From the NCBI GenBank assembly GCA_947488625.1, contig CANKZR010000001.1, positions 1,736,001-1,800,000 on the forward strand: a stretch of 64,000 nucleotides of DNA, in the 5' to 3' direction. This document shows positions 1 through 64,000 of the stretch, piece by piece. Position numbers and translations under genes: made by a program. Position 1 is the stretch's first letter, and each line of letters opens with the position of its first letter. The notes beneath the pieces are model-generated. The model searched no databases. It had not been told where the DNA came from and worked only from the letters and a program-made list of their open reading frames with translations. This stretch comes from an uncultured Sphingomonadaceae bacterium. Lineage in GTDB: Bacteria; Pseudomonadota; Alphaproteobacteria; Sphingomonadales; Sphingomonadaceae.

Positions 1-926
1 GTACTGCTGGTGTCGACCGAATTACCGGCAAACTGCGTGATGGTCAGCGGCAAGAGCAAGAGCGAGCTGGCGAAAATCGGCGGAATAACGCCTGCGGTGT
101 TCAGCTTGAGCGGCAAGTGCGAACGGTCTGCCTGCATCCCGCCGCGCTGCGTCGCTCGCTTCGGATATTGTATCAACAGTCGCCGCTGCGCACGCTCGAA
201 GAAACAGATTACGAGGATCAGCACGACCACCATTACGATCAAGCCACCGATCAGCACCCCGCTGATGGAGCCGGTACGACCGCCTTCGAAAAGGTTGGCA
301 GTGAACGTCGGGAACTGGGCAACGATGCCCGCCATGATAATGAGCGATACGCCGTTACCGATGCCGCGTGCGGTGATCTGCTCACCCAGCCACAGCAAGA
401 ACATTGTGCCACCGACAAGATTGATCACGGCCACGATGCGGAACATGGGGCCCGGATCGACCACAGCCTGAAGCCCGCTTTGTGCGCCGTAAGCCTCGAG
501 GCCCGAGGCCAGGAACCAACCCTGAATCGCGCACAGGAATACCGTGCCATAGCGCGTGTACTGGTTCAGCTTCTTGCGCCCGGCCTCGCCTTCCTTCTTC
601 AGCGCCATCAGGCTGGGGTGCAGCGACGCAGCAAGCTGAATGACGATGGAGGCGGTAATGTAGGGCATGACGCCCAGCGCAATCAGGCTCATCCGCTCCA
701 GCGAACCGCCGGAGAACATGTTGAACATGTCGAGGATGCCGCCGCGCGTTTGGTCGTAAAGCGTTTCAAGGATCAGCGGATTGACGCCTGGAAGCGGCAC
801 GAAGCTGAGGAAACGGAAAACGATCAACGCACCGATGGTAAACCAGATGCGCTGCTTGAGCTCGGTGGCCTTGCTGAAGTTCGAAAAGCTCAGCGAGCTA
901 GCAATATTGTCGGCGCGAGATGCCAT
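1..926 (-). CDS. secY: Protein translocase subunit SecY (partial, N-terminal two thirds)
   Basis: SecY forms the membrane pore of the Sec translocon with SecE and SecG. About 309 residues are visible, beginning MASRADNIASSLSFSNFSKA, and the frame runs open off the left edge; a full SecY is about 450 residues. Family landmarks include FVPLPGVN after the first helix, the plug-proximal MFNMFSGGSLERMS stretch, and the ITARGIGNGVSLIIMAGI segment. Several hydrophobic helices are evident. It is the last visible gene of the spc block, 104 nt after rplO, which is the usual order. Confident. Confidence 0.97.
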   Translation of the reverse strand, partial: MASRADNIASSLSFSNFSKATELKQRIWFTIGALIVFRFLSFVPLPGVNPLILETLYDQTRGGILDMFNMFSGGSLERMSLIALGVMPYITASIVIQLAASLHPSLMALKKEGEAGRKKLNQYTRYGTVFLCAIQGWFLASGLEAYGAQSGLQAVVDPGPMFRIVAVINLVGGTMFLLWLGEQITARGIGNGVSLIIMAGIVAQFPTFTANLFEGGRTGSISGVLIGGLIVMVVVLILVICFFERAQRRLLIQYPKRATQRGGMQADRSHLPLKLNTAGVIPPIFASSLLLLPLTITQFAGNSVDTSS

Positions 927-1030
927 GAGAAGTATCTAAATCCTGGTAATTCCGCCGGTCCCTCCCGGCTCAGGAAGGCTAGATAGGGACGCGCGGGCCC
1001 GTTGTCGAACCCGCGCGTGCCGTTATCCGA

Positions 1031-1567
1031 TTATTTGGCGCTCTTGGCGGCCGTGTTGGCCTCACGACGAGCAGCCTTTTTCTCGTGCTCGGGCTTGCCC
1101 GGATCGATTACATCGACCTTGCCACCGGCCTTTTCGACGGCGGCAACGGCACCCTTGGAAGCGCCCGCAACATTGAATGTCAACTTGGACGAAATTTCGC
1201 CCTTCGCCAGCAGACGTACGCCGTCCTTGCCCCCGCGAGCCACACCGGCAGCCTTCAGCGCGGCGTGATCGATAGTTGACTTGGAATCGAGCTTGCCGTT
1301 GTCGACCAGCTTTTGAACCATGCCGATGTTCACTTCGGCGTAGTCCTTGCCGAACGGATTGTTGAAGCCGCGCTTCGGCAGACGCATGTGAAGGGGCATC
1401 TGGCCGCCTTCGAAGCCCTTTACGGCAACGCCCGAACGGCTCTTCTGGCCCTTCTGACCACGACCTGCCGTCTTGCCTTTGCCCGAGCCGATGCCGCGGC
1501 CTACGCGGATACGCTCTTTACGGGCGCCTTCGTTGTCACGGATTTCGTTAAGTTTCATAGTCTGCAC
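1031..1567 (-). CDS. rplO: 50S ribosomal protein L15
   Basis: L15 is a late-assembling 23S-binding protein of the large subunit. The 178-aa product starts [12 protein letters not shown] after a two-residue upstream option (MQT), and has the glycine/lysine-rich [23 protein letters not shown]-terminal tail typical of L15, followed by the [15 protein letters not shown] signature. The C-terminus is extended by a lysine/alanine-rich tail ([14 protein letters not shown]), making it longer than the E. coli protein at 144 aa. It lies between rpmD and secY. The methionine at 1558 (MKLNEI) is the more usual start. Confidence 0.97.
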
Positions 1568-1660
1568 TCGCTTTCGCTTTGTTCGCGCTGTTAAAATGGA
1601 AGCGGCCCGCTACGCGAGCGGGCCACCACCGTCAAATTGTTTTGCCTTTCGCGGCGGGCC

Positions 1661-1840
1661 TTAGCCCTCCACGATCTCCACAAGATGCGGGACTTTCGCC
1701 ACCGCGCCGCGAACTTCAGGCGTATCCTGACGCTCGACGACCTTGTGCATCTTGTTGAGACCAAGACCGATGAGGATCTTGCGCTGGCTTTCGGGCCGAC
1801 GGATCGGCGAACCGATCTGCTTGATCTTGATGGTAGCCAT
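1661..1840 (-). CDS. rpmD: 50S ribosomal protein L30
   Basis: This 59-aa gene begins [20 protein letters not shown] and ends with LVEIVEG. The [12 protein letters not shown] and [10 protein letters not shown] motifs are those of bacterial L30, a small 23S rRNA-binding protein. The start is 5 nt downstream of the rpsE stop codon, and rplO follows after 93 nt. Position in the S5-L30-L15-SecY order supports the call. Confidence 0.96.
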
Positions 1841-1845
1841 CTATC

Positions 1846-2649
1846 TTACTCCGTGATCGCTTCAGCTTCGGCCTGGGCCTCGGCTTCGCTCACCTGGCCG
1901 CCACGACCCAACAGGTCTGCAACCTTCTTGCCGCGACGCTGCGCAACCGACTTCGGCGAAGACTGGTTGGTCAGGCCGTCGAAAGTGGCGCGGATCATGT
2001 TGTAGGGGTTGGATGTGCCGACCGACTTGGTCACAACGTCGGAAACACCCAGCGCCTCGAACACGGCACGCATCGGACCACCAGCGATGATGCCGGTACC
2101 CGCAGGTGCCGAACGCACGACGACCCGGCCGGCACCGAAGTGACCCTTGCCGTCGTGATGGAGAGTACGACCCTCCTTCAGCGGTACGCGGATCATCTTC
2201 TTCTTGGCAGCAGCCGTCGCCTTGTTGATGGCTTCAGGAACTTCGCGGGCCTTGCCGTGGCCAAAGCCTACGCGGCCCTTGCCGTCACCCACCACGACCA
2301 GCGCGGCGAAACCGAAGCGCTTACCGCCCTTCACCACCTTGGCGACGCGGTTGATATGGACGAGCTTTTCGATCAGCTCCTCGCCATCGTCATCGCCACC
2401 GCGACCACCACGACGATCGTCACGACCACCACGGCCACGGCCACGATTGTTGTCACGTCCGCCTCCGGGACCGCCACGACCGCGACCACCGCCGCCGCGA
2501 TTGTTGTCACGGGTGCGTGCCTGGCCATCGTCGGCCTGGGCCGGCGACTGGTTTTCCGCGGCTTCCGTGGTTGCCATGGTCGGCGTCGGGGTCGAACCCT
2601 CGTTCGTGACCTTGGTTTCTTCGTTGTTGTTGGTTTCGTCAGCCATCAT
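1846..2649 (-). CDS. rpsE: 30S ribosomal protein S5 with RGG-rich N-terminal extension
   Basis: S5 helps maintain decoding accuracy and mRNA helicase activity at the ribosomal entry site. The canonical S5 core begins around residue 90 ([19 protein letters not shown]) and includes the [10 protein letters not shown] and [11 protein letters not shown] regions. Residues 1-88 are an additional, low-complexity segment: a Thr/Glu/Asn-rich stretch, then several Arg-Gly-Gly repeats between about 45 and 85. The 267-aa total is well above the 166 aa of E. coli S5. The start overlaps the rplR stop (TGATGATG), and a second ATG at 2646 is equally possible. The extension is likely disordered and RNA-binding; that is inference. 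Confidence 0.96.
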
Positions 2650-2993
2650 CAGAACTCCAGCCCGCCTTCGCGTGCGGCATCGGCCAGCGCCTTGACGCGG
2701 CCATGGTACAGGAACCCGCCGCGATCGAACACGACAGTCGTCACGCCAGCCTTCTTGGCGGCTTCGGCGATATCGCTGCCAACCTTCTTGGCGGCATCGA
2801 CGTTCGCACCCGAACCATCGGCGCCCAGCGTGCTGGCGGCGGCGACAGTGCGGCCATCGGAATCATCGATGATCTGCGCGTAGATATGCTGGCCGGTGCG
2901 GTGAACGGACAAACGGGGCTTGTCGCCCGAACGCTTGCGGAGCGCAGTGCGCACGCGGCGACGGCGACGTTCAAAGAGGGAGAGCTTTGCCAT
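2649..2993 (-). CDS. rplR: 50S ribosomal protein L18
   Basis: L18 binds 5S rRNA and links it to the 50S central protuberance. The 114-aa product has the [20 protein letters not shown] signature and the C-terminal [20 protein letters not shown] motif characteristic of L18, at the usual family length. It overlaps the rpsE start and lies 1 nt after rplF. Confidence 0.97.
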
Positions 2994-2994
2994 C

Positions 2995-3528
2995 TTACTT
3001 CTTCTTCCCTTCCTTGCGGAAGATATACTCGCCGCGATACTTCACACCCTTGCCCTTGTACGGCTCGGGCTTGCGCCATTCGCGGATCTCGGCAGCGAAC
3101 TGCCCAACCTTCTGCTTGTCGATGCCCGAAATCTCGACAGTGGTCTGATCGGGCGTCTTGACGTCGATACCTTCAGGTACGTCCAGATCGACATCGTGGC
3201 TGAAACCGAGCTGAAGCTTCAGCTTCTTGCCCTGCGCCTGCGCACGATAACCAACGCCGTTGATCTCAAGCACCTTGGTGAAACCCTCCGTCACACCGTC
3301 AACCAGGTTCTGAACGAGCGTGCGGTGCATGCCCCAGAACTGACGCGCTTTCTGCGTCTTGTTGATCGGGTTGACTTGGATTTCCTCGCCCTCGATCTTG
3401 TATTCGATCAGGTCGAGCATGGTCATGGATAGCTCGCCCTTGGGACCTTTAACGGTCAGGGTCTTGCCTTCGGTTTTGGCGGTCACTCCGCTGGGAAGCG
3501 CCACCGGCCGTTTGCCAATGCGGCTCAT
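2995..3528 (-). CDS. rplF: 50S ribosomal protein L6
   Basis: L6 lies near the factor-binding site of the 50S subunit. The product is 177 aa, starting [15 protein letters not shown], with two duplicated L6 folds and the C-terminal [16 protein letters not shown] motif diagnostic of the family. The start codon overlaps the last base of the rpsH stop, and rplR follows after 1 nt, so the genes are probably translationally coupled. Confidence 0.98.
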
Positions 3529-3923
3529 CAGAATACCTCCGCCAGCACTTCGCCGCCGACGTTTTCGTTGCGCGCTTCGTTGTCCGAAAGCACGCCCTTC
3601 GGCGTCGAGACGATGGTGATGCCAAGGCCGTTGCGCACTGCCGGAAGCTCTTTCGAGCCCGAATAGATGCGACGGCCTGGCTTGGAGACGCGGGCGACAT
3701 GCTTGATCGCAGGTTCGCCTTCGAAATATTTCAGTTCGATACGCAGCGCAGGGTGCTTGCCGCTCGCGTCCTCGGAATAGCCACGGATGTAGCCTTCTCG
3801 CTGGAGAACTTCGAGCACGTTCGCACGCAGCTTGGAAGCGGGCGAAAGGACAGAATCCTTCTTCGCCTGCTGGCCGTTGCGGATGCGGGTGAGCATATCA
3901 CCCAAGGGATCGGTCATAGCCAT
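3528..3923 (-). CDS. rpsH: 30S ribosomal protein S8
   Basis: S8 is a primary 16S rRNA binding protein and, in E. coli, represses the spc operon. The 131-aa protein begins [18 protein letters not shown] and ends with the [13 protein letters not shown] and [11 protein letters not shown] stretches typical of S8. It lies 11 nt after rpsN. Whether S8 autoregulates here cannot be told from the sequence. Confidence 0.98.
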
Positions 3924-3934
3924 TCGTCAGGTCC

Positions 3935-4240
3935 TCACCAGCTCGACTTGGTCACGCCCGGAATCAGACCTTTGTTGGCCAGGTTCCGGAGTTCGATGCG
4001 GTTAAGCCCGAACTTGCGGTAGTAGCCGCGCGGGCGGCCGGTGGTGGTGCAACGGTTGCGCACACGGGTGGGGTTCGCATTACGCGGAAGTTCGGCCATC
4101 TTCAGGCGGGCCATGAGACGCTCTGTGTCGTCGAGCGACTCATCGTCGGCAATCGCCTTCAGCTTTTCGTACTTCACTGCGTACTTCTGAACGAGCTTCT
4201 TGCGCTTCTCGTTCTTGTTGATGGAACTCAGTTTCGCCAT
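3935..4240 (-). CDS. rpsN: 30S ribosomal protein S14
   Basis: S14 is needed for assembly of the 30S head. The 101-aa product is the long, zinc-independent form: it lacks the CxxC-CxxC zinc ribbon and ends with the conserved [20 protein letters not shown] region and [15 protein letters not shown]. It lies between rplE (43-nt gap) and rpsH in the standard spc order. Confidence 0.98.
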
Positions 4241-4283
4241 TGGACTTAAGCTCTCTCTTGCTTTCTCAGGTCAGGGAAACGGA

Positions 4284-4862
4284 TCACGCCGCTTCCTTGT
4301 CTTCGGCCTCTTCAGCCGGGAACGGGAAACCGAACAGTTTGAGGAGCTCACGCGCCTCTTCGTCGGTCTTGGCGGTGGTGGTGACGATGATGTCCATGCC
4401 ACGCACCTTCTCGATCTTGTCGTAGCTGATCTCGGGGAAGATGATCTGCTCCTTGATGCCCATGGCATAGTTGCCATTGCCATCGAACGACTTGGGATTG
4501 ACCCCGCGGAAGTCGCGAATACGCGGCATCGCGATGGTCACCAGGCGATCGAGGAATTCGTACATGCGGTCACGGCGCAGGTTTACCTTGCAGCCGATCG
4601 GCATACCGTCGCGCAGCTTGAACTGAGCGATGGACTTCTTGGCTTTCGTGATCACGGGCTTCTGGCCAGCGATACGTTCCATTTCCTCGGCAGCGGTTTG
4701 GACTTTCTTCTTGTCCTGGCTCGCTTCGCCAACGCCCATGTTCAACGTGATCTTCTCAAGGCGAGGAACCTCCATGTGGTTCTTGTAACCGAACTTCTCG
4801 GTCATCGCCTTGACGATCTCGTCGCTGTACTTCTTCTTCAGACGAGGTGTGTACTCAGCCAT
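4284..4862 (-). CDS. rplE: 50S ribosomal protein L5
   Basis: L5 binds 5S rRNA and contacts the P-site tRNA. The protein is 192 aa from [17 protein letters not shown], with the L5 signature around [18 protein letters not shown] and the [19 protein letters not shown] region. An upstream in-frame ATG at 5000 would add 46 residues lying inside rplX, so the start at 4862 is chosen; this gives an 8-nt overlap with rplX. A short acidic tail ([10 protein letters not shown]) ends the protein. Confidence 0.97.
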
Positions 4863-5175
4863 CAATCGTCTCCCCGGACTTGACGGCAACGCGCACCTTC
4901 TTCCCGTCCTTTTCTTCGAAACGGACCCGGGTGGGCTTGCCATCCTTGGGATCGGCAACAGCGACCTTGGAGATCGCCATCGGAGCGGGCATGCGGTCAA
5001 TGCCGCCCTGCGGATTAGCCTGCGAAGGCTTGCGGTGACGGGTCATCACGTTGACGCCCTCGACCAGGACCTTGCCATCTTTCGGCATGACCTGCTGGAC
5101 GGTGCCGGTCTGGCCCTTGTCCTTACCCGAGAGCACGACAACGGTGTCGCCCTTCTTGATCTTAGCAGAAGCCAT
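4855..5175 (-). CDS. rplX: 50S ribosomal protein L24
   Basis: L24 initiates 50S assembly by binding near the 5' end of 23S rRNA. The 106-aa product contains the KOW motif ([20 protein letters not shown]) at residues 7-26 and the [15 protein letters not shown] segment typical of the family. It overlaps rplN by one base upstream and rplE by 8 nt downstream. Confidence 0.97.
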
Positions 5176-5543
5176 CAGATCACCTCCGGTGCGAGCGAAA
5201 TGATCTTCATGAAGCCCCGGCCGCGCAGTTCGCGGACCACAGGGCCGAAGATACGGGTGCCGATCGGCTCTTCCTGCTTGTTAACCAGGACTGCGGCGTT
5301 GCTGTCGAAGCGGATCACGCTACCGTCGGGACGACGAACGTCCTTGCGGGTACGTACGATCACCGCACGGTGCACGTCGCCCTTCTTGACGCGGGCGCGT
5401 GGCTGGGCTTCCTTCACGGAAACCACGATCACATCACCGACAGACGCGGTACGGCGCTTCGAGCCACCCAGTACTTTGATGCACTGGACGCGCTTGGCGC
5501 CGCTGTTGTCCGCGACGTCGAGATTGGATTGCATCTGGATCAT
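5175..5543 (-). CDS. rplN: 50S ribosomal protein L14
   Basis: L14 forms inter-subunit bridges and binds L19. The 122-aa length and the sequence ([20 protein letters not shown], then [20 protein letters not shown]) match bacterial L14 from end to end. Its stop overlaps the rplX start by one base. A 58-nt gap separates it from rpsQ. Confidence 0.98.
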
Positions 5544-5601
5544 CGATCCGGTTCCTTCTCAATTGGCTTGCCGAAACCAGTCCGGCAGTTCCTAACGTCT
5601 G

Positions 5602-5904
5602 TTACTCTGCGCCACCGGGGGTAGCTTCGGCGACATCGAGGTCGGCCTCCACTTCGGTGCCACGGCTGGCGACGAGACGGTCTTTTACCGCCCAGGTCTT
5701 GGTCTTGGAGATCGGCTTCGTCTCCTCGATGCGAACCTTGTCGCCAGTGACGAATTCGTTCTTCTCGTCGTGAGCGTGATACTTCTTCGAACGCTTGATG
5801 ATCTTCCCGTACAACGGGTGCTTCACACGGCGTTCGACCAGCACGGTCACGGTCTTGTCGGTCTTGTCGGAGGTGACAGTCCCGGTCAGGATACGCTTGG
5901 GCAT
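5602..5904 (-). CDS. rpsQ: 30S ribosomal protein S17
   Basis: S17 is an OB-fold 16S-binding protein. The 100-aa product starts [20 protein letters not shown] and has the [20 protein letters not shown] and [16 protein letters not shown] motifs. The final 20 or so residues ([17 protein letters not shown]) are an acidic tail not found in the 84-aa E. coli protein. It follows rpmC by 10 nt. Confidence 0.97.
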
Positions 5905-5914
5905 TGTCTACTCC

Positions 5915-6145
5915 TTACGCTTTCGCTGCTTCGGATTGAGCGCTCTTGGCGCGCTCGCTCTGAAGCGTCTTGATGCGCGCGATCTGGCGACGGACTTCCT
6001 TCACACGGGCCGGACCTTCCAATTGGTTGGTCGCGGCTTGGAAGCGCAGGTTGAACTGCTCTTTCTTGAGCATAGTCAGCGCTTCGGAAAGCTGGTCGTC
6101 GGTCTTGGTGCGCAGATCTTCGGTGTTGCTCTTGTCGGCCATCAT
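5915..6145 (-). CDS. rpmC: 50S ribosomal protein L29
   Basis: L29 sits at the polypeptide exit tunnel next to L23, near the trigger factor and SRP docking site. The 76-aa protein has the two-helix L29 pattern: [20 protein letters not shown], then [20 protein letters not shown] and [16 protein letters not shown]. The start overlaps the rplP stop; the ATG doublet leaves the exact start (6145 or 6142) open. Confidence 0.96.
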
Positions 6146-6576
6146 TCGCCTCCCAGGTGCGAGGTGTCGCCGAAACGTGCGATAACCTTCGTCTTGATCG
6201 GCAGCTTCATGGCAGCGCGTTCGAAAGCGCGGGCGGCCACGGGACCGGGTACACCGTCGAGCTCGAACAGAATCCGGCCAGGCTTTACGCGAGCGGCCCA
6301 GAATTCGACCGAGCCCTTGCCCTTACCCTGACGAACCTCGGCGGGCTTCTTCGAAACCGGCACGTCGGGGAAGACGCGAATCCAGAGACGACCCTGACGC
6401 TTCATGGCACGGGTAATTGCACGACGCGCAGCTTCGATCTGGCGGGCGGTGATACGTTCCGGCTCAAGGGCTTTCAGACCGTAGGCGCCGAAGTTCAGCG
6501 TGGTGCCGCCCTTGGCCTTGCCGTGGATCTTGCCCTTGAAGGCTTTCCGGTACTTGGTTTTTTTCGGTTGCAGCAT
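6142..6576 (-). CDS. rplP: 50S ribosomal protein L16
   Basis: L16 helps organise the A-site region of the 50S subunit. The 144-aa protein begins [20 protein letters not shown] and carries the conserved [20 protein letters not shown] and [16 protein letters not shown] motifs followed by the [12 protein letters not shown] segment. It is flanked by rpsC (11-nt gap) and rpmC (overlap). Confidence 0.98.
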
Positions 6577-6587
6577 GGTTCTCTACC

Positions 6588-7283
6588 TCAACGAGCCGGA
6601 CGGACGCCGGACGTCTGCGATTCCATCATCAAACGATCCTGCGAGGTCGGGTCGTGCCCCAGGATCTCGCCCTTGAAGACCCACACCTTGATGCCGATGA
6701 TGCCATAAGCGGTCAGCGCCTCGGCTTCGGCATAGTCGATGTTGGCGCGCAGCGTGTGCAGCGGCACCCGGCCTTCGCGATACTGTTCGACGCGAGCGAT
6801 TTCGGCACCGCCAAGACGGCCGCCGCACATGATCTTGATGCCCTCGGCACCAAGACGCATGGCCGACTGCATCGCGCGCTTCATGGCACGACGGAAGGCA
6901 ACGCGGCGGATCAGCTGATCGGCAATGCCCTGAGCGACAAGCTTGGCGTCGATTTCCGGCTTGCGGATCTCGACAATGTTTAGCTTTACTTCGCTGTCGG
7001 TCATCGTGGCCAGCTTGGCGCGAAGCTTCTCGATGTCAGCGCCCTTCTTGCCGATGATGACGCCGGGACGCGCAGCATAGATCGATACGCGGCACAGTTT
7101 GGCCGGACGCTCGATCACAACCTTCGAGATCGCTGCCTGCGGCAGGCTCGAAATGATGTGCTTGCGAATCTCGATGTCTTCCTTGAGCAGCTTGGCATAG
7201 TCGCCACCTTCGGCGTACCAGCGGCTGTCCCAGGTGCGGTTGATCTGCAGGCGCAGACCGATCGGATTGCTCTTATGACCCAT
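6588..7283 (-). CDS. rpsC: 30S ribosomal protein S3
   Basis: S3 lines the mRNA entry channel and has an N-terminal KH domain. The 231-aa product starts [20 protein letters not shown]; the KH-type GxxG loop occurs in [16 protein letters not shown] (about 69-84), and the C-terminal domain has the [20 protein letters not shown] motif. It begins 1 nt after rplV ends. Confidence 0.98.
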
Positions 7284-7284
7284 C

Positions 7285-7662
7285 TTACGCCTCTTCTGCT
7301 TCGCGAACGACGATCCGCAGCCGGCTGAACGGCTTCAGGATGCGCGTGGACTTGCCACGGCCGCGCGTTGCGAACCGCTTCATGGTGATCGACTTGCCGA
7401 CCGACGCTTCGGCGACGACGAGCGCGTCGACGTCGAGATCGTGGTTGTTCTCGGCATTGGCGATTGCCGATGCCAGAACCTTGGACGCATCCCGTGCCAT
7501 CGCACGCTTGGAGAAAGAGAGGATGTTCATCGCCTCTTCCACCTTCTTGCCGCGGATCAGGGCGGCGACGAGGTTCAGCTTCTGGGCCGAGCCACGAATG
7601 GTCGTGCCCACAGCCAGCGCCTCGTTTTCCGCCACGCGGCGGGGAGCCTTAGCCTTAGCCAT
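7285..7662 (-). CDS. rplV: 50S ribosomal protein L22
   Basis: L22 has a beta-hairpin that lines the exit tunnel and is a site of macrolide resistance mutations. The 125-aa protein contains the [20 protein letters not shown] core and the [20 protein letters not shown] hairpin region. The start codon overlaps the rpsS stop by one base. Confidence 0.97.
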
Positions 7663-7937
7663 TATCGCTTACCCTTCTTGTCGGCAGCGTGACCCGGGAA
7701 GCTGCGCGTGGGCGCAAATTCACCAAGCTTGTGACCGACCATTTCCTCGTTGACCGAGACGGGCACGAACTTGTGCCCGTTGTAGACGTTGAACGTCAGG
7801 CCGACAAAATCGGGCAGGATCGTCGAACGGCGCGACCAGGTCTTGATCGGCTTGGTGTTGTTCGCTTCCTGCGCTTCCTGCGCCTTCTTGAGAAGGCTCA
7901 GCTCGACAAACGGACCTTTCCAGACGGAACGTGCCAT
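7662..7937 (-). CDS. rpsS: 30S ribosomal protein S19
   Basis: S19 binds the 30S head with S13. The 91-aa product begins [20 protein letters not shown] and contains the family signature region around [20 protein letters not shown] and [16 protein letters not shown]. Length is standard. It is 6 nt downstream of rplB. Confidence 0.98.
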
Positions 7938-7943
7938 GGTGCC

Positions 7944-8780
7944 TTACCTCTTCTTCTTCGCGTGACGCGAACGGATAATCATCTTGTCCGTCTGCTTGTT
8001 CTTACGGGTACGGGCACCCTTGGTAGGCTTGCCCCACGGAGTGACCGGATGACGACCACCGCTGGTGCGGCCTTCACCGCCGCCATGCGGGTGATCGACA
8101 GGGTTCTTGGCGACACCGCGCGTCAGAGGCTTGATGCCCATGTGACGACGACGACCTGCCTTGCCCAGGTTCTGGTTCTGGTTGTCGGGGTTCGAAACCG
8201 CGCCAACCGTACCCATGCAATCGGCGCGCAGGTAACGCTGCTCGCCGCTGTTGAGGCGCACGATCACCATACCGCGGTCACGACCGACCAGCTGCACATA
8301 GGTGCCTGCGGAACGGGCGATCTGTCCGCCCTTGCCCGGCTTCATCTCCACATTGTGAATGATGGTGCCGACCGGCATCTGACCCAGCAGCATGGCGTTA
8401 CCAGGCTTGGTGTCGACCTTCTCGCCAGCGACAACCTTGTCGCCAGGAGCAACACGGTTGGGAGCGATGATGTAGGACAGCTCGCCGTCCTCATACTTGA
8501 TCAGCGCGATGAAAGCCGTGCGGTTGGGATCGTATTCGATCCGCTCCACGGTTGCTTCCATATCCCACTTGCGACGCTTGAAGTCGATGAAGCGGTACTT
8601 CTGCTTGTTACCGCCACCCTTGCCGCGCGAGGTCACATGACCCTTGTTGTTACGGCCGCCGGTCTTGGTCAGGCCCTTGGACAAGGACTTGACCGGGCCA
8701 CCCTTGTGGAGACCGGTCTTGTCGACCAGGACGAGGCCACGGCGCGCCGGGCTTGTCGGTTTGTAGTTTTTCAGTGCCAT
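7944..8780 (-). CDS. rplB: 50S ribosomal protein L2
   Basis: L2 is required for subunit association and peptidyl-transferase centre integrity. The 278-aa protein starts [17 protein letters not shown], with the OB and SH3-like folds and the diagnostic C-terminal [20 protein letters not shown] motif. It lies 4 nt after rplW. Confidence 0.99.
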
Positions 8781-8784
8781 CGGA

Positions 8785-9099
8785 TCAGCCCACGCCTTCG
8801 GTGATGTCGATCGGGTCCTGACCCTCGGCGAGGGTCACGATTGCCTTCTTCTCGTCGGAACGCTTGTAGGGCTTGCCCTTCCAGCGCTTGCTCTTGCCCT
8901 TCGAAACGATCGTGTTCACGTTCGCCACCTTGCGATCGAAGAGAGCCTCGATGGCCTCCTTGATCTGTGGCTTCGTCGCATCGTTCGCCACCTTGAACAC
9001 AACGGCATTGTGCTCGGAAAGAAGGGTTGCCTTCTCGGTGATATGCGGAGCGAGGATCACGTCGTAGTGACGGGCGTCGATATCTTGCTTCTTAGCCAT
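8785..9099 (-). CDS. rplW: 50S ribosomal protein L23
   Basis: L23 is the main exit-tunnel docking site for trigger factor and SRP. The chosen start, [20 protein letters not shown] at 9099, gives 104 aa and an 8-nt overlap with rplD; an upstream ATG at 9129 would add ten residues inside rplD. The [20 protein letters not shown] motif and the [20 protein letters not shown] loop are typical. Confidence 0.97.
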
Positions 9100-9715
9100 T
9101 GAAACGCGCCTCCAGCTTCTCGACAGCATCCTTGGTAAGGACCAGCGTGTCGTGGTTGAGAATGTCGTAGACGTTGGCGCCTGCTGCCGGCATCACGTCG
9201 ATACCCGGCAGGTTGCCAGCTGCCTTGCGGAAGCCGTCGTTCACACTTTCACCGTCGATGATCAGAACCTTGCCGTTCCAGCCATTCTTGTCGAACTGGC
9301 CCTTGAGCGCCTTGGTCTTGGGATCGCTCAACTCAAGGCTATCGACGACGATCAGGCCGTCCTTTGCTTTGCTCGAAAGAGCCATCTTCAGGCCGAGCGC
9401 GCGGACCTTCTTATTCAGCTGCTGCTCGAAATCACGCTTGCGTGCGCCGTGAGCCTTACCACCACCGATGAAGATTGGAGCACCGCGGTTACCGTGGCGA
9501 GCGCCGCCGGACCCCTTCTGCTTACCCCATTTCTTGCCGGTACGGTTGACGTCCGAACGCTCACGCGTCGGGCGAGCCGTAGCGCGGCGGTTTTCCAACT
9601 GCCACGTAACAACGCGGTGCAGGATATCGGCGCGCGGCTCGACGCCGAAAACGGCATCATTGAGCTCTACGTCACCGGCGGCCTTGCCGTCGATTTTCTG
9701 GACCTTGACCTTCAC
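9092..9715 (-). CDS. rplD: 50S ribosomal protein L4
   Basis: L4 has an extended loop at the exit tunnel and in E. coli represses the S10 operon through its leader. The 207-aa protein includes the [20 protein letters not shown] loop (about 58-77) and the [20 protein letters not shown] region. Two nucleotides separate it from rplC. If the rpsJ leader hairpin in this window is regulatory, L4 would be the first candidate effector, by analogy only. Confidence 0.97.
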
Positions 9716-9717
9716 GA

Positions 9718-10578
9718 TCAGGACTCCTCGTTCTTGTCGTTGGAATCGGCCTCGGGCGTACCGCTCTCGGTTCCGACACCCGAATCCTGCTGCCGAGCCA
9801 GCTTTTCCTGCTGCTCCGGCGTCACTTCGGGATTCACTTCGTGCTCGGCTGCGCTTTCGACCAGACCAGGCGCCGCTTCGTCGTGTTCGATCTCGTCGGC
9901 ATTGCGACGCAGAGCACCGGGGAAAGGCGCCTCAGACGGCATCGGCAACTTGACAGCGTCACGAACCAGCAACCAGCCATTCTTCGAACCGGGGACGGAG
10001 CCACGAACGAAGATCAGGCCACGATCGGAGTCGGTACGCACAACTTCCAGGTTCTGCTGCGTGCGCTGACGGTCACCCATATGGCCGGCCATCTTCTTGT
10101 TCTTGAAGACCTTACCCGGATCCTGGCGATTACCCGTCGAACCGTGCGAACGGTGCGAAATTGAAACGCCGTGCGTCGCGCGCAGACCACCGAAGCCCCA
10201 ACGCTTCATGGCACCGGCAAAACCCTTACCCACGGTATGACCCGTGATATCGACCTTCTGGCCAGCGATAAAGTGATCCGCAGTAATCGTCGCGCCCACG
10301 GGAAGGAGACCTTCCTCGCTGTCGACGCGGAATTCGGCGACCTTCATCTTGAGACCGACATTGGCCTTTGCGAAAGCTTCACGCTGCGGCTTGGCAACGT
10401 TCTTCTGCTTCGCATCGCCAGCACCGAGCTGTACCGAGAAATAGCCGTCGCGGTCGGCTGTACTCTGGCCGGTAACCTGACACCCCTCCAGCGAAAGAAC
10501 AGTCACGGGAACGTGACGTCCATCCTCCTGGAACAGGCGGGTCATCCCGACTTTTTTCGCGATCACGCCAGTGCGCAT
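9718..10578 (-). CDS. rplC: 50S ribosomal protein L3 with acidic C-terminal extension
   Basis: L3 binds near the 3' end of 23S rRNA and shapes the peptidyl-transferase entry corridor. The protein starts [20 protein letters not shown] and has the L3 signature region around [20 protein letters not shown] and [18 protein letters not shown]. The core ends near residue 225; the last 60-70 residues are an acidic, Glu/Asp/Ser-rich tail, giving 286 aa against 209 in E. coli. rpsJ lies 288 nt upstream, an unusually wide gap for this operon. Confidence 0.97.
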
Positions 10579-10866
10579 GACCTAAACTCCTTAAACAGAG
10601 GCACAAGGGGACCATTCCCCAGATGCTTGTCAGCCCAAATTTTTCGATGTGTCGCCCCGTCCGGGCTGAAATGCTCGCACGACTAGAAGCCGATTGAGCG
10701 AGACGGGGGACGCAGACCCGGCCCTTGCTCTCCCGAAGGAGGGGTCCGGCGGTATCCCTATGTCTTGCCGAAAATCCAGAAACTCTGGCGATCCGGCGGG
10801 GCCGTAGGTGCCCCGAAACTCTCTGGCTGCTTTTAGGTCCACCAGAAAGACCAGTAGTGATCCGCG
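10579..10866 (-). promoter_or_regulatory. Structured rpsJ-rplC spacer, candidate leader element
   Basis: This 288-nt gap interrupts an operon whose other gaps are mostly under 60 nt. Read on the minus strand it has a hairpin GGGGC-ACCTACG-GCCCC and further GC-rich inverted segments (for example CCGGACCCCTCC facing GGGAGAGCAAGGGCCGG), and ends just upstream of the rplC ribosome-binding site (AAGGAG). A 70-codon open frame at 10630-10842 has no family resemblance and is not called. The spacer could hold an internal promoter, a processing site or an r-protein binding site; the sequence does not decide among them. Confidence 0.4.
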
Positions 10867-11178
10867 CTAAGCCAGCTTGATCTCTACGTTAACACCCGCA
10901 GCAAGGTCCAGCTTCATCAACGCGTCGACCGTCTGGGCGTTGGGCTGCACGATATCGAGCAACCGCTTGTATGTGCGCACCTCGAACTGCTCGCGCGACT
11001 TCTTGTCGATGTGCGGGCCGCGGTTCACGGTGAACTTCTCGATACGCGTCGGCAACGGAATGGGACCACGAATAAGCGCGCCGGTGCGGCGTGCCGTGTC
11101 CGCAATCTCGCCAGTTGCCTGGTCGAGCACGCGGTGATCGAAGGCCTTGAGGCGAATACGAATATTCTGTGCGTCCAT
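10867..11178 (-). CDS. rpsJ: 30S ribosomal protein S10
   Basis: S10 is a 30S head protein that also acts as the NusE antitermination factor. The 103-aa product starts [20 protein letters not shown] and has the [20 protein letters not shown] signature. It is the first gene of the S10 block. A promoter-like sequence and a terminator-like hairpin lie in the roughly 145 nt upstream. Confidence 0.98.
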
Positions 11179-11230
11179 AATTCCGTCTACCGATGCGAAA
11201 GAGCCAAGCGAGCCTTTTCAAACCCGCCAA

Positions 11231-11281
11231 AATAAAAAGGCCCGCCCCGCTGTTGCCCGGTTTCCCGGAACGGGCGGCCTT
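11231..11281 (-). terminator. Intrinsic terminator-like hairpin in the rpsJ leader (possible attenuator)
   Basis: On the minus strand, AGGCCGCCCG pairs with CGGGGCGGGCCT with one bulge, and the stem is followed directly by TTTTTATTTT. It lies downstream of the promoter-like sequence at 11329-11357 and about 50 nt before the rpsJ start. A terminator inside the leader of a ribosomal operon suggests attenuation; alternatively it is a second terminator for tuf read-through. Confidence 0.6.
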
Positions 11282-11328
11282 GTGTTCAAGTTCGTTGCGA
11301 CAGAGACGAATCTCCGTCTGTTGGGGCG

Positions 11329-11357
11329 CGTATACGGAGATGAAGCGCTGCTTGCAA
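11329..11357 (-). promoter_or_regulatory. Putative sigma-70-type promoter for the S10 operon
   Basis: On the minus strand, TTGCAA (11352-11357) and TATACG (11329-11334) are separated by exactly 17 nt. The position, after the tuf terminator and before rpsJ, is where an S10-operon promoter is expected. Transcription would start near 11322. Sequence-match evidence only. Confidence 0.5.
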
Positions 11358-11432
11358 CCCCCGAGTTACGCCAATTTTGTAAGCCCGACTTTATTGCCGC
11401 CGATACAACGACAAGGCAAAACCAGGCTCACA

Positions 11433-11470
11433 TAAAAAGGGCCCGGCACTCGCAATGAGGCCGGGCCCGT
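11433..11470 (-). terminator. Rho-independent terminator of tuf / str operon
   Basis: A perfect 9-bp stem GGGCCCGGC/GCCGGGCCC with a 12-nt loop is followed on the minus strand by TTTTTATG. It lies 34 nt after the tuf stop codon. It separates the str operon from the S10 operon. Confidence 0.85.
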
Positions 11471-11503
11471 TTCTATCCAGTTGCGCCTTGCGGCGCGGCA
11501 GGA

Positions 11504-12694
11504 TTACTTGGTGATCTTCGAGACAACGCCCGAGCCAACCGTACGGCCACCTTCGCGGATAGCGAAGCGCAGACCTTCATCCATGGCGATCGGAGCGATC
11601 AGCTTCACACCGATCGTCACGTTGTCGCCAGGCATAACCATTTCCGTGCCTTCCGGCAGGATCACTTCACCGGTTACGTCAGTCGTACGGAAGTAGAACT
11701 GCGGACGGTAGTTGGCGAAGAACGGCGTGTGACGACCACCCTCGTCCTTGGACAGGACATAGACCTCTGCCGAGAACTCGGTGTGCGGAGTCACGGTGCC
11801 CGGCTTCGCGAGAACCTGACCACGCTCAACGTCATCACGGCCAACGCCGCGGATCAGAGCGCCGATGTTGTCGCCGGCCTGACCGCTGTCGAGCAGCTTG
11901 CGGAACATTTCAACGCCGGTCACGGTCGTCTTCGAAGTGTCCTTGATGCCGACGATTTCAACTTCGTCGCCAACATTCACAACGCCGGTTTCGACGCGGC
12001 CGGTCACAACCGTACCACGACCGGAGATCGAGAACACATCTTCGATCGGCATCAGGAATGCCTGGTCAACCGGACGTTCCGGCTGCGGGATGTGCTCGTC
12101 AACAGCCTTCATCAGCTCGATGATGGAGTTCTTGCCGATTTCGTCATCGCGACCTTCAAGAGCGGCCAGAGCCGAACCCTTGACGATCGGAATGTTGTCA
12201 CCGTCGAAGTCATAGTCGCTCAGCAGTTCGCGAACTTCCAGTTCGACCAGCTCAAGCAGCTCTTCGTCATCAACCTGGTCAACCTTGTTCAGGTAAACGA
12301 CCAGAGCCGGAACGCCGACCTGACGCGACAGCAGGATGTGCTCACGCGTCTGCGGCATGGGGCCGTCGGCAGCGTTCACAACGAGGATGGCGCCGTCCAT
12401 CTGCGCAGCACCGGTGATCATGTTCTTCACATAGTCAGCGTGTCCCGGGCAATCGACGTGCGCATAGTGACGTGCGTCGGTTTCGTATTCGACGTGTGCG
12501 GTCGAGATGGTGATGCCGCGCTCGCGCTCTTCAGGAGCCTTGTCGATGTTTGCAAAATCGACAGCAGCACCGCCATAGGTTTCAGCCATCACTTTGGTGA
12601 TAGCAGCCGTAAGCGTGGTCTTGCCGTGGTCAACGTGACCGATGGTGCCGACGTTGCAATGCGGCTTGTTCCGCTGGAATTTTTCCTTCGCCAT
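11504..12694 (-). CDS. tuf: Translation elongation factor Tu
   Basis: EF-Tu delivers aminoacyl-tRNA to the ribosome with GTP. The 396-aa protein carries G1 GHVDHGKTT (19-27), the G2 RGITIST region, G3 [12 protein letters not shown] and G4 NKVD, and ends GVVSKITK. Length and motifs are full and canonical. It lies 95 nt after fusA and is followed by a strong terminator. Confidence 0.99.
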
Positions 12695-12789
12695 GTTTCA
12701 AATAACCTCTGTTAGTCTAAATTAAATTTCATCGGGAGAGGAAGCGGCACCCGTTGAATCAGGCGCCGCCCCTAAACGCTTGCCTCACC

Positions 12790-14889
<2,100 letters not shown>

Positions 14890-14998
14890 GTTCAATTCCT
14901 TAGTGTTCGGGTGCGAAAACGGGTCGCGCCCCATATAGTCTCGATTGTGACCGCTTGAAGACCGGGGCACCTGGCCCCGACCTTACAAGCAGCACGTC

Positions 14999-15469
14999 CT
15001 ACCAGCGGTAATGCGAGAAGGCGCGGTTGGCATCCGCCATGCGGTGCGTGTCTTCACGCTTCTTCACGGCATTGCCGCGGTTGTTGGCGGCATCCATCAG
15101 CTCTGCCGAGAGGCGCGCGCTCATGGTGGTTTCCGCACGACCGCGAGCGGCACCGATCAGCCAGCGAATGGCCAGCGCCTGGGCACGCTCGGGACGAACC
15201 TCCACCGGCACCTGGTACGTAGCACCACCAACGCGGCGGCTGCGCACTTCCACGGCGGGCGCAACATTCTGCAGCGCTTCGTGGAACAGCTGCACGGGAT
15301 CGGTCTTGGCACGGTTCTCGACGGTGTCGAGCGCGCTGTAGACGATACCTTCTGCAACGGCCTTCTTACCGTCCAGCATCAGGTTGTTCATGAACTTCGA
15401 AAGCACCTGATCTCCGAACTTGGGATCAGGCAGGATTTCCCGCTTCTCGGGACGACGACGACGTGACAT
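14999..15469 (-). CDS. rpsG: 30S ribosomal protein S7
   Basis: S7 nucleates assembly of the 30S head. The 156-aa product starts [20 protein letters not shown], contains the S7 signature region around [19 protein letters not shown] and ends [15 protein letters not shown]. It is 128 nt downstream of rpsL and 109 nt upstream of fusA. Confidence 0.98.
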
Positions 15470-15597
15470 ATTTCATATTCCTTCGGAATGCGGCAGTCAC
15501 CTGCGTGACTGCCTTGCGGCGCTGGCCCGCTCCAGACCCATCGGACATACCTGCGTAAGGTAGCCGGGAGGGGGAGCGACCCACCGCCGCACCAAAC

Positions 15598-15969
15598 TTA
15601 CTTCGGACGCTTGGCGCCGTACTTCGAACGGGACTGGCGACGGTCCTTCACGCCCTGCGTGTCGAGCACGCCGCGCAGCACGTGGTAGCGCACGCCGGGA
15701 AGGTCGCGCACACGGCCGCCGCGGATCAGCACGACAGAGTGTTCCTGGAGGTTGTGGCCCTCGCCTGGAATGTAGGCGATGATCTCGCGCTGGTTGGTAA
15801 GACGGATCTTGGCCACCTTGCGCAGTGCCGAGTTCGGCTTCTTCGGGGTCGTCGTGTAGACGCGCGTGCAAACGCCGCGCTTCTGCGGGTTGTTCATCAT
15901 CGCCGCAGACTTGCTTTTCTTGACGATGGGACTGCGGCCCTTGCGGACCAGCTGGTTAATTGTCGGCAT
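15598..15969 (-). CDS. rpsL: 30S ribosomal protein S12
   Basis: S12 controls decoding accuracy at the A site. The 123-aa protein begins [20 protein letters not shown] and has the [20 protein letters not shown] and [20 protein letters not shown] blocks. Lys in TTPKKPNSA and KxP-type loops are the streptomycin-sensitive form as far as can be read. It is the first gene of the str operon. Confidence 0.99.
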
Positions 15970-16215
15970 AGTTTCTCTTCACCGTTCGAGGGGTTCGTGG
16001 CCCGCCCACCATGCCCGCTTTTGCCAAGCGGATACGAGGGGTTGGCCCTTCACCCAATGTGTAGTGCCAGTTGCACCGGATGGAATATATCGGGATCGCG
16101 CAAACCAGACCGGACGCCCACCAGGGAGCTAAGCCGATCAATCGCGCGAGCCTGAAACACTCCACCCGAACCTTCCGGCACCGGGTTACTTTGACGGCTG
16201 CCCCACGAAGTCCTC
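15970..16215 (-). promoter_or_regulatory. Upstream region of the str operon
   Basis: The promoter of rpsL-rpsG-fusA-tuf must lie in this non-coding stretch, because a minus-strand terminator sits just beyond it at 16258-16285. An AT-rich TATATT hexamer occurs on the minus strand near 16083, but no convincing -35 partner was found at 17 nt. No gene is supported here. Confidence 0.4.
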
Positions 16216-16240
16216 GTCATCCCCGCGAAGGCGGGGAACC
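16216..16240. repeat. Short palindromic intergenic repeat (CCCCGC-GAAG-GCGGGG)
   Basis: The sequence CGTCATCCCCGCGAAGGCGG and the following GGAACC form a 6-bp GC stem with a GAAG tetraloop. Elements of this type are widespread between genes in alphaproteobacterial genomes, and when translated give a recurring PAFAGMT string. Only one copy is present in this window. Confidence 0.6.
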
Positions 16241-16257
16241 AGACCAGGAAATCCCAA

Positions 16258-16285
16258 TAGAAAAAGGCTCCACGCAATGGGAGCC
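16258..16285 (-). terminator. Orphan intrinsic terminator on the minus strand
   Basis: On the minus strand GGCTCC-(8-nt loop)-GGAGCC is followed by TTTTTCTAT. No minus-strand gene lies upstream of it in the next 2.6 kb, where the plus-strand ATPase/DUF4435 cassette sits. It probably belonged to a gene displaced by that cassette, or shields the str operon from antisense read-through. Confidence 0.6.
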
Positions 16286-16440
16286 CCGGGACATGACCGG
16301 CAATGTTCAGCTCTATCTCACCGGAGACTCGCTACGGGAGCGGGCCTCGGTTGAGGGCGCACTTAGTTGGATTTGGGTGGGGGGTCAAGGGTGGTCTTAG
16401 CAGTTGCTCATGACATGAATGCTGTTATTCGGAGCTCAGA

Positions 16441-17988
16441 TTGAAAAGGCATGACATGCTCGAAACCACCGAAAAAGCTAGCAAGCAATCTATCATTCAA
16501 GAATTTTCAATTTTAGGGCTCTATGGCTATCGTGACTTGACGATTGAGAGCGCAACCACCGCGAAAATTCTTATAGCCCAGAATGGCGCAGGAAAAACTA
16601 CACTTCTGAATGCGCTCTACAATACGGTCACGAGGAACTATGGCAGACTTAGAAATCTCGAATTCAGGGAGATAAGATTAAAGATCGCTGGGTTTGATAG
16701 GCTTACTCTTACGAAAGAGGCCATTAGTGGAGTCGCTAGGACAGCCGCTTCCGCACCAGAATTAGTGAGCGCTTCGGTCAAGTACGATATCGAACCGGTG
16801 AATCTAGTTTCATTTCTACTCGACGAATGGTCGACAATCGAAGATACCGATTTTATCGACAACTCCACACTAAGTAAAGTTCATCATTCAGAGGGATATG
16901 TTCGTTCGCAAACTCAGAAGTCTATGAATGCACTATTCAACTTAGTCATTGGTGTAGATGATCAACTAAGTACTTTCGATGGGGCCATTGTTCGTGCGTT
17001 TTCTGAATTTGAAATAGTTTATTTGCCAACCTACCGCCGACTAGAACTCGATCTCGCTCAAGACGATAAGTACGTTCGGCGCCGTCGCCGTCCGCGTCTA
17101 AAATTCGCTCGACGGAGCATCCATTCCGGCAAAGTCGAGTTCGGTCTTTCCGATATTCGTGAGCAGTTGGCGGAACTCAACTCTGCTATCGTACGAAGAT
17201 CCAACATCGGATATCGTGATCTGACAGCGCGCATCATCAATGACATGATTGAAGGCCGCCTAGACAGGGACGAAGCCGCCCCCGAGCGCATTCCTGACCG
17301 TGAAGACTTGGAAATGTTCTTTGAACGCCTTTCAGACTCACGCCGAGTTGGCCCTTACCCCCAAATTTCCGCACCTAACATCGAAAAACTATACAGTATC
17401 GAACTAGAAAATTCTCAATCCGACGTATTCTTAAGATATTTTATGGATAAGCTCACCGAAGTAATCGATGCAACAAAGTACATTGAGAGATCAGTAGATA
17501 GTTTCATAAGCACGTGCAATAAGTATTTGGCCAGCCCAGACCTCTCGGTTGACCCGTCAGAGGCAGATTGGGCTAAAAATGCTTTAGATGCGAAGTGCTT
17601 GCGGGTCGATCGCGGAACACTGCGGGTATCGGTCGAAAGCCTACCTACAAGGAAACGCATAAGTTTAGATGCGCTTTCATCTGGCGAAAAGCAGATGGTC
17701 TCTCTTTTTGCTAAAATGTATCTATATCCAAAACCAAAAATCGTACTGATTGATGAACCAGAGTTGTCGCTTTCGATAGAGTGGCAGACTCATGTTCTCG
17801 AAGATATTCTATTGGCGCCGGACTGCCAGCAACTAATTGCGATTACTCATTCACCTTTCGTTTTCGATAACGACCTTGAGCCTTTCGCAGGTTCACTGAG
17901 CCTTCATCTTGATTTTTCTCAAGATCTTTTTGATCAAGTATTCGATGAAGAAGAAATGATCGACGATGAAATGGACGACAAGATCTAG
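16441..17988 (+). CDS. ABC/AAA-type ATPase of a PARIS-like defence pair (AriA-like)
   Basis: The 515-aa protein is a RecF/OLD-like ATPase. Visible motifs are Walker A AQNGAGKTTLL (46-56; Ala replaces the first Gly), the ABC signature LSSGEKQ (412-418), Walker B IVLIDEPELSLS (434-445) and the H-loop THSPF (469-473). Between them lies a long, partly helical insertion. The last 14 residues are strongly acidic. The TTG start has GGAG six bases upstream; an ATG at 16456, with AAGG upstream, is equally plausible. The next gene, 3 nt downstream, encodes a DUF4435/TOPRIM-like protein, and this pairing is that of PARIS AriA-AriB. In PARIS the ATPase senses phage anti-restriction proteins and holds the effector. 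The two genes are AT-richer than their surroundings, consistent with horizontal transfer. Assignment to PARIS rather than another ATPase-DUF4435 pair is inference. Confidence 0.8.
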   Translation: MKRHDMLETTEKASKQSIIQEFSILGLYGYRDLTIESATTAKILIAQNGAGKTTLLNALYNTVTRNYGRLRNLEFREIRLKIAGFDRLTLTKEAISGVARTAASAPELVSASVKYDIEPVNLVSFLLDEWSTIEDTDFIDNSTLSKVHHSEGYVRSQTQKSMNALFNLVIGVDDQLSTFDGAIVRAFSEFEIVYLPTYRRLELDLAQDDKYVRRRRRPRLKFARRSIHSGKVEFGLSDIREQLAELNSAIVRRSNIGYRDLTARIINDMIEGRLDRDEAAPERIPDREDLEMFFERLSDSRRVGPYPQISAPNIEKLYSIELENSQSDVFLRYFMDKLTEVIDATKYIERSVDSFISTCNKYLASPDLSVDPSEADWAKNALDAKCLRVDRGTLRVSVESLPTRKRISLDALSSGEKQMVSLFAKMYLYPKPKIVLIDEPELSLSIEWQTHVLEDILLAPDCQQLIAITHSPFVFDNDLEPFAGSLSLHLDFSQDLFDQVFDEEEMIDDEMDDKI

Positions 17989-17991
17989 GCG

Positions 17992-18885
17992 ATGGCAGAT
18001 AAAGCGGTAGATGCCCTGATCGCCAAGAGAAGCAAACGCTCGGTACTAAAGCTTAAGCTATTAAAGGTCAGGAGTAGAGTTGGATCGCGGACGATTTATG
18101 CCTTTGAAGGACGGGATGATCGCAAGGTTTTTGGTCGTTGGATATTCAGGGTTGCTGAGGGCCGCGAGTATGAGCCATTTGTCGGCGACGGTAAGAGACA
18201 AGCGCGTCAGATAAGTGAGATCATAGAGCACGACCGTGCTGGAATTGGTGAGCTATTTGTTTTTGTTGATCGAGACTTCGATGATTTGGACGGATTCGAG
18301 GCCATCGATTTCGTATTTTGCACTTGTCGCTATAGTATAGAAAATTACCTTGTCTGTCGGTCTGTCTTGGATCTCGGCCTTCGAGATGATTTTGGATTGG
18401 AAGGGTTTCCCTCACTCCGCCAGCGTATACTCGATCAGTTTGAGGCTGATTACTCCACTTTTCTAGATTTAATGACTGAAGCAAATTGGAGGCTATTCGT
18501 CGCTAAGAAATGTGGGATTAAACGGCTTTCTGTTCCGAAGAATGTGGAAGGTTTCGTTTCAGTCCAGGTCGCTAATGTAGTACCCCGACCGTGCGATCTT
18601 TCTAAATTAATAGAACTTGAACGTGAACCTAGTAACGCTGAAGAAAAAGATTGGCGACAGGCATTTAGCGAGCTTAATGCTTACACCCGTTACCGCGGGA
18701 AGTTCGCGTTTAGCTTTTTTAACAAGTGGATCGCGTCATTGCGCCAAGAGCTGATTGGAGGACAATCAGATCTTGTATACGATGAAGACTTGACCGACAT
18801 CGCAATCAACGATGTGGGACTAATCGCCTTCTCTGCCAGAAGTCCGATGCCAGACGGATTGCGAGCATTCCTAGAGGGGCATTAG
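17992..18885 (+). CDS. DUF4435 / TOPRIM-like effector of a PARIS-like pair (AriB-like)
   Basis: The 297-aa protein has the DUF4435 layout. An acidic residue in YAFEGRDDRKVFGRW (Glu39) is followed by FVDRDFDD (Asp93, Asp95, Asp97), the TOPRIM-type metal-binding pair, and then by YSIENYL (114-120), a hallmark of the family. In PARIS systems this protein is released by the ATPase on infection and acts as a toxic nuclease reported to attack tRNA. The start lies 3 nt after the stop of the ATPase gene, so the two are almost certainly co-transcribed. Length matches AriB (about 300 aa). All three motifs are intact, so the effector looks functional. Confidence 0.82.
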   Translation: MADKAVDALIAKRSKRSVLKLKLLKVRSRVGSRTIYAFEGRDDRKVFGRWIFRVAEGREYEPFVGDGKRQARQISEIIEHDRAGIGELFVFVDRDFDDLDGFEAIDFVFCTCRYSIENYLVCRSVLDLGLRDDFGLEGFPSLRQRILDQFEADYSTFLDLMTEANWRLFVAKKCGIKRLSVPKNVEGFVSVQVANVVPRPCDLSKLIELEREPSNAEEKDWRQAFSELNAYTRYRGKFAFSFFNKWIASLRQELIGGQSDLVYDEDLTDIAINDVGLIAFSARSPMPDGLRAFLEGH

Positions 18886-19112
18886 CCCTTCCCTACAACT
18901 GTCCGCCTATGCTCCACCCAGCGCATGACTGACACCCATCTTATTTGTTTAGCCCCTCAAGCGCCGGGCGGAGTGCGTCCGCACTCCTTGGCTTTCCTCG
19001 CATTGGCTCGGGCGCGCAGGCAGGTGGCCTTTGGCCATCTTCGCCTTCGGCTCCGATTCCGCGCTTGCGAGCCCTGCGGGATCGGACCTTCGCCAGACAT
19101 CGGGGTTTGCGC
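18886..19112. other. Non-coding spacer with GC palindromes after the defence pair
   Basis: GC content rises sharply about 60 nt after the effector gene, returning to that of the host backbone. The stretch holds short inverted repeats such as GGAGTGCG-TC-CGCACTCC at about 18969-18986. No gene with a family or ribosome-binding site is supported, and no attachment-site duplication was recognised. Confidence 0.4.
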
Positions 19113-19757
19113 GTGAACTCTTTGCCCGCCAGAAAGCGCGCCACGCCTCGCCAGGCCACCAGCTACGTCACCGCCCCGCCCCCGCCCGTGGCAGCGGACG
19201 ATCCGCTGCTCGATTTCGCGCCTGTTCCGCATGTCCAGCCGCGCAGGAACTCCATCACGCCCGATCGGCAGCGCAAGTTCATCGCCCATCTCGCCGCCAC
19301 CGGCATCGTCACGCAGGCTGCAAAGCACATCGGCGCGAGCATGGAGGCTTTGTACAAGCTGCGGCAGAAGGCGGGGGCGGAAGAGTTCTGCGCCGCGTGG
19401 GATAAGGCGGTGGATCGCGGGGTATCCCGGCTGGAGGATTGCGCGCTGGCCCGCGCGATAGAGGGGGAGGAGCGCATGGTCGTCTCTGCCGGACAGGTGG
19501 TGGGCACGGAGCGGCGGCATAACGAGGCGCTGGTGATGTTCTTCCTGCGCCACCGCCGCGCGGACCGCTACGGCCCCGACATCGCGCCCGGCCATCCCTT
19601 GTACGAGCGCATCCGTGCAGAAGTGCTGGCTCAGGAAGCCGCCAAGCGGCCCAGCAAGGCCGAAGTGCTCGCCAGCCTCAACGCCAAGCTCGACCGCATG
19701 GCCCAGCGGCGCCGCGCGGCGGATCGCCTGCTGGAAGGGGACGCGGAACGCGAGTAG
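19113..19757 (+). CDS. Helix-turn-helix-like conserved hypothetical protein
   Basis: The 214-aa product from GTG at 19113 contains the block TPDRQRKFIAHLAATGIVTQ followed by AAKHIGASMEALYKLRQKAG (about 50-90), a pattern resembling the helix-turn-helix of small-terminase or resolvase-like proteins. A basic C-terminus follows (DRMAQRRRAADRLLEGDAER). Similar proteins are common in sphingomonads but I know no function for them. The frame stays open to 18945, but that region has no ribosome-binding site and is GC-skewed non-coding. Probably a DNA-binding protein. Confidence 0.6.
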   Translation: MNSLPARKRATPRQATSYVTAPPPPVAADDPLLDFAPVPHVQPRRNSITPDRQRKFIAHLAATGIVTQAAKHIGASMEALYKLRQKAGAEEFCAAWDKAVDRGVSRLEDCALARAIEGEERMVVSAGQVVGTERRHNEALVMFFLRHRRADRYGPDIAPGHPLYERIRAEVLAQEAAKRPSKAEVLASLNAKLDRMAQRRRAADRLLEGDAERE

Positions 19758-19804
19758 CGCGTCTCTTGCCATGCGCGCGTGGAGAAAGGCTGCGCCTTGG
19801 GCCT

Positions 19805-20719
19805 TTAGCGCCGCGTCATGATCATCGAGGCACCCTCGACCCCGTAGGCGCCGCACAGGGGAACGATGGCGCAGTGCACGTTCAGCGATGCGCCCTTGTT
19901 CGCCAGCAGGTCCAGGTCGCAATTGGTTGCGCAGTCACGCTCCAGCACCTTGTCGAGAATCTTGCGAAAGGCGTGCTGGTGTTCGCGCACGATCACATCG
20001 TCCAGGCGGATGCCCATCAGCTTCTCGTGCGAGATGCCGAGCCAGTCTTCCAGCGTGGCGTCGGCCATCGCGATAAGGCCGCGCGGCGACAGGCGGACGT
20101 AGCTGACATCGGGATTGCGGCTGATCGCCTCCAGCATGGCTTCCTTCGCGTCGGCCATGCGGTAGCGTTCGACCTCCTCGGTAATATCGCGCAGCAGCAG
20201 CACGAACTGCTCACCCAGGGGGATGGACTGGAAGTTGACCCACCGCCCCTTGCGCCGCTGCGAAGGCAGGTCGGCGGCCAAGGCTTCCCTGGTTTCGATT
20301 GTCCGGCGATACTGCACCTGCATCACGCTGCCCTCCAGCTCCGGCAGGCACTGCGTAAGACGGACGCCGGGCTGGAGCGGTTCGAGATCGAGGAACTCCT
20401 TCGCCTGCCTGTTGGCGTAAAGTATCACCTCGTCGCGGTCGCACACCAGGAGCCCTTCCTTCAGGCGCTCCGACAGCGAGATCAGCTGCTGGTCGGCCGT
20501 CATCGCGCCGCTGCCCCCCGCGGGCCGGGCCATCTGCTCGAAAATCTCGGCCCCGGTCAGCACGTGCGACACGCGGCCGTGGGTGGTAATGGCGACGGGC
20601 CTGGAAAGTGCCGTTTCCCGCCACTTGGCGAAAGATCGCACCAGTTCGGCGGACGTGACGCTCTCCACCGGTGTCTGGTCTTGTGACGTGTTCAAGTCAT
20701 GCAAATCGCTGCCCCACAT
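19805..20719 (-). CDS. PAS-domain protein with a Phd/YefM-like N-terminal domain
   Basis: This 304-aa soluble protein starts MWGSDLHDLNTSQDQ. Residues 20-65 (SVTSAELVRSFAKWRETA and PVAITTHGRVSHVLTGAEIF) read like a Phd/YefM antitoxin DNA-binding fold. Two PAS-like domains follow: one at about 80-180 (DRDEVILYANRQAKEFLDLE and LLLRDITEEVERYRM) and one at about 185-300 (LEAISRNPDVSYVRLSPRG to ASMIMTRR). There is no kinase, GGDEF or other output domain. No toxin partner is next to it. It could be a PAS-sensing transcription regulator; that role is inference. Confidence 0.6.
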   Translation of the reverse strand: MWGSDLHDLNTSQDQTPVESVTSAELVRSFAKWRETALSRPVAITTHGRVSHVLTGAEIFEQMARPAGGSGAMTADQQLISLSERLKEGLLVCDRDEVILYANRQAKEFLDLEPLQPGVRLTQCLPELEGSVMQVQYRRTIETREALAADLPSQRRKGRWVNFQSIPLGEQFVLLLRDITEEVERYRMADAKEAMLEAISRNPDVSYVRLSPRGLIAMADATLEDWLGISHEKLMGIRLDDVIVREHQHAFRKILDKVLERDCATNCDLDLLANKGASLNVHCAIVPLCGAYGVEGASMIMTRR

Positions 20720-20920
20720 AATGCGTACCCCAATGTGACGGACGAGGTTTTAGCGAACCTCGCCCCACAAAGTCTTGTCCTTCCGTAAAGACGGAAAAGG
20801 CTAATGGCAAAAGCCTTCAAGAAAAGAAATTTAATTACAAGTGATCATTGATAACAACCAAGGCGATGATGGTTAAGACTATCGCTTTGTATAGATCGGC
20901 CAGCTTTCAATACGCCGCAC

Positions 20921-22141
20921 TTACTGGATTTCGGCGCCAACCTCCCAGTCCGTCCCCTGCCGCGGCTCCATCCCCTCGCTGATCATCAGGGTATAGGAGC
21001 CGGCCGTTCCGCCGTAGCCCTGCGCCCGCACACGCAGCATGTCCAGCAGGCCGGGCTGGTCGGCAACCAGGCCAAGGTCCACCGGCAACAGTGCGTTCAG
21101 ATCACCGCCCCCGTCATCATCGCTGGCCACCACGGCGAAACCCAGCGGGGTGTCGAAGCCCAGTTCGAGGTAGGAATCGATTTCGCCGCCGAAGTCGGGA
21201 TCGCCCGCGCCGCTGGCGCCCATGCGGATGGTCACCTCGCCATTCCCCGCGCGGATCGCCGCCTTCGCCGCCTCGCTCAGCTGGTAGTCGATGTGGCTGG
21301 GCATCAGCGAGGGGTCGGCGGCCTCGCCATAACCGGAGGCAAGCTCCCCGCTCGCCTCGTCATCAAAGCCGATCACCTGCAAGGGCAATTGCGCCAAGGC
21401 CTCCCGCTGCTCTCGCACGCGCAAGCGGTAGCCGCCTTCGCTCTCGCCCAGCCCTCTTGCGGCGATGGTGTAGGTGCCGGTGTCGGCGAAGGTGTGCCGC
21501 AATACGGAGTTCAGCCCCTCCCCCCCGTCATCGTCGGAGGCGACCGTTTCGCCGCCGGGATCGCGCAGTTCCAGATAGGGATCGAGATTGTCATCGGTGG
21601 CCACCAGGGCGATTTCCACAGCCTCCCCCGCCTGGCCCTGCATGGTGAAGAGATGTTCCTCCCCCGCCAGCGTGCCCGTTTCGCGCGCGCCGTAGCTGAC
21701 TGCGCGGGTGCCAACCGCGACATAATTGCTTGTGGAAAGGCGCAGGTCGAAACTGCCGCCGTAGCTCGCCTCGTCTTCGTCCCATCCGGCATCGAAGCTG
21801 TCGACTTCCAGCGTGATGCGGCGGCTGCGGTCTTCCGCTGCAATGCGCGCGCGTGGATTGAGATCGTCGCCGCCGTCGTCATCTTCAACGATCAGTTCGC
21901 CGCCCGCATCCAGCACGCGCAGGACGGGATCGAAGCCATCGCGCGAAATCACGTCGACTTGCATCGCGGTATCGGCAGGCACGGTAAGCCCGAAGACAGC
22001 CGCCTCCCCGTCCACTTCGCCCTGGAAAATGCGCGCGTCGCTTTGCGCGCCGTCCAGATCGCGAACCTGCGCGCTGGCTGGCGATGTCAGCAGGGCGCTG
22101 GCCCCGGCTAGCAGGATTGCGGTGCGGATTGGCTTGGTCAT
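20921..22141 (-). CDS. Secreted protein with repeated PPC-like beta domains
   Basis: The 406-aa product has a signal peptide (MTKPIRTAILLAGASALL then TSPASA, cut near residue 25). It then carries three to four copies of a beta-rich unit. Each holds a DDDGG(D/E)LN motif (VEDDDGGDDLNPRARI, ASDDDGGEGLNSVLRH, ASDDDGGGDLNALLPV), resembling bacterial pre-peptidase C-terminal domains, with possible calcium-binding acidic loops. No catalytic domain is attached, so it is not a protease itself. It is probably periplasmic or extracellular. An upstream ATG at 22189 would disrupt the signal peptide and is rejected. Confidence 0.65.
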   Translation of the reverse strand: MTKPIRTAILLAGASALLTSPASAQVRDLDGAQSDARIFQGEVDGEAAVFGLTVPADTAMQVDVISRDGFDPVLRVLDAGGELIVEDDDGGDDLNPRARIAAEDRSRRITLEVDSFDAGWDEDEASYGGSFDLRLSTSNYVAVGTRAVSYGARETGTLAGEEHLFTMQGQAGEAVEIALVATDDNLDPYLELRDPGGETVASDDDGGEGLNSVLRHTFADTGTYTIAARGLGESEGGYRLRVREQREALAQLPLQVIGFDDEASGELASGYGEAADPSLMPSHIDYQLSEAAKAAIRAGNGEVTIRMGASGAGDPDFGGEIDSYLELGFDTPLGFAVVASDDDGGGDLNALLPVDLGLVADQPGLLDMLRVRAQGYGGTAGSYTLMISEGMEPRQGTDWEVGAEIQ

Positions 22142-22209
22142 CGAGTAGTCCCCTGTTGGCGTGCGCAAAAGCATTTCGCCTGCAACCATTAAAGATTATC
22201 GAAGCCCGT

Positions 22210-22761
22210 TCAATCGCCGCTTTTGCCCGTCCCTCCGCGCCACTCGTCGGACAGGATCGCCCAGAGCCAGGTATCGGTCCAGCCGATATGCGTTTTCATG
22301 GTATGGCGCAGGTGCCCTTCGCGCGTGAAGCCGAGGCGTTCGAGCAATGCGTTGGAGCGGACATTGCGCGGATCGACATCGGCATAGATGCGATGAAATC
22401 CCTCCTCCCGGAACAGGTGCGTCACCAGCGCGCTGACGCACTCGCGCGCAATCCCGCGCCCGCCGTTGCCGGGCACCATGATATAGCCGATCTCGGCCAC
22501 CTGCTCCACATTGCTGCTGGCCACCATGCGGAAAACCGGATCGCCGCCCCCGTGCGGCTCGCAAATCCAGGTGCGCCCGTTCCACGTGCCGCGCGTGTCG
22601 AACAGGTATTCGCGAAATTCTTGCAGATCGTCGAACGGCCCCCGTCCCCAGTAGCGCATCTGCGTATCGCTGGAGAAGGCGGGCCAGAAGGCGGTTTCAT
22701 CGCCCTGCTTGAGCGGGCGGCAGTGAAAGCGCGGCGTTGTGATTATGGGAGTGTTGGACAT
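22210..22761 (-). CDS. GNAT-family N-acetyltransferase (RimJ/RimL type)
   Basis: The 183-aa protein starts MSNTPIITTPRFHCRPLKQG. It has the acetyl-CoA binding region IGYIMVPGNGGRGIARECVS (motif A, residues about 92-111) and the RimL-type ending VDPRNVRSNALLERLGFTRE. Such enzymes acetylate protein N-termini or small molecules; the substrate cannot be predicted. It stands alone, between the secreted repeat protein and a copy of the degenerate intergenic repeat. Confidence 0.85.
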   Translation of the reverse strand: MSNTPIITTPRFHCRPLKQGDETAFWPAFSSDTQMRYWGRGPFDDLQEFREYLFDTRGTWNGRTWICEPHGGGDPVFRMVASSNVEQVAEIGYIMVPGNGGRGIARECVSALVTHLFREEGFHRIYADVDPRNVRSNALLERLGFTREGHLRHTMKTHIGWTDTWLWAILSDEWRGGTGKSGD

Positions 22762-22819
22762 CGGGACGGTGATAGCAGGCGCGTCGAGTGGCGCCAGTAT
22801 CGGTGCAATGCGATGTGGA

Positions 22820-22905
22820 TAGTGGTGGTAAGCGGACTGTTCGGGACGACGAATGCAACCAGATAGAGCTGCCCTTCAGCTAACGACCCCTTTGTGGACC
22901 ATTCA
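22820..22905. repeat. Degenerate intergenic repeat, copy 1
   Basis: The sequence has the elements TAAGCGGACTGTTC, then GAGCTGCCCTTCAGCTAACG, then ACCCCTTTGTGGACC. The same order recurs, more or less decayed, near 24241-24385, 24851-24975, 25206-25265, 26211-26275 and 27770-27850. The most constant piece is (T/A)GCTAACGACCC followed by a G-CGGAC-like trimer. Only eye alignment was done. Confidence 0.45.
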
Positions 22906-22998
22906 TCGTCGGCAAGACTTAGCTTCGGGGAGCGGGACATGGAAGCCCGTCGAACCTTAATGGAACCAGAGGGGTTCCGCTGGTCAGGTTGGATCATG

Positions 22999-23418
22999 TC
23001 AAAGCTTCTGAAAATCGATCCTACTTCGTTCAAGCGCGTCTGCGAGAGTGGTGTCATCCAGCACGGCCAGGAAAGCGCCCATCGCCGTGCCCAGGATTGG
23101 TGTCAGACCGCAGCCCTGGCTAAGAATACAATTGTCGCAGTCGGCTGGCTGCATATCGGGCTCGGTTTCTCGCACTACAGCTCCCAGACTAATGCTTCTT
23201 GGGTCACGGGCCAGCGAGAAGCCTCCGCCTCTGCCGCGCGCAGTGTGCAGCAGACCTAGCTTGCCAAGGTGGTTTACGACCTTGGTCAAATGGTTTCGCG
23301 AGATGCCGTGCTGCGTTGCTACGTCGGCGATCGACAGGCGTTTCTTGGGATTGGCTGCTGCCTGCAGCAGAATGCGCAAGGCAAAGTCGGTATGCAATGT
23401 GAGTTTAATGACGCGCAC
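22999..23418 (-). CDS. nsrR: Rrf2-family transcriptional regulator, NsrR type
   Basis: The 139-aa protein has the Rrf2 winged-helix domain (LTLHTDFALRILLQAA, then ISRNHLTKVVNHLGKLGLL) and three cysteines in CDNCILSQGCG (Cys94, Cys97, Cys103), spaced as in NsrR, where they hold an NO-sensitive iron-sulfur cluster. It is divergent from a globin gene. Two NsrR-like palindromes lie in the shared intergenic region (23424-23447 and 23465-23479). This suggests repression of both genes relieved by nitric oxide. The start is GTG at 23418 with GGAG immediately upstream, unusually close; the exact start is uncertain. NsrR rather than IscR is preferred because of the target gene. Confidence 0.8.
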   Translation of the reverse strand: MRVIKLTLHTDFALRILLQAAANPKKRLSIADVATQHGISRNHLTKVVNHLGKLGLLHTARGRGGGFSLARDPRSISLGAVVRETEPDMQPADCDNCILSQGCGLTPILGTAMGAFLAVLDDTTLADALERSRIDFQKL

Positions 23419-23423
23419 TCCAA

Positions 23424-23447
23424 TTGATGCTTTCTATTTACATCTTA
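23424..23447. promoter_or_regulatory. NsrR-like half-palindrome next to nsrR
   Basis: TTGATG and CATCTTA flank an 11-nt AT-rich core, giving a GATG-N11-CATC dyad that resembles the outer arms of the NsrR consensus. It lies 6 nt upstream of the regulator's start codon, a position for autorepression. The match is partial. Confidence 0.45.
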
Positions 23448-23464
23448 AACGCGAGCTGTATAGA

Positions 23465-23479
23465 TGCATTTTGAATGCA
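23465..23479. promoter_or_regulatory. NsrR-like operator in front of the globin gene
   Basis: A perfect inverted repeat TGCATT-TTG-AATGCA, embedded in GATGCATTTTGAATGCAA, lies 16 nt before the globin start codon. It matches the inner part of the known NsrR consensus (GATGCATTT with AAATGCATC). Binding would block transcription or initiation of the globin gene. Confidence 0.6.
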
Positions 23480-23495
23480 ACAAAAAGGATCGGCA

Positions 23496-23948
23496 ATGAC
23501 CCGCACACTTTCCCCCGAAGCAATGGCAACCGTCAAGGCTACAGCGCCCGCCCTCAGGGTGCATGGACTGGCCATCACCGAGCGCATGTACGAGCGTATG
23601 TTTGCAGCGCATCCGGAGGTGAAGGATATGTTCGATCAGGCGGCTCAGGAATCGGGCGAGCAACCGAAGAGGCTTGCAGGTGCCATCCTCGCTTACGCCG
23701 AGAATGTCGACAAACTCGAGAATTTGACTGGCCCGGTCATGCGCATGGCACGGCGCCACGTGGAAACTCACGTAAAGCCCGAACACTATCCGATCGTGGC
23801 CGACAACCTGCTCGCCGCGATCAAGGATGTGCTGGGAGAAGTTGCCACCGACGAAATCCTAGCCGCCTGGGGCGACGCATACTGGTATCTGGCCGATATC
23901 CTGATTGCACAAGAGTCCGAGTTATACAATGCGCAATCCCATTCCTGA
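23496..23948 (+). CDS. Single-domain globin related to flavohemoglobin
   Basis: The 150-aa protein aligns by eye with the haem domain of Hmp. It has the B10 tyrosine in ITERMYERMF (Tyr32), the E-helix AAQESGEQ, and the proximal histidine in RRHVETHVKPEHYPI (His88 by alignment), ending AWGDAYWYLADILI and ESELYN. It stops where Hmp would continue into its FAD/NAD reductase domain, so it is a single-domain globin and needs another protein for electrons. AAGGA precedes the ATG. The NsrR-type regulator and operator indicate a role in nitric oxide detoxification, probably as a dioxygenase. The DUF1971 gene follows 7 nt later. Confidence 0.88.
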   Translation: MTRTLSPEAMATVKATAPALRVHGLAITERMYERMFAAHPEVKDMFDQAAQESGEQPKRLAGAILAYAENVDKLENLTGPVMRMARRHVETHVKPEHYPIVADNLLAAIKDVLGEVATDEILAAWGDAYWYLADILIAQESELYNAQSHS

Positions 23949-23955
23949 GGGCGGC

Positions 23956-24225
23956 ATGCCAACACCATACAAGACGACCCCGCGGTTCGACGAAAACACC
24001 CTGCCCGAGGCCATTCGTAACGCGCATAGCACCAAGGCGGGGGTGTGGGGTCTGTTGGTGGTAGACGAAGGAAGCGCCCGGCTCGTATTCCACGAACCGC
24101 GGCGGGAGGTAGAAGTCTTCCCCGGCAGGCCAGCGAAGATCCCACCACAGTCAATTCATCACGTGGAAACCGCGCAAGATGTGCAACTGCACGTCGAGTT
24201 CTTCCGGGAGGAGCCAAATCCGTGA
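23956..24225 (+). CDS. DUF1971 / TehB N-terminal-like cupin protein
   Basis: The 89-aa product begins MPTPYKTTPRFDENTLPEAI, then has AHSTKAGVWGLLVVDEGSAR and HVETAQDVQLHVEFFREEP. This is the DUF1971 pattern, a small cupin-like fold seen alone or at the N-terminus of some TehB tellurite-resistance proteins. It lies 7 nt after the globin gene, with the SD GAGGGCGG, so it is in the same NO-regulated unit. In other bacteria DUF1971 genes also sit beside NsrR and haem-protein genes. Its biochemical function is unknown. Confidence 0.8.
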   Translation: MPTPYKTTPRFDENTLPEAIRNAHSTKAGVWGLLVVDEGSARLVFHEPRREVEVFPGRPAKIPPQSIHHVETAQDVQLHVEFFREEPNP

Positions 24226-24240
24226 TCCGCATCGGGTAAG

Positions 24241-24385
24241 AGCGAACGGCAGCTTCCCACCCTAATTTCAGACTATCCCGCGCTCTGCAGATTTTCCCAT
24301 TGGCGGACTGGCAGCTTTGCCAAGTCTTCCACCGAATTTCGCCTGTCTGCTAACGACCCAATTGCGGACGTTCGCCTGTTGGCCT
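24241..24385. repeat. Degenerate intergenic repeat, copy 2
   Basis: The elements CCCGCGCTCTGCAGATTTTC, TGGCGGACTGGCAGCTT and CTGCTAACGACCCAATTGCG occur in order. It is the longest and best-preserved copy, and shares its middle block with copy 3 (GCGCTTTGCAGAATTTCCCG then CAGCGGACTGGCAGCTTCG). Confidence 0.55.
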
Positions 24386-24397
24386 AGATTAAGCCGC

Positions 24398-24850
24398 ATG
24401 CTGACCTTGGGCGCAATCATGAAAATCATCGAAAAAAGCGGCCATGTTCTGTTCGAGAACTTCAAACACGCTTTGGTCTTCGATCCACAAGCGCAGTTTA
24501 TGATCTGTGATATTGCCAATGATCAGCGGAGTAATCCTTGGAGCGCGATCAGTATTGACACAGGGGAACTGACCGAGAATGTTTCCCATGAGGTCGGAAT
24601 TGGGCCATTCTTCGACAGCGTGCTTTATTTTATCAGCAGAGACCGCGACTGCATTCTGCTGCTATTGCCAGAAGCGGACGTCGCTATCCAACTGGCTCAA
24701 CGCCCTGATTCAATGCTCGCGAGCCAAGAGCAAGAGTCAGAAATCTCAAGTTACCAGAGTGCATTAGATTTCGCCAAGCTTGGTGAGCGAAACAAGCCTT
24801 GGACACAGTTCGTATATGAGTGGAAGGAACTACCGTCGAAATTTGGCTAA
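24398..24850 (+). CDS. Hypothetical protein
   Basis: The 150-aa open frame starts at ATG 24398, or more likely at ATG 24419 (MKIIEKSGHVLFENFKHALV). It contains no motif I recognise. The protein is soluble, fairly acidic, with a mixed alpha/beta appearance and a hydrophobic strand SVLYFISRDRDCILLLLPEA. It is flanked on both sides by copies of the degenerate repeat, and its base composition is AT-richer than its neighbours. It may be a transferred or fast-evolving accessory gene. Confidence 0.5.
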   Translation: MLTLGAIMKIIEKSGHVLFENFKHALVFDPQAQFMICDIANDQRSNPWSAISIDTGELTENVSHEVGIGPFFDSVLYFISRDRDCILLLLPEADVAIQLAQRPDSMLASQEQESEISSYQSALDFAKLGERNKPWTQFVYEWKELPSKFG

Positions 24851-24975
24851 CTTCCGCTTTCCACCCCCTTTCGGACGTTCCCGCGCTTTGCAGAATTTCC
24901 CGTCAGCGGACTGGCAGCTTCGCCCCTGTTCTTGTCGAAAGCGAACTGCCATCTAACGCCCCCGTTGCTGATGTT
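24851..24975. repeat. Degenerate intergenic repeat, copy 3
   Basis: CCGCTTTCCACCCCCTTTCG, TTCCCGCGCTTTGCAGAATT, CAGCGGACTGGCAGCTTCG and CATCTAACGCCCCCGTTGC correspond block by block to copy 2. It begins within a few bases of the stop codon of the preceding gene. Confidence 0.55.
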
Positions 24976-24998
24976 TTAAAAATTGATAGGGTAGCGTC

Positions 24999-25205
24999 AT
25001 GGATGAGCCGTCTCCTTCGAAGTCCAAAGCGCCATCTCGCTTGGATTTTCTTCCGTTGGTGATCGCCTCGTTGCTTCTCTTATTCGCGAACGTGAATGGT
25101 TTGCCGAATAATTGGTCACTCGTGCTGCTGGCAGCTTCCTTCATTCTGTTGATTTTAGCCCTCGTCCGAATAGCTTCGTATTATTCTCGACCGAAGAACC
25201 GCTAA
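24999..25205 (+). CDS. Small two-helix membrane protein
   Basis: The 68-aa product has a polar N-terminus (MDEPSPSKSKAPSRLDF) followed by two hydrophobic helices, PLVIASLLLLFANV and WSLVLLAASFILLILALVRI, and a basic C-terminal tail, predicting an inner-membrane hairpin. The start is preceded by AGGGTAG as a modest ribosome-binding site. No family is recognised. It lies between repeat copies 3 and 4. Confidence 0.5.
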   Translation: MDEPSPSKSKAPSRLDFLPLVIASLLLLFANVNGLPNNWSLVLLAASFILLILALVRIASYYSRPKNR

Positions 25206-25434
25206 TCGCCCCAACTTCAGACGTTTTCACCTCTGGCGGATTTTCCCATCCCCGGCGTCGGCTAGCTGGCAATCAGGTTGCGAATAGCCTTAAGGTCTTC
25301 ACATCGAGCAAGGCCACTGGTGGGATCGTTGATCACCAATTTGCCCTCCAAAAATTTCATCGCAATGGACCCGATTGTTCCGTTTCTGAAGCCGTTCAAC
25401 TATCGAACAATCTCAGCCCGCCACCGGATAAAAT
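25206..25434. other. Non-coding spacer containing repeat copy 4
   Basis: The first 60 nt (CCAACTTCAGACGTTTTCAC, CTGGCGGATTTTCCCATC) are a decayed copy of the intergenic repeat. The remainder holds an inverted pair TGGTGGGATCG/TTGATCACCA around 25318-25340 that might be an operator for the following gene. No gene is seen. Confidence 0.35.
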
Positions 25435-26271
25435 ATGCCGAGCATCGCACTTGACCATTTGACCTGTATCGACGCGGATCCTTTCGCGTTGATCGAGATC
25501 GCCAGTGCGGCCGGCTATGATGCAATCTGCCCCTTCCTGTATACGATGCCCCAGCTTCCGTTGATGCCGCAGTATGATCTGATCCAAAATCGTGCCGACA
25601 CAAAAGCTTTAAGAGACAAGGCCGACGATAGCGGCATAGGCATAGATCTGGCGTATCCCCTCGCGATCGAGCCGGGCACGCAGACCCAGTCTCTTCGTCC
25701 GCTGTTTGATTGCGCCGCAGAGCTGGGAGCCAAGTTTCTCAATACTCTGGTCTTCGATCGCGATCTGGCCAGACGGGCTGCAACCGCCAGCGGGATGTGC
25801 GACCTGGCCGAGGAATACGGGGTGAAGCTCGCAGTCGAGTTCTATCCGATGTCCGCGCTTCGCTCCCTGGATGACGCACAGGTTTTGCTGGCTGCGGTTG
25901 AAAGGCCGAAAACGCTCGGCCTCAATATCGATCTCTTGCATTTGATCCGCTCTGGTGGCTCGGCCGATGACCTTGGGAAGATCGCGCCGGAGGCCATTTT
26001 TTGCGCGCAGGTTTGCGATGCGCCAGCCGCAATCGACTTCGACGAGAGGGAATATGAAGCCTCGTCCAACAGATTGATGCCGGGGATGGGGCAGCTTGAT
26101 GTTGCCGGCTTTCTCAACGCCATACCCGATTATTGCCTGGTGACGGTGGAAGTTCCACAACCTGAATCACTAGTTTTGCAAGTCAGCGCTCTTACCCGGG
26201 CCAAGCGAGCGTTTGACTCACTTCGGGACGAGCAGCTTCGCGCCCGTTCTCGTCAGAATTTCAACCGTTAG
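25435..26271 (+). CDS. Sugar-phosphate isomerase/epimerase-like TIM-barrel protein
   Basis: The 278-aa protein has the AP2EC (xylose-isomerase-like) layout. It starts with SIALDHLTCIDADPFALIEI and shows candidate metal ligands in LAVEFYPM (Glu), LNIDLLHLIRSG (Asp/His), CAQVCD and TVEVPQPES (Glu). Such enzymes isomerise or epimerise sugars and related hydroxyacids; the substrate is not predictable. The last 20 or so residues (SLRDEQLRARSRQNFNR) are encoded by sequence resembling the intergenic repeat, suggesting that the original stop was lost and the repeat now codes the C-terminus. No neighbouring pathway genes help. Confidence 0.7.
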   Translation: MPSIALDHLTCIDADPFALIEIASAAGYDAICPFLYTMPQLPLMPQYDLIQNRADTKALRDKADDSGIGIDLAYPLAIEPGTQTQSLRPLFDCAAELGAKFLNTLVFDRDLARRAATASGMCDLAEEYGVKLAVEFYPMSALRSLDDAQVLLAAVERPKTLGLNIDLLHLIRSGGSADDLGKIAPEAIFCAQVCDAPAAIDFDEREYEASSNRLMPGMGQLDVAGFLNAIPDYCLVTVEVPQPESLVLQVSALTRAKRAFDSLRDEQLRARSRQNFNR

Positions 26272-26301
26272 CCGTCGGCAGGCCAACACCCACCATTCGG
26301 G

Positions 26302-27234
26302 CTATCCCTGCGAGGATGCAGTGTGGGGATTGGCGGACCCGCGCCGTTGCACCGTTTCGAACAGCGATTCCGCCACGATCGTCTGGATCATCCGAATTCG
26401 CTGGGGATGCGTTCGGGCAAACGGAAACTGCGCCTGCTGATAGGACGCCACCCGGTCAGCAAAATACGAATACGATGCGGTATCGAAATGATCGTTGAGG
26501 GCGCGATCGAGTGTCCAGGCGGAGAAGTCGAAAGCCACACAGTAGTCCATCCACAGGACGTCGTTCATCGGCTCGGCAGCCTGGTGGCAGTTGATGCTGA
26601 AGTCCTGCGCGCCAACCAGGCCGGTTTCGCCCTGAACGCGCACGAAGTCCTCCACTGCCGTGGCAACTTTCGCTTCGAACGCCGCATTGTCCGGAACCTG
26701 GTCGACCGTACCTGTGAACCCTTCGTTAGAACCATTCGCGAAAGATCTGTTCGCGCTATTCAGATCGACCCTGACTTCAGGAACGAAATCGTCGCCTTCG
26801 AATGCGTCGATCACCGATCTGGACAATGCGACGCCTTCTTCCTGATCGGCGACTTTCAAGGCAATCGATACGAATGTCGCGGCGATCATCACGCCGATAG
26901 CCGTACGCGCCAGAGCTGCTGCATGTGACTTGCCGGAGTATTCGGCCTTTACGGGTGAACGCTTGCGATGTTTCGGTTGCGGTGAGCGTGCTGGTCGCAA
27001 TGGTCTCGACGGACGAGGCGCGTGTTTTTTGGCTCTCAAGGCATCATAAGCGGACCGTCGCGCGGGATTGCGCAGACACCGGTAAGCGTCGTTCAGCCTC
27101 TGCGCCTTGTCGACCGAAACTGGATTCCGGTTGGCATCCGGATGATACTTTCGCATCATGGCCTTGTATGCGGCCGTAACGACCTCCGGCTCAGCCGATG
27201 GGGAGACACCTAGAATTTTGTAATAGTCTTCCAG
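26302..27234 (-). CDS. J-domain membrane protein with an apparent CTG start
   Basis: Translated from CTG at 27234 the product is 310 aa. It opens with a complete J domain, LEDYYKILGVSPSAEPEVV through AAYKAMMRKYHPDAN, with the HPD motif intact. An in-frame stop TAA lies four codons upstream of the CTG, and there is no ATG, GTG or TTG before the internal ATG pair at 27159. Starting there would delete helix I and most of helix II of the J domain. After a basic linker (residues 66-100) comes one transmembrane helix (TAIGVMIAATFVSIALKV), then a periplasmic-looking domain without known motifs. J domains stimulate DnaK. Either CTG is used or the ATG has been lost by mutation. Confidence 0.65.
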   Translation of the reverse strand: MEDYYKILGVSPSAEPEVVTAAYKAMMRKYHPDANRNPVSVDKAQRLNDAYRCLRNPARRSAYDALRAKKHAPRPSRPLRPARSPQPKHRKRSPVKAEYSGKSHAAALARTAIGVMIAATFVSIALKVADQEEGVALSRSVIDAFEGDDFVPEVRVDLNSANRSFANGSNEGFTGTVDQVPDNAAFEAKVATAVEDFVRVQGETGLVGAQDFSINCHQAAEPMNDVLWMDYCVAFDFSAWTLDRALNDHFDTASYSYFADRVASYQQAQFPFARTHPQRIRMIQTIVAESLFETVQRRGSANPHTASSQG

Positions 27235-27545
27235 CGGCCCGCCCCGTTATATCGCCCGATTACATTATTCTATCTGAGCTACGCATCTTCTCACTGCTGG
27301 AACAATACGTAAAACTACCGGGGCGCATTCCTCAACCACAACCGCCTATCCAATCCACAGTTCATTTGGAGAGTGCGCAGACGCCGCTATGGGTGGGGGG
27401 CAGCCTGAGCGCATGGTTTCGCCACAAGCGGCTGGTCGGCTAGCGACCTTGTTGCGGGCGCTGTCTTAATAGCTTAGCGTGTTTTATAGTCTGGCTATGC
27501 GACGAGGATCGAACCCTGCGGCAGAACTATATCGCTGACCTGTTT
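27235..27545. other. Non-coding spacer, 311 bp
   Basis: No gene is supported. It must contain the promoter of the J-domain gene on the minus strand, where TATAAC occurs about 20 nt before the CTG. A minus-strand stretch near 27507-27516 reads GGTTCGATCC, like a tRNA T-loop, but there is no cloverleaf around it. Confidence 0.35.
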
Positions 27546-27764
27546 GTGAAAATCGCCGTGAACCTCGTTTGGGTGTGGATAGCCGCACTTACCCTGCTGA
27601 CATTTATCGCATTCGCCATTGTTGGCTTTGGCGGAACTGGTGCTTTCACGACAGACCCACCGCCCGATGAGCCAGCGTGGATAGGCATTATGTTGGCCAC
27701 TGCGTTATTCATCTTGCTTGAGTGGGGAGCATGGCTCGCACGGCGAAAGCTACTTATGATCTGA
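27546..27764 (+). CDS. Small membrane protein, hypothetical
   Basis: The 72-aa frame from GTG (KIAVNLVWVWIAALTLLT) predicts two transmembrane helices, VWIAALTLLTFIAFAIVGF and AWIGIMLATALFILLEWGAW, joined by a short loop TTDPPPDEP. There is no clear ribosome-binding site, and the frame stays open upstream, so the start is uncertain. A tiny ATG frame at 27497 in another register (MRRGSNPAAELYR) hints at a possible frameshift. No function is assigned. Confidence 0.45.
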   Translation: MKIAVNLVWVWIAALTLLTFIAFAIVGFGGTGAFTTDPPPDEPAWIGIMLATALFILLEWGAWLARRKLLMI

Positions 27765-27887
27765 GCGAGATACGCCTTCAACTGACGACCGCTTTCAACC
27801 TCAATCGCAAACGTCCCGCTCATTCGCGAACATCGCCATTAGCGGACAGGCTGATTCCCAGACCTTAATGCCCGTGCAGGCTGGCCA

Positions 27888-28679
27888 TCACCCGGCGGTC
27901 AGAAACTCCACCAGCGCCTTCACCTTTTTCTGCCGCCATTGCGGGCGCGGAGCGAGGAGCCAGTAGGCGCGGCGGCATTCCACAGGCTCGCCGATGGCTT
28001 CCAGTCGTCCCTGAGCCAAAGCCTCTGCCACCAGCGGCAGCGGCAGGGTGACGCGGCCAAGGCCTGCGAGGGCGGAGCTGAGAGCCTGCCCTGCGCTGCC
28101 CACGCTAAGCGCGGTCTTCTCGCCCGTTGGCGTTTCGAACGTGGGCCAGCTTATCCAGCCGTCGGGCGCGCCCGGTGCTGCCACGACCACGCGGTGCCCC
28201 GGTTCCAGCTGCACGCCTTCCAGTTCTCCCGGACCTTCCACCAGCCGCACGGCAAGGTCGAGATTGGCCTCGGTAAATTCGGCATCTTCGCTGGCCGCGA
28301 TCTGGAAGCGGATATCGGGATTGTCCCTGCGGAACCCCGCCAGGCGCGGCGCCAGCCACTGGGCGTAAAATTCACGCGGGGCGGCGATGGCATAGTTGGA
28401 GGAGGACTGGCCCGCCTGCATCGCCTGCACGCTTTCCTCGAAATGCAGGAAGCCTTCGCGCAAAGCGTCAAGGCCGGCCTCGGCCTCTCCGGTCAGCTCC
28501 AGCCCCTTCGACGTGCGGCGGAACAGGACCACGCCCAGCACGTCTTCCAGCGCGCGGATCTGCTGACCAACGGCAGCGGGCGTCACCGCCAGCTCGTCTG
28601 CCGCGCGCGTGAACGACAGGTGCCGCGCGGCGGCATCGAACACGCGCAGGGCGTTGAGGGGAAGGTGGGTGCGTTTCAT
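27888..28679 (-). CDS. LysR-family regulator, GcvA-like
   Basis: The 263-aa protein starts MKRTHLPLNALRVFDAAARH and has the LysR helix-turn-helix in LSFTRAADELAVTPAAVGQQ followed by IRALEDVLGVVLFRRTSKGL, the typical GcvA-branch sequence. The effector domain (about 92-263) is somewhat shorter than in most family members. An upstream ATG at 28727 adds 16 unconserved residues and is not used. It faces no divergent target within 100 nt, so its regulon cannot be inferred. apaG lies upstream on the same strand. Confidence 0.85.
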   Translation of the reverse strand: MKRTHLPLNALRVFDAAARHLSFTRAADELAVTPAAVGQQIRALEDVLGVVLFRRTSKGLELTGEAEAGLDALREGFLHFEESVQAMQAGQSSSNYAIAAPREFYAQWLAPRLAGFRRDNPDIRFQIAASEDAEFTEANLDLAVRLVEGPGELEGVQLEPGHRVVVAAPGAPDGWISWPTFETPTGEKTALSVGSAGQALSSALAGLGRVTLPLPLVAEALAQGRLEAIGEPVECRRAYWLLAPRPQWRQKKVKALVEFLTAG

Positions 28680-28766
28680 GGTTTTCGTCCGTCCCCAGCC
28701 TCTAGGAAAGGCGGAGCGTCGCGGCAAGCCGCTTTACCGGGCGCCCGAATTCCGGGCCCGGACCGA

Positions 28767-29183
28767 TCAGACCGAACTGTCTGCCGGTGCGGCAAGGGGG
28801 AAGTAGGGGATTGCCACTTCGAACTGCGAGCCATCGGCGTGGATAAAGGTGTAGTGCCCCTCCATCGCGCCCTGGTTGGTGGTGAGCTCGCAACCGGACA
28901 CGTAATCGTGCGTCTGCCCCGGTTTCAGCACAGGGGTTTCCCCCACGACGCCTTCACCGTCGACGATGTTCACCATCCCGTTCGAATCGGTGATGCGCCA
29001 GTGGCGGCTTTTCAGCTGGACGGTATCGTCCCGGCCGTTTTCCAGGCGGATATGATAGACCCAGAACCAGCGCCCTGCGCCTACGCGCGATTGCTCCGGC
29101 ATGAAGTTTACCGACACGCGCACGGTCACGCCCGCCGTGATGGCGGCATGCTGAAACAGTGATTGGATCGCGGCTTGAGTCAT
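28767..29183 (-). CDS. apaG: ApaG-domain protein
   Basis: ApaG is a small fibronectin-III-like fold protein linked in enterobacteria to cobalt and magnesium tolerance. The 138-aa product includes the VRVSVNFMPEQS and YHIRLENGRDDTVQLKSRHW strands, the DSNGMVNIVDGEGVVGETPV block and the highly conserved YVSGCELTTNQGAMEGHYTF. A TTG three codons upstream is an alternative start. It lies 69 nt downstream of metZ on the same strand. Confidence 0.93.
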   Translation of the reverse strand: MTQAAIQSLFQHAAITAGVTVRVSVNFMPEQSRVGAGRWFWVYHIRLENGRDDTVQLKSRHWRITDSNGMVNIVDGEGVVGETPVLKPGQTHDYVSGCELTTNQGAMEGHYTFIHADGSQFEVAIPYFPLAAPADSSV

Positions 29184-29252
29184 CTCTGCCAAGTTAGCGG
29201 TTTTGCAGACCGCTACAAGGGGACTAAAGCATCAGCCTGCCGCAAAAGGTTG

Positions 29253-30473
29253 CTAGACGCCCACCCGGTCCAGCGCCTGCGCAAGATCGTCGATCAGGTC
29301 TAGCGGGTCTTCCAGGCCGATATTGATGCGCAGCATGCCGTCCTCGATACCCGCCGCTGCACGTCCCTCTGCGCCCATATTGTGGTGCGTGGTGGTGGCC
29401 GGGTGGCAGATCAGCGATTTCGCATCACCGATATTGTTGGAAATGTCGATCAGTTCCAGCGCGTTGCAGATCGCCATGGCCTGTTCCTTGCCCGCGTCAC
29501 CGGTTCCGGGTGCAAAGAAAGCGAAGATCGGCCCTGCGGCCACCATCTGCTTTTGCGTCAGCGCATGCTGCGGGTGGCTGGGCAGACCGGGATGCAGCAC
29601 GCGAAGGCCGCGCTCTTCCAGGAATTGCGCGACCTGCAAGGCATTGGCGCTTTGTGCAGGCGCGCGCAGGGGCAGCGTTTCCAGCCCCTTCAGCACCACC
29701 CATGCGTTGAAGGGCGCGCAGATGGGGCCGGTGTTGCGCTGGAAGGGTGACAGTGTCTCTTCAATCCATTCGCGGCTGGAACACACCGCCCCTGCCATCA
29801 CGCGGCCCTGTCCGTCCATCAGCTTCGTCGCGGAATAGGCGACGATATCCGCGCCGAAATCCAGCGGGCGTTGCAGCACGGGGGTGGCAAAGGCGTTGTC
29901 CACCACAGTCTTGATGCCTTTGCTGCGCGCCAGACCGCAGACGAATTCCAGGTCCACCAGGTCCATCGTCGGGTTGGCGGGCGTTTCGAAGAAGAACGCC
30001 TTGGTGTTGTCCTGCACCGCGGCTTCCCACGCGGCATTGTCGGTGCCGTCGATCGCGGTGTGTGTGATGCCGAACCGGTTCAGCACGTTGTCGAGGATCC
30101 AGCGGCATGAGCCGAAGGCCGCGCGGCCGGCCACCACGTGATCGCCTGCGCTCAGCATGCACAATAACGAACTGGTCATAGCCGCCATGCCGCTCGCCTG
30201 CACCAGGCATGCCTCTGCCCCTTCCATAGCAGCGATACGCTGTTGCAGCATCTCCACCGTGGGGTTCTTGAAGCGGGAATATTGCATTCCCTGCGCCTCA
30301 CCCGCGAAACGCGCAGCCACTTCCTGCGCGGTATCGAAGGTATAGCCGCTGGTGAGGTAGAGCGCCTCGCTCGTCTCCCCGTGTTCGCTGCGCATGGTGC
30401 CCGCGCGCACGGCCTGTGTGGCAGGGCGCCATGTGGCGGTGACGGAAGGATCGGTGCCGGTGGTTTTCTTCAT
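29253..30473 (-). CDS. metZ: O-succinylhomoserine sulfhydrylase
   Basis: MetZ converts O-succinylhomoserine and sulfide to homocysteine in methionine synthesis. The 406-aa protein has the Cys/Met-metabolism PLP fold: the TSGYTFDTAQEVAARFAGEA and YSRFKNPTVEMLQQRIAAME N-terminal blocks, QASGMAAMTSSLL for cofactor stacking, and the PLP lysine in YSATKLMDGQGR. The C-terminal DLIDDLAQALD completes the family pattern. The start at 30473 (MKKTTGTDPSVTATWRPATQ) is preferred to an ATG 13 codons upstream. Confidence 0.93.
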   Translation of the reverse strand: MKKTTGTDPSVTATWRPATQAVRAGTMRSEHGETSEALYLTSGYTFDTAQEVAARFAGEAQGMQYSRFKNPTVEMLQQRIAAMEGAEACLVQASGMAAMTSSLLCMLSAGDHVVAGRAAFGSCRWILDNVLNRFGITHTAIDGTDNAAWEAAVQDNTKAFFFETPANPTMDLVDLEFVCGLARSKGIKTVVDNAFATPVLQRPLDFGADIVAYSATKLMDGQGRVMAGAVCSSREWIEETLSPFQRNTGPICAPFNAWVVLKGLETLPLRAPAQSANALQVAQFLEERGLRVLHPGLPSHPQHALTQKQMVAAGPIFAFFAPGTGDAGKEQAMAICNALELIDISNNIGDAKSLICHPATTTHHNMGAEGRAAAGIEDGMLRINIGLEDPLDLIDDLAQALDRVGV

Positions 30474-30518
30474 CGTGAGGCCGCGTTTAGGCAGGCCCTT
30501 GTGCATGGGCAAGCGCAG

Positions 30519-30785
30519 TCAGCCTGAACGCAGCCATTTCAGGGCGCCCGCTTCCATGCCCTTGAACTTGGGCCAGCCCTCTCGATTGTCGTCCAGCGGG
30601 GCCAGCAGGATCGGTGTATCGGCGGGCAACTGCCACTTGATGCGGTGATAGAGTTTCGAGCGCGTAAGGTCGGAGCGGATCAGCCACAGGTCGTTTGCCA
30701 GCACATGGGCATCGCCGTGAAAGTCAAAGCCGTCCGGCAGCCCGCCGGGAGAATCGAACCAGAGCAGGTAGAGCGCTTGAGCCAT
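30519..30785 (-). CDS. Conserved hypothetical protein
   Basis: The 88-aa protein starts MAQALYLLWFDSPGGLPDGF and contains RSDLTRSKLYHRIKWQLPAD and PLDDNREGWPKFKGMEAGAL. It is compact, soluble and slightly basic. I recognise no family. It lies upstream of metZ on the same strand and ends 45 nt before it, so it may be co-transcribed. Its start overlaps an upstream ATG of the divergent mannosyltransferase gene. Confidence 0.55.
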   Translation of the reverse strand: MAQALYLLWFDSPGGLPDGFDFHGDAHVLANDLWLIRSDLTRSKLYHRIKWQLPADTPILLAPLDDNREGWPKFKGMEAGALKWLRSG

Positions 30786-30864
30786 GACCAATCAAGCCAC
30801 CACGGCGCGGCGCGGTTCCATTCCCGATTGTCATGCGCTGTTTGCCTGCTATGCCCTCGGCCCG

Positions 30865-32175
30865 ATGACCGCCGTGCCAGACCACCCCCGCGACCCGTTC
30901 GGCTGGAACTGCGTTATCGCCATCGGCTTTTTCCTCGCCTGCCTCGTGCGGCTGGACACGCCTGCTTCTCCCTTCTTCGATGAAGTCCACTACCTGCCCG
31001 CCGCGCGGGCGGTGCTGGAACTGGAATGGGCTACCAACGTGGAACACCCACCGCTGGCCAAGCAGATCATTGCCCTGGGGATCGCCATCTTCGGAGACGA
31101 GCCGCTCGGCTGGCGGATCATGAGCGTGGTGTTCGGCACACTGGCGCTGTTTGCATCCATGCGGGCCATGTGGTTCGCCAGCCAGACGCGCGCCGCCAGC
31201 TTGCTGACGGGATTGTTCGTATCCACGAATTTCCTGCTGTTCGTGCATGCCCGGATCGCCATGCTTGACGGGTTCATGGTGGCCTTCCTGATGCTGGCCG
31301 CGTGGATGTTTGCAGCTGCCTTGCGCGAGAACGAGACCGCGCGCTGGCGCTTCGCCATCGCGGGCGTGGCGCTGGGCTGCGCCATGGCGGCCAAGTGGAA
31401 TGCCATCCCGCTGGCGGTGCTGCCGGGTCTCGCCTTCCTGGCAGCCCGGTGGGCAGCCGGTCGGCGGCGACTGGTGATGTCTGCACGCGGATGGCCCGTG
31501 GGCGGAATGACCTTGTGGGAGGCTGCAATCTGGCTGGGTGTGGTGCCGCTGCTGGTCTATGCCGCCACCTACTGGCCGTACCTGTTCTGGCAGGTGCGTT
31601 CGGGCGATCCGGGCGGGCTGATCGGCATTCACCAGCAGATGCTGGCGCTGCAAACGCAGGTGCCCGAAGCCCACCCCTATCAGAGCCAGTGGTGGGACTG
31701 GACCATCAATCGCCGCGCGATCTGGTATCTTTACGAGGTGGTGGACGGCGCGCAGCGCGGCGTCATGCTGATCGGCAACCCGGTAACGATGCTGGCAGGC
31801 ATCGTGGCGCTAGGCTGGTGTGCGTGGACCGGCTGGCTCAGCCGGAATGGAACGAATACGGGCGACGGCGTGGGCGCAGTAAGCTGGGACAGGATTGCGG
31901 TGGCGGCGGTATTCGTCGTCAGCCTTGCGCTGTGGATCGTGGCGCCGAAGGCCGTGCAATTCTACTTCCACTATTTCCTTCCCGCCATGGCGCTGAGCGC
32001 GGCGCTGGCGCTGGGCGTGGAGAATTTGTACCTGCGCGGCAACAGGGCGGTAGCATGGCTGATCGGCCTGGGTGCGCTGGGATGCTTTGCCTACTGGTTC
32101 CCCATCCTGACGGCCGCCCCGCTGGACGATCCGCAGGATTTCCTCAAATGGGCATGGACCGATGGCTGGCGCTAG
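30865..32175 (+). CDS. Dolichyl-phosphate-mannose-protein mannosyltransferase-like (GT39)
   Basis: The 436-aa integral membrane protein has the GT39/PMT hallmark acidic motif in the first periplasmic loop (SPFFDEVHYLPAARAVLELE, then WATNVEHPPLAK), with about ten hydrophobic helices and a second conserved block SQWWDWTINRRAIWYLYEV. Family members transfer mannose from a polyprenyl-phosphate carrier to Ser/Thr of exported proteins. An upstream ATG at 30784 would overlap the divergent gene, so 30865 is preferred. A GT2-GtrA protein that could make the lipid-linked donor is encoded 500 nt downstream. Confidence 0.8.
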   Translation: MTAVPDHPRDPFGWNCVIAIGFFLACLVRLDTPASPFFDEVHYLPAARAVLELEWATNVEHPPLAKQIIALGIAIFGDEPLGWRIMSVVFGTLALFASMRAMWFASQTRAASLLTGLFVSTNFLLFVHARIAMLDGFMVAFLMLAAWMFAAALRENETARWRFAIAGVALGCAMAAKWNAIPLAVLPGLAFLAARWAAGRRRLVMSARGWPVGGMTLWEAAIWLGVVPLLVYAATYWPYLFWQVRSGDPGGLIGIHQQMLALQTQVPEAHPYQSQWWDWTINRRAIWYLYEVVDGAQRGVMLIGNPVTMLAGIVALGWCAWTGWLSRNGTNTGDGVGAVSWDRIAVAAVFVVSLALWIVAPKAVQFYFHYFLPAMALSAALALGVENLYLRGNRAVAWLIGLGALGCFAYWFPILTAAPLDDPQDFLKWAWTDGWR

Positions 32176-32456
32176 GCGTGGTGCCGGCGACGCTCTTCCA
32201 GATCGAGAATCTCGATGGTGCTGTTTTCCGCCGCATCGATGGTAACCGATTTCGCGTTATCGAGTGAGTCGAGGTCTGCAAATGCCTGCTCAATCGCCGC
32301 ACGCTTATCGAGGATCAACCGCGCCACGCCTTCTGTCAGGCCGCCCTCTTCGCCCACGCGCCCAAGGGCGCCAGCGATGTCGCCGATAACCGCGCTGGTC
32401 GCGCTCATGTGAAGTCCGCCGCGATTGTCGAGAAATGCTTTGACTGACTTTGCCAT
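32172..32456 (-). CDS. Hypothetical protein
   Basis: The 94-aa protein starts MAKSVKAFLDNRGGLHMSAT and is predicted to be mostly helical (AVIGDIAGALGRVGEEGGLT, ARLILDKRAAIEQAFADLDS). It ends with a basic/His tail EERRRHHA. No family is recognised. It overlaps the mannosyltransferase stop by 4 nt on the opposite strand. A sensible ribosome-binding site (AGGAAGGA) precedes the start. Confidence 0.55.
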   Translation of the reverse strand: MAKSVKAFLDNRGGLHMSATSAVIGDIAGALGRVGEEGGLTEGVARLILDKRAAIEQAFADLDSLDNAKSVTIDAAENSTIEILDLEERRRHHA

Positions 32457-32677
32457 TGCTCGAGTCCTTCCTGTTGCCCCCTAAAATATACAGCGCATTC
32501 GGATTTCGGGCAAGCGGGCGAACGACTATGGTTAATCGAACAGCTTGCGAAAACTTCGGTGAAATACTTTCTGCATCTGTTTCCCAAGATAAGCGATTAG
32601 TAACACTGGCATGAACTTTACTTGTCAGGCTACAACCCGGAAAGTGCAGCGATCGGCAACGAAGTGGCAGCGCTCGC

Positions 32678-33844
32678 CTAGCGGAAGCGGCCCCAAACGA
32701 ACTTGCTGGACAGTGCGTAATTCCATACCGAGGCCAATACGATGCCCGCCATTGCGGCCAGCCACCACACCACGCCGTTTGCCTGCAGCATCGCCGCCGC
32801 CGCGACATTCGCAAAGGCACCCACGGCGCAGGTGGCGCAGAATTTCAGCCAACCGAAAAATACGTCCCTCGCGCCCGATAGCTTGCTGTCGCGGTAGGTA
32901 AGCAGGTTGTTCAGCCAGAAGTTGAACGTCATCGCCACCATCGTCGCCACGGCCTGCCCCAGCGCAAAACTGCTGCCGAAGGCGAGGTAGACGAGGCTGA
33001 GAACCGCCATGTGCACGAATACACCCAGCCCGCCGACCGTGCCGAAGAGGGCAAAGCGCGTGGGAATGATGCGGCCAAGGTAGCGATCGTAGATGCCGGC
33101 GACGAAATCCAGCGCAACGCCATGGTCCAGCTTGCTTTCGCCCGAGAGGCGTTCGGCAAATTTCAACGGGAATTCCTTTACGCGTAGCTGCGGGCGAGCG
33201 GTGGAGAGGATATCCAGCATGATCTTGAAACCGATGCCGGACAGATCCTGCGCTTGCCTGCGCAATTGATCGGTCCGCAACAGGAAGAACCCGCTCATCG
33301 CGTCGGACAGTTCGGTACCGGTCAGCTTGCGCGCCAGCGCATTGGCGATACGGCTGCCCGTTTCGCGGCCCTTGCTGGAAAGGCCATCGGCGTTGCCCCC
33401 CACGGCAAAGCGGCTGGCGTATGCAAGATCGTATTCCCCCGATTTCACCGCTGCCAGCATATCGTTCAGCAAGGCGGGGTCGTGCTGGTGGTCGGCATCC
33501 ATTACCGCAACAAAGGGTGCAGCGGTGGCACACATGCCTTCGATCGCGGCGCTGGCAAGGCCGCGGCGACCGATGCGCTGGATCACGCGGATGCGGCTGT
33601 CGCTCTGGCCGATACGGCGCGCTTCCTCGGCGGTGCCATCGTGCGAGTTGTCATCGACGAAAACGGCTTCCCAGCCTGACGGGCCAAGCGCCTTTTCCAG
33701 CCGCTCCACCATCGGTGCGATATTGCCGCGCTCGTTCAGCGTGGGCAGCACCACGGCCAGTTCCAGCGGGCGAGCGCTTTGCGCGCGGGCCAAGGCGCTG
33801 GCGCTTGCGATCTGCTGCTGGAATTGCTCGGTCACCATATCCAT
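32678..33844 (-). CDS. Polyprenyl-phosphate glycosyltransferase fused to GtrA domain
   Basis: The N-terminal 230 residues are a GT-A fold GT2 enzyme like dolichol-phosphate mannose synthase. It has VVLPTLNERGNI (31-42), FVDDNSHDGT (62-71), MDADHQHDP (115-123, with the DxD-type motif) and DAMSGFFLLR. From about residue 258 a GtrA-type four-helix membrane domain follows (TRFALFGTVGGLGVFVHMAV to NYALSSKFVWGRFR). The enzyme would charge polyprenyl phosphate with a sugar in the inner membrane. Together with the nearby GT39 protein it suggests lipid-linked sugar transfer to exported proteins. Confidence 0.87.
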   Translation of the reverse strand: MDMVTEQFQQQIASASALARAQSARPLELAVVLPTLNERGNIAPMVERLEKALGPSGWEAVFVDDNSHDGTAEEARRIGQSDSRIRVIQRIGRRGLASAAIEGMCATAAPFVAVMDADHQHDPALLNDMLAAVKSGEYDLAYASRFAVGGNADGLSSKGRETGSRIANALARKLTGTELSDAMSGFFLLRTDQLRRQAQDLSGIGFKIMLDILSTARPQLRVKEFPLKFAERLSGESKLDHGVALDFVAGIYDRYLGRIIPTRFALFGTVGGLGVFVHMAVLSLVYLAFGSSFALGQAVATMVAMTFNFWLNNLLTYRDSKLSGARDVFFGWLKFCATCAVGAFANVAAAAMLQANGVVWWLAAMAGIVLASVWNYALSSKFVWGRFR

Positions 33845-33909
33845 GTGCCCGCGTTACGCGCAATTGTTAACCATAAGGTTACCAGCGCGCCGATTTGTTG
33901 AGCGACGAG

Positions 33910-34968
33910 TTACATCCGCGCCAGCACCGCGTCGCCGATTTCCACCGTTCCCGCATTGCCGCCAAGATCGCCGCCCAGTACGCCATCCTCCAGCGCCTTT
34001 GCTACGGCCCTCTCGATCCGCACGGCATCATTCTCGCGCCCCAGCGAATGGCGTAGCAGCATGGCAAGGCTGAGGATCATCGCCATCGGATTGGCCTTGC
34101 CCTGCCCTGCAATATCGGGAGCAGAGCCGTGGATCGGTTCATACATGCCAAAGGTGCCGAAATCCGTCTGCCGTTCGCCCAGTGCGGCGCTGGCGAGCAG
34201 GCCGATGGAACCGACGCACATGCTGGCCTGGTCCGACAGGATGTCGCCGAACAGGTTGCCGGTTACGACAACGTCGAACTGGCCGGGGTCCTTCACCATC
34301 TGCATGGCGGCATTGTCGATATACATGTGGGTCAATTCCACATCGGGGTAGTCGGACGCGGTTTCGACCACCACGTCGCGCCACAGCTGGCTTGTTTCCA
34401 GCACGTTGGCCTTGTCCACGCTGCACAGCATGCCCTTGCGCCCTTGCGCGGCGCGGAAGGCGACGTGGGCGATGCGGCGCACCTCGTCCTCTGCGTAGGA
34501 CATGACATCGTAGCCCTGCCGCCGTCCGTCATCCAGCGTGCGCATGGCCTTCTCGCCGAAATAGACATCGCCGTTCAGCTCACGCACGATCAGCACGTCG
34601 ATCTGTCGCGCGATTTCCGGGCGCAGGGCAGACATGTTCTCCAGCCCGGCGAACATCTTGGCGGGACGCAGGTTGGCAAACAGGCCGAGGTTGGAGCGCA
34701 GGCCAAGGATCGCCTGCTCCGGTCGCAGGTGGCGTTCCAGGTTGTCGCATTCCGGATCGCCCACCGCGCCGAACAACACGCCATCGGCCGCGCGCGCCAT
34801 CTCCAGCGTTTCTTCGGGTAGGGGATGGCCGTGGCGGCGATAGGCCGCGCCGCCTACGTCGCCTTCCCACACCACCAGGCCGGGCAGGTTCAATGCATCG
34901 AGAACGCGCCGCGCCTGATCCATGATTTCAGGGCCGATACCGTCACCGGCGAAGAGAGCTATTTTCAT
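33910..34968 (-). CDS. leuB: 3-isopropylmalate dehydrogenase
   Basis: LeuB oxidatively decarboxylates 3-isopropylmalate in leucine synthesis. The 352-aa protein starts [20 protein letters not shown]. It has the substrate and metal-site motifs [15 protein letters not shown], the [20 protein letters not shown] helix, and [20 protein letters not shown] with the metal-ligand aspartates, followed by [20 protein letters not shown]. It starts 1 nt after the recO stop, so the two are probably co-transcribed. Confidence 0.96.
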
Positions 34969-34969
34969 G

Positions 34970-35569
34970 TCAGGCTATCCGTCCAAGCATTTCCCGCAGT
35001 CGATTGCGCGCTGCCATAACGTCTCCGCGCCGGTCGGCAAGCAGGTAGTGATCGAGCGCGGGGCCAAGCGCATCCATCGCTTCCAGCACCTGGCGCAAGT
35101 CGCCTTCCGGGCGCGCGCCGGCGCCGCCGTAGCCCAGTTCGCGCAGCAGCAGCACTTCGTATCCCACCAGCGCGCTGGCCCAGCCGCGTGCGCTGGGTGC
35201 GTGACAGATGGCGGAAAGCGTGCCTTCCAGCGCGCTGTAAAGCGAGGGATAAGGCTCCCGCTCCGGCAGGGCGCTGGCAGTGAGCGCAGTGACCCACCCG
35301 ATGGCTGCGGCAGGCAGCGGCTCGGCCAGCCATGGCCCGCGGCTCTCGCTCAGTTCCACCTTGGCGAAGGGAAGCTGGCTTTCCGACCGGGCAGAGAGCT
35401 GCAGGTCCACAAGGTTGCCGGGGATCACGACCGGCCGCAGATTGCGCCCGCGCCCACCGGCGACGTAACCGGCAACGATGCCGTACTGCTCGGTCAGGAA
35501 GCGCGCGACGACTGCCGTTTCGCCATGCTGGCGGGCGGAAATGAGAATTGCGGGGGCGCGAACGTGCAT
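34970..35569 (-). CDS. recO: DNA repair protein RecO
   Basis: RecO works with RecR to load RecA at gaps. The 199-aa protein has the N-terminal OB-fold ([20 protein letters not shown], then [16 protein letters not shown]) and the helical core ([17 protein letters not shown]). It is shorter than the usual 230-250 aa, and the central cysteine zinc-binding motif seen in many RecO proteins is absent. It lies upstream of leuB. Confidence 0.85.
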
Positions 35570-35618
35570 GCCTTGTTAGCTAGCGGGTGGTATCGTAGGC
35601 GCAAGCTTGTGAGGTGAT

Positions 35619-36251
35619 ATGGCGGAAGACGATTGGTATCGCGGCGCGGACTGGGACAGGCCAGCACAAGAGCTTTTCCGAAAGAAGCTGGCGCGTGCGC
35701 GAGAGCACAAATGGTTCTACGTGCGTGTAAAAGCTTCCGCGATCTCGAACCAGCACCCTGACGAGGCGCTGGCGCTCTACCAGGAATATCTCGATGCCGG
35801 TGTCGAGGGCGCAAATGACATTCACTACAAAATTGCGCTGGTTCACTTCACGCAAGGGCGTGGAGACAAACTTTTCAAGCATCTGGATATGGCGATGGGC
35901 GACGAGGGAATGGGTCTTGGCGCCGTCGGCGTGATGGAGAACGCCTTCCTTTCAGCCCTGCTGGGCCGCGAAGATCGGTACGAACGCGCGATTGCCCTCT
36001 TCGAACCCTGGGACCAGGCGGCACGGCAGCAAGTGGGTCGCGACTTTGTCCGCAGCTTTGCCGGGGCCTATGGTTCGGCCATCATCTTCGATCACCTTGG
36101 CCGTGATGAAGACGCGCGGGAGGCGGCGCTGATCGCACTCGAATGGACACGAAAGGAAGCCGGGCCACTGCCGGGCCATCCGAACATCGGATTGCCGCCG
36201 CAACTGCCCGAGGGATGGCTTGCACGATTGCACCGCATTGCGAAGCAGTGA
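35619..36251 (+). CDS. Hypothetical helical-repeat protein
   Basis: The 210-aa soluble protein begins MAEDDWYRGADWDRPAQELF. It consists of helix pairs resembling tetratricopeptide repeats (ISNQHPDEALALYQEYLDAG, NDIHYKIALVHFTQGRGDKL, RYERAIALFEPWDQ, GRDEDAREAALIALEWTRKE). There is no signal peptide and no catalytic motif. It is divergent from recO, separated by 49 nt, with GAGGTGAT as the ribosome-binding site. Function is not inferable. Confidence 0.65.
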   Translation: MAEDDWYRGADWDRPAQELFRKKLARAREHKWFYVRVKASAISNQHPDEALALYQEYLDAGVEGANDIHYKIALVHFTQGRGDKLFKHLDMAMGDEGMGLGAVGVMENAFLSALLGREDRYERAIALFEPWDQAARQQVGRDFVRSFAGAYGSAIIFDHLGRDEDAREAALIALEWTRKEAGPLPGHPNIGLPPQLPEGWLARLHRIAKQ

Positions 36252-36281
36252 TTAAATGATACGCAGGAGCGAATAAGCTCC

Positions 36282-36527
36282 TTACTTGCTCTTCGCTTCG
36301 AGAGCGGCGAGGCGGGCTTCCAGAATGTCCACCTTCTCGCGGGCAAGAGCGGCCATGTCCTTCACCGCATCAAATTCCTCGCGGCTGACGAAATCGAGGC
36401 CGCCCATGGCCTCCTTCATCTTTTCGCGCGCGCCATCGCGGGCCTCGCGGCTCATCCCGGCAAAGGTGCCTGCGGCACTGTTGGCGAGTTTGACGAAGTC
36501 GGCGATGATCGGGTTCTGGCTCTGCAT
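36282..36527 (-). CDS. ubiK: Accessory factor UbiK family (BMFP) protein
   Basis: The 81-aa protein, MQSQNPIIADFVKLANSAAG onward, has the family pattern: a short N-terminal amphipathic helix, the MGGLDFVSREEFDAVKDMAA block, and a C-terminal coiled coil AREKVDILEARLAALEAKSK. UbiK assists the Ubi complex in aerobic ubiquinone synthesis in enterobacteria. An ATG 29 codons upstream lies inside tspO and is rejected. Confidence 0.85.
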   Translation of the reverse strand: MQSQNPIIADFVKLANSAAGTFAGMSREARDGAREKMKEAMGGLDFVSREEFDAVKDMAALAREKVDILEARLAALEAKSK

Positions 36528-36564
36528 GGGATATAATGTGGTGAAGACGGCGCGCCTTGGCAAC

Positions 36565-37119
36565 CTAGAATTCGTACCGCTGCACCGCGCCCGTGCTCTC
36601 GACCTGAGAGGCACCGGGGTTCGCCTGCAGGAACTGGTAGTTCAGCAATGTCGCGAACAGCACCCATGCAAGGTAGGGCAGCAGCAGCACGCCGGCCCAT
36701 TTGCGCACCTTGAAGAACAGTATCACGGTGACGATCAGGGCGAGGTCCAGCGCGATTATCACGCCCAGCGCAATGCCGATATCGTGCCGCGCGAAAAACA
36801 TCGGCGACCATGCCAGGTTGAGGATGAACTGGATCACGAATGCGAAGATCGCCGCCACGCGCAGCCGCGATCCCCATGCAGCGCACACCAGTGCCAGCGC
36901 CAGGCCCATCATGAAGTACAACACGCTCCACACCAGGCCGAACGTGGCGGGCGGAGGATACAGCGCAGGCTTGTTCAATGACTGGAACCACGCGTTGTCT
37001 GCCGGGCTGCCGGCCACCTGGCCCGAAAGGAAGCCCAGCAACATCACCGTGGGAATGATGAACAGGGCCCAGCGGATCAGGCTGGCGCGCAATTGCGCTG
37101 GCGAGGCGAGGCGGTTCAT
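36565..37119 (-). CDS. tspO: TspO/MBR-family tryptophan-rich sensory protein
   Basis: The 184-aa membrane protein has five hydrophobic helices and the TspO signature WFQSLNKPALYPPPATFGLV with WSVLYFMMGLAL, followed by the LNLAWSPMFFARHDIG helix that lines the tetrapyrrole-binding pocket. TspO proteins bind porphyrins and regulate responses to oxygen and light in alphaproteobacteria. It lies 50 nt downstream of tlyA. Confidence 0.93.
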   Translation of the reverse strand: MNRLASPAQLRASLIRWALFIIPTVMLLGFLSGQVAGSPADNAWFQSLNKPALYPPPATFGLVWSVLYFMMGLALALVCAAWGSRLRVAAIFAFVIQFILNLAWSPMFFARHDIGIALGVIIALDLALIVTVILFFKVRKWAGVLLLPYLAWVLFATLLNYQFLQANPGASQVESTGAVQRYEF

Positions 37120-37168
37120 CGGTTGACGCTACTCCGTGATTCGGTTGCGCGGGCAGCTTGGCTGGCGC

Positions 37169-37933
37169 TCAGCCATCGCGCAAGGCGGCAACGAGGTATT
37201 CTACGTTGCCTTCGGTTCCCGTTATGGGACTCTGCGTAATCCCATCGATGCGCCAGCCGCCCGTTTCCAGCCATTCGCTCACCTCGCCGCACACTCTCTG
37301 GTGCAGCGCTTCGTCGCGTACGATACCGCCCTTGCCAACTTCGTTGCGCGCAACTTCGAACTGCGGCTTTATCAGCGCGACAAGGCGGCAGTGCGGCGCA
37401 GCCAGCGCCAGCGGCACCTCCAGCACCTTGGCAAGGCCGATGAAGCTGGCGTCGCACACGACCCAGTTGCAGGGCCGATCTATGATCTCGGGCGTCAGCG
37501 CGCGGGCATTGGTCTGCTCCAGCACGGTGATGCGGTGGTCCTGCCGCAGCTTCCACGCCAGCTGGTTGGTGCCGACATCCACCGCAAAGACGTGCTCTGC
37601 CCCGTGATGCAGCAGCACCTCGGTAAAGCCGCCGGTGGAAGAACCGATGTCCATGGCCACCGCGCCCGCGGGGTCGAGGCCGAAGTGCTCTATCGCATGC
37701 GCCAGCTTCACTCCGCCGCGCCCGACCCACGGGTGATCGCGCCCGCGCACCTCGATTGCCCAATCGTCGGCAATTTGCTGGCCGGACTTGTCGACGCGGC
37801 TCAGCTTTCCGGCAGGTCCGGCAAACACCAGTCCGGCCATGATCAGGGCCTGCGCGCGCGTACGCGATTCGGCTTCGCCGCGCTCGACAAGCAATTGGTC
37901 GATCCGTTTGCGAGATGGCTTGCGCTCGGTCAT
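37169..37933 (-). CDS. tlyA: TlyA-type rRNA 2'-O-methyltransferase
   Basis: The 254-aa protein has an N-terminal S4 RNA-binding domain (RIDQLLVERGEAESRTRAQA then LIMAGLVFAG, residues 8-40) and an FtsJ-like SAM methyltransferase domain starting ALDIGSSTGG-like VAMDIGSSTGGFTEVLLHHG. The catalytic K-D-K-E type residues include ALIKPQFEV near 185. TlyA methylates 16S and/or 23S rRNA cytidines. The start at 37933 puts the S4 domain at the N-terminus; the longer frame is not conserved. Confidence 0.92.
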   Translation of the reverse strand: MTERKPSRKRIDQLLVERGEAESRTRAQALIMAGLVFAGPAGKLSRVDKSGQQIADDWAIEVRGRDHPWVGRGGVKLAHAIEHFGLDPAGAVAMDIGSSTGGFTEVLLHHGAEHVFAVDVGTNQLAWKLRQDHRITVLEQTNARALTPEIIDRPCNWVVCDASFIGLAKVLEVPLALAAPHCRLVALIKPQFEVARNEVGKGGIVRDEALHQRVCGEVSEWLETGGWRIDGITQSPITGTEGNVEYLVAALRDG

Positions 37934-37985
37934 CGGCGCAGCGATAGAGCGGCCAATGGTCACCCGTCCAGAAGGAAGAATCCCG

Positions 37986-38513
37986 ATGACATTTCGCCAC
38001 ATTCTTACCCTCAGCCTAGCCAGCGCGATTCTCGCGGCCTGCAACAGCAGCGAAGACGCCGACATGGCCGACGATGCCGTTCAGCCGGAACCTGTCCTCA
38101 CCCAGGCACCCCAGCCCACCGCCGCGCCCGATGGCACCGCACTGATGACGGGTAGCTGGCGCGTAAACGAGAACGCACAAGGCGGAACCGCCATGTTCGG
38201 CGGCGAAGCGACCGAGCCGGGTCTGGCCATCGATTGCGAGGCATCGACCGGCACGGTCACGCTACGCATGGCGCAAACGGCGGATGGGCCGGAGGCGTGG
38301 CGCATCGATGCAGGCGGCGAAGCGGCGCGGATCGACATGACGCCGACAGGCGGCGAACTGCCGCAGATCACCGCCGAGATCGATGGCGGCCTTGCCATCT
38401 TCCATGCCTTCTCGGCCACCGGCGGAATCGTCTCTTTGACTTCGCCCGAGGGGGAAACAATGCAATTCCCGACACATCCGGGCATCTCGCGCGTATTGGA
38501 TGCATGCAGTTGA
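37986..38513 (+). CDS. Lipoprotein, hypothetical (tandem copy 1)
   Basis: The 175-aa product has a lipoprotein signal (MTFRHILTLSLASAILAAC; lipobox cysteine at 19) followed by a Pro/Ala linker and a domain with GSWRVNENAQGGTAMFGGEA, TGTVTLRMAQTADG and a C-terminal cysteine (VLDACS). The next gene has the same organisation and is probably a paralogue. AAGGAAG precedes the start. No enzymatic motif is seen; the domain may be a small beta fold anchored in the outer membrane. Confidence 0.7.
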   Translation: MTFRHILTLSLASAILAACNSSEDADMADDAVQPEPVLTQAPQPTAAPDGTALMTGSWRVNENAQGGTAMFGGEATEPGLAIDCEASTGTVTLRMAQTADGPEAWRIDAGGEAARIDMTPTGGELPQITAEIDGGLAIFHAFSATGGIVSLTSPEGETMQFPTHPGISRVLDACS

Positions 38514-39085
38514 TGAAAAACCGAATCAGAACATCCGCAATTGCGATCGTGAGCACGATGGCGCTGGCAGCCTGCGTGCCGCCTTCGCCAGAGCCGACAC
38601 CGGTCCCCTCCCCCGCACCTGCGGCGACCGCGCCCAGTCCCGAACCCGATGCCGCTCCGCCACAGGTGGTGACACCCAGCTTCGACAACTGGATGGATGC
38701 GCCGCAGACGGCGGGCGACTGGACCTATGTGAGCGAACCGGGCGAGACCATGGCAATTTTCGGCACCGACCGCACGCCGCAGGGCATTGCCCTGCTGTTG
38801 GTCTGCAATCGCCAGAGCAACCGGATCAGCATTGCGCGGCAGGGTTCGGTGACAGGCCAGGCGGAAATGCTGGTCCGCACCGAAACGCAGGATCGGCGCC
38901 TGACCGCCGGTCCGGTCACGAGCCGCGCGCCGATGGTGGTAGCAGAAGTTGCCGCCAGCGATCCGCTGCTGGATGCCATGGCCTTCTCGAAGGGTCGTTT
39001 CGCGGTCGAGGTTGCCGGGCTTGAGCCCGTGTTCGTTCCAGCCTGGCCCGAAGTCACACGCGTGATCGAGGATTGCCGGGGGTAG
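38513..39085 (+). CDS. Lipoprotein, hypothetical (tandem copy 2)
   Basis: The 190-aa product begins MKNRIRTSAIAIVSTMALAA followed by the lipobox Cys21, then a Pro-rich linker. Its domain matches copy 1 in order: GDWTYVSEPGETMAIFGTDR, LLVCNRQSNRISIARQG, and a terminal VIEDCRG cysteine. The start codon overlaps the stop of copy 1 (TGATG), which indicates translational coupling; an ATG at 38504 is a weaker option. The pair probably arose by duplication. Confidence 0.7.
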   Translation: MKNRIRTSAIAIVSTMALAACVPPSPEPTPVPSPAPAATAPSPEPDAAPPQVVTPSFDNWMDAPQTAGDWTYVSEPGETMAIFGTDRTPQGIALLLVCNRQSNRISIARQGSVTGQAEMLVRTETQDRRLTAGPVTSRAPMVVAEVAASDPLLDAMAFSKGRFAVEVAGLEPVFVPAWPEVTRVIEDCRG

Positions 39086-39403
39086 GAATAATTCGTTTTT
39101 CGCACCGGCCTCCGGCGGTGCGTCCTCGCTAGACGCGCAGCAATCTGCGCCCGCTGCGGGCTGCGCGTTCGCGCGCTGTCGGTCGCTGTTCGCGACCGGG
39201 ATTCGCGTAATATTGAGAGGCTGAAGCGGGACACGGTCTGCGCCTAGCGGACCGCAAGGCCGAACGGCCGCCCGCAGGTGCCCCGCGGCGAAGCGGAGGG
39301 AATAGCAACGAGCACGAAGCCGCGGAGGCGGCTTCGAAAAACAAAATGTTCAAAACGAAAAAACTAGGCTTGCGTTCGGCGACTCAGTGATTCAAAACCA
39401 TAC
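39086..39403. other. Non-coding spacer with GC inverted repeats, 318 bp
   Basis: A 7-bp inverted repeat CGCACCG...CGGTGCG lies at about 39105-39125, followed by several CGC/GCG palindromes to about 39200. A minus-strand frame of 74 codons crosses it but has neither a ribosome-binding site nor a recognisable family. The last 60 nt become AT-rich and may hold the promoter of the structured RNA downstream. Confidence 0.4.
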
Positions 39404-39484
39404 CCAAGGCCAGCGGTGAACGCGGTCTTGGCCCCCGGTGATACGAGAGGGTCCTTGGCTCAAAGCGCGAAAGGAGGTGATCCG

Positions 39485-39541
39485 ATGTCTCATGGTTCAG
39501 CAGGGAGGTCGGTGATGACCCATGCGGAGCATATTCGGTAG
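39485..39541 (+). CDS. 18-codon leader-type ORF with a perfect Shine-Dalgarno
   Basis: The ORF encodes MSHGSAGRSVMTHAEHIR. It is preceded at 7-nt spacing by AAAGGAGGTGATCC, which is complementary over all 14 nt to the usual bacterial 16S rRNA 3' end (GGATCACCTCCTTT). No other gene in the window has such a site. A second in-frame ATG at codon 11 is preceded by GGGAGG. It could be a leader peptide or a ribosome-sequestering site. Confidence 0.5.
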   Translation: MSHGSAGRSVMTHAEHIR

Positions 39542-39596
39542 TTTTCTACGCGCCGAGTAGGGCTACGTGGGCGGTCTAACTGACCGCTGACCATGC

Positions 39597-39640
39597 GAAG
39601 GGTGGTTCTGCCAAATGGCGGAGCCGCCCTTCTCATTTTA
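39597..39640 (+). terminator. Strong 16-bp terminator-like stem
   Basis: GAAGGGTGGTTCTGCC-AAAT-GGCGGAGCCGCCCTTC pairs over all 16 positions counting G-T wobbles, followed by TCATTTTAT. It ends 17 nt before the GTG start of the next gene, so read-through must be possible if that gene is transcribed from upstream. Confidence 0.75.
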
Positions 39641-39656
39641 TGCTGGAGAAAATAGC

Positions 39657-39911
39657 GTGAAGCTCAAAGCTTTTTACCCTTACCTCCTGCCTCTGGCGCT
39701 CGGCGGGTTGCTGCTCTTGCTTCCAGCTGTTGCGCTCGACTTCCCGGCAAGTCTTGTCTTTATCATTCCTGCCACCATCGCCCTGTTTCTCGTCAGTGCG
39801 ATTAGCGCACAACCCCGACCCTGCGGGCACGGATTGGTGGCGACGCACGGCATTTTCTTTCTACTTTGGGTTCCACGCAACTGTCCGAAGTGTGGGCGAC
39901 AGGTCTACTAA
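39657..39911 (+). CDS. Small membrane protein with C-terminal CxxC
   Basis: The 84-aa product from GTG has two hydrophobic helices (YLLPLALGGLLLLLPAVALD, VFIIPATIALFLVSAISA) and ends with NCPKCGRQVY, with a further cysteine at RPCGHG. The two cysteine sites may bind zinc as a ribbon. GGAGAA precedes the start. It lies directly after the structured RNA and its terminator, and 68 nt before ilvE. The family is not recognised. Confidence 0.55.
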   Translation: MKLKAFYPYLLPLALGGLLLLLPAVALDFPASLVFIIPATIALFLVSAISAQPRPCGHGLVATHGIFFLLWVPRNCPKCGRQVY

Positions 39912-39979
39912 ACCTTCTCTCCCCTTGCCTCTCACCCCGCGCGCCACTAATCGGCGCGGTGCCCAAGGAGAGAGCATAT

Positions 39980-41077
39980 ATGGCCAACGCGCCCGCCCTG
40001 AAGTTCGAGCAGATTCCCCACCCCGCACCCGTGCCCGGTGCCACGCGCGACCAGGCAATTGCCGATCCCGGCTTCGGCACGGTGTTCACCGATCACATGA
40101 TTTCCATCGACTGGGACGAGGGGCAAGGCTGGCACTCTGCAAGGCTCTGCGCGCGCGAGCCGATCCTGCTCGATCCCGCCGCGTCCGTGCTGCACTACGC
40201 GCAGGAAATCTTCGAGGGCATGAAGGCCTACAAGCGCGATGATGGCTCGATGGCGCTGTTCCGCCCGGAAAAGAACGCCAGCCGCTTCAACGATTCGGCC
40301 CGCCGCCTCGCTATGCCCGAATTGCCGGAGGACGCCTTCATCGAGGCGGTGGAAACCGTGGTGAAGGCAGACCGCGACTGGTTTCCCAGTGTTGAGGGCG
40401 GCTCGCTCTACATCCGCCCCTTCATGTTCGCGAACGAGCATTTCCTGGGTGTGCGTCCGGCCAAGAAGTACAAGTTCCTGGTGATCCTCTCGCCAGCTGG
40501 AAACTACTTCAAATCGGGCGCGCCTGCCGTCTCCATCTGGGTGTCGAGCGACTATTCGCGCGCCGCGCCCGGCGGCACCGGCGCTGCCAAGTGCGGCGGC
40601 AATTACGCCGCCAGCCTCGTTCCGCAGGCAGAGGCCATTGCCGAGGGGCACGACCAGGTCGTGTTCCTGGACGCGGTGGAGCGCAAGTGGATCGAGGAAC
40701 TGGGCGGCATGAACCTGTTCTTCGTGTTCGACGATGGCACCATGATCACCCCGCCGCTGGGCGGCACGATTTTGCCCGGCATCACCCGTGATAGCCTGCT
40801 GACGCTGGCGCGCGAGGAAGGTTTGACCGTGCGCGAGGAACGCTATTCGCTGGAACAGTGGCGCGATGATGCGAAATCAGGCCGCCTGGTGGAGACACTG
40901 GCCTGCGGCACCGCTGCCGTGGTGACACCTGTTGGCCGTGTGGCCAGCCGCGACGGAGAATTCACCATCGGATCGGGCGGGCCGGGGCAACTGACCACCA
41001 AGCTGCGTGAGAAGCTGGTAGGCATCCAGCGCGGCACCGTTGAAGATACCCACGGCTGGGTTCGCCGCATCGACTGA
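39980..41077 (+). CDS. ilvE: Branched-chain amino acid aminotransferase
   Basis: IlvE catalyses the last step of Val, Leu and Ile synthesis. The 365-aa protein is of the longer, eukaryote-like class IV subgroup. It has VLHYAQEIFEGMKAYKRDDG, YIRPFMFANEHFLGVRP, the SRAAPGGTGAAKCGGNYAAS block, NLFFVFDDGTMITPPLGGTI and GTAAVVTPVGRV. AAGGAGAGAG precedes the ATG. The frame remains open 38 codons upstream, but without conservation. Confidence 0.94.
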   Translation: MANAPALKFEQIPHPAPVPGATRDQAIADPGFGTVFTDHMISIDWDEGQGWHSARLCAREPILLDPAASVLHYAQEIFEGMKAYKRDDGSMALFRPEKNASRFNDSARRLAMPELPEDAFIEAVETVVKADRDWFPSVEGGSLYIRPFMFANEHFLGVRPAKKYKFLVILSPAGNYFKSGAPAVSIWVSSDYSRAAPGGTGAAKCGGNYAASLVPQAEAIAEGHDQVVFLDAVERKWIEELGGMNLFFVFDDGTMITPPLGGTILPGITRDSLLTLAREEGLTVREERYSLEQWRDDAKSGRLVETLACGTAAVVTPVGRVASRDGEFTIGSGGPGQLTTKLREKLVGIQRGTVEDTHGWVRRID

Positions 41078-41122
41078 TTTGCGATGGCCGGGAATGACCG
41101 GGCGGCGAATGGCTGCCTGACG

Positions 41123-44100
41123 TCAGGCGACCTCATGTTCCTGGCTACGTTCTTCGTCGTGGCCAAGGGCGTCCCCCACTTCCCTGAGCGAGGCGTTTTC
41201 ATAGGCTGTTGCTCTGCGTCGCAGCAAGATGATGATGTCCCCTGCCGCGGCCATCTCGTGTTTGCTGGCGATCCGCCGGTCGATCACGGTGCGAAAGTGG
41301 AAGCCGTAGTCCTGCAACTCGTTCTCGAGTTCCTCTGCTTTATGCGGACGCCATGCGAGAATCCGGGCGCCGTCGATCTGTGTGGATAGCAGCCGGTCCC
41401 AGCGCTCTCCGCAAAAACCGTCACCTTCGCGCACGGTGTGCGCGTGTAGATGCACCGAGTCCTGCAAGTTCATCGCTGCCATCAGGAAGTCGGTCACGTG
41501 CCCCTTGTCCGTCGCCTGTTTGGCCAGGAAACGTTCTGCCAGTACGGAACAGGCCAGCACGCGATCGGCCCCGGCGCTTTTCAGAGCTGCATCGTTTTCC
41601 TTGATCGTGATCTCCGCCATGATCGGCCATGCCTTGTCGTCTTCGCCAAGCCCGTGGCGCTGTTTCCACCTCCGGCGGACATCGGCCATTATCTTGGTGC
41701 GTAGGATCTGGTCGGAATCCGCTTCGTGCACGTCCTCCATCGATGAATGATCGGTGCGCCCGTCAGTGGTTTGCAGGATGATGCAGCTATCGAGGTGATC
41801 GGGCAGCGTATCGAGAATGGCTTCGATCTGCATCGCCCCTGCGTCGAGATCGACGGGATGGAACTTCAATCGCTTGTCGTAATAGCAGCGGAGTTGCTCC
41901 TCCAGATCCACCAGGGTCCGCTTGCCGGTAACAACGCATACGGACAGCTCCCGCTCGTCCTCCAGCAGGAATTGCGGGCTCTCTACCGGCTGGGGGGAAT
42001 GGCCCTTGGCATGGTCATCGATCTTCCTGCGCGAGGCAGCGGAATAAACGATCGTCGCGTCCTTTTTCAGCTCCCGCTTGCGGAAGTCGACATCCACGAT
42101 CGTTCGCTGGTTCGGGTCGGGACAGATGGAAACGGTCAGCTTGTCGCTCCTGATGGGCCTGTCGAATACGCCCACGATATTCACCCCCGCACCGATCTTG
42201 CTACGCCGCAGATCGGCGACCGACATCGCGTCTTTCCCGAGTGCCTGCGAAAGCTCGCTGACAGGCTTGGAGAACAGGCGATCGGTCTTGCCCTTGTTGA
42301 ACGTGAGGCTATCGAACACATAGTCCACGAGATCGGGAGAACGCAGCGCAGTGGTGGCCAGACGGATGGCAACCAGCCTGTCGAACACAAATCCCTTGCA
42401 CCCGCTGACCCGGAAGGCATCGAAATTCTCGGCAAATTCAAGCTCGGCGCAGATATGGGCGTGGGGTGCCAATCCATGTGCATTCATCGCTGCAAGGATT
42501 CCCACCTTGTTTTGCGAATTGGCGGCCGAAAAATCGGCGAGGACGATCACCGCGCTGGCATCAGCGGCATTGGCGGCGACAAGCGCCTTCCGGCTGGCCG
42601 GAGAACCGCAGCAGTAGAAGACCCGCTTTTGATCGAAATCGTGTTCCTGCAGCGGTAGAAATTCGTGGCAATTTGCCACGATCGTTACGTCTCTCGCGGT
42701 GGCAATGTTGTCGCCGGTAAGCGCGTAGATGATGCCGGAAGCCTTCTCGTTCCAGCCGCAGATCAGGATATGGCCTTTCTGCGTGCTTTTCTCCCGGCCC
42801 TCGATCGCGCGCTGCTTCCTGTTTTCCACCTTCTGAATGCGGGAATACATGTAGCCGAGCGGGGTCGCGATGCCGGCAATGGCCAGGATCGCAACGATGA
42901 TCTTGCCCAGAAAGCTGGCGGGGTAGATGTTATCGGCCGTGAAACCGCTGCCGATGTAGGTGATCATCCAGACGAAAGCGTCCATTGCGTCCAGCTGGGC
43001 AAAGGGGCTGAGAGAGCCCTGTGCCACCGCGAAGGCATCCTCGACTTCCAGCAGCAGGAACAGGAACGCGGCAATGGCTGAGGCTATGATAAAAATCGCG
43101 ACGATGACGTAGGACAGGAAATCCAGCACCTTGCGACCCAGCTTGCGCGCCTGCAGATTGCCGAGCCGATCGTATTTGGTGCGGGTGATGCGATGGTAGA
43201 AAGCCCACCCCACGACGACTGCCAGGGCCAGGCCAGAGGCAATATAGATTGCCATCGGTATCGCCGGAAGCAGACCTGCCTGCTCGAACTCGCTACGCGC
43301 CGCGGAGTGATATTCGATCATTCCGCCAGGTTCGCGCACATCGAAAGCGGGCTGTCCCGGTATTGCCTGTCGCAGTCTTGCCCAACCGTCGATCAGGGCA
43401 CCGGTCACGCGATCGACCGTGGAGGCCGGCTGATTGACGTTGGTCAGCAAATAGGCCTGGACCGCAAGTTGCTGTCCGGCCTGCGTGGAAGGGGTAACGA
43501 GCCGGTAATCGTGCGCCTGGCTGAACAGCGCGCTGGCAATCTCCTGTGACAACTGAAGCTGTCGCAAGGCAGCGTCGGAAGGGGCAACCAGTCCTGCCGA
43601 AACGGTGAAGGTGGCGGCGATCGGGCCCGCGCCCAGTTCGACGACTTCCGCAGGCTGCTCCGTTTGTTGCCCATCGGCCGCCTCTTCGGCATCGATCTCG
43701 CCGCCATCGCTTTCTTCTTCCTCGGCTATAACGGGCGCGGGTGGGTTTACCATCTGGGTCAGGCAATCGCCGACCGGCAAGGTAACGGGAAAATAGTCGA
43801 TGCCGGCGCGCAGGCCCGCTTCCTGCAGGATCTGGTTTGCATGGACATAGGTGCCGGAGCCCGGAGGCCCCACGCATATGCTGGTGCCCCTTAGATCGCC
43901 CAGCACCGCGACCCCACTTTGCACCGGAACGAGGACCTGCACATATTCGGGGAAGAGCGATGCGACATAGGCATAGTCGTCGAAGCGGCTTTCCCCGCCC
44001 AGGCCCTGCGCAGACATTTCCGCCATGTCCCCCTGCACCACGGCAAAATCCACCTCGCCGGATCGCAACAGTTCGAGATTCTCGACCGATCCGGCGGTTT

Positions 44101-44293
44101 CCACCAGTTCGATATCGATCTCGGCGTTCTGGCTGAAGGCGCGGCCGAAGGCGTGATAAGTGCCGCCTTCGCTGCCCGTCGCAAGGCGGATCGTCTCGCG
44201 CCCCCCCTGCTCTACACTATAGACGTAGGTGTAAGTAAAAACGGCCAGTGCAAACAGCACGACGCCGCTGAAAACCACATGGATCCTGCGCAT
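41123..44293 (-). CDS. TAXI-type binding domain fused to an ion-channel pore and RCK domains
   Basis: This 1056-aa protein combines three parts. Residues 7-27 are a transmembrane helix or anchor. Residues about 34-330 form a TAXI-family TRAP solute-binding domain (IRLATGSEGGTYHAFGRAF, VETAGSVENLELLRSGEVDF then AVVQGDMA, GPPGSGTYVHANQILQEAGL), with an acidic Glu/Asp-rich insertion at 190-216. Helices lie at 341-366, 391-416 and 459-483, with a pore loop WMITYIGSGFTADNIYP (442-458). There YIGSG takes the place of the potassium-channel filter TVGYG. From 506 an RCK/TrkA-N-like domain begins (GHILICGWNEKASGIIYALT), and a second such region follows to the C-terminus. The layout suggests a channel gated by an extracytoplasmic ligand, like GluR0 but with a TAXI receptor. 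The non-standard filter leaves selectivity open. Confidence 0.75.
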   Translation of the reverse strand: MRRIHVVFSGVVLFALAVFTYTYVYSVEQGGRETIRLATGSEGGTYHAFGRAFSQNAEIDIELVETAGSVENLELLRSGEVDFAVVQGDMAEMSAQGLGGESRFDDYAYVASLFPEYVQVLVPVQSGVAVLGDLRGTSICVGPPGSGTYVHANQILQEAGLRAGIDYFPVTLPVGDCLTQMVNPPAPVIAEEEESDGGEIDAEEAADGQQTEQPAEVVELGAGPIAATFTVSAGLVAPSDAALRQLQLSQEIASALFSQAHDYRLVTPSTQAGQQLAVQAYLLTNVNQPASTVDRVTGALIDGWARLRQAIPGQPAFDVREPGGMIEYHSAARSEFEQAGLLPAIPMAIYIASGLALAVVVGWAFYHRITRTKYDRLGNLQARKLGRKVLDFLSYVIVAIFIIASAIAAFLFLLLEVEDAFAVAQGSLSPFAQLDAMDAFVWMITYIGSGFTADNIYPASFLGKIIVAILAIAGIATPLGYMYSRIQKVENRKQRAIEGREKSTQKGHILICGWNEKASGIIYALTGDNIATARDVTIVANCHEFLPLQEHDFDQKRVFYCCGSPASRKALVAANAADASAVIVLADFSAANSQNKVGILAAMNAHGLAPHAHICAELEFAENFDAFRVSGCKGFVFDRLVAIRLATTALRSPDLVDYVFDSLTFNKGKTDRLFSKPVSELSQALGKDAMSVADLRRSKIGAGVNIVGVFDRPIRSDKLTVSICPDPNQRTIVDVDFRKRELKKDATIVYSAASRRKIDDHAKGHSPQPVESPQFLLEDERELSVCVVTGKRTLVDLEEQLRCYYDKRLKFHPVDLDAGAMQIEAILDTLPDHLDSCIILQTTDGRTDHSSMEDVHEADSDQILRTKIMADVRRRWKQRHGLGEDDKAWPIMAEITIKENDAALKSAGADRVLACSVLAERFLAKQATDKGHVTDFLMAAMNLQDSVHLHAHTVREGDGFCGERWDRLLSTQIDGARILAWRPHKAEELENELQDYGFHFRTVIDRRIASKHEMAAAGDIIILLRRRATAYENASLREVGDALGHDEERSQEHEVA

Positions 44294-44393
44294 GTCGCCA
44301 CCCCCCCTGACAGATGTCTAAGACAGGCTTTTTACGATTGCAAACCGGGGCAATCGACAAGGTCCGTGCGCGAGGCAGTGCGCGCGGGAAGCG

Positions 44394-45032
44394 TCAGATG
44401 GCCATCTCTATCGGTGCATCCCCCGGCGACCATGGCTTTTCGCGTTGCATGATCGTCTTGAACAAAGGCGATTCCAGATGGTCTGCCAGCCATGGCTGGA
44501 GGTGCGGCAGGTCCTGTGCATCGAACCATTCGCGGTCGTGGTTTGCAAACTGGCGGATGAAAGGGAAGATCGCCATGTCGGCAAGCCCGCGCCGTTCGCC
44601 GCAAAGCTGGCCCTGCCCCTCGATGCGTCCGTCAAGCTGGCGTAGAAAGGTCAGCCCTTCATCGCGGTGCGGCAGCGGGTCGCAATCGTCGTAGCGGTTA
44701 GGATACTTGTAGTGGTCCAGCGCATGTTTGAACGGCCCGTCATTATGCGCGATCAATTGCGTATCGTCGCGCGCCAGCCAGCTTTCGGGATCGTTGCGAC
44801 CCAGCGCCCAGCGCATCACTGCGAGGCTTTCCTCTATTACCGTGTCATCGGCCAGAACCAGTACGGGCACCGTCCCCTTGGGCGAGGCGTCCAGCATCGC
44901 CTGCGGTTTGTCGGACAGTTTCACCTCGCGCAGTTCGCAGTGCGTTCCACTTATGGCCAGAGCGAGGCGCGCACGCATGGCGTAAGGGCAGCGGCGAAAG
45001 CTGTAGAAGATGCGGCCTTTCTCACTCGTCAT
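44394..45032 (-). CDS. Glutathione S-transferase family protein
   Basis: The 212-aa protein starts [20 protein letters not shown]. The thioredoxin-like N-terminal domain carries [13 protein letters not shown], with a glutaredoxin-like Cys-Pro-Tyr, and [20 protein letters not shown], the glutathione-binding region. The helical C-terminal domain includes [18 protein letters not shown]. Its start overlaps the trhO stop by 11 nt (ATGACGAGTGA), so it is translationally coupled. An ATG at 45038 is an alternative. Physiological substrate unknown. Confidence 0.87.
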
Positions 45033-45993
45033 CGCCATGCTCCGGCAATGTTGCGCCGACATGCGCGCGCCCTTCCGCTTCTGCCAGCATCTCCTGCCGG
45101 TGGCGTTCGCGATAGGATTCGCGCTGTTCGTCGCTACGTTCGCCATGACAGGCGGGGCAGCTTGCGCCTTCCTCGTACAGCGGCGAGGCGGCATCCCGGC
45201 GGCTGACGGGGCGGCGACAGGCAAAGCACAGCAGGTGGCTGCCCGGCGCAAGGCCATGGCCCACACTCACACGCTGGTCGAAAACGAAGCATTCGCCGCG
45301 CCACATGCTTAGTTCTTCAGGCACGGTTTCGAGGTACTTCAGGATGCCACCTTTCAGATGGTAAACCTCCTCCACCCCTTCGGCCTTCAGGAAGGCGGTG
45401 GACTTCTCGCAGCGGATGCCGCCGGTGCAGTACATCGCCACCTTTGCAGGTTTGCCCTCGCCCAGCAGGCGTTCGCGCTCTGCACGGAACCACGCGGGAA
45501 AATCTCGGAAACTGGGTGTGCGCGGGTCTATCGCGCCTTCGAACTGGCCGACCGAGACTTCGTAATCGTTGCGGGTGTCGATCACGATGGTGTCGGGGTC
45601 GGCGATCAGGTCGTTCCAGTCCTGCGGATCGACATAGGTTCCGGCTTTGGCAACAGGATCGAGATCGCCCTGCCCCATCGTCACGATTTCGCGCTTCAAT
45701 CGCACTTTAGTGCGGTGGAACGGCATGGTCTGCGCGCTCGAATATTTCACGTCCAGATCGGCGCAACCGGGCAAGGATCGGACATGCGCCAGCACCACGT
45801 CTATGCCATCTTGCGAACCTGCAATCGTGCCGTTGATACCTTCGGGGGCCAGCAGCAGCGTGCCCCTTACCCCGTTATCGCGGCAAGCCTTCAGCAAGGG
45901 CTCTCGCAGAGCGGCGGGATCGTCAAAACGAACGAAATTGTAAAGCGCGGCCACGCAGATGGGTGCCGGTCTATCGGTATTTCGGGATTCCAT
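45022..45993 (-). CDS. trhO: tRNA uridine(34) hydroxylase, rhodanese-type
   Basis: TrhO (YceA family) introduces 5-hydroxyuridine at tRNA position 34 using oxygen. The 323-aa protein has an N-terminal ferredoxin-like domain ([20 protein letters not shown]) and a rhodanese domain with the catalytic cysteine in [21 protein letters not shown] cysteine-rich C-terminal segment follows ([30 protein letters not shown]). The start at 45993 fits the family; an upstream ATG lies in a non-conserved stretch. It is coupled to the GST gene. Confidence 0.92.
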
Positions 45994-46117
45994 GGCCAGG
46001 CCTTTAGCCTGCACGCCATTGCGTTTCCAGACCGGGATACGGCCAGGCCCGTGGTCCGCAATCGCCAGATGCAAATCCTGCCGGTTGTGCTAACCACAAA
46101 TGCGGGGGGACATATGC

Positions 46118-47116
46118 ATGAATGAAATTTCACCTGAAATGCAGATGCTGGGGATCGTCAACAATTTCTGGCAGGGCCAATGCGCAGGCGCAGCCGCCGA
46201 ACTGCTAATTGCAGATCACCTTGCGGACGGTCCGCTGCACATAGAAGAACTCGCCCGGCAGACCGGTACCCACGCACAAAGTCTCTATCGCGTGCTCCGC
46301 GCGCTCGAAAGCACCGGCATCTTCAGGCAGACCGAACCGCAGGTGTTCGCCAACACCGCGCTAAGTGAATGTCTGCAACGCGACCGGCCCGGCTCCAACT
46401 GGGCGTGGATCCGTCTTACGCTGAGCTCGGGCGCGCTGGTTTTCGAAGGGTGGCGTGGTCTTGCGCATTCGATCAGGGAAGGCACGCCCGGTCTGGATGC
46501 GGTAACGGGTATGCACGATTGGGAGTATCTTCAGAAGCATCCGGAGATGCAGACAATATTCAATGCGGCGATGCGCGACCTCAGCGCCTCGATCAGCCCC
46601 GCGGTCGCGGCGGCTTACGACTGGGGCCGCTTCGACGTCATAGCCGATGTTGGCGGTGGCATCGGTGCGCAACTCTCCAGCATACTGGCGCACCATTCCG
46701 CGCCGAAGGGCATGCTTTTCGACATGCCCGAAGTCGTGGCGCAGGCACCCGAAAACAGCAGGATGGAAACGGTCGGCGGCAGCTTTTTCGAGCCGCTCGG
46801 CTTTGCAGCCGATGCCTACATGTTGCGCTGGGTCATGCATGACTGGCCCGACGACAGATGCATCGAGATACTTGGCCATATCAAGGACGCCGCACCGTCA
46901 GGCGCACGGCTGATGGTGGTGGAATCGGTCATCCCCGAAACTTCCGGTTTCGACATGGGCAAGTGGATGGACGTGAACATGATGGTCATGTCCAACGGTC
47001 GCGAACGGACCAAGACCGAGTTCACCGACCTGCTCGGCCAGGCCGGGTTCGAAATCGAGGAAATCGTCCCGACCGCGTCTCCGCTCAGCATCATCGTCGC
47101 CAGATTGGCGGACTAG
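46118..47116 (+). CDS. O-methyltransferase with winged-helix dimerisation domain
   Basis: The 332-aa protein resembles antibiotic- or plant-type O-methyltransferases. The N-terminal helical and winged-helix part (LGIVNNFWQGQCAGAAAELL, TGTHAQSLYRVLRALESTGI) mediates dimerisation. The SAM site is in VIADVGGGIGAQLSSILAHH (about 175-194), and the catalytic base is probably the histidine in LRWVMHDWPDD (about 237-247). The acceptor is unknown. GGGGGA lies 8 nt before the chosen ATG. It is not in an operon with biosynthetic genes. Confidence 0.85.
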   Translation: MNEISPEMQMLGIVNNFWQGQCAGAAAELLIADHLADGPLHIEELARQTGTHAQSLYRVLRALESTGIFRQTEPQVFANTALSECLQRDRPGSNWAWIRLTLSSGALVFEGWRGLAHSIREGTPGLDAVTGMHDWEYLQKHPEMQTIFNAAMRDLSASISPAVAAAYDWGRFDVIADVGGGIGAQLSSILAHHSAPKGMLFDMPEVVAQAPENSRMETVGGSFFEPLGFAADAYMLRWVMHDWPDDRCIEILGHIKDAAPSGARLMVVESVIPETSGFDMGKWMDVNMMVMSNGRERTKTEFTDLLGQAGFEIEEIVPTASPLSIIVARLAD

Positions 47117-47149
47117 CACTCGCGAAGAACCGGCGGGATCAGATCACGG

Positions 47150-48814
47150 TCAAACGCTGTCGGGATAGATCGGACGGATGTCGACGGGAATGTCGTCCAT
47201 TCCGGCTATCGCCGCCTCGGCGTGCACGTCGAGGTGCGCGTACCGATCGAAGAAGGCCATCGTACCCTCGTAGTCGCCGGTAGCCTGCAACATCAGTTCG
47301 GCGCGCAGCAGTTCGGTGATGCCGGAAACAAGCCGGTCCTCGTCGATCACGTAGTGGCCGCCGTCCGCGTCCCACGCGAAGGCGCCATATTCCAGCAGGT
47401 AGCCGTACTGCGCAGCCGCGCCCTTTCCGTGCGCCTCCTCGATACCGAAGCGCATCGAGCGGAACAGGCCGGCGACATAAGTGGCGAGAAGTTCGCTGCG
47501 CTCGCCTTGCGGCAGTTCGCCCCGTTCCATCATGTAGAGCAGGTTGTAGATGCCCATGACATCGGCCTTGCTCTCTTCCAGCGCGGAATACTGTTCGCGC
47601 AGCCGCGCGTTCACCGTAGTCTGCTGGCCATCCACCGTGATCGTGCCCGGCCCCAGCGAGTGGCTGAGTTCGTGGAACAGGGTGAAAAGCTGCATGTACC
47701 GGCGGCTGACCAGCGCGGCCTGTTCCTGCGCCAGAACGACATCGGCGATCGGATCGAGGATGCGGTCGAACTTGGCGCCCAGCACATTCGAGAGAATCAC
47801 CTTCTTCGCGCCCTTTGCCTCGCGCACCCGCTCGTCATTGGGCAGGTTGAAGGCGATGGTCTGCACGCCCGGCACGTTGTCGCCGCCGCCATGCACCTGA
47901 TCGGCGACGGCAATCGGGCTTTCGAAGCCGCGGGTGAAATTGTGGTATTGCGGATCGATGGGGAGGTTGCCCTCCATGTCGCGCAGATAGCCGACGTAGC
48001 GGTCCAGCGCGGCGCTTTCTTCCGGGTTCTTAAGCGTCACGAAGCTCTCGAAAGCGGTTTTCGTGCCGTAGAGCCTGTCGGTATAAACCTCGTAAGGGCC
48101 GATGGCGACTTCGATCGGCGTGCCCTCCAGGTCCATCCATGCCATTTCGCTTTCGAAATAGTCATCGGACAGGAAGCTGTCGGCGCGCAGGGAGAGGAAG
48201 CGCTTCAGGCTGGGGTTGGTGGTGATTTCGGCAGCTTCCCGCAACAATTCCGCCGCTGGCTGTAGAAATCGGGCATATTCCTCGGAATAGGGCACGGCGA
48301 CGAAGCCACCTTCACCATCGCGCTTCACCACGGTGTAGGGGCTCATCAGGGCTTCGCGCTGATCGGGACTGGCTTCGAGGTAGGCGTCGAATTCCTCGCG
48401 CGTCAGGTCTGCCGGATAGAAGCCCGCGCCTTCGGGCATGGGCTCGCTGCCATAGAAGGGGTGCAGTTCGTCCACCGCGTCCCACGGGCCGAAGTTGCGA
48501 TCGAACATGTCGAGCAATTCGGCATTCCCGCTGGCCGCGATGTCCTCGCGCAGTTCGACCAGACCCTCGCCCCGCTGGCGCAGGTAGATCTCGTCCATGT
48601 AGCCGCTTGCCTCGATCAGCAGGTTCACAACCTGCCGTTCCTCGGCGGTGAGGTAGGACGTATCCGGCGCCATCTGAACATCGGCAATCGACGCGCGGCT
48701 TGCAGCCATGTCGTAGCCGCCAATCTCGCCCCCTTGCTGCGTGGTCGGCGCGCATGCGGCCAGCATGGCGAAAGGTGCAGCGGCCAGCGAAAGGGCGATC
48801 AGGGTGCGGCGCAT
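47150..48814 (-). CDS. M49-like (dipeptidyl-peptidase III related) lipoprotein metallopeptidase
   Basis: The 554-aa protein has a lipoprotein signal ending LAAC (Cys21), so it is anchored in the envelope. The zinc site is HELSH (381-385), a five-residue HExxH in place of the six-residue HELLGH of classical dipeptidyl-peptidase III. The second motif, EESKAD (413-418), corresponds to EECRAE. Fold regions include the ADQVHGGGDNVPGVQTIAFN and SNVLGAKFDRILDPIADVVL blocks. It probably removes dipeptides from peptides in the periplasm. Convergent with the O-methyltransferase gene. Confidence 0.82.
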   Translation of the reverse strand: MRRTLIALSLAAAPFAMLAACAPTTQQGGEIGGYDMAASRASIADVQMAPDTSYLTAEERQVVNLLIEASGYMDEIYLRQRGEGLVELREDIAASGNAELLDMFDRNFGPWDAVDELHPFYGSEPMPEGAGFYPADLTREEFDAYLEASPDQREALMSPYTVVKRDGEGGFVAVPYSEEYARFLQPAAELLREAAEITTNPSLKRFLSLRADSFLSDDYFESEMAWMDLEGTPIEVAIGPYEVYTDRLYGTKTAFESFVTLKNPEESAALDRYVGYLRDMEGNLPIDPQYHNFTRGFESPIAVADQVHGGGDNVPGVQTIAFNLPNDERVREAKGAKKVILSNVLGAKFDRILDPIADVVLAQEQAALVSRRYMQLFTLFHELSHSLGPGTITVDGQQTTVNARLREQYSALEESKADVMGIYNLLYMMERGELPQGERSELLATYVAGLFRSMRFGIEEAHGKGAAAQYGYLLEYGAFAWDADGGHYVIDEDRLVSGITELLRAELMLQATGDYEGTMAFFDRYAHLDVHAEAAIAGMDDIPVDIRPIYPDSV

Positions 48815-48950
48815 CGGCGGTTTCCTTCGTGTTGGTTACAGGCGCAAGCACTTACCCCAGCGAAAAGCCGGTGTCACGCGTGCGCCGATAACCGCAACGA
48901 GAAAACGGGTGTGAACCGGGAGGTGGCCGACGCCAGGCGGCCAGCCGATG

Positions 48951-49400
48951 CTATCCGGCGAATTCGGGAGCGACGCGCTCTGCGCCAGCTTCTGCCTGCG
49001 CGGTCATCTCGCTTGCCTCTTCCCAGGCTTGCGCCATCAAGGCTTCCGCCAGCATGGCTTCCACGGGGTTCAGGCCGCTGCGGGCGTGATCCAGTGCGGC
49101 GCTGGAATAGAGGAAAATGTTGCGCGTAGCCTCGCCCACCAGCGGCACCCGCGCCTTGGAATGCTGGCGCGCATCGTCGGCCAGTTTCACCGCAATGCGA
49201 TATTCGCCTTCGGCTAGCCCTTCAAAACGGTAGGTGCCTTCAGCATCGGTCAGCGTGGCCAAACCAAGTTCGGGAATGACCACCTGCGCGCCCGCGACTG
49301 GCGACGCGGCGGCATCGCGAACCTTGCCGGAAAGGTCTCCGGCATGCGCTGCGGCAGGAATGGCAAGCAGGGCAACGGCAATCAGGGCGCGGTGTATCAT
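48951..49400 (-). CDS. Secreted carboxypeptidase-regulatory-like domain protein
   Basis: The 149-aa product starts MIHRALIAVALLAIPAAAHA, a clear signal peptide, then has one prealbumin-like/CarboxypepD_reg domain (GKVRDAAASPVAGAQVVIPE, TDAEGTYRFEGLAEGEYRIA). A helical Ala/Glu-rich C-terminus follows. It is short for a TonB-receptor N-terminus and carries no barrel, so it is a stand-alone small periplasmic protein. Function unknown. Confidence 0.6.
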   Translation of the reverse strand: MIHRALIAVALLAIPAAAHAGDLSGKVRDAAASPVAGAQVVIPELGLATLTDAEGTYRFEGLAEGEYRIAVKLADDARQHSKARVPLVGEATRNIFLYSSAALDHARSGLNPVEAMLAEALMAQAWEEASEMTAQAEAGAERVAPEFAG

Positions 49401-49489
49401 GCGCTGTGACAACACCAGTTATGTTACGTGTTGAGGACTCTTTCGTGACAACTGGCGATGTTGGCGGGCCAATTGATCTTCCCGCGACC

Positions 49490-50506
49490 CTAGGCCGCCG
49501 CCAGCAATTCCTCTGCACCGGGGCATTCCTCCAGCAGTTCCAGAAGCCCGCGTTCCCAGCGGTTCTGGTACTGCGTGCGGCGCGGCAGGCGCAGGCTTTC
49601 GCGCCATTCCTCCTGCCGCGCGATCAGGTCGATCACGGCGGGATGCACGTAGCTCTTGCGGGTCACGGCAGGCGTGTTGCCAAGGTGATCGGCCACGCGT
49701 TCCAGCACGGCCTTGATCGTCAGCTTTTCCCGCGCTTCCCCCAGCAATCGGAACGCCATCACGCTGGCATGCCAAGTACGGAAATTCTTGGCGGTAAACG
49801 GTCCGCCCATCGTTTCCGCCAGATAGGCGTTCACGTCGCCTGATGTAACGTCATGCGCCTCGTCATCGTCGTCCAGCCAGCGGAACAGATGCTGACCGGG
49901 CAGGTCTTGCATCCGTTTCACGCATGCCGCCAGTGCAGCGTCGGACAATTCCACCTCGCGCTGCTTGCCGCCCTTGCCCTTGTAGCTGAGGCGCAGGGTG
50001 CGGCCCGTCACCTCCGCATGGCGGCGACGCAGCGTGGTGGCACCGAAACTCCGGTTCTCCTTGGCATAGCCTGTATTCCCGACGCGGATCGCGCCCAGAT
50101 CCAGCAGCCGCACCACGCTGGCGACCGCGCGCTCCTTGCTGACGGTAGGCGCACGCATATCCTGCTCAACCCGCTTGCGCGCCAGCGGGAGCTTGGTGCC
50201 AAAGGCCAGGCATCCGTCGAATTTCTCGCCTTCGCGCCAGTTGCGAAAATCGGGGTGGTAGCGATATTGCTTGCGTCCCTTGTCGTCATATCCCGTGGCC
50301 AGGATATGGCCGTTGTGCGCGGGGCAGAACCAGGCATCGCGATAGGCGGGCGGGAAGGCGATGGCGTTCAGCCGCCTCTTTTCCGCACGGTCGCGGATCA
50401 GCTTTCCATCGGGGTCGTAATAGGCCCAGCCCCTGCCCGCGCCCTTGCGGGTTATGCCCGGCAGGCTGTCGTCGACATAGATCAGATTTGCGGGACGTGA
50501 GGCCAT
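49490..50506 (-). CDS. DNA topoisomerase IB
   Basis: The 338-aa protein is a bacterial, poxvirus-like type IB topoisomerase, which relaxes supercoils without ATP. It has an N-terminal domain (LNAIAFPPAYRDAWFCP, HNGHILATGYDDKGRKQYRY) and the catalytic domain. Active-site residues sit in VRVGNTGYAKEN-like IRVGNTGYAKENRSFGATTL, LSYKGKGGKQREVEL, FTAKNFRTWHASV, and the tyrosine nucleophile lies in KSYVHPAVI. Stand-alone gene. Confidence 0.93.
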   Translation of the reverse strand: MASRPANLIYVDDSLPGITRKGAGRGWAYYDPDGKLIRDRAEKRRLNAIAFPPAYRDAWFCPAHNGHILATGYDDKGRKQYRYHPDFRNWREGEKFDGCLAFGTKLPLARKRVEQDMRAPTVSKERAVASVVRLLDLGAIRVGNTGYAKENRSFGATTLRRRHAEVTGRTLRLSYKGKGGKQREVELSDAALAACVKRMQDLPGQHLFRWLDDDDEAHDVTSGDVNAYLAETMGGPFTAKNFRTWHASVMAFRLLGEAREKLTIKAVLERVADHLGNTPAVTRKSYVHPAVIDLIARQEEWRESLRLPRRTQYQNRWERGLLELLEECPGAEELLAAA

Positions 50507-50550
50507 AACCCCGCGATAACGGGCTGATATGCCAAGCGGTTCCGCAGGCG

Positions 50551-51894
50551 TCAGCTAATACTTGGCCTTGGCCCCGGCGCCTCTGCCACCTGCTCCACGA
50601 TTTCGGGTGGCACCCCTGCGCGCCGGGGATATTTCACGAACACCATCAGCAACAGGCCAATAGCTTGCGCGCCCAGGATCAGCAGGAACATGTTGCGCAG
50701 TCCGCCCAAGGCCTCGGACATGCCGAACATCCAGGCCCCGATGGATATCCCGAAATTGGAACACGCCATGTAGAGCGTGAACTGGGTCGCCGCGACCTTC
50801 GGATTGCACAGCCGCATGGAAATGGGCAACGCTGCCACCGTGATCAGAACATCCAGCGATGCCCAGCCGTAGACGAATATGAAGAACAGGTCGGGATCGC
50901 TCCAGCTGTCGCGCAAGACAAACATCGCTGCAGACAGCGCCATGTAGATCGCGAATATTGCGATCGTGGATTTCTTGGCACCGAACTTGTCTCCGGCCCA
51001 GCCGCCCAGCGTCAGGCCAAGAATGCCGCCTACGAGCTGTGCTGTCCCCACAAGCGAAGTGATGGATGCTTCGTCCCAACCCAGCTCTGTGGCACCGATG
51101 ACAGGCGTCAGCCCTGTAAACATTCCATAGTGAAACCCCCTCACCAACGTCACCGGAAGCCACAAGAGGCTGACGGGAAGCAGGATGGATGAGAAGGTAG
51201 TCTTGAGGATCGGCCACCACGCGCCAAGCTGGATGCTATCGTTGCGGGGATGGATCTGGCCGTCGCTCCACGGCAGGCGACGCTCTCCGTCCCGCTCACG
51301 CAGCAGGATGATGTATGCGGTGATAATGCCGATGAAGGCGGCTGCCAGCAGATAGGCTGCAGAGGGTCCGAATTCGGCAATGGCGAGGCCCGTCAGCATT
51401 GTTGCCAGCGAAATGCCGATGGCCTGACCGCCAAACATCATGCCACTGGCACGGGCGCGCTCGTCTTCCTCCATTATATCGACCGCAAGCCCATCCACGG
51501 CCACGTCCTGAAAGGTGGTTGCCATGTTCACCACGAAGCCCGCTATGCCAAGGAGTACGATGTCCTCCACACCGGGGCGGGCGAGAGCGCAAACGCCCAG
51601 CAGGGCAATCATCACCAGCTGTGCGCTGATGATCCATACGCGGCGGCGGCCCATCGGCAGGAAGGTGTAGCGATCCATGATGAAACCGTTCACCAGCTTC
51701 AGCGTCCAGGGCAGCGCAGTCAGCCCCAGCACGTAGCCGATATCGCTGGCATCAGCGCCGTTTGCTGCCATCCAGGCCGGGATGGCAAACCAGAACAGCC
51801 CCAGAGGCACGCCTTGCGCGACATAAAGGATGAAAAGCGTGAACAGCCGCAACCGGCTGGACGCGGCCAGGATGAGATTGCCCTCAGGCTGCAT
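50551..51894 (-). CDS. Major facilitator superfamily transporter (AmpG/PAT-like)
   Basis: The 447-aa protein has twelve hydrophobic helices. It begins with LFTLFILYVAQGVPLGLFWF and PAWMAANGADASDIGYVLGL, a pattern typical of the AmpG / acetyl-CoA transporter branch of the MFS, with the loop motif DRYTFLPMGRRRVWI. AmpG-type permeases import muropeptides, but the substrate here is not established. The start at 51894 gives a normal N-terminus; a longer frame to 52077 is unsupported. Confidence 0.82.
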   Translation of the reverse strand: MQPEGNLILAASSRLRLFTLFILYVAQGVPLGLFWFAIPAWMAANGADASDIGYVLGLTALPWTLKLVNGFIMDRYTFLPMGRRRVWIISAQLVMIALLGVCALARPGVEDIVLLGIAGFVVNMATTFQDVAVDGLAVDIMEEDERARASGMMFGGQAIGISLATMLTGLAIAEFGPSAAYLLAAAFIGIITAYIILLRERDGERRLPWSDGQIHPRNDSIQLGAWWPILKTTFSSILLPVSLLWLPVTLVRGFHYGMFTGLTPVIGATELGWDEASITSLVGTAQLVGGILGLTLGGWAGDKFGAKKSTIAIFAIYMALSAAMFVLRDSWSDPDLFFIFVYGWASLDVLITVAALPISMRLCNPKVAATQFTLYMACSNFGISIGAWMFGMSEALGGLRNMFLLILGAQAIGLLLMVFVKYPRRAGVPPEIVEQVAEAPGPRPSIS

Positions 51895-52093
51895 GCTCGC
51901 GATAAGACCCCCCTGCCTTCCGCGACCCGATACTGACCCTGCCGGAGGTATACGCAGATCTACATCTCCGGCGCAACTGGTGATGGCGGTTGCCCCAAGC
52001 CCAGCTTTATGCAGGGACCAACAAGGTTTGCTTGTCCTGTCGCAGCCTGCAACCCATCTCACCGCCATACGACCCAATTCAGGAGAACCGCCA

Positions 52094-52960
52094 ATGTCCG
52101 ACGTCTATACCCCGCCCCCCGTCTGGCAAGACACCGAAAGCGGAGGGAAGTTCTCCGGCACCAACCGGCCCACTGCCGGCGCGCGCGAAGAGAAGGAACT
52201 GCCGGTCGGCAAACATCCGTTCCAACTCTACTCGCTCGGCACGCCCAACGGGGTGAAAGTGACGATCATGTTCGAGGAACTGCTGGAAGCAGGATTTGCA
52301 GATGCCGAGTACGATGCCTGGATGGTGAAGATCTTCGAAGGCGAGCAGTTCGGATCGGGCTTCGTCGACCTCAATCCAAATTCCAAGATACCTGCCTTGC
52401 AGGACCGGTCCGGCAAGGCACCGTTTCGCGTGTTCGAAAGCGGCGCAATACTCATCCATCTTGCAGAAAAGTTCGATTTCCTGCTACCCAAGACCAACCC
52501 CGCCCGCGCGGAGACGCTCAGCTGGCTCAATTGGCAGATCGGCACCGCCCCCTTCATCGGCGGTGGCTTCGGACACTTCTACGAATATGCGCCCGAGAAG
52601 TACAAATACCCCATCGATCGTTATGCGATGGAGACAAAGCGCATTTTCGATGTCGCGAACAACCAGCTCGGCAAGACCGGCTTCCTTGCAGGCGATGAAA
52701 TGAGCATCGCCGATACTGCCACCTATCCCTGGCTAAGCGCCCTCTATCACGGAGCCTACAGCGGTTCGGACAAGTTTCTCTCGCTGCATGAATACGAACA
52801 CGTCGGCCGTTGGGTGAAGGAACTGGACGCACGACCGGCAGTGATCCGTGGCCGCCTCGTGAACACGCAGGCCATGCCCGAACGCCACGACGCAGCCGAT
52901 TTCGATGCGGTTGAGGACCGCAGCCTGTTCGATCCCGTACGCAAGCGGGTCGACGCCTGA
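52094..52960 (+). CDS. yghU: Glutathione-dependent disulfide-bond oxidoreductase (YghU type)
   Basis: The 288-aa protein begins MSDVYTPPPVWQDTESGGKF and has the long Nu-class GST N-terminus characteristic of YghU, then the thioredoxin fold (HPFQLYSLGTPNGVKVTIMF, then SKIPAL and FESGAILIHLAEKF) and the helical domain GGGFGHFYEYAPEKYKYPID. YghU binds two glutathiones and has disulfide reductase activity in E. coli. AGGAGAAC precedes the ATG. Followed by a tRNA gene after 72 nt. Confidence 0.92.
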   Translation: MSDVYTPPPVWQDTESGGKFSGTNRPTAGAREEKELPVGKHPFQLYSLGTPNGVKVTIMFEELLEAGFADAEYDAWMVKIFEGEQFGSGFVDLNPNSKIPALQDRSGKAPFRVFESGAILIHLAEKFDFLLPKTNPARAETLSWLNWQIGTAPFIGGGFGHFYEYAPEKYKYPIDRYAMETKRIFDVANNQLGKTGFLAGDEMSIADTATYPWLSALYHGAYSGSDKFLSLHEYEHVGRWVKELDARPAVIRGRLVNTQAMPERHDAADFDAVEDRSLFDPVRKRVDA

Positions 52961-53032
52961 TCGGTCGCCCGAGAAACAGCGCGGCGGCGGGTTGCGTCCC
53001 CCGCCCGTCCCGCTATATGGGCACGCGTCTGC

Positions 53033-53107
53033 TGGGGTGTAGCCAAGTGGTAAGGCACCGGTTTTTGGTATCGGCATTCGCAGGTTCGATCCCTGCCACC
53101 CCAGCCA
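53033..53107 (+). tRNA. tRNA-Gln (anticodon TTG)
   Basis: The 75-nt sequence starts TGGGGTGTAGCCAAGTGG and ends CCACCCCAGCCA. The acceptor stem TGGGGTG pairs with CACCCCA, with discriminator G and an encoded CCA. The D-arm AGCCAAGTGGTAAGGCA, the anticodon loop with TTG and the T-arm GCAGGTTCGATCCCTGC are regular. No mobile element or att duplication was recognised next to it. Confidence 0.96.
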
Positions 53108-53265
53108 GCCTTCCGAAATAGTTCAGGTGCCTGAAACCGGTCAGGTTTCCCCGCGTGTCAAACCCGCGTGCCGCCTCGTTGTGTTTCCGATCCATGAATC
53201 GGATCGTGGACTTCTGCCTCCGCTCTGTTGATCCATGGGTGCCCAGCGCCAGCGGTCGCTTGTAA

Positions 53266-53288
53266 TTGCGAGTAGTTATCATTATCAT
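53266..53288. promoter_or_regulatory. Putative Fur box
   Basis: TTGCGAGTAGTTATCATTAT followed by CAT closely matches the right half of the Fur consensus (AATCATTATC), with a weaker left half. It lies about 40 nt upstream of the siderophore-interacting protein gene, which fits iron-repressed expression. Confidence 0.55.
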
Positions 53289-53325
53289 AAAGAGCGCACT
53301 TCGATAGACAATTGGAACCGAACCT

Positions 53326-54090
53326 ATGGCCGCTCGCCCTGCCCCCAGGACAATGACTGTCCTACGCTCTCGCCAACTTACGCCGCACATGCTGCGGCTG
53401 ACCTTGGGCGGAACCAGCATGGCTGACTTTCCTGCCGGTCAGAAGGGCGGTTATGTGAAACTGATGCTTCGCCCGGATGGGGGAGAAGGCAAGCCGACCC
53501 TGCGCACCTACACCATTCGCGATCAGCGGCACGACGAACTGGATATCGATTTCGTTCTGCACGTCGACGGCGAAGGCGAGGCAGGACCGGCAACGTCGTG
53601 GGCCATGGCCGCAAAGCCGGATGAGGAGATCGAAGTCGGCGGCCCCGGCCCAGCAAAGCCCCTTCCGCCCGGCTTCGATAACTATTTGATCGCAGGGGAT
53701 ATGACGGCGCTCCCCGCAATCGCTGGAATTCTGGAGGACCTGCCTGCCGATGCCTCCGGCCTCGCCGTGCTGGAGATTCAGGACGAGGCGGATCGGCAGG
53801 ACCTGTCTGCCCCTGCCAACATGGACATCCGCTGGTTGGTCAACCCCCACCCCGGAACGCACCCCGATGCGCTCGCGCAAGCCTTGCGCGAACATGGCTG
53901 GCCGGTTGGGCGCAACTACTGCTGGGCAGCCTGCGAATTTTCCGCGATGAGGCACCTACGGTCCTACCTTCGCGAGGAACGCGGCCTGGGATCCGATCAA
54001 CTCTATCTGTCGAGTTACTGGAAAAGCGGGCTGACGGAAGAGGCGCACAAGATCGCCAAGCGCGAGGATGCACAGGCGCAGGAAGCCTAG
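53326..54090 (+). CDS. Siderophore-interacting protein (FAD-dependent ferric reductase family)
   Basis: The 254-aa protein belongs to the ViuB/SIP family, which reduces ferric siderophores in the cytoplasm. The FAD-binding motif is LRTYTIRDQ (about 60-68), followed by FVLHVDGEGEAGPATSWA. The second domain has LIAGDMTALPAIAGILEDL (about 120-138) and the C-terminal ACEFSAMRHLRSYLREERGL, then SSYWKSGLTEEAHK. A Fur-like site upstream indicates iron repression. It ends 4 nt inside the convergent flippase gene. Confidence 0.92.
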   Translation: MAARPAPRTMTVLRSRQLTPHMLRLTLGGTSMADFPAGQKGGYVKLMLRPDGGEGKPTLRTYTIRDQRHDELDIDFVLHVDGEGEAGPATSWAMAAKPDEEIEVGGPGPAKPLPPGFDNYLIAGDMTALPAIAGILEDLPADASGLAVLEIQDEADRQDLSAPANMDIRWLVNPHPGTHPDALAQALREHGWPVGRNYCWAACEFSAMRHLRSYLREERGLGSDQLYLSSYWKSGLTEEAHKIAKREDAQAQEA

Positions 54091-55322
54091 CTTTTCCCCG
54101 ATCTCTCCCGCGTCGCGATGACGAACCCGGTGACGCTGACGGCGCTGGCGACCAGCACCAACAATGCGGCACCTGCGGCCCCAAGCCAGTCGATCAACCA
54201 CGGCAATGCAACCAGTCCGGCCAGGGTTGGAAATGCGCGCAGCAGGAAATTGGTAATCGCACGACCCTTTGCCACCAGCAAAGCTTCCAGACTGGCGCCC
54301 GCCAGTTCCAGCGATGCAGCGGCGGCGAGGATGATCATGGGCCAGTAGGCAGCCAGGTAATCGCGCCCGGCAATGGCGACGATGATCCATTCTCCAACCA
54401 GCAAGCCCACGCCGACAACCACTACCCCGGTGACAATGGCGATGCGGGTAATCGCGGCGGTAAGTGCCCTGGCCCCCTCGGGATTGCGCACCAGTTCGGG
54501 ATAGACGGCGCGGAGCAGCGCCTGCGCCAGCTTGAGCAGACCTTCACCCAGTTGCGCCGCCACCCTGTAGATACCCGCCAGTGCCGCGCCGCCGAACGCG
54601 CCTGTCAGCAACACGAGCAGCTGCCTGCTGGCGATGGTGAGCATTCCGGTGAGTGAGGTGCCGATTACGAAGCGCCATGCCTGTTCCTGTCCGCCCGGAA
54701 GGCGCGTGAGACTGAAGCGTTGCCAATGTATCGCCTCGGTACGTCCGGCCAGGCGCCAGTACATGCCCGCAGTCGCCAGTTCGGCCACTCCCCATACCAC
54801 CAGAAAGGCCGTGATCGAGGGGTCGACAGCCACGACGATGGCCGCGCCCACCGCCCGCATGATGCTGGTGGTGGCATCGGCGGCGGCGGCGCGGGCGTAC
54901 TGGTCGTGCAGGCGCAGCAGTCCCGTGGGAGTGGACCTGATGGCCAGTAGCGAGACGACAGTGAACAGGAAGGTCGGCAGGCGCAACTCCTGCGCGATCG
55001 GAAGCCAGTCCCCGGCAAGCCCCAGGATCAGCGCAGCTGCCAGGGTGCCGACGGATATCGTGGTTGCATCCAGCGCGAGGGCAAAGCCGGATGCGGTCTT
55101 GCGGCCTTCGTCTTCCTGGCCCCAGCGGATAATCGCCTGCCATGTCTGGAAGCTGGTGAAGCCCACCACCAGCTGCGCAAAGGTGAAGGCGATGACGAAC
55201 TGGCCAAAGCCATCCAGTCCCAGCGCGCGGGTGGCCAGCGCCAGATAGACGAGGCTGAGCACGGCGTTGATCCCGCGCGCGCCCATCAGCCAGCCGGTGT
55301 TCTGTAATGCGCGACGGATCAT
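54087..55322 (-). CDS. Polysaccharide/oligosaccharide flippase (MATE/Wzx-like)
   Basis: The 411-aa membrane protein has twelve or so hydrophobic helices and the start typical of the polysaccharide-synthesis flippases (GWLMGARGINAVLSLVYLAL, then ATRALGLDGFGQFVIAFTFA). Such proteins move lipid-linked oligosaccharides across the inner membrane. No glycosyltransferases adjoin it, so its cargo is open; the lipid-linked sugar genes at 30.9-33.8 kb are too far away to be an operon. The start at 55322 is preferred. Confidence 0.82.
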   Translation of the reverse strand: MIRRALQNTGWLMGARGINAVLSLVYLALATRALGLDGFGQFVIAFTFAQLVVGFTSFQTWQAIIRWGQEDEGRKTASGFALALDATTISVGTLAAALILGLAGDWLPIAQELRLPTFLFTVVSLLAIRSTPTGLLRLHDQYARAAAADATTSIMRAVGAAIVVAVDPSITAFLVVWGVAELATAGMYWRLAGRTEAIHWQRFSLTRLPGGQEQAWRFVIGTSLTGMLTIASRQLLVLLTGAFGGAALAGIYRVAAQLGEGLLKLAQALLRAVYPELVRNPEGARALTAAITRIAIVTGVVVVGVGLLVGEWIIVAIAGRDYLAAYWPMIILAAAASLELAGASLEALLVAKGRAITNFLLRAFPTLAGLVALPWLIDWLGAAGAALLVLVASAVSVTGFVIATRERSGKS

Positions 55323-55421
55323 CGCGCCGCCCTGCCCCAGCGGGTGAGCAATTGCAAAAGCGATGTCGAAGCACCGCGTTCAATCTGCGTGATAAACGGG
55401 ATGTAGCCGGTCTGCCGCGAC

Positions 55422-56102
55422 CTATCTGTCAGGAATTGCCGGCAACGGTTCTTGCGGGTTGTTCGGTACGAGAATGAGTTCGCCCTGCTCTATGCGTACG
55501 CTGGCAAGGCGGGACAGCAGGTTCATGCCGATTACGTTGGTTTCGCCAAGACCCGGCGCAATCACGGCGTCCAGGCCGCTGGCGGCCACGTTGCCGAAGC
55601 GCATGCTGTCGATATTGGTCATGTAGGCAGCAACCGTGCCATTGGCGGTTTGCAGGCGAATGGGTAGCCCGCCATCGCGTGCTTCCAGTCCGGCGGCATC
55701 CGCCGTCTGCTGCGACACCGCCGTCAGCGTTGCGCCGGTATCGACGAGGAAGGGGAACCGCTCCCCGTTCACTTCCGCCTCCAGCCAGTAATGACCGTCA
55801 CGCGACTGGGCTATGCGTGTTTCCCCGCCCTGCACCACCTGTTCCGGCAGACCGATTTCGGGCACTGCCATCGAGAAGCGGGGATCGAGGCGTGAAAGTT
55901 GCAGCACCACCAGCAGCAATACGCCCATCAAGACGAACGTGCTGGCATATCGCAGCAGCTTGCCCAGCGCTGGCACGCGCTTGAGCAACATGGAGCCGAT
56001 GACACCAGCTGCCATCGCCCCGATCGCCGCCATCAGCAGGCCCGATTGCGGAATCTCGCGTATGGTGAGAGCGAGCTGATCGAAGATCGCGGCGAAGTCC
56101 AT
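55422..56102 (-). CDS. Membrane-anchored retropepsin-like aspartic protease
   Basis: The 226-aa protein has two N-terminal transmembrane helices (SGLLMAAIGAMAAGVIGSML, ASTFVLMGVLLLVVLQL) and a periplasmic retropepsin-like domain. The catalytic motif is FLVDTGATLTAVS (about 118-130), with the second conserved stretch NVIGMNLLSRL (about 192-202). It matches the clan-AA aspartic protease family common in alphaproteobacteria, which likely works as a dimer. It follows the egtD promoter-less side, 45 nt before a convergent-free gap; the physiological target is unknown. Confidence 0.87.
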   Translation of the reverse strand: MDFAAIFDQLALTIREIPQSGLLMAAIGAMAAGVIGSMLLKRVPALGKLLRYASTFVLMGVLLLVVLQLSRLDPRFSMAVPEIGLPEQVVQGGETRIAQSRDGHYWLEAEVNGERFPFLVDTGATLTAVSQQTADAAGLEARDGGLPIRLQTANGTVAAYMTNIDSMRFGNVAASGLDAVIAPGLGETNVIGMNLLSRLASVRIEQGELILVPNNPQEPLPAIPDR

Positions 56103-56146
56103 GCGGGCTATATAGGGGCTGTTGCCTGATTGTGCGATGAAGGACT

Positions 56147-57133
56147 TCAGGGCGCAGTGCGCGCGATGGTTGCCTCTGCCAGTATTACGGAAAAGCGATC
56201 TTTCGCATCTGTCCAGCGCGCAGTCGGGGTCCAGTGTCCGGCCAGCAACAGCGTGTTGGAACTGCGCGCGTCGAACTTGTGACTGTTTTCCGTATGAATC
56301 GTCTCACCCGCCTTGATGGAGAACGTCTGACCCGAGACGGCGAACCCGATATCCTCGTCCGCCACGGCGTGCATTTCTATCCGCGCGAACGTGTCATTCC
56401 AGCGCGCCTCGTGATGGAACTTGTCGACCGGGATCGTGCCTTCCAGCTCGCGGTTGATGCGGCGCAGCAGGTTGAGGTTGAATTGCGCCGTCACCCCGCC
56501 CGCATCGTCATAGGCGGCCTCCAGAACGTCGGTATCCTTGATAAGGTCCATACCGATCAATAGCTTGGCATTGTCGCCCAGCGTTTCGCGCATGGAGCGC
56601 AGCAGGTCTACCGAGGTGCGCGGCACCATGTTGCCGATGGTGGAGCCGGGAAAGAAGCCTAGCTTGGGCATCGATTTCACCGCGGCCGGCAATTCCACGC
56701 GCTTCATAAAATCTGCTTCCACCGGATATACCGGCAGACCTGGAAACTTGGCCGAGAGTTCGGCGGCAGCGGCGCGCAGGAAGTCTCCGGCGATGTCCAG
56801 CGGCACGTAGGCGCCCGGCTCGATAGCGTTGAGGAGCAGCGGGGTTTTAACCGAGGAGCCGGAGCCGAATTCAACCACCGCGCGGCCCGTGCCGATGCTT
56901 TCAGCAAATTGCTCACCATTGTTCTGAAGGATCTCGGTCTCGCAACGGGTCGGATAATATTCGGGGACCTGCGTGATATCCTCGAACAACTGCGATCCGG
57001 CATCGTCGTAGAGCCAGCGCGCGGGCAGGGCTTTCCTTTCCTGGGAAAGGCCTTTCAGCACATCCTCGCGGAAGGCAACATCCACCCCGCTCTCGTCAAG
57101 ATCGACGAGCTGAATTCCTTCGTTTTTCGACAT
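56147..57133 (-). CDS. egtD: L-histidine N-alpha-methyltransferase
   Basis: EgtD trimethylates histidine to hercynine, the first step of ergothioneine synthesis. The 328-aa protein has the N-terminal ALPARWLYDDAGSQLFEDIT region, SAM motif VVEFGSGSSVKTPLLL (86-101), and the histidine-binding regions FFPGSTIGNMVP and the C-terminal ETIHTENSHKFD. Its start codon overlaps the egtB stop (TGATG), so both are translated together. Length is standard for EgtD. Confidence 0.95.
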   Translation of the reverse strand: MSKNEGIQLVDLDESGVDVAFREDVLKGLSQERKALPARWLYDDAGSQLFEDITQVPEYYPTRCETEILQNNGEQFAESIGTGRAVVEFGSGSSVKTPLLLNAIEPGAYVPLDIAGDFLRAAAAELSAKFPGLPVYPVEADFMKRVELPAAVKSMPKLGFFPGSTIGNMVPRTSVDLLRSMRETLGDNAKLLIGMDLIKDTDVLEAAYDDAGGVTAQFNLNLLRRINRELEGTIPVDKFHHEARWNDTFARIEMHAVADEDIGFAVSGQTFSIKAGETIHTENSHKFDARSSNTLLLAGHWTPTARWTDAKDRFSVILAEATIARTAP

Positions 57134-58434
57134 CAAACGTCCTTTGCCAGCCTCAGGCCGGTGAATTGCCAGCGCTGCTGCGGGTAGAAAAAGTTGCGAT
57201 AGCTGGCCCGGGAATGGCCGCGCACCGTGGCACAGCTTGCACCTTTCAGCACCCACTGTCCGGCCATGAACTTGCCATTGTATTCACCCACCGCGCCTTC
57301 GGCTGGCTGGAAGCGGGGATAGGGCAGATAGGCGGATCGGGTGAACTGCCAGACGTCGCCAAAAAGCTCTTTCGTACCGATCGGCGTTGGCGGTGCAGCT
57401 TTGTCCAACTGGTTGCCCGCTCTTGCATCGAAACGCTGATCGCTATCGGGTTTGTCCTGCCCGCGCGCCACGGCTTCCCACTCGAACTCGGTCGGCAACC
57501 GGCATCCTGCCCAGCTGGCAAAAGCATCTGCCTCGTAATAGGATATATGTGCAACCGGCGCATCCGGATCGCGATCCTGCCAGCCGCTATGGGTGAAGTG
57601 CTGGCCTTCGCGCCAGTACAAGGGCGACGAGACGTTGCAGCGATCCAGCCAGGCCCAGGCATCGGACAGCCAGAGGCGATGATCCTTGTAGCCGCCGTCT
57701 TCGATGAACTCGGCCCACTCGCCGTTCGTCACCAGCCGCCGCGAAAGGGCAAAGGGTTCCATCAGAACGCGGTGCACCGGCCCTTCGTTGTCGAAATGGA
57801 AGCCGTCGGACTGATGACCCACGCGGGCGATACCGCCGGGATGTTCCATCCACCCTGCTTCCATCGTAGGCTGGGCGGATGTCGCGTCATCCCACATGGC
57901 GGGGCCGAGCGGATTTTTTGACAAGGCATGTTTGATATCGGTCAGCAACAATTCGATATGCTGCTGCTCATGCGCGATGCCCAGTGCGATCAGCTCGGCA
58001 CAGGATTCGTCTTCGAGCAAGGGCTGCATCGCGTCGTTCACATGGGCGCGCCACTCCAGAACCTCTGCCAGCGTAGGCCGCGTGATCAGGCCGCGCTGGC
58101 GGCGCAGCAGGCGATCGCCCTCGGCCTCGTAATAGGAATTGAACAGGAACGGGAATTTTTCGTGGAACAACTGATAGTCGGGCAATTGATCGCGAAGCAG
58201 GAAAGTTTCCCAGAACCACGTTGTGTGCGCCGCGTGCCATTTGGCAGGCGAGGCATCTTCCATCGACTGGATCGTGGCGTCGGCCTCACTCAAGGGCGCC
58301 AGCAGGGCTTCGGTCAGATGGCGCGTCGCCGTGAAACGCTCTGCCAGAGAAGGCGTTGATCGTGCGTCATCTGGGCGGGTACTGGCTTGGGGCAAGGCCC
58401 TCTCCCGTCGTCGGTTGTCCTGCGTCCTACGCAT
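57133..58434 (-). CDS. egtB: Ergothioneine biosynthesis sulfoxide synthase EgtB
   Basis: EgtB joins hercynine to cysteine or gamma-glutamyl-cysteine with oxygen on a non-haem iron. The 433-aa protein has an N-terminal DinB-like domain with the iron ligands His70 (WHAAHTTWFWE) and HEQQHIE (His155, His159). The C-terminal formylglycine-generating-like domain includes VAHISYYEADAFASWAGCRL, PTEFEWEAVARG and LKGASCATVRGHSRASYRNF. The start at 58434 is preferred to a longer frame. It is coupled to egtD; no egtC is present, so the glutathione-independent or other route is implied. Confidence 0.94.
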   Translation of the reverse strand: MRRTQDNRRRERALPQASTRPDDARSTPSLAERFTATRHLTEALLAPLSEADATIQSMEDASPAKWHAAHTTWFWETFLLRDQLPDYQLFHEKFPFLFNSYYEAEGDRLLRRQRGLITRPTLAEVLEWRAHVNDAMQPLLEDESCAELIALGIAHEQQHIELLLTDIKHALSKNPLGPAMWDDATSAQPTMEAGWMEHPGGIARVGHQSDGFHFDNEGPVHRVLMEPFALSRRLVTNGEWAEFIEDGGYKDHRLWLSDAWAWLDRCNVSSPLYWREGQHFTHSGWQDRDPDAPVAHISYYEADAFASWAGCRLPTEFEWEAVARGQDKPDSDQRFDARAGNQLDKAAPPTPIGTKELFGDVWQFTRSAYLPYPRFQPAEGAVGEYNGKFMAGQWVLKGASCATVRGHSRASYRNFFYPQQRWQFTGLRLAKDV

Positions 58435-58498
58435 GAATGGCCGATAGGGTTTCCGATTAAAACCCCGAATTTGCCCGCAACTGTCAAGCTGCAAGCAA

Positions 58499-60307
58499 TT
58501 ACGCCGCGCGCTTTACCCGGTTTCGGCCGCTGTCCTTTGCTCGATACAGGGCTGCATCAGCGCGCGCTAGTAGACTTTGGCACGTGTCGCCCTCGCGAAA
58601 ATGGGCAAGACCCATGCTGACCGTCACCTTCGGTAAGGACGACCCTGCCCGGCCTTGCTCTACACTCGTTCGCAATCGCTCAGCCAATTGCCGAACGCCG
58701 CGTTGCGGCGTGTCCGCCACCAGCCACAGAAACTCCTCGCCGCCGACCCGCCCCACGATGTCGGCCCTGCGGGCATGCTGGCGTGATATTTCCGCTACGT
58801 CCTGTAACACCGCATCCCCCGCCTGGTGGCCATGCAGATCATTCACCGTCTTGAAATGGTCGATGTCGAACAGGATGACGCTGAAAGGCGTGCCCGAATT
58901 TTCTGCAAAAACGGCCATCGTCTCCAGCCTGTCGAACGTGCAGCGGCGGTTTGGCAGCCGTGTCAACGGATCGGTGTTAGCCAGTTTCTGCGCTTCTGCC
59001 GCCAGTTGCACTGCGCGCGCGTGTGCAGCTTCCAGCGCGTTTTCGCGGCGCACCTGCCGTGTCACGTCCACCGCCACGCCGAACACGGCAAAGCGCTCAC
59101 CATCGCCATCGAATTCGTTGCGCATGGCCATGCGCAGTATCCGTTCCAGCTGGTTTGGCGGCCTGATCCGGTAGATGAAGCTATAGGTTCCGGACGTGTC
59201 GCGGTTCAAGGCGATCTGCCTGAACACTTCTTCTCCCCCGTCGGGCAAGCGGCTTCGCACGTCGCCCGGGTCGGGCGCAAGCGATCGTGACAGGCCGTTC
59301 AATTCCAGCATCTTGGGAGACCAGTCCTGCTCTCCTGTCCTGAGATTCAACCACCACCGCCCCATGCCGGCGGTATCCTCGGCCAGGTTGAACAGCATCA
59401 GGCTGCTTCGCATCTCGGCATTGCGTCTTACGAGTTCGCATTGCAGGTCCTGCCGCTTCAGCAACATGGCAGCGATGGGCAGGACGGTTGCCAGCATTGC
59501 CAGCAGCCAGCTTTGCAGCATCACGGTCGCCTCGGCCGCGGTTGCCTCCATGAACGGCGTGGGCGATCCTTTCATGATGCTCAATGCCGTACCGACGCCA
59601 GCATAGATCAGGATGACCAGAAGCGGGGCAATCTGGCCGTAGCGGACCGTTGCCATGACAACGCCTGCAAACAGCAGCGGCTGAAGCGCAAGGTGATCAA
59701 TCTGCAAGGCGATCAGCGCGCATATCGAGCATCCCAGCATGAACGAAATCATGGATCGGTCCGGTTTGAACCGCTGCAGGCGGGCACCGATGTGCAGTTC
59801 CTGGCGGAGCAGCAGGATCACGGGCGCAAGCGTAAGAATACCCAGTGCGTTCGCGAGGAACCACGAAGAGAGTTGATTGATGGTCTGCCCCGCCTGGAAC
59901 GCAAATGCCACTAGTGCCCCTGCCAGCGAACCGAGCAAGGCCGCAGCAAAGAGGCCCGCCACATGGCGAAACCGGTGCGGCACCTGTCGCCTGCCACCCA
60001 GCACCATTCGACCGATCTGCGCCGCGATCGTGGATTGCACGAGAGCGGCAGCACAAAAGGCGATTGCCTGCTGCATGGGCATGCCCGTCAGCCAGACCGT
60101 ACCGGCCTGAACCGGCAGCAGGACCGCTGCCAGCACCGGCCAGCGGTTCCTGGGCGTCGCATAAAACGCCGCCACCGCCACGCCAGCAGGCAGCCACAGC
60201 AGCATGGCGGCGCCCAGCCCATCGCGCAGACCGATGCAGGCCAGCGCCATGGCCGACCACAGCAGTGCCGCCAGCAGCGGCTCACGAAGATTGCGCAAGG
60301 CGCGCAC
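58499..60307 (-). CDS. MASE1-type membrane sensor diguanylate cyclase
   Basis: The 602-aa protein begins with eight or so transmembrane helices (MASE1-like, residues 8-285; LWLPAGVAVAAFY is the typical loop). A PAS-like domain follows at about 305-420 (MGRRWLNLRTGEQDWSPKML-type sequence), and a GGDEF domain at the C-terminus. GGEEF is at 522-526 and an RxxD inhibitory site (RRAD, 513-516) precedes it at the correct 5-residue spacing. It is therefore predicted to be an active, product-inhibited c-di-GMP synthase. It lies 64 nt upstream of egtB on the same strand; co-transcription is possible. Confidence 0.88.
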   Translation of the reverse strand: MRALRNLREPLLAALLWSAMALACIGLRDGLGAAMLLWLPAGVAVAAFYATPRNRWPVLAAVLLPVQAGTVWLTGMPMQQAIAFCAAALVQSTIAAQIGRMVLGGRRQVPHRFRHVAGLFAAALLGSLAGALVAFAFQAGQTINQLSSWFLANALGILTLAPVILLLRQELHIGARLQRFKPDRSMISFMLGCSICALIALQIDHLALQPLLFAGVVMATVRYGQIAPLLVILIYAGVGTALSIMKGSPTPFMEATAAEATVMLQSWLLAMLATVLPIAAMLLKRQDLQCELVRRNAEMRSSLMLFNLAEDTAGMGRWWLNLRTGEQDWSPKMLELNGLSRSLAPDPGDVRSRLPDGGEEVFRQIALNRDTSGTYSFIYRIRPPNQLERILRMAMRNEFDGDGERFAVFGVAVDVTRQVRRENALEAAHARAVQLAAEAQKLANTDPLTRLPNRRCTFDRLETMAVFAENSGTPFSVILFDIDHFKTVNDLHGHQAGDAVLQDVAEISRQHARRADIVGRVGGEEFLWLVADTPQRGVRQLAERLRTSVEQGRAGSSLPKVTVSMGLAHFREGDTCQSLLARADAALYRAKDSGRNRVKRAA

Positions 60308-60415
60308 GGTTACTCCCTCTGAAACACGTCAGAGAAAGTAACCGCGATTGATTAGGTGTATGTGTGAAAGACCTAGGGATTAGACCCTAAATCAAGCGGT
60401 TACCTGCATGGAAGA

Positions 60416-61795
60416 TCAGGCCGCGTCCGCCCTCGCCTCGCCCAGTTCCAGGTTCAGCATCTCTGCCAGCATGAACGCAAGCTCCAGCGATTGCGCGGCG
60501 TTGAGGCGCGGATCGCAATGGGTGTGGTAGCGGTCTGCAAGGCCTGCATCAGTGATCGCCACCGATCCGCCCGTACATTCCGTCACATCCTGCCCGGTCA
60601 TTTCCACGTGAATGCCGCCGGCATGGGTGCCCTCGGCACGGTGCACGGCGAAAAAGCCGCGCACTTCGGACAGGATGCGGTCGAACGGACGGGTCTTGTA
60701 GCCACTCTCCGCCTTGATGACGTTGCCGTGCATGGGGTCGCAGCTCCACACGACGGGATGACCCTCGCGCTGGATCGCCCGCACCAGCGGCGGCAGGCCG
60801 TCCTCCACCTTGCCCGCGCCGAAACGGCTTATCAGCGTGATCCGACCAGCTTCACGCGACGGGTTCAGCACGTCGAGCATCTCGACAAGCGCGTCCGGCT
60901 CCAGCGAGGGGCCGCATTTCACGCCGATGGGATTGTTCACTCCGCGCAGGAATTCGACATGGGCGCTATCCATGAAGCGGGTGCGATCGCCGATCCACAG
61001 CATGTGGGCGGACGTATCGTACCAGTCGCCAGTCAGAGAATCCTGCCGCGTCATGGCCTGCTCGTAAGGCAGCAAGAGCGCCTCGTGACTGGTATAGAAG
61101 TTGGCGGACTTCAGCTGTTGCTGGTCCTCGATATCGACGCCGCATGCCTCTATGAAATCCAGCGCTTCGCCGATCCGGTCGGCAATCTGCTTGAACTCGC
61201 TGGCCCAGGCGCTGCGACCCATGAAATCCAGCGTCCACTGGTGCACCTGCCGCAGATTGGCATAGCCGCCGCCAGCAAAGGCGCGCAGCAGGTTCAGCGT
61301 GGCGGCCGCCTGCGAATAGGCGCGCACCATGCGCTGCGGATCGTTGGTTCGCGATTCGGGCGAAAATTCGATGCCGTTGACATTGTCACCGAAATAGCTC
61401 GGCAAGGTCATGCCATCCTTGGTTTCGGTATCGGAACTGCGCGGCTTGGCGAACTGGCCGGCCATGCGGCCCACCTTCACCACGGGCATCTTGCTGGCGA
61501 AGGTAAGCACGGCTGCCATCTGAAGGATCACGCGGAAGGTGTCGCGAATATTGTCGGGATGGAATTCGGCAAAACTCTCGGCACAATCGCCGCCTTGCAG
61601 AAGGAACGCCTCGCCAGCCGCAACCTGTGCCAGTTCGGCCTTCAGGCGGCGCGCTTCGCCTGCAAACACCAGCGGAGGAAACCCGGCCAGCGACTTTTCA
61701 GCCTCGGCCAGGGCCGCAGCGTCCTCGTATTTGGGCAGGTGCTTCGCGGTGAAACGGTCCTGCTTCCAGCTCTCGGGTGTCCAGTTGTGTGCCAC
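60416..61795 (-). CDS. Class II 3-deoxy-7-phosphoheptulonate synthase
   Basis: This enzyme condenses phosphoenolpyruvate and erythrose 4-phosphate at the entry of the shikimate pathway. The 459-aa plant-like class II protein starts [20 protein letters not shown]. It shows [20 protein letters not shown] with the metal-ligand cysteine, [29 protein letters not shown], the [11 protein letters not shown] metal site and [15 protein letters not shown]. Length and motifs are complete. Confidence 0.95.
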
Positions 61796-61924
61796 GTCGT
61801 ATCTCGTTCAAGCGCGCCCGTTCCCCAATGGGCCATACATTTGATAATGTCGGGGAAGCCCGCTCCATACAGAGGCTCCACTGGCCGCGCAAAGGTTACT
61901 TGAGAAACGGATGCGCGCCCCCGG

Positions 61925-64000
61925 TCATCGACCAGCCTGCACCGGTGCGCCCTCTTCCGGCAGCACGGAAATACGCAGGCCCGGACGTGCCGACAGGTAA
62001 CGCTGGGCCAATGCCTGCACCTCCTGCGGCGTGGCATTGGCATAATCGCTGTATAGCGACTGCAGATAGATCGCGCGGTTGCGATCCATTGCAGAGCCCT
62101 GCAACTGGTTGAGCCAGAAGGTATGGCCGGTGGATGCACGTTCTATGCGCAGTCGCACAGGTTCCACCACACGCGCCAGTTCATCTGCCGTCGGACCGTT
62201 TTCCGCAAGGTCGGCAGCAATCGCCTCGGCCTCGTCATAGAAGGCGGGCACCAGCGACGGATCAAGCTGCACCAGCGCGAAGATCAGCCCGCCGGTATCG
62301 GTATCGAGCGGCCAGCTGGAGGTGACGAAGGGCGAATAGGCAGCGCCGGCCCGCTCTCGCAACCCGTCCATCAGGCGGATCGAGAATATCTGCGCAAGCA
62401 GGTCCAGCTTGCGGCTTTGCACCAGGCCATCGGACCCGCCTGCGGTCGGCCAGGCGATGACGGCGGCGGCCTGGTCTGCGTCACCTTCGTGCGTCAGGCG
62501 AACAGGTCCGCTGCCGACTTCGGGAAACGCCAGCGGGCGACTGGCCACTTCAGGGGTGAGCGGCATGCGCGGATCGATAGCGCCGAATGTACGCGACAGG
62601 GCCTCCACCGTTTCCTCGCGGTCGATATCGCCGAACACGGCAACCTCTACCGGGCCTTGCGACAACAGCCGCGACCAAGTGCGGCGGAAGCCTTCGGCGG
62701 TTGCATCCTCGATCATCGCGGGGTCGGGCGTAACAAAGCGTGGATCGCGGTCGCGCAGCAACCAGTCGAGATCACGGTTCAGCACGCCGTTGGGATCGCG
62801 GTTGTAGGAATCGTATCCCAGCAGCACACTGGCCTTGGCCCTTTCGAAAGGCGCGGGATCCCAGCCGGAGTTCTGCAGCTTGGCGGCAAACAGGTAAAGC
62901 TGGGCGGCAAGGTCTTCCTGCCGCGTGAGCCCCTCGAAAACGAAGACGCCGTCCTCGATCGTGAAATCGAAGCCGAGCTTGCTGCCGGCTGCTGCACGAT
63001 CGAGGTCGTTCTGGTCCAGCGGACCGACGCCTGAATTGATCAGCGCCAACGGGGCAAGGTGGGCATAGGCCGCCTCGTCATCCTCGATCCCGCGCCAGCC
63101 TGCGCCGAAACGCACCCGCACCGTGACCCGGCCCGGCTCGTTATCGCCGCTGTAAAGCAGGGCGCGCACGCCGTTGTCGAATACCAGATGCTCGATATCC
63201 AGCACGCCCAGCGGTTCGCGAACGCTTGGCAGCATCGGCTCTCCGACAGGCGGCAGGTCGGCGAAATCTATCGCCTCGCCATCATCACGCGCAAGACCGC
63301 TGGCAACGGCAGGGGCTTCCAGTGCAGCGCGAAGCTGCGCCGCTTCGTCGCTGACCGGTTGCGGCGTCAGCATGATCGCGCGGACCACCTCGCCCTGGAA
63401 CATTTCCTGCGTGGCTTCCAGCACCTGCTCCGGCGTGAACCGTTCGCTGATGGAGCGGAAGACTTCGAGGAAGGTCTCCGGGCTGGCGACCGCTTCGCGG
63501 ATGTCGACGGCTTGCACGATCTGGTCCGCCAGTTGCGAACCAGCCTGGATGCGCGATTGCTCGACCTGGTCGACGAAGGCGACATCGAACAGCGACACGG
63601 CCTGATCGATTTCCGCCTGGCTGGGCGGCTGTGCCAGGGCGTCGGCGATCACGCCACGCGCATCGCCAAGGGCCGCCTCCCAGTTCTCGCCAATAGGCGT
63701 GACGGAAACGAAGGTCCCGTCCACCGTGCGACTGATCTTCTGCCGACCGACGCTGGCGGACAGGAAGCTGCCCCCTGCCCGTGCGGCGTTTTCCAGCCTG
63801 CGGTTCACGATGGCGCCCGCCACCTGCACGAGCAGGTTGCGACGGTTGTACTCCAAGTTGTCGACCACCTGCACCCAGGGGCGCATGATGGCGAAAGTCA
63901 GCGCGCGGGTCTGGCCCGGCTCGACGATGACATTCACTTCGCCGACGGGATTTTGCGGGTCTGCTTCCTCAGGAGCAACGGGATCGCCGAAATCGGGCGC
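61925..64000 (-). CDS. M16-family zinc peptidase-like protein (partial, C-terminal part)
   Basis: The frame is open to the right edge; about 691 residues are visible and the N-terminus lies outside. It comprises one and a half to two M16 (pitrilysin/insulinase) units: a stretch with FLEVFRSISERFTPEQVLEA, the linker LREPLGVLDIEHLVFDNGV, then a second unit with RVRFGAGWRGIEDDEAAYAH and EVAVFGDIDREETVEALSR. The visible part lacks the HxxEH zinc site, which in PqqL-like two-unit proteases lies in the N-terminal unit. It probably acts in the periplasm. The symbol is withheld because the N-terminus is missing. Confidence 0.85.
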   Translation of the reverse strand, partial: APDFGDPVAPEEADPQNPVGEVNVIVEPGQTRALTFAIMRPWVQVVDNLEYNRRNLLVQVAGAIVNRRLENAARAGGSFLSASVGRQKISRTVDGTFVSVTPIGENWEAALGDARGVIADALAQPPSQAEIDQAVSLFDVAFVDQVEQSRIQAGSQLADQIVQAVDIREAVASPETFLEVFRSISERFTPEQVLEATQEMFQGEVVRAIMLTPQPVSDEAAQLRAALEAPAVASGLARDDGEAIDFADLPPVGEPMLPSVREPLGVLDIEHLVFDNGVRALLYSGDNEPGRVTVRVRFGAGWRGIEDDEAAYAHLAPLALINSGVGPLDQNDLDRAAAGSKLGFDFTIEDGVFVFEGLTRQEDLAAQLYLFAAKLQNSGWDPAPFERAKASVLLGYDSYNRDPNGVLNRDLDWLLRDRDPRFVTPDPAMIEDATAEGFRRTWSRLLSQGPVEVAVFGDIDREETVEALSRTFGAIDPRMPLTPEVASRPLAFPEVGSGPVRLTHEGDADQAAAVIAWPTAGGSDGLVQSRKLDLLAQIFSIRLMDGLRERAGAAYSPFVTSSWPLDTDTGGLIFALVQLDPSLVPAFYDEAEAIAADLAENGPTADELARVVEPVRLRIERASTGHTFWLNQLQGSAMDRNRAIYLQSLYSDYANATPQEVQALAQRYLSARPGLRISVLPEEGAPVQAGR

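Follow-up and report, generated by a model that had tools for sequence, protein, structure and literature searches.

The locus examined here raises the question of whether a single bacterial protein couples a TAXI solute-binding domain to an ion-channel pore and RCK domains, and what such a protein would respond to and conduct. The window, i.e., the whole stretch of 64,000 nucleotides that was analysed, belongs to an uncultured Sphingomonadaceae bacterium. The gene product is best read as a TAXI-linked P-loop/RCK channel. Features and coordinates are compiled in Table 1.

Table 1. Features of the gene and its surroundings, with positions in the window
Feature	Residues	Position	Strand	Evidence
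Segment between two conserved neighbours		41078..44393	.	In seven sibling genomes the neighbours' aligned ends lie 19-50 bp from each other
Whole gene: TAXI, helix, P-loop pore, RCK1, probable RCK2	1056 aa	41123..44293	-	
Predicted hydrophobic N-terminal segment, an export signal or an uncleaved anchor	6-24	44222..44278	-	Hydropathy peak 2.08
TAXI solute-binding domain; putative ligand residues Y46, Q87, E116 (and S69)	34-342	43268..44194	-	TIGR02122, PF16868, profile search
Acidic low-complexity insert in TAXI lobe 2, about 40 residues	183-226	43616..43747	-	Alignment; pLDDT <50
Membrane helix joining TAXI to pore, predicted outside to inside	347-369	43187..43255	-	Hydropathy, model
Outer pore helix	385-425	43019..43141	-	Hydropathy, model
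Pore helix, including YIGS	436-449	42947..42988	-	Model
GFTADN, where K+ channels carry the filter TVGYGD	450-455	42929..42946	-	Alignments to RCK channels, MthK and KcsA; profile-profile; model
Inner pore helix	461-498	42800..42913	-	Hydropathy, model
First RCK domain (CGWNE at 512-516), end approximate	505-760	42014..42781	-	Pfam, MthK profile, model, Foldseek
Probable second RCK domain, limits approximate	783-1028	41210..41947	-	Foldseek alignment on weak model

Reading frame and relatives

The open reading frame is real: it is single and uninterrupted and starts with ATG. The search for further proteins combining TAXI, channel and RCK parts, proposed with the original prediction, was carried out with two peptide patterns only, so that relatives carrying neither pattern would escape; 80 of 88 relatives were kept. 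It yielded eight full-length relatives (1016-1041 aa, from separate assemblies, three close pairs among them) with the same domain order and an identity by domain of 25-34%. Their hosts are Maricaulis, Oceanicaulis, Parvularculaceae and one unclassified alphaproteobacterium.

That two genes were merged by a frame or assembly error was considered, and the occurrence of the gene in only one genome among those searched of its order fits such an artefact. A frame fusion is excluded because the eight relatives from other assemblies share the full-length order, and the frame contains no internal stop. An artefact is thus extremely improbable, and the claim of one continuous protein was borne out. 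A tree combining the nine fused TAXI domains with 34 free ones, the latter taken best-first from matches to the window protein with loci rather than as a random sample, placed the fused domains in one group with a support of 100/100. Signal peptide aside, each domain had a dN/dS within 0.03-0.17; these ratios were obtained from two measurable pairs of relatives, the window gene itself having no close relative to measure.

TAXI domain and putative ligand

A TAXI domain had been claimed at residues 34-330 and was confirmed. TIGR02122 (108.4 bits, cut-off 84.35) and PF16868 (87.8, cut-off 27) matched, and a profile of the nine fused TAXI domains retrieved the structure 1us4 with an E-value of 1.2e-39. 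Foldseek with the low-confidence full-length model gave the TAXI structures 8s4j, 9ibo, 4ddd, 8u79 and 1us4 at a target TM of 0.64-0.68, in line with the two-lobed TAXI fold. The acidic insert in lobe 2 is confined to the window protein and missing from the other eight family members in the alignment.

The domain belongs to the same family as the TAXI binding proteins of TRAP transporters (VcGluP, TtGluBP) and the TAXI domain of TAXI-GltS. According to the available part of PMC11574862, Tyr, Gln and Glu of VcGluP (Y45, Q93, E125) hold the amino group of glutamate. This triad is kept in all nine fused TAXI domains, versus 12 of the 34 free ones. These residues therefore point to an amino acid, for instance L-glutamate, as the likely ligand, and the small organic ligand of the original prediction can be narrowed to an alpha-amino acid, with L-glutamate or close kin the most likely. 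The lobe 2 residues Y200 and M201 of VcGluP have no clear counterpart, and lobe 2 of the window protein contains the acidic insert; both points count against this assignment.

Unlike VcGluP, TtGluBP and TAXI-GltS, the present domain is fused to a channel and does not serve a TRAP or GltS transporter. The absence of TRAP permease genes nearby extends to the whole window genome, in which neither a match to DctM, the large TRAP permease, nor a second TAXI match was found. A role as a TRAP component in this organism was rejected. Since DctM permeases are present in all five relatives' genomes searched, a link to TRAP transport is excluded for the window genome only.

Membrane part and pore fold

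Lysine and arginine residues number eight in the loop 368-392, none in 418-462 and seven in 486-510. The full-length model was poor (mean pLDDT 58) and too weak for fine claims; the channel part was therefore remodelled with 58 sequences. The resulting monomer (mean pLDDT 79.6) consists of outer helix, pore helix, loop and inner helix, so that the predicted pore loop between two helices is present.

The top 15 Foldseek matches of this model were all MthK chains. A profile of pore plus RCK1 matched MthK (E 8e-15, from the middle of the pore helix onward) and BK (E 5e-7, outer helix covered). With the membrane part alone, 39 of 41 distinct PDB matches were named potassium channels, and another, Lmo2059, is presumably one as well; these matches are individually weak (best E 0.022 at a cut-off of 5), and many are KcsA or KCNQ variants. 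For comparison, 72 loci of RCK channels (L052-L123) were reduced to 49 by removing two that were too short and 21 redundant ones, and 32 of the 49 formed profile A9. In a profile-profile comparison the membrane profile of other RCK channels matched the family with a probability of 90.7% over 41 columns. Pfam Ion_trans_2 left the pore unmatched in the window protein, in three relatives and in two membrane parts scanned alone.

An uptake system in which TAXI hands its ligand to a tethered membrane part has been proposed for TAXI-GltS fusions, and the existence of these fusions, as described in the accessible text of PMC12344293, indicates that membrane proteins outside TRAP systems also occur as fusion partners of TAXI. 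Here the membrane part comprises three helices, a P-loop and an RCK ring and is no elevator transporter, which makes tethered uptake very unlikely.

Position and composition of the filter

The original prediction had read YIGSG (446-450) as the selectivity filter. The letters are present, and their position as a filter was rejected: YIGS ends the pore helix, and the filter was placed at 450-455 by HMM alignments to MthK and KcsA, by profile-profile alignment and by the model. The stretch from W442 to P458 also aligns without gaps with 48 of the 49 other RCK channels, giving the same placement. The position of TVGYGD is occupied by GFTADN in the window protein and by GFTEND, GFTENN or GLTLQD in its relatives. 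TVGYG occurs in none of the nine family members, versus TVGYG, SVGYG or TVGFG in 30 of the 49 other RCK channels of the same alignment; both glycines are gone, replaced by T452 and D454 in the window protein. Within the family position 453 holds A, E or L and position 454 holds D, N or Q, a variation that does not allow a fixed selectivity motif to be defined. The predicted alteration of ion selectivity thus agrees with the loss of both glycines, while its original reasoning (Tyr for Thr, Ser for Tyr) rested on a misplaced alignment.

Because the K+ signature is lost, K+ selectivity of the pore is unlikely, as judged from the sequence. A GluR0-like, TAXI-gated channel that selects K+ despite its unusual filter would agree with the nearest PDB pore relatives being K+ channels. 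Against it stand the substituted filters of all nine members and the example of CASTOR, which likewise is without TVGYG and is Ca2+-selective according to a partial text of PMC6697748. Such a channel is considered distinctly improbable.

The same filter, with no glycine kept and variable letters, and the missing Ion_trans_2 match would also suit a receptor with a decayed, non-conducting pore, in which TAXI binding is relayed to the RCK ring, acting on a partner or binding nucleotide. In other Alphaproteobacteria, proteins with a hydrophobic segment behind TAXI and no channel do exist (loci L004, L005, L009, L015 and L035). However, all nine members share W442, S449, G450, T452, the outer proline P458, G463 and G474, and dN/dS is lower in the membrane/pore part than in any other domain (0.027 and 0.058 in the two informative pairs of relatives), which decay would not produce. 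A non-conducting receptor is hence unlikely, although it is the least improbable of the alternatives, and a conducting P-loop pore is preferred.

Cytoplasmic region

The predicted RCK-like region from residue 506 was found from 505, directly after the inner helix, where Slo-like_RCK (PF22614; 39.4, cut-off 24) and TrkA_N (PF02254; 30.6, cut-off 23.8) matched. For the second RCK domain the sequence match to the MthK RCK was not significant (E 0.07) and Pfam gave none; Foldseek alignments run along the cytoplasmic part at low TM on the weak full-length model. The cytoplasmic part probably consists of two RCK domains.

Pore and RCK1 resemble those of MthK, a Ca2+-gated K+ channel that carries a single RCK in each chain and is not known to have an external domain; MthK has the canonical filter, in contrast to the present family. 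D184, E210 and E212 of MthK are Ca2+-site residues. The first two align with the family-invariant D587 and E617; the counterpart of E212 is Glu in the window protein only and Ala or Asn in the other members compared.

GsuK has a two-helix pore and is not known to have an external binding domain, and GxGxxG is a nucleotide motif. The window protein is similar in joining a two-helix pore to two RCK domains per chain, the second here being probable. Unlike GsuK, its family carries CGWNE at the start of RCK1 and lacks GxGxxG. GsuK gave the best Foldseek E-value with the full-length model (9e-17), but at a target TM of 0.34 and an rmsd >20. ADP, NAD+ and Ca2+ gate GsuK, a dual-RCK K+ channel, as given in the accessible portion of PMC3510474.

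CASTOR, POLLUX and DMI1 are plant nuclear Ca2+ channels with the filter AD-S(A)GNHA, CASTOR being dual-RCK and without TVGYG (PMC6697748, available part). The putative TAXI channel shares with them an RCK gating ring and a filter without TVGYG; the filter letters differ. A weak profile match to the CASTOR RCK (E 5e-4) was obtained, and Castor_Poll_mid was unmatched in the window protein (to E 10) and in three relatives (to E 0.01).

Genomic setting

The gene was absent from all 39 congeners searched, and in seven of them the aligned ends of the flanking neighbours lie 19-50 bp apart, which together suggests horizontal gain. Base composition is uninformative on transfer (GC 0.601 in the gene, 0.607 in the window). 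Comparison of gene neighbourhoods across the family revealed neighbouring genes common only to near relatives. A plasmid search returned 102 records, none spanning 80% of the query, and the best 20 of the 102 all lay within residues 1-346. Single-sequence scans of genome contigs and of viral contigs yielded nothing useful. Genome searches scored few candidates per genome (up to 2, 4 or 6, depending on the search).

Proposed mechanism and significance

Sequence and model show the domains with their order and conservation, the missing K+ filter and the conserved residues for binding an amino group. From these we infer, with reasonable though limited confidence, a ligand-gated cation channel that assembles as a tetramer and has two sensors, TAXI for an amino acid outside and a probable dual-RCK ring inside, around a pore without a K+ filter. 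Outside the inner membrane, TAXI would close around its amino acid, for which L-glutamate or a close relative is the likeliest candidate. By way of the short linker and the joining helix, closure would shift the outer pore helix and help to open the P-loop pore. Inside, the gating ring, with probably two RCK domains per subunit, would pull on the inner helices in response to a cytosolic ligand. The pore would probably pass cations with little preference for K+, possibly including Ca2+. The channel may thereby convert external amino-acid supply and internal state into a membrane or Ca2+ signal.

GluR0, a glutamate-gated K+ channel of prokaryotes, and the prokaryotic iGluR groups similarly fuse an external solute-binding domain, with a likely amino-acid ligand in the present case, to a two-helix P-loop pore. 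In prokaryotic iGluRs the pore sits between two halves of the binding domain (PMC2950845, partial text), whereas in the window protein an unbroken TAXI domain comes first, then the pore, which has lost the K+ filter, and then the RCK domains. With amino-acid sensor, pore and gating ring in one protein, this would be a bacterial counterpart of a glutamate-gated channel. The fuller proposal, a glutamate-gated, non-K+-selective and perhaps Ca2+-permeable channel gated from two sides by TAXI and dual RCK, which arose independently of GluR0 and iGluRs from another binding-protein family, is put forward tentatively.

No description of a TAXI-linked channel was found in the literature searched, part of which consisted of titles and abstract starts. 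If the proposal is true, this would be, as far as the present searches reach, the first case of a TAXI receptor gating a channel, and P-loop channels gated by a binding protein would have been invented a second time, separately. The protein would also provide a bacterial example of an RCK-gated pore without a K+ filter, of which the plant CASTOR/DMI1 group is the sole characterised example in the literature searched, as far as the partly available sources extend. External nutrient sensor and internal RCK ring would be united in one chain, so that a single molecule would allow the study of gating from either side of the membrane.

Gene and family

The channel gene was translated as one open frame from ATG to stop, giving a product of 1056 aa. 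A TAXI solute-binding domain, scoring over the curated cut-offs of TIGR02122 and PF16868, makes up the N-terminal third, and the region behind the membrane part matched Slo-like_RCK and TrkA_N above cut-off (Pfam); the TAXI domain and the RCK-like region from about residue 506 in the original prediction were both borne out. The membrane part matched no Pfam family above its own cut-off, and the pore was therefore assessed by other routes.

Positions of the features in the window (nt) and in the window protein (aa)
Feature	Position	Strand	Basis
Channel gene	41123-44293 nt	minus	translation
Junction of flanking genes	41078-44393 nt
AAA ATPase and DUF4435 genes	16441-18885 nt	plus	PADLOC
Linking helix	347-369 aa		predicted model
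Outer helix	385-425 aa		predicted model
Pore helix	436-449 aa		predicted model
Loop	450-460 aa		predicted model
Inner helix	461-498 aa		predicted model
Slo-like_RCK and TrkA_N match	505-631 aa		Pfam

The window protein, searched against 98 other genomes from its genus, family and order, returned five pieces of TAXI and a single match of 97 residues (E 7e-4), the latter to a K+ channel with the filter AVGYGD. In the class, 89 of 385 genomes gave a match at E 1e-10, and of the matches listed all but the window's own were confined to the TAXI part. With the part after TAXI as query, a search of 397 further genomes from the phylum gave one full-length relative; 5 of 150 genomes of its order were positive, that relative included. 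A six-sequence alignment used as query recovered eight full-length relatives in 84,980 species genomes, five of which were genomes found in the preceding searches, with identical proteins. The hosts were Maricaulis (4), Oceanicaulis (2), a Parvularculaceae bacterium (1) and an unclassified alphaproteobacterium (1). A profile of pore plus RCK1 added no family member, either in 245 further genomes from the window's order or in 384 further ones from its class. The relatives measured 1016-1041 aa, counted from the first start codon, with identities to the window protein of 29-34% (TAXI), 28-31% (pore plus RCK1) and 25-30% (RCK2).

In all eight relatives the parts follow one another as in the window protein, within a single open frame, which rules out a fusion of two reading frames. 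The window frame is, by these comparisons, one conserved gene, rare in the genomes sampled, and its TAXI-pore-RCK architecture is nearly certain. Values of dN/dS were 0.03-0.17 in all domains outside the signal peptide, based on two close pairs of relatives, the third pair being nearly saturated and the window gene having no close relative; all domains are under purifying selection in these two measurable pairs.

Membrane part and pore

By hydropathy, all nine family members have a hydrophobic segment at each of the three positions expected behind TAXI. Two relatives (L048 and L050) had one additional segment, at the pore helix, and weaker ones occurred within the cytoplasmic part of the window protein and of two others (L044 and L045). 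Basic residues numbered eight in the loop 368-392, none in 418-462 and seven in 486-510 of the window protein; by the positive-inside rule, this pattern places RCK on the inner side of the membrane and TAXI, like the pore loop, on the outer side.

The profile of pore plus RCK1 matched MthK (E 8e-15, aligned from mid pore helix onward) and BK (E 5e-7, starting before the outer helix). Searched alone, the membrane part matched 41 different PDB sequences at E values up to 5 (best E 0.022), each weak singly; 39 were named potassium channels, one was a lipid receptor and one was Lmo2059, a potassium channel as well. Comparison with a profile of the membrane parts of other RCK channels gave a probability of 90.7% over 41 columns. 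The structure of the channel part was predicted from 58 sequences (mean pLDDT 79.6), and its best 15 Foldseek matches were all MthK chains. The presence of a conducting pore is considered likely.

Selectivity filter

Of 49 other RCK channels, 48 aligned to residues W442-P458 free of gaps, and the counterpart of TVGYGD was G450-F-T-A-D-N455. This placement was common to the RCK-channel alignment, the profile alignments (MthK, KcsA, RCK channels) and the modelled end of the pore helix. The filter originally proposed, YIGSG (446-450), was not confirmed, as it lies mostly within the pore helix. In the family the position reads GFTEND (5), GLTLQD (2), GFTADN (1) or GFTENN (1); S449, G450 and T452 are invariant, and positions 453-455 include one or more acidic residues in every member, in a column that is not fixed. 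Both filter glycines are lost in 9/9 members, which supports the predicted change in selectivity. CASTOR is described in PMC6697748 as an RCK-ring channel without TVGYG that is Ca2+-selective. The simplest reading of the family filter would be a cation pore without K+ preference, and K+ selectivity has probably been lost in the window channel.

Among the 49 other aligned RCK channels, 19 had a filter without TVGYG and 17 of these had Glu in the filter region (loci L053, L055, L056, L057, L058, L060, L070, L072, L075, L076, L081, L087, L092, L093, L095, L106 and L111), as GQGEF in eight Synergistales and as SGEP, AGEP, ASEP, AAEP, GGEP, AAEY, AGEY or SSEY in the remainder. A wider class of RCK-gated channels without K+ selectivity may exist.

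Cytoplasmic part

RCK1 is clear. Residues 780-1056 matched no Pfam family and gave a weak sequence match to the MthK RCK (E 0.07). Foldseek matches of the full-length model were GsuK (E 9e-17), CASTOR and Slo; TM-scores were low (GsuK 0.34) and model pLDDT was 58, so that these matches indicate which kinds of domain are present and in what order, but not how they pack. Each chain probably contains two RCK domains. D184 and E210, Ca2+-site residues of MthK, aligned in the profile alignment with D587 and E617, both invariant; at the position of MthK E212, Glu occurs in the window protein only. The family has CGWNE where the nucleotide motif GxGxxG would stand.

External ligand

In VcGluP the Y45, Q93 and E125 side chains, together with the M201 backbone, bind the L-glutamate amino group, and binding is weakened 213-fold by Y45A and 990-fold by Q93A (PMC11574862). 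The three side chains correspond to Y46, Q87 and E116 of the window protein (8s4j alignment, counted by hand). The triad was found in 9/9 fused TAXI domains versus 12 of 34 free ones, which were gathered by likeness and include near copies; 16 of the 22 free domains without it have Y, L, N. Because all nine carry Y, Q and E, the fused domains look like the amino-acid-binding type. The S75 position holds Ser in seven and Thr in two. Two points count against an amino-acid ligand: Y200 and M201 in lobe 2 of VcGluP have no clear counterpart in the alignment, and lobe 2 of the window protein alone carries an acidic insert of about 40 residues. An amino acid is modestly favoured as ligand.

Five TAXI proteins without a channel (L004, L005, L009, L015 and L035; about 450-570 aa) have a hydrophobic segment on both sides of the TAXI domain and the Y/Q/E triad, and are possible orphan receptors. 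Two others (L008 and L025) have an additional N-terminal stretch of about 200 aa and perhaps resemble the elongated BP0403 of the TAXI-GltS work (PMC12344293).

Origin and surroundings

The fused TAXI domains formed one group in the TAXI tree (support 100/100); the position of the window row within that group is uncertain, because the row was flagged as long and compositionally unusual. A protein search found the channel gene in 0/39 congeners, some of these genomes being incomplete. The aligned ends of the flanking genes, named by reading as a branched-chain aminotransferase and a glutathione-transferase-like gene, lie 19-50 bp apart in 7/39 congeners versus about 3.3 kb in the window genome; in the remaining congeners the gap is larger or the two genes are not adjacent. 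The gene was likely gained by horizontal transfer; its GC content gives no sign of transfer. Across the congeners the junction measures between 19 bp and about 3 kb, and it may be an insertion-prone site. One congener (G012), negative in the channel protein search, holds about 3 kb of other DNA there. Gene neighbours are common to near relatives only.

A role in TRAP transport was rejected for the window genome: a whole-genome search returned neither a DctM match nor another TAXI match, so that TRAP transport explains nothing there, and the absence of TRAP permease genes noted nearby extends, for DctM, to the entire genome.

In the window's lowest-GC stretch an AAA ATPase gene adjoins a DUF4435 gene. 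Their best PADLOC matches, AriA (E 1e-29) and AriB (E 2e-15), suggest that the two form a PARIS-like pair for anti-phage defence, although the ATPase has weaker matches to another 66 PADLOC models.

Relation to known systems

GluR0-type proteins have a pore flanked by the binding-domain halves (PMC2950845), GsuK has a dual RCK (PMC3510474), and a fusion of TAXI to GltS is on record (PMC12344293). Among the papers listed in a literature search that covered few subscription journals, none described a TAXI-linked channel. The parts are of known kinds, and the TAXI-pore-RCK combination appears undescribed. The window protein is best described as a binding-protein-linked P-loop channel with an RCK ring.
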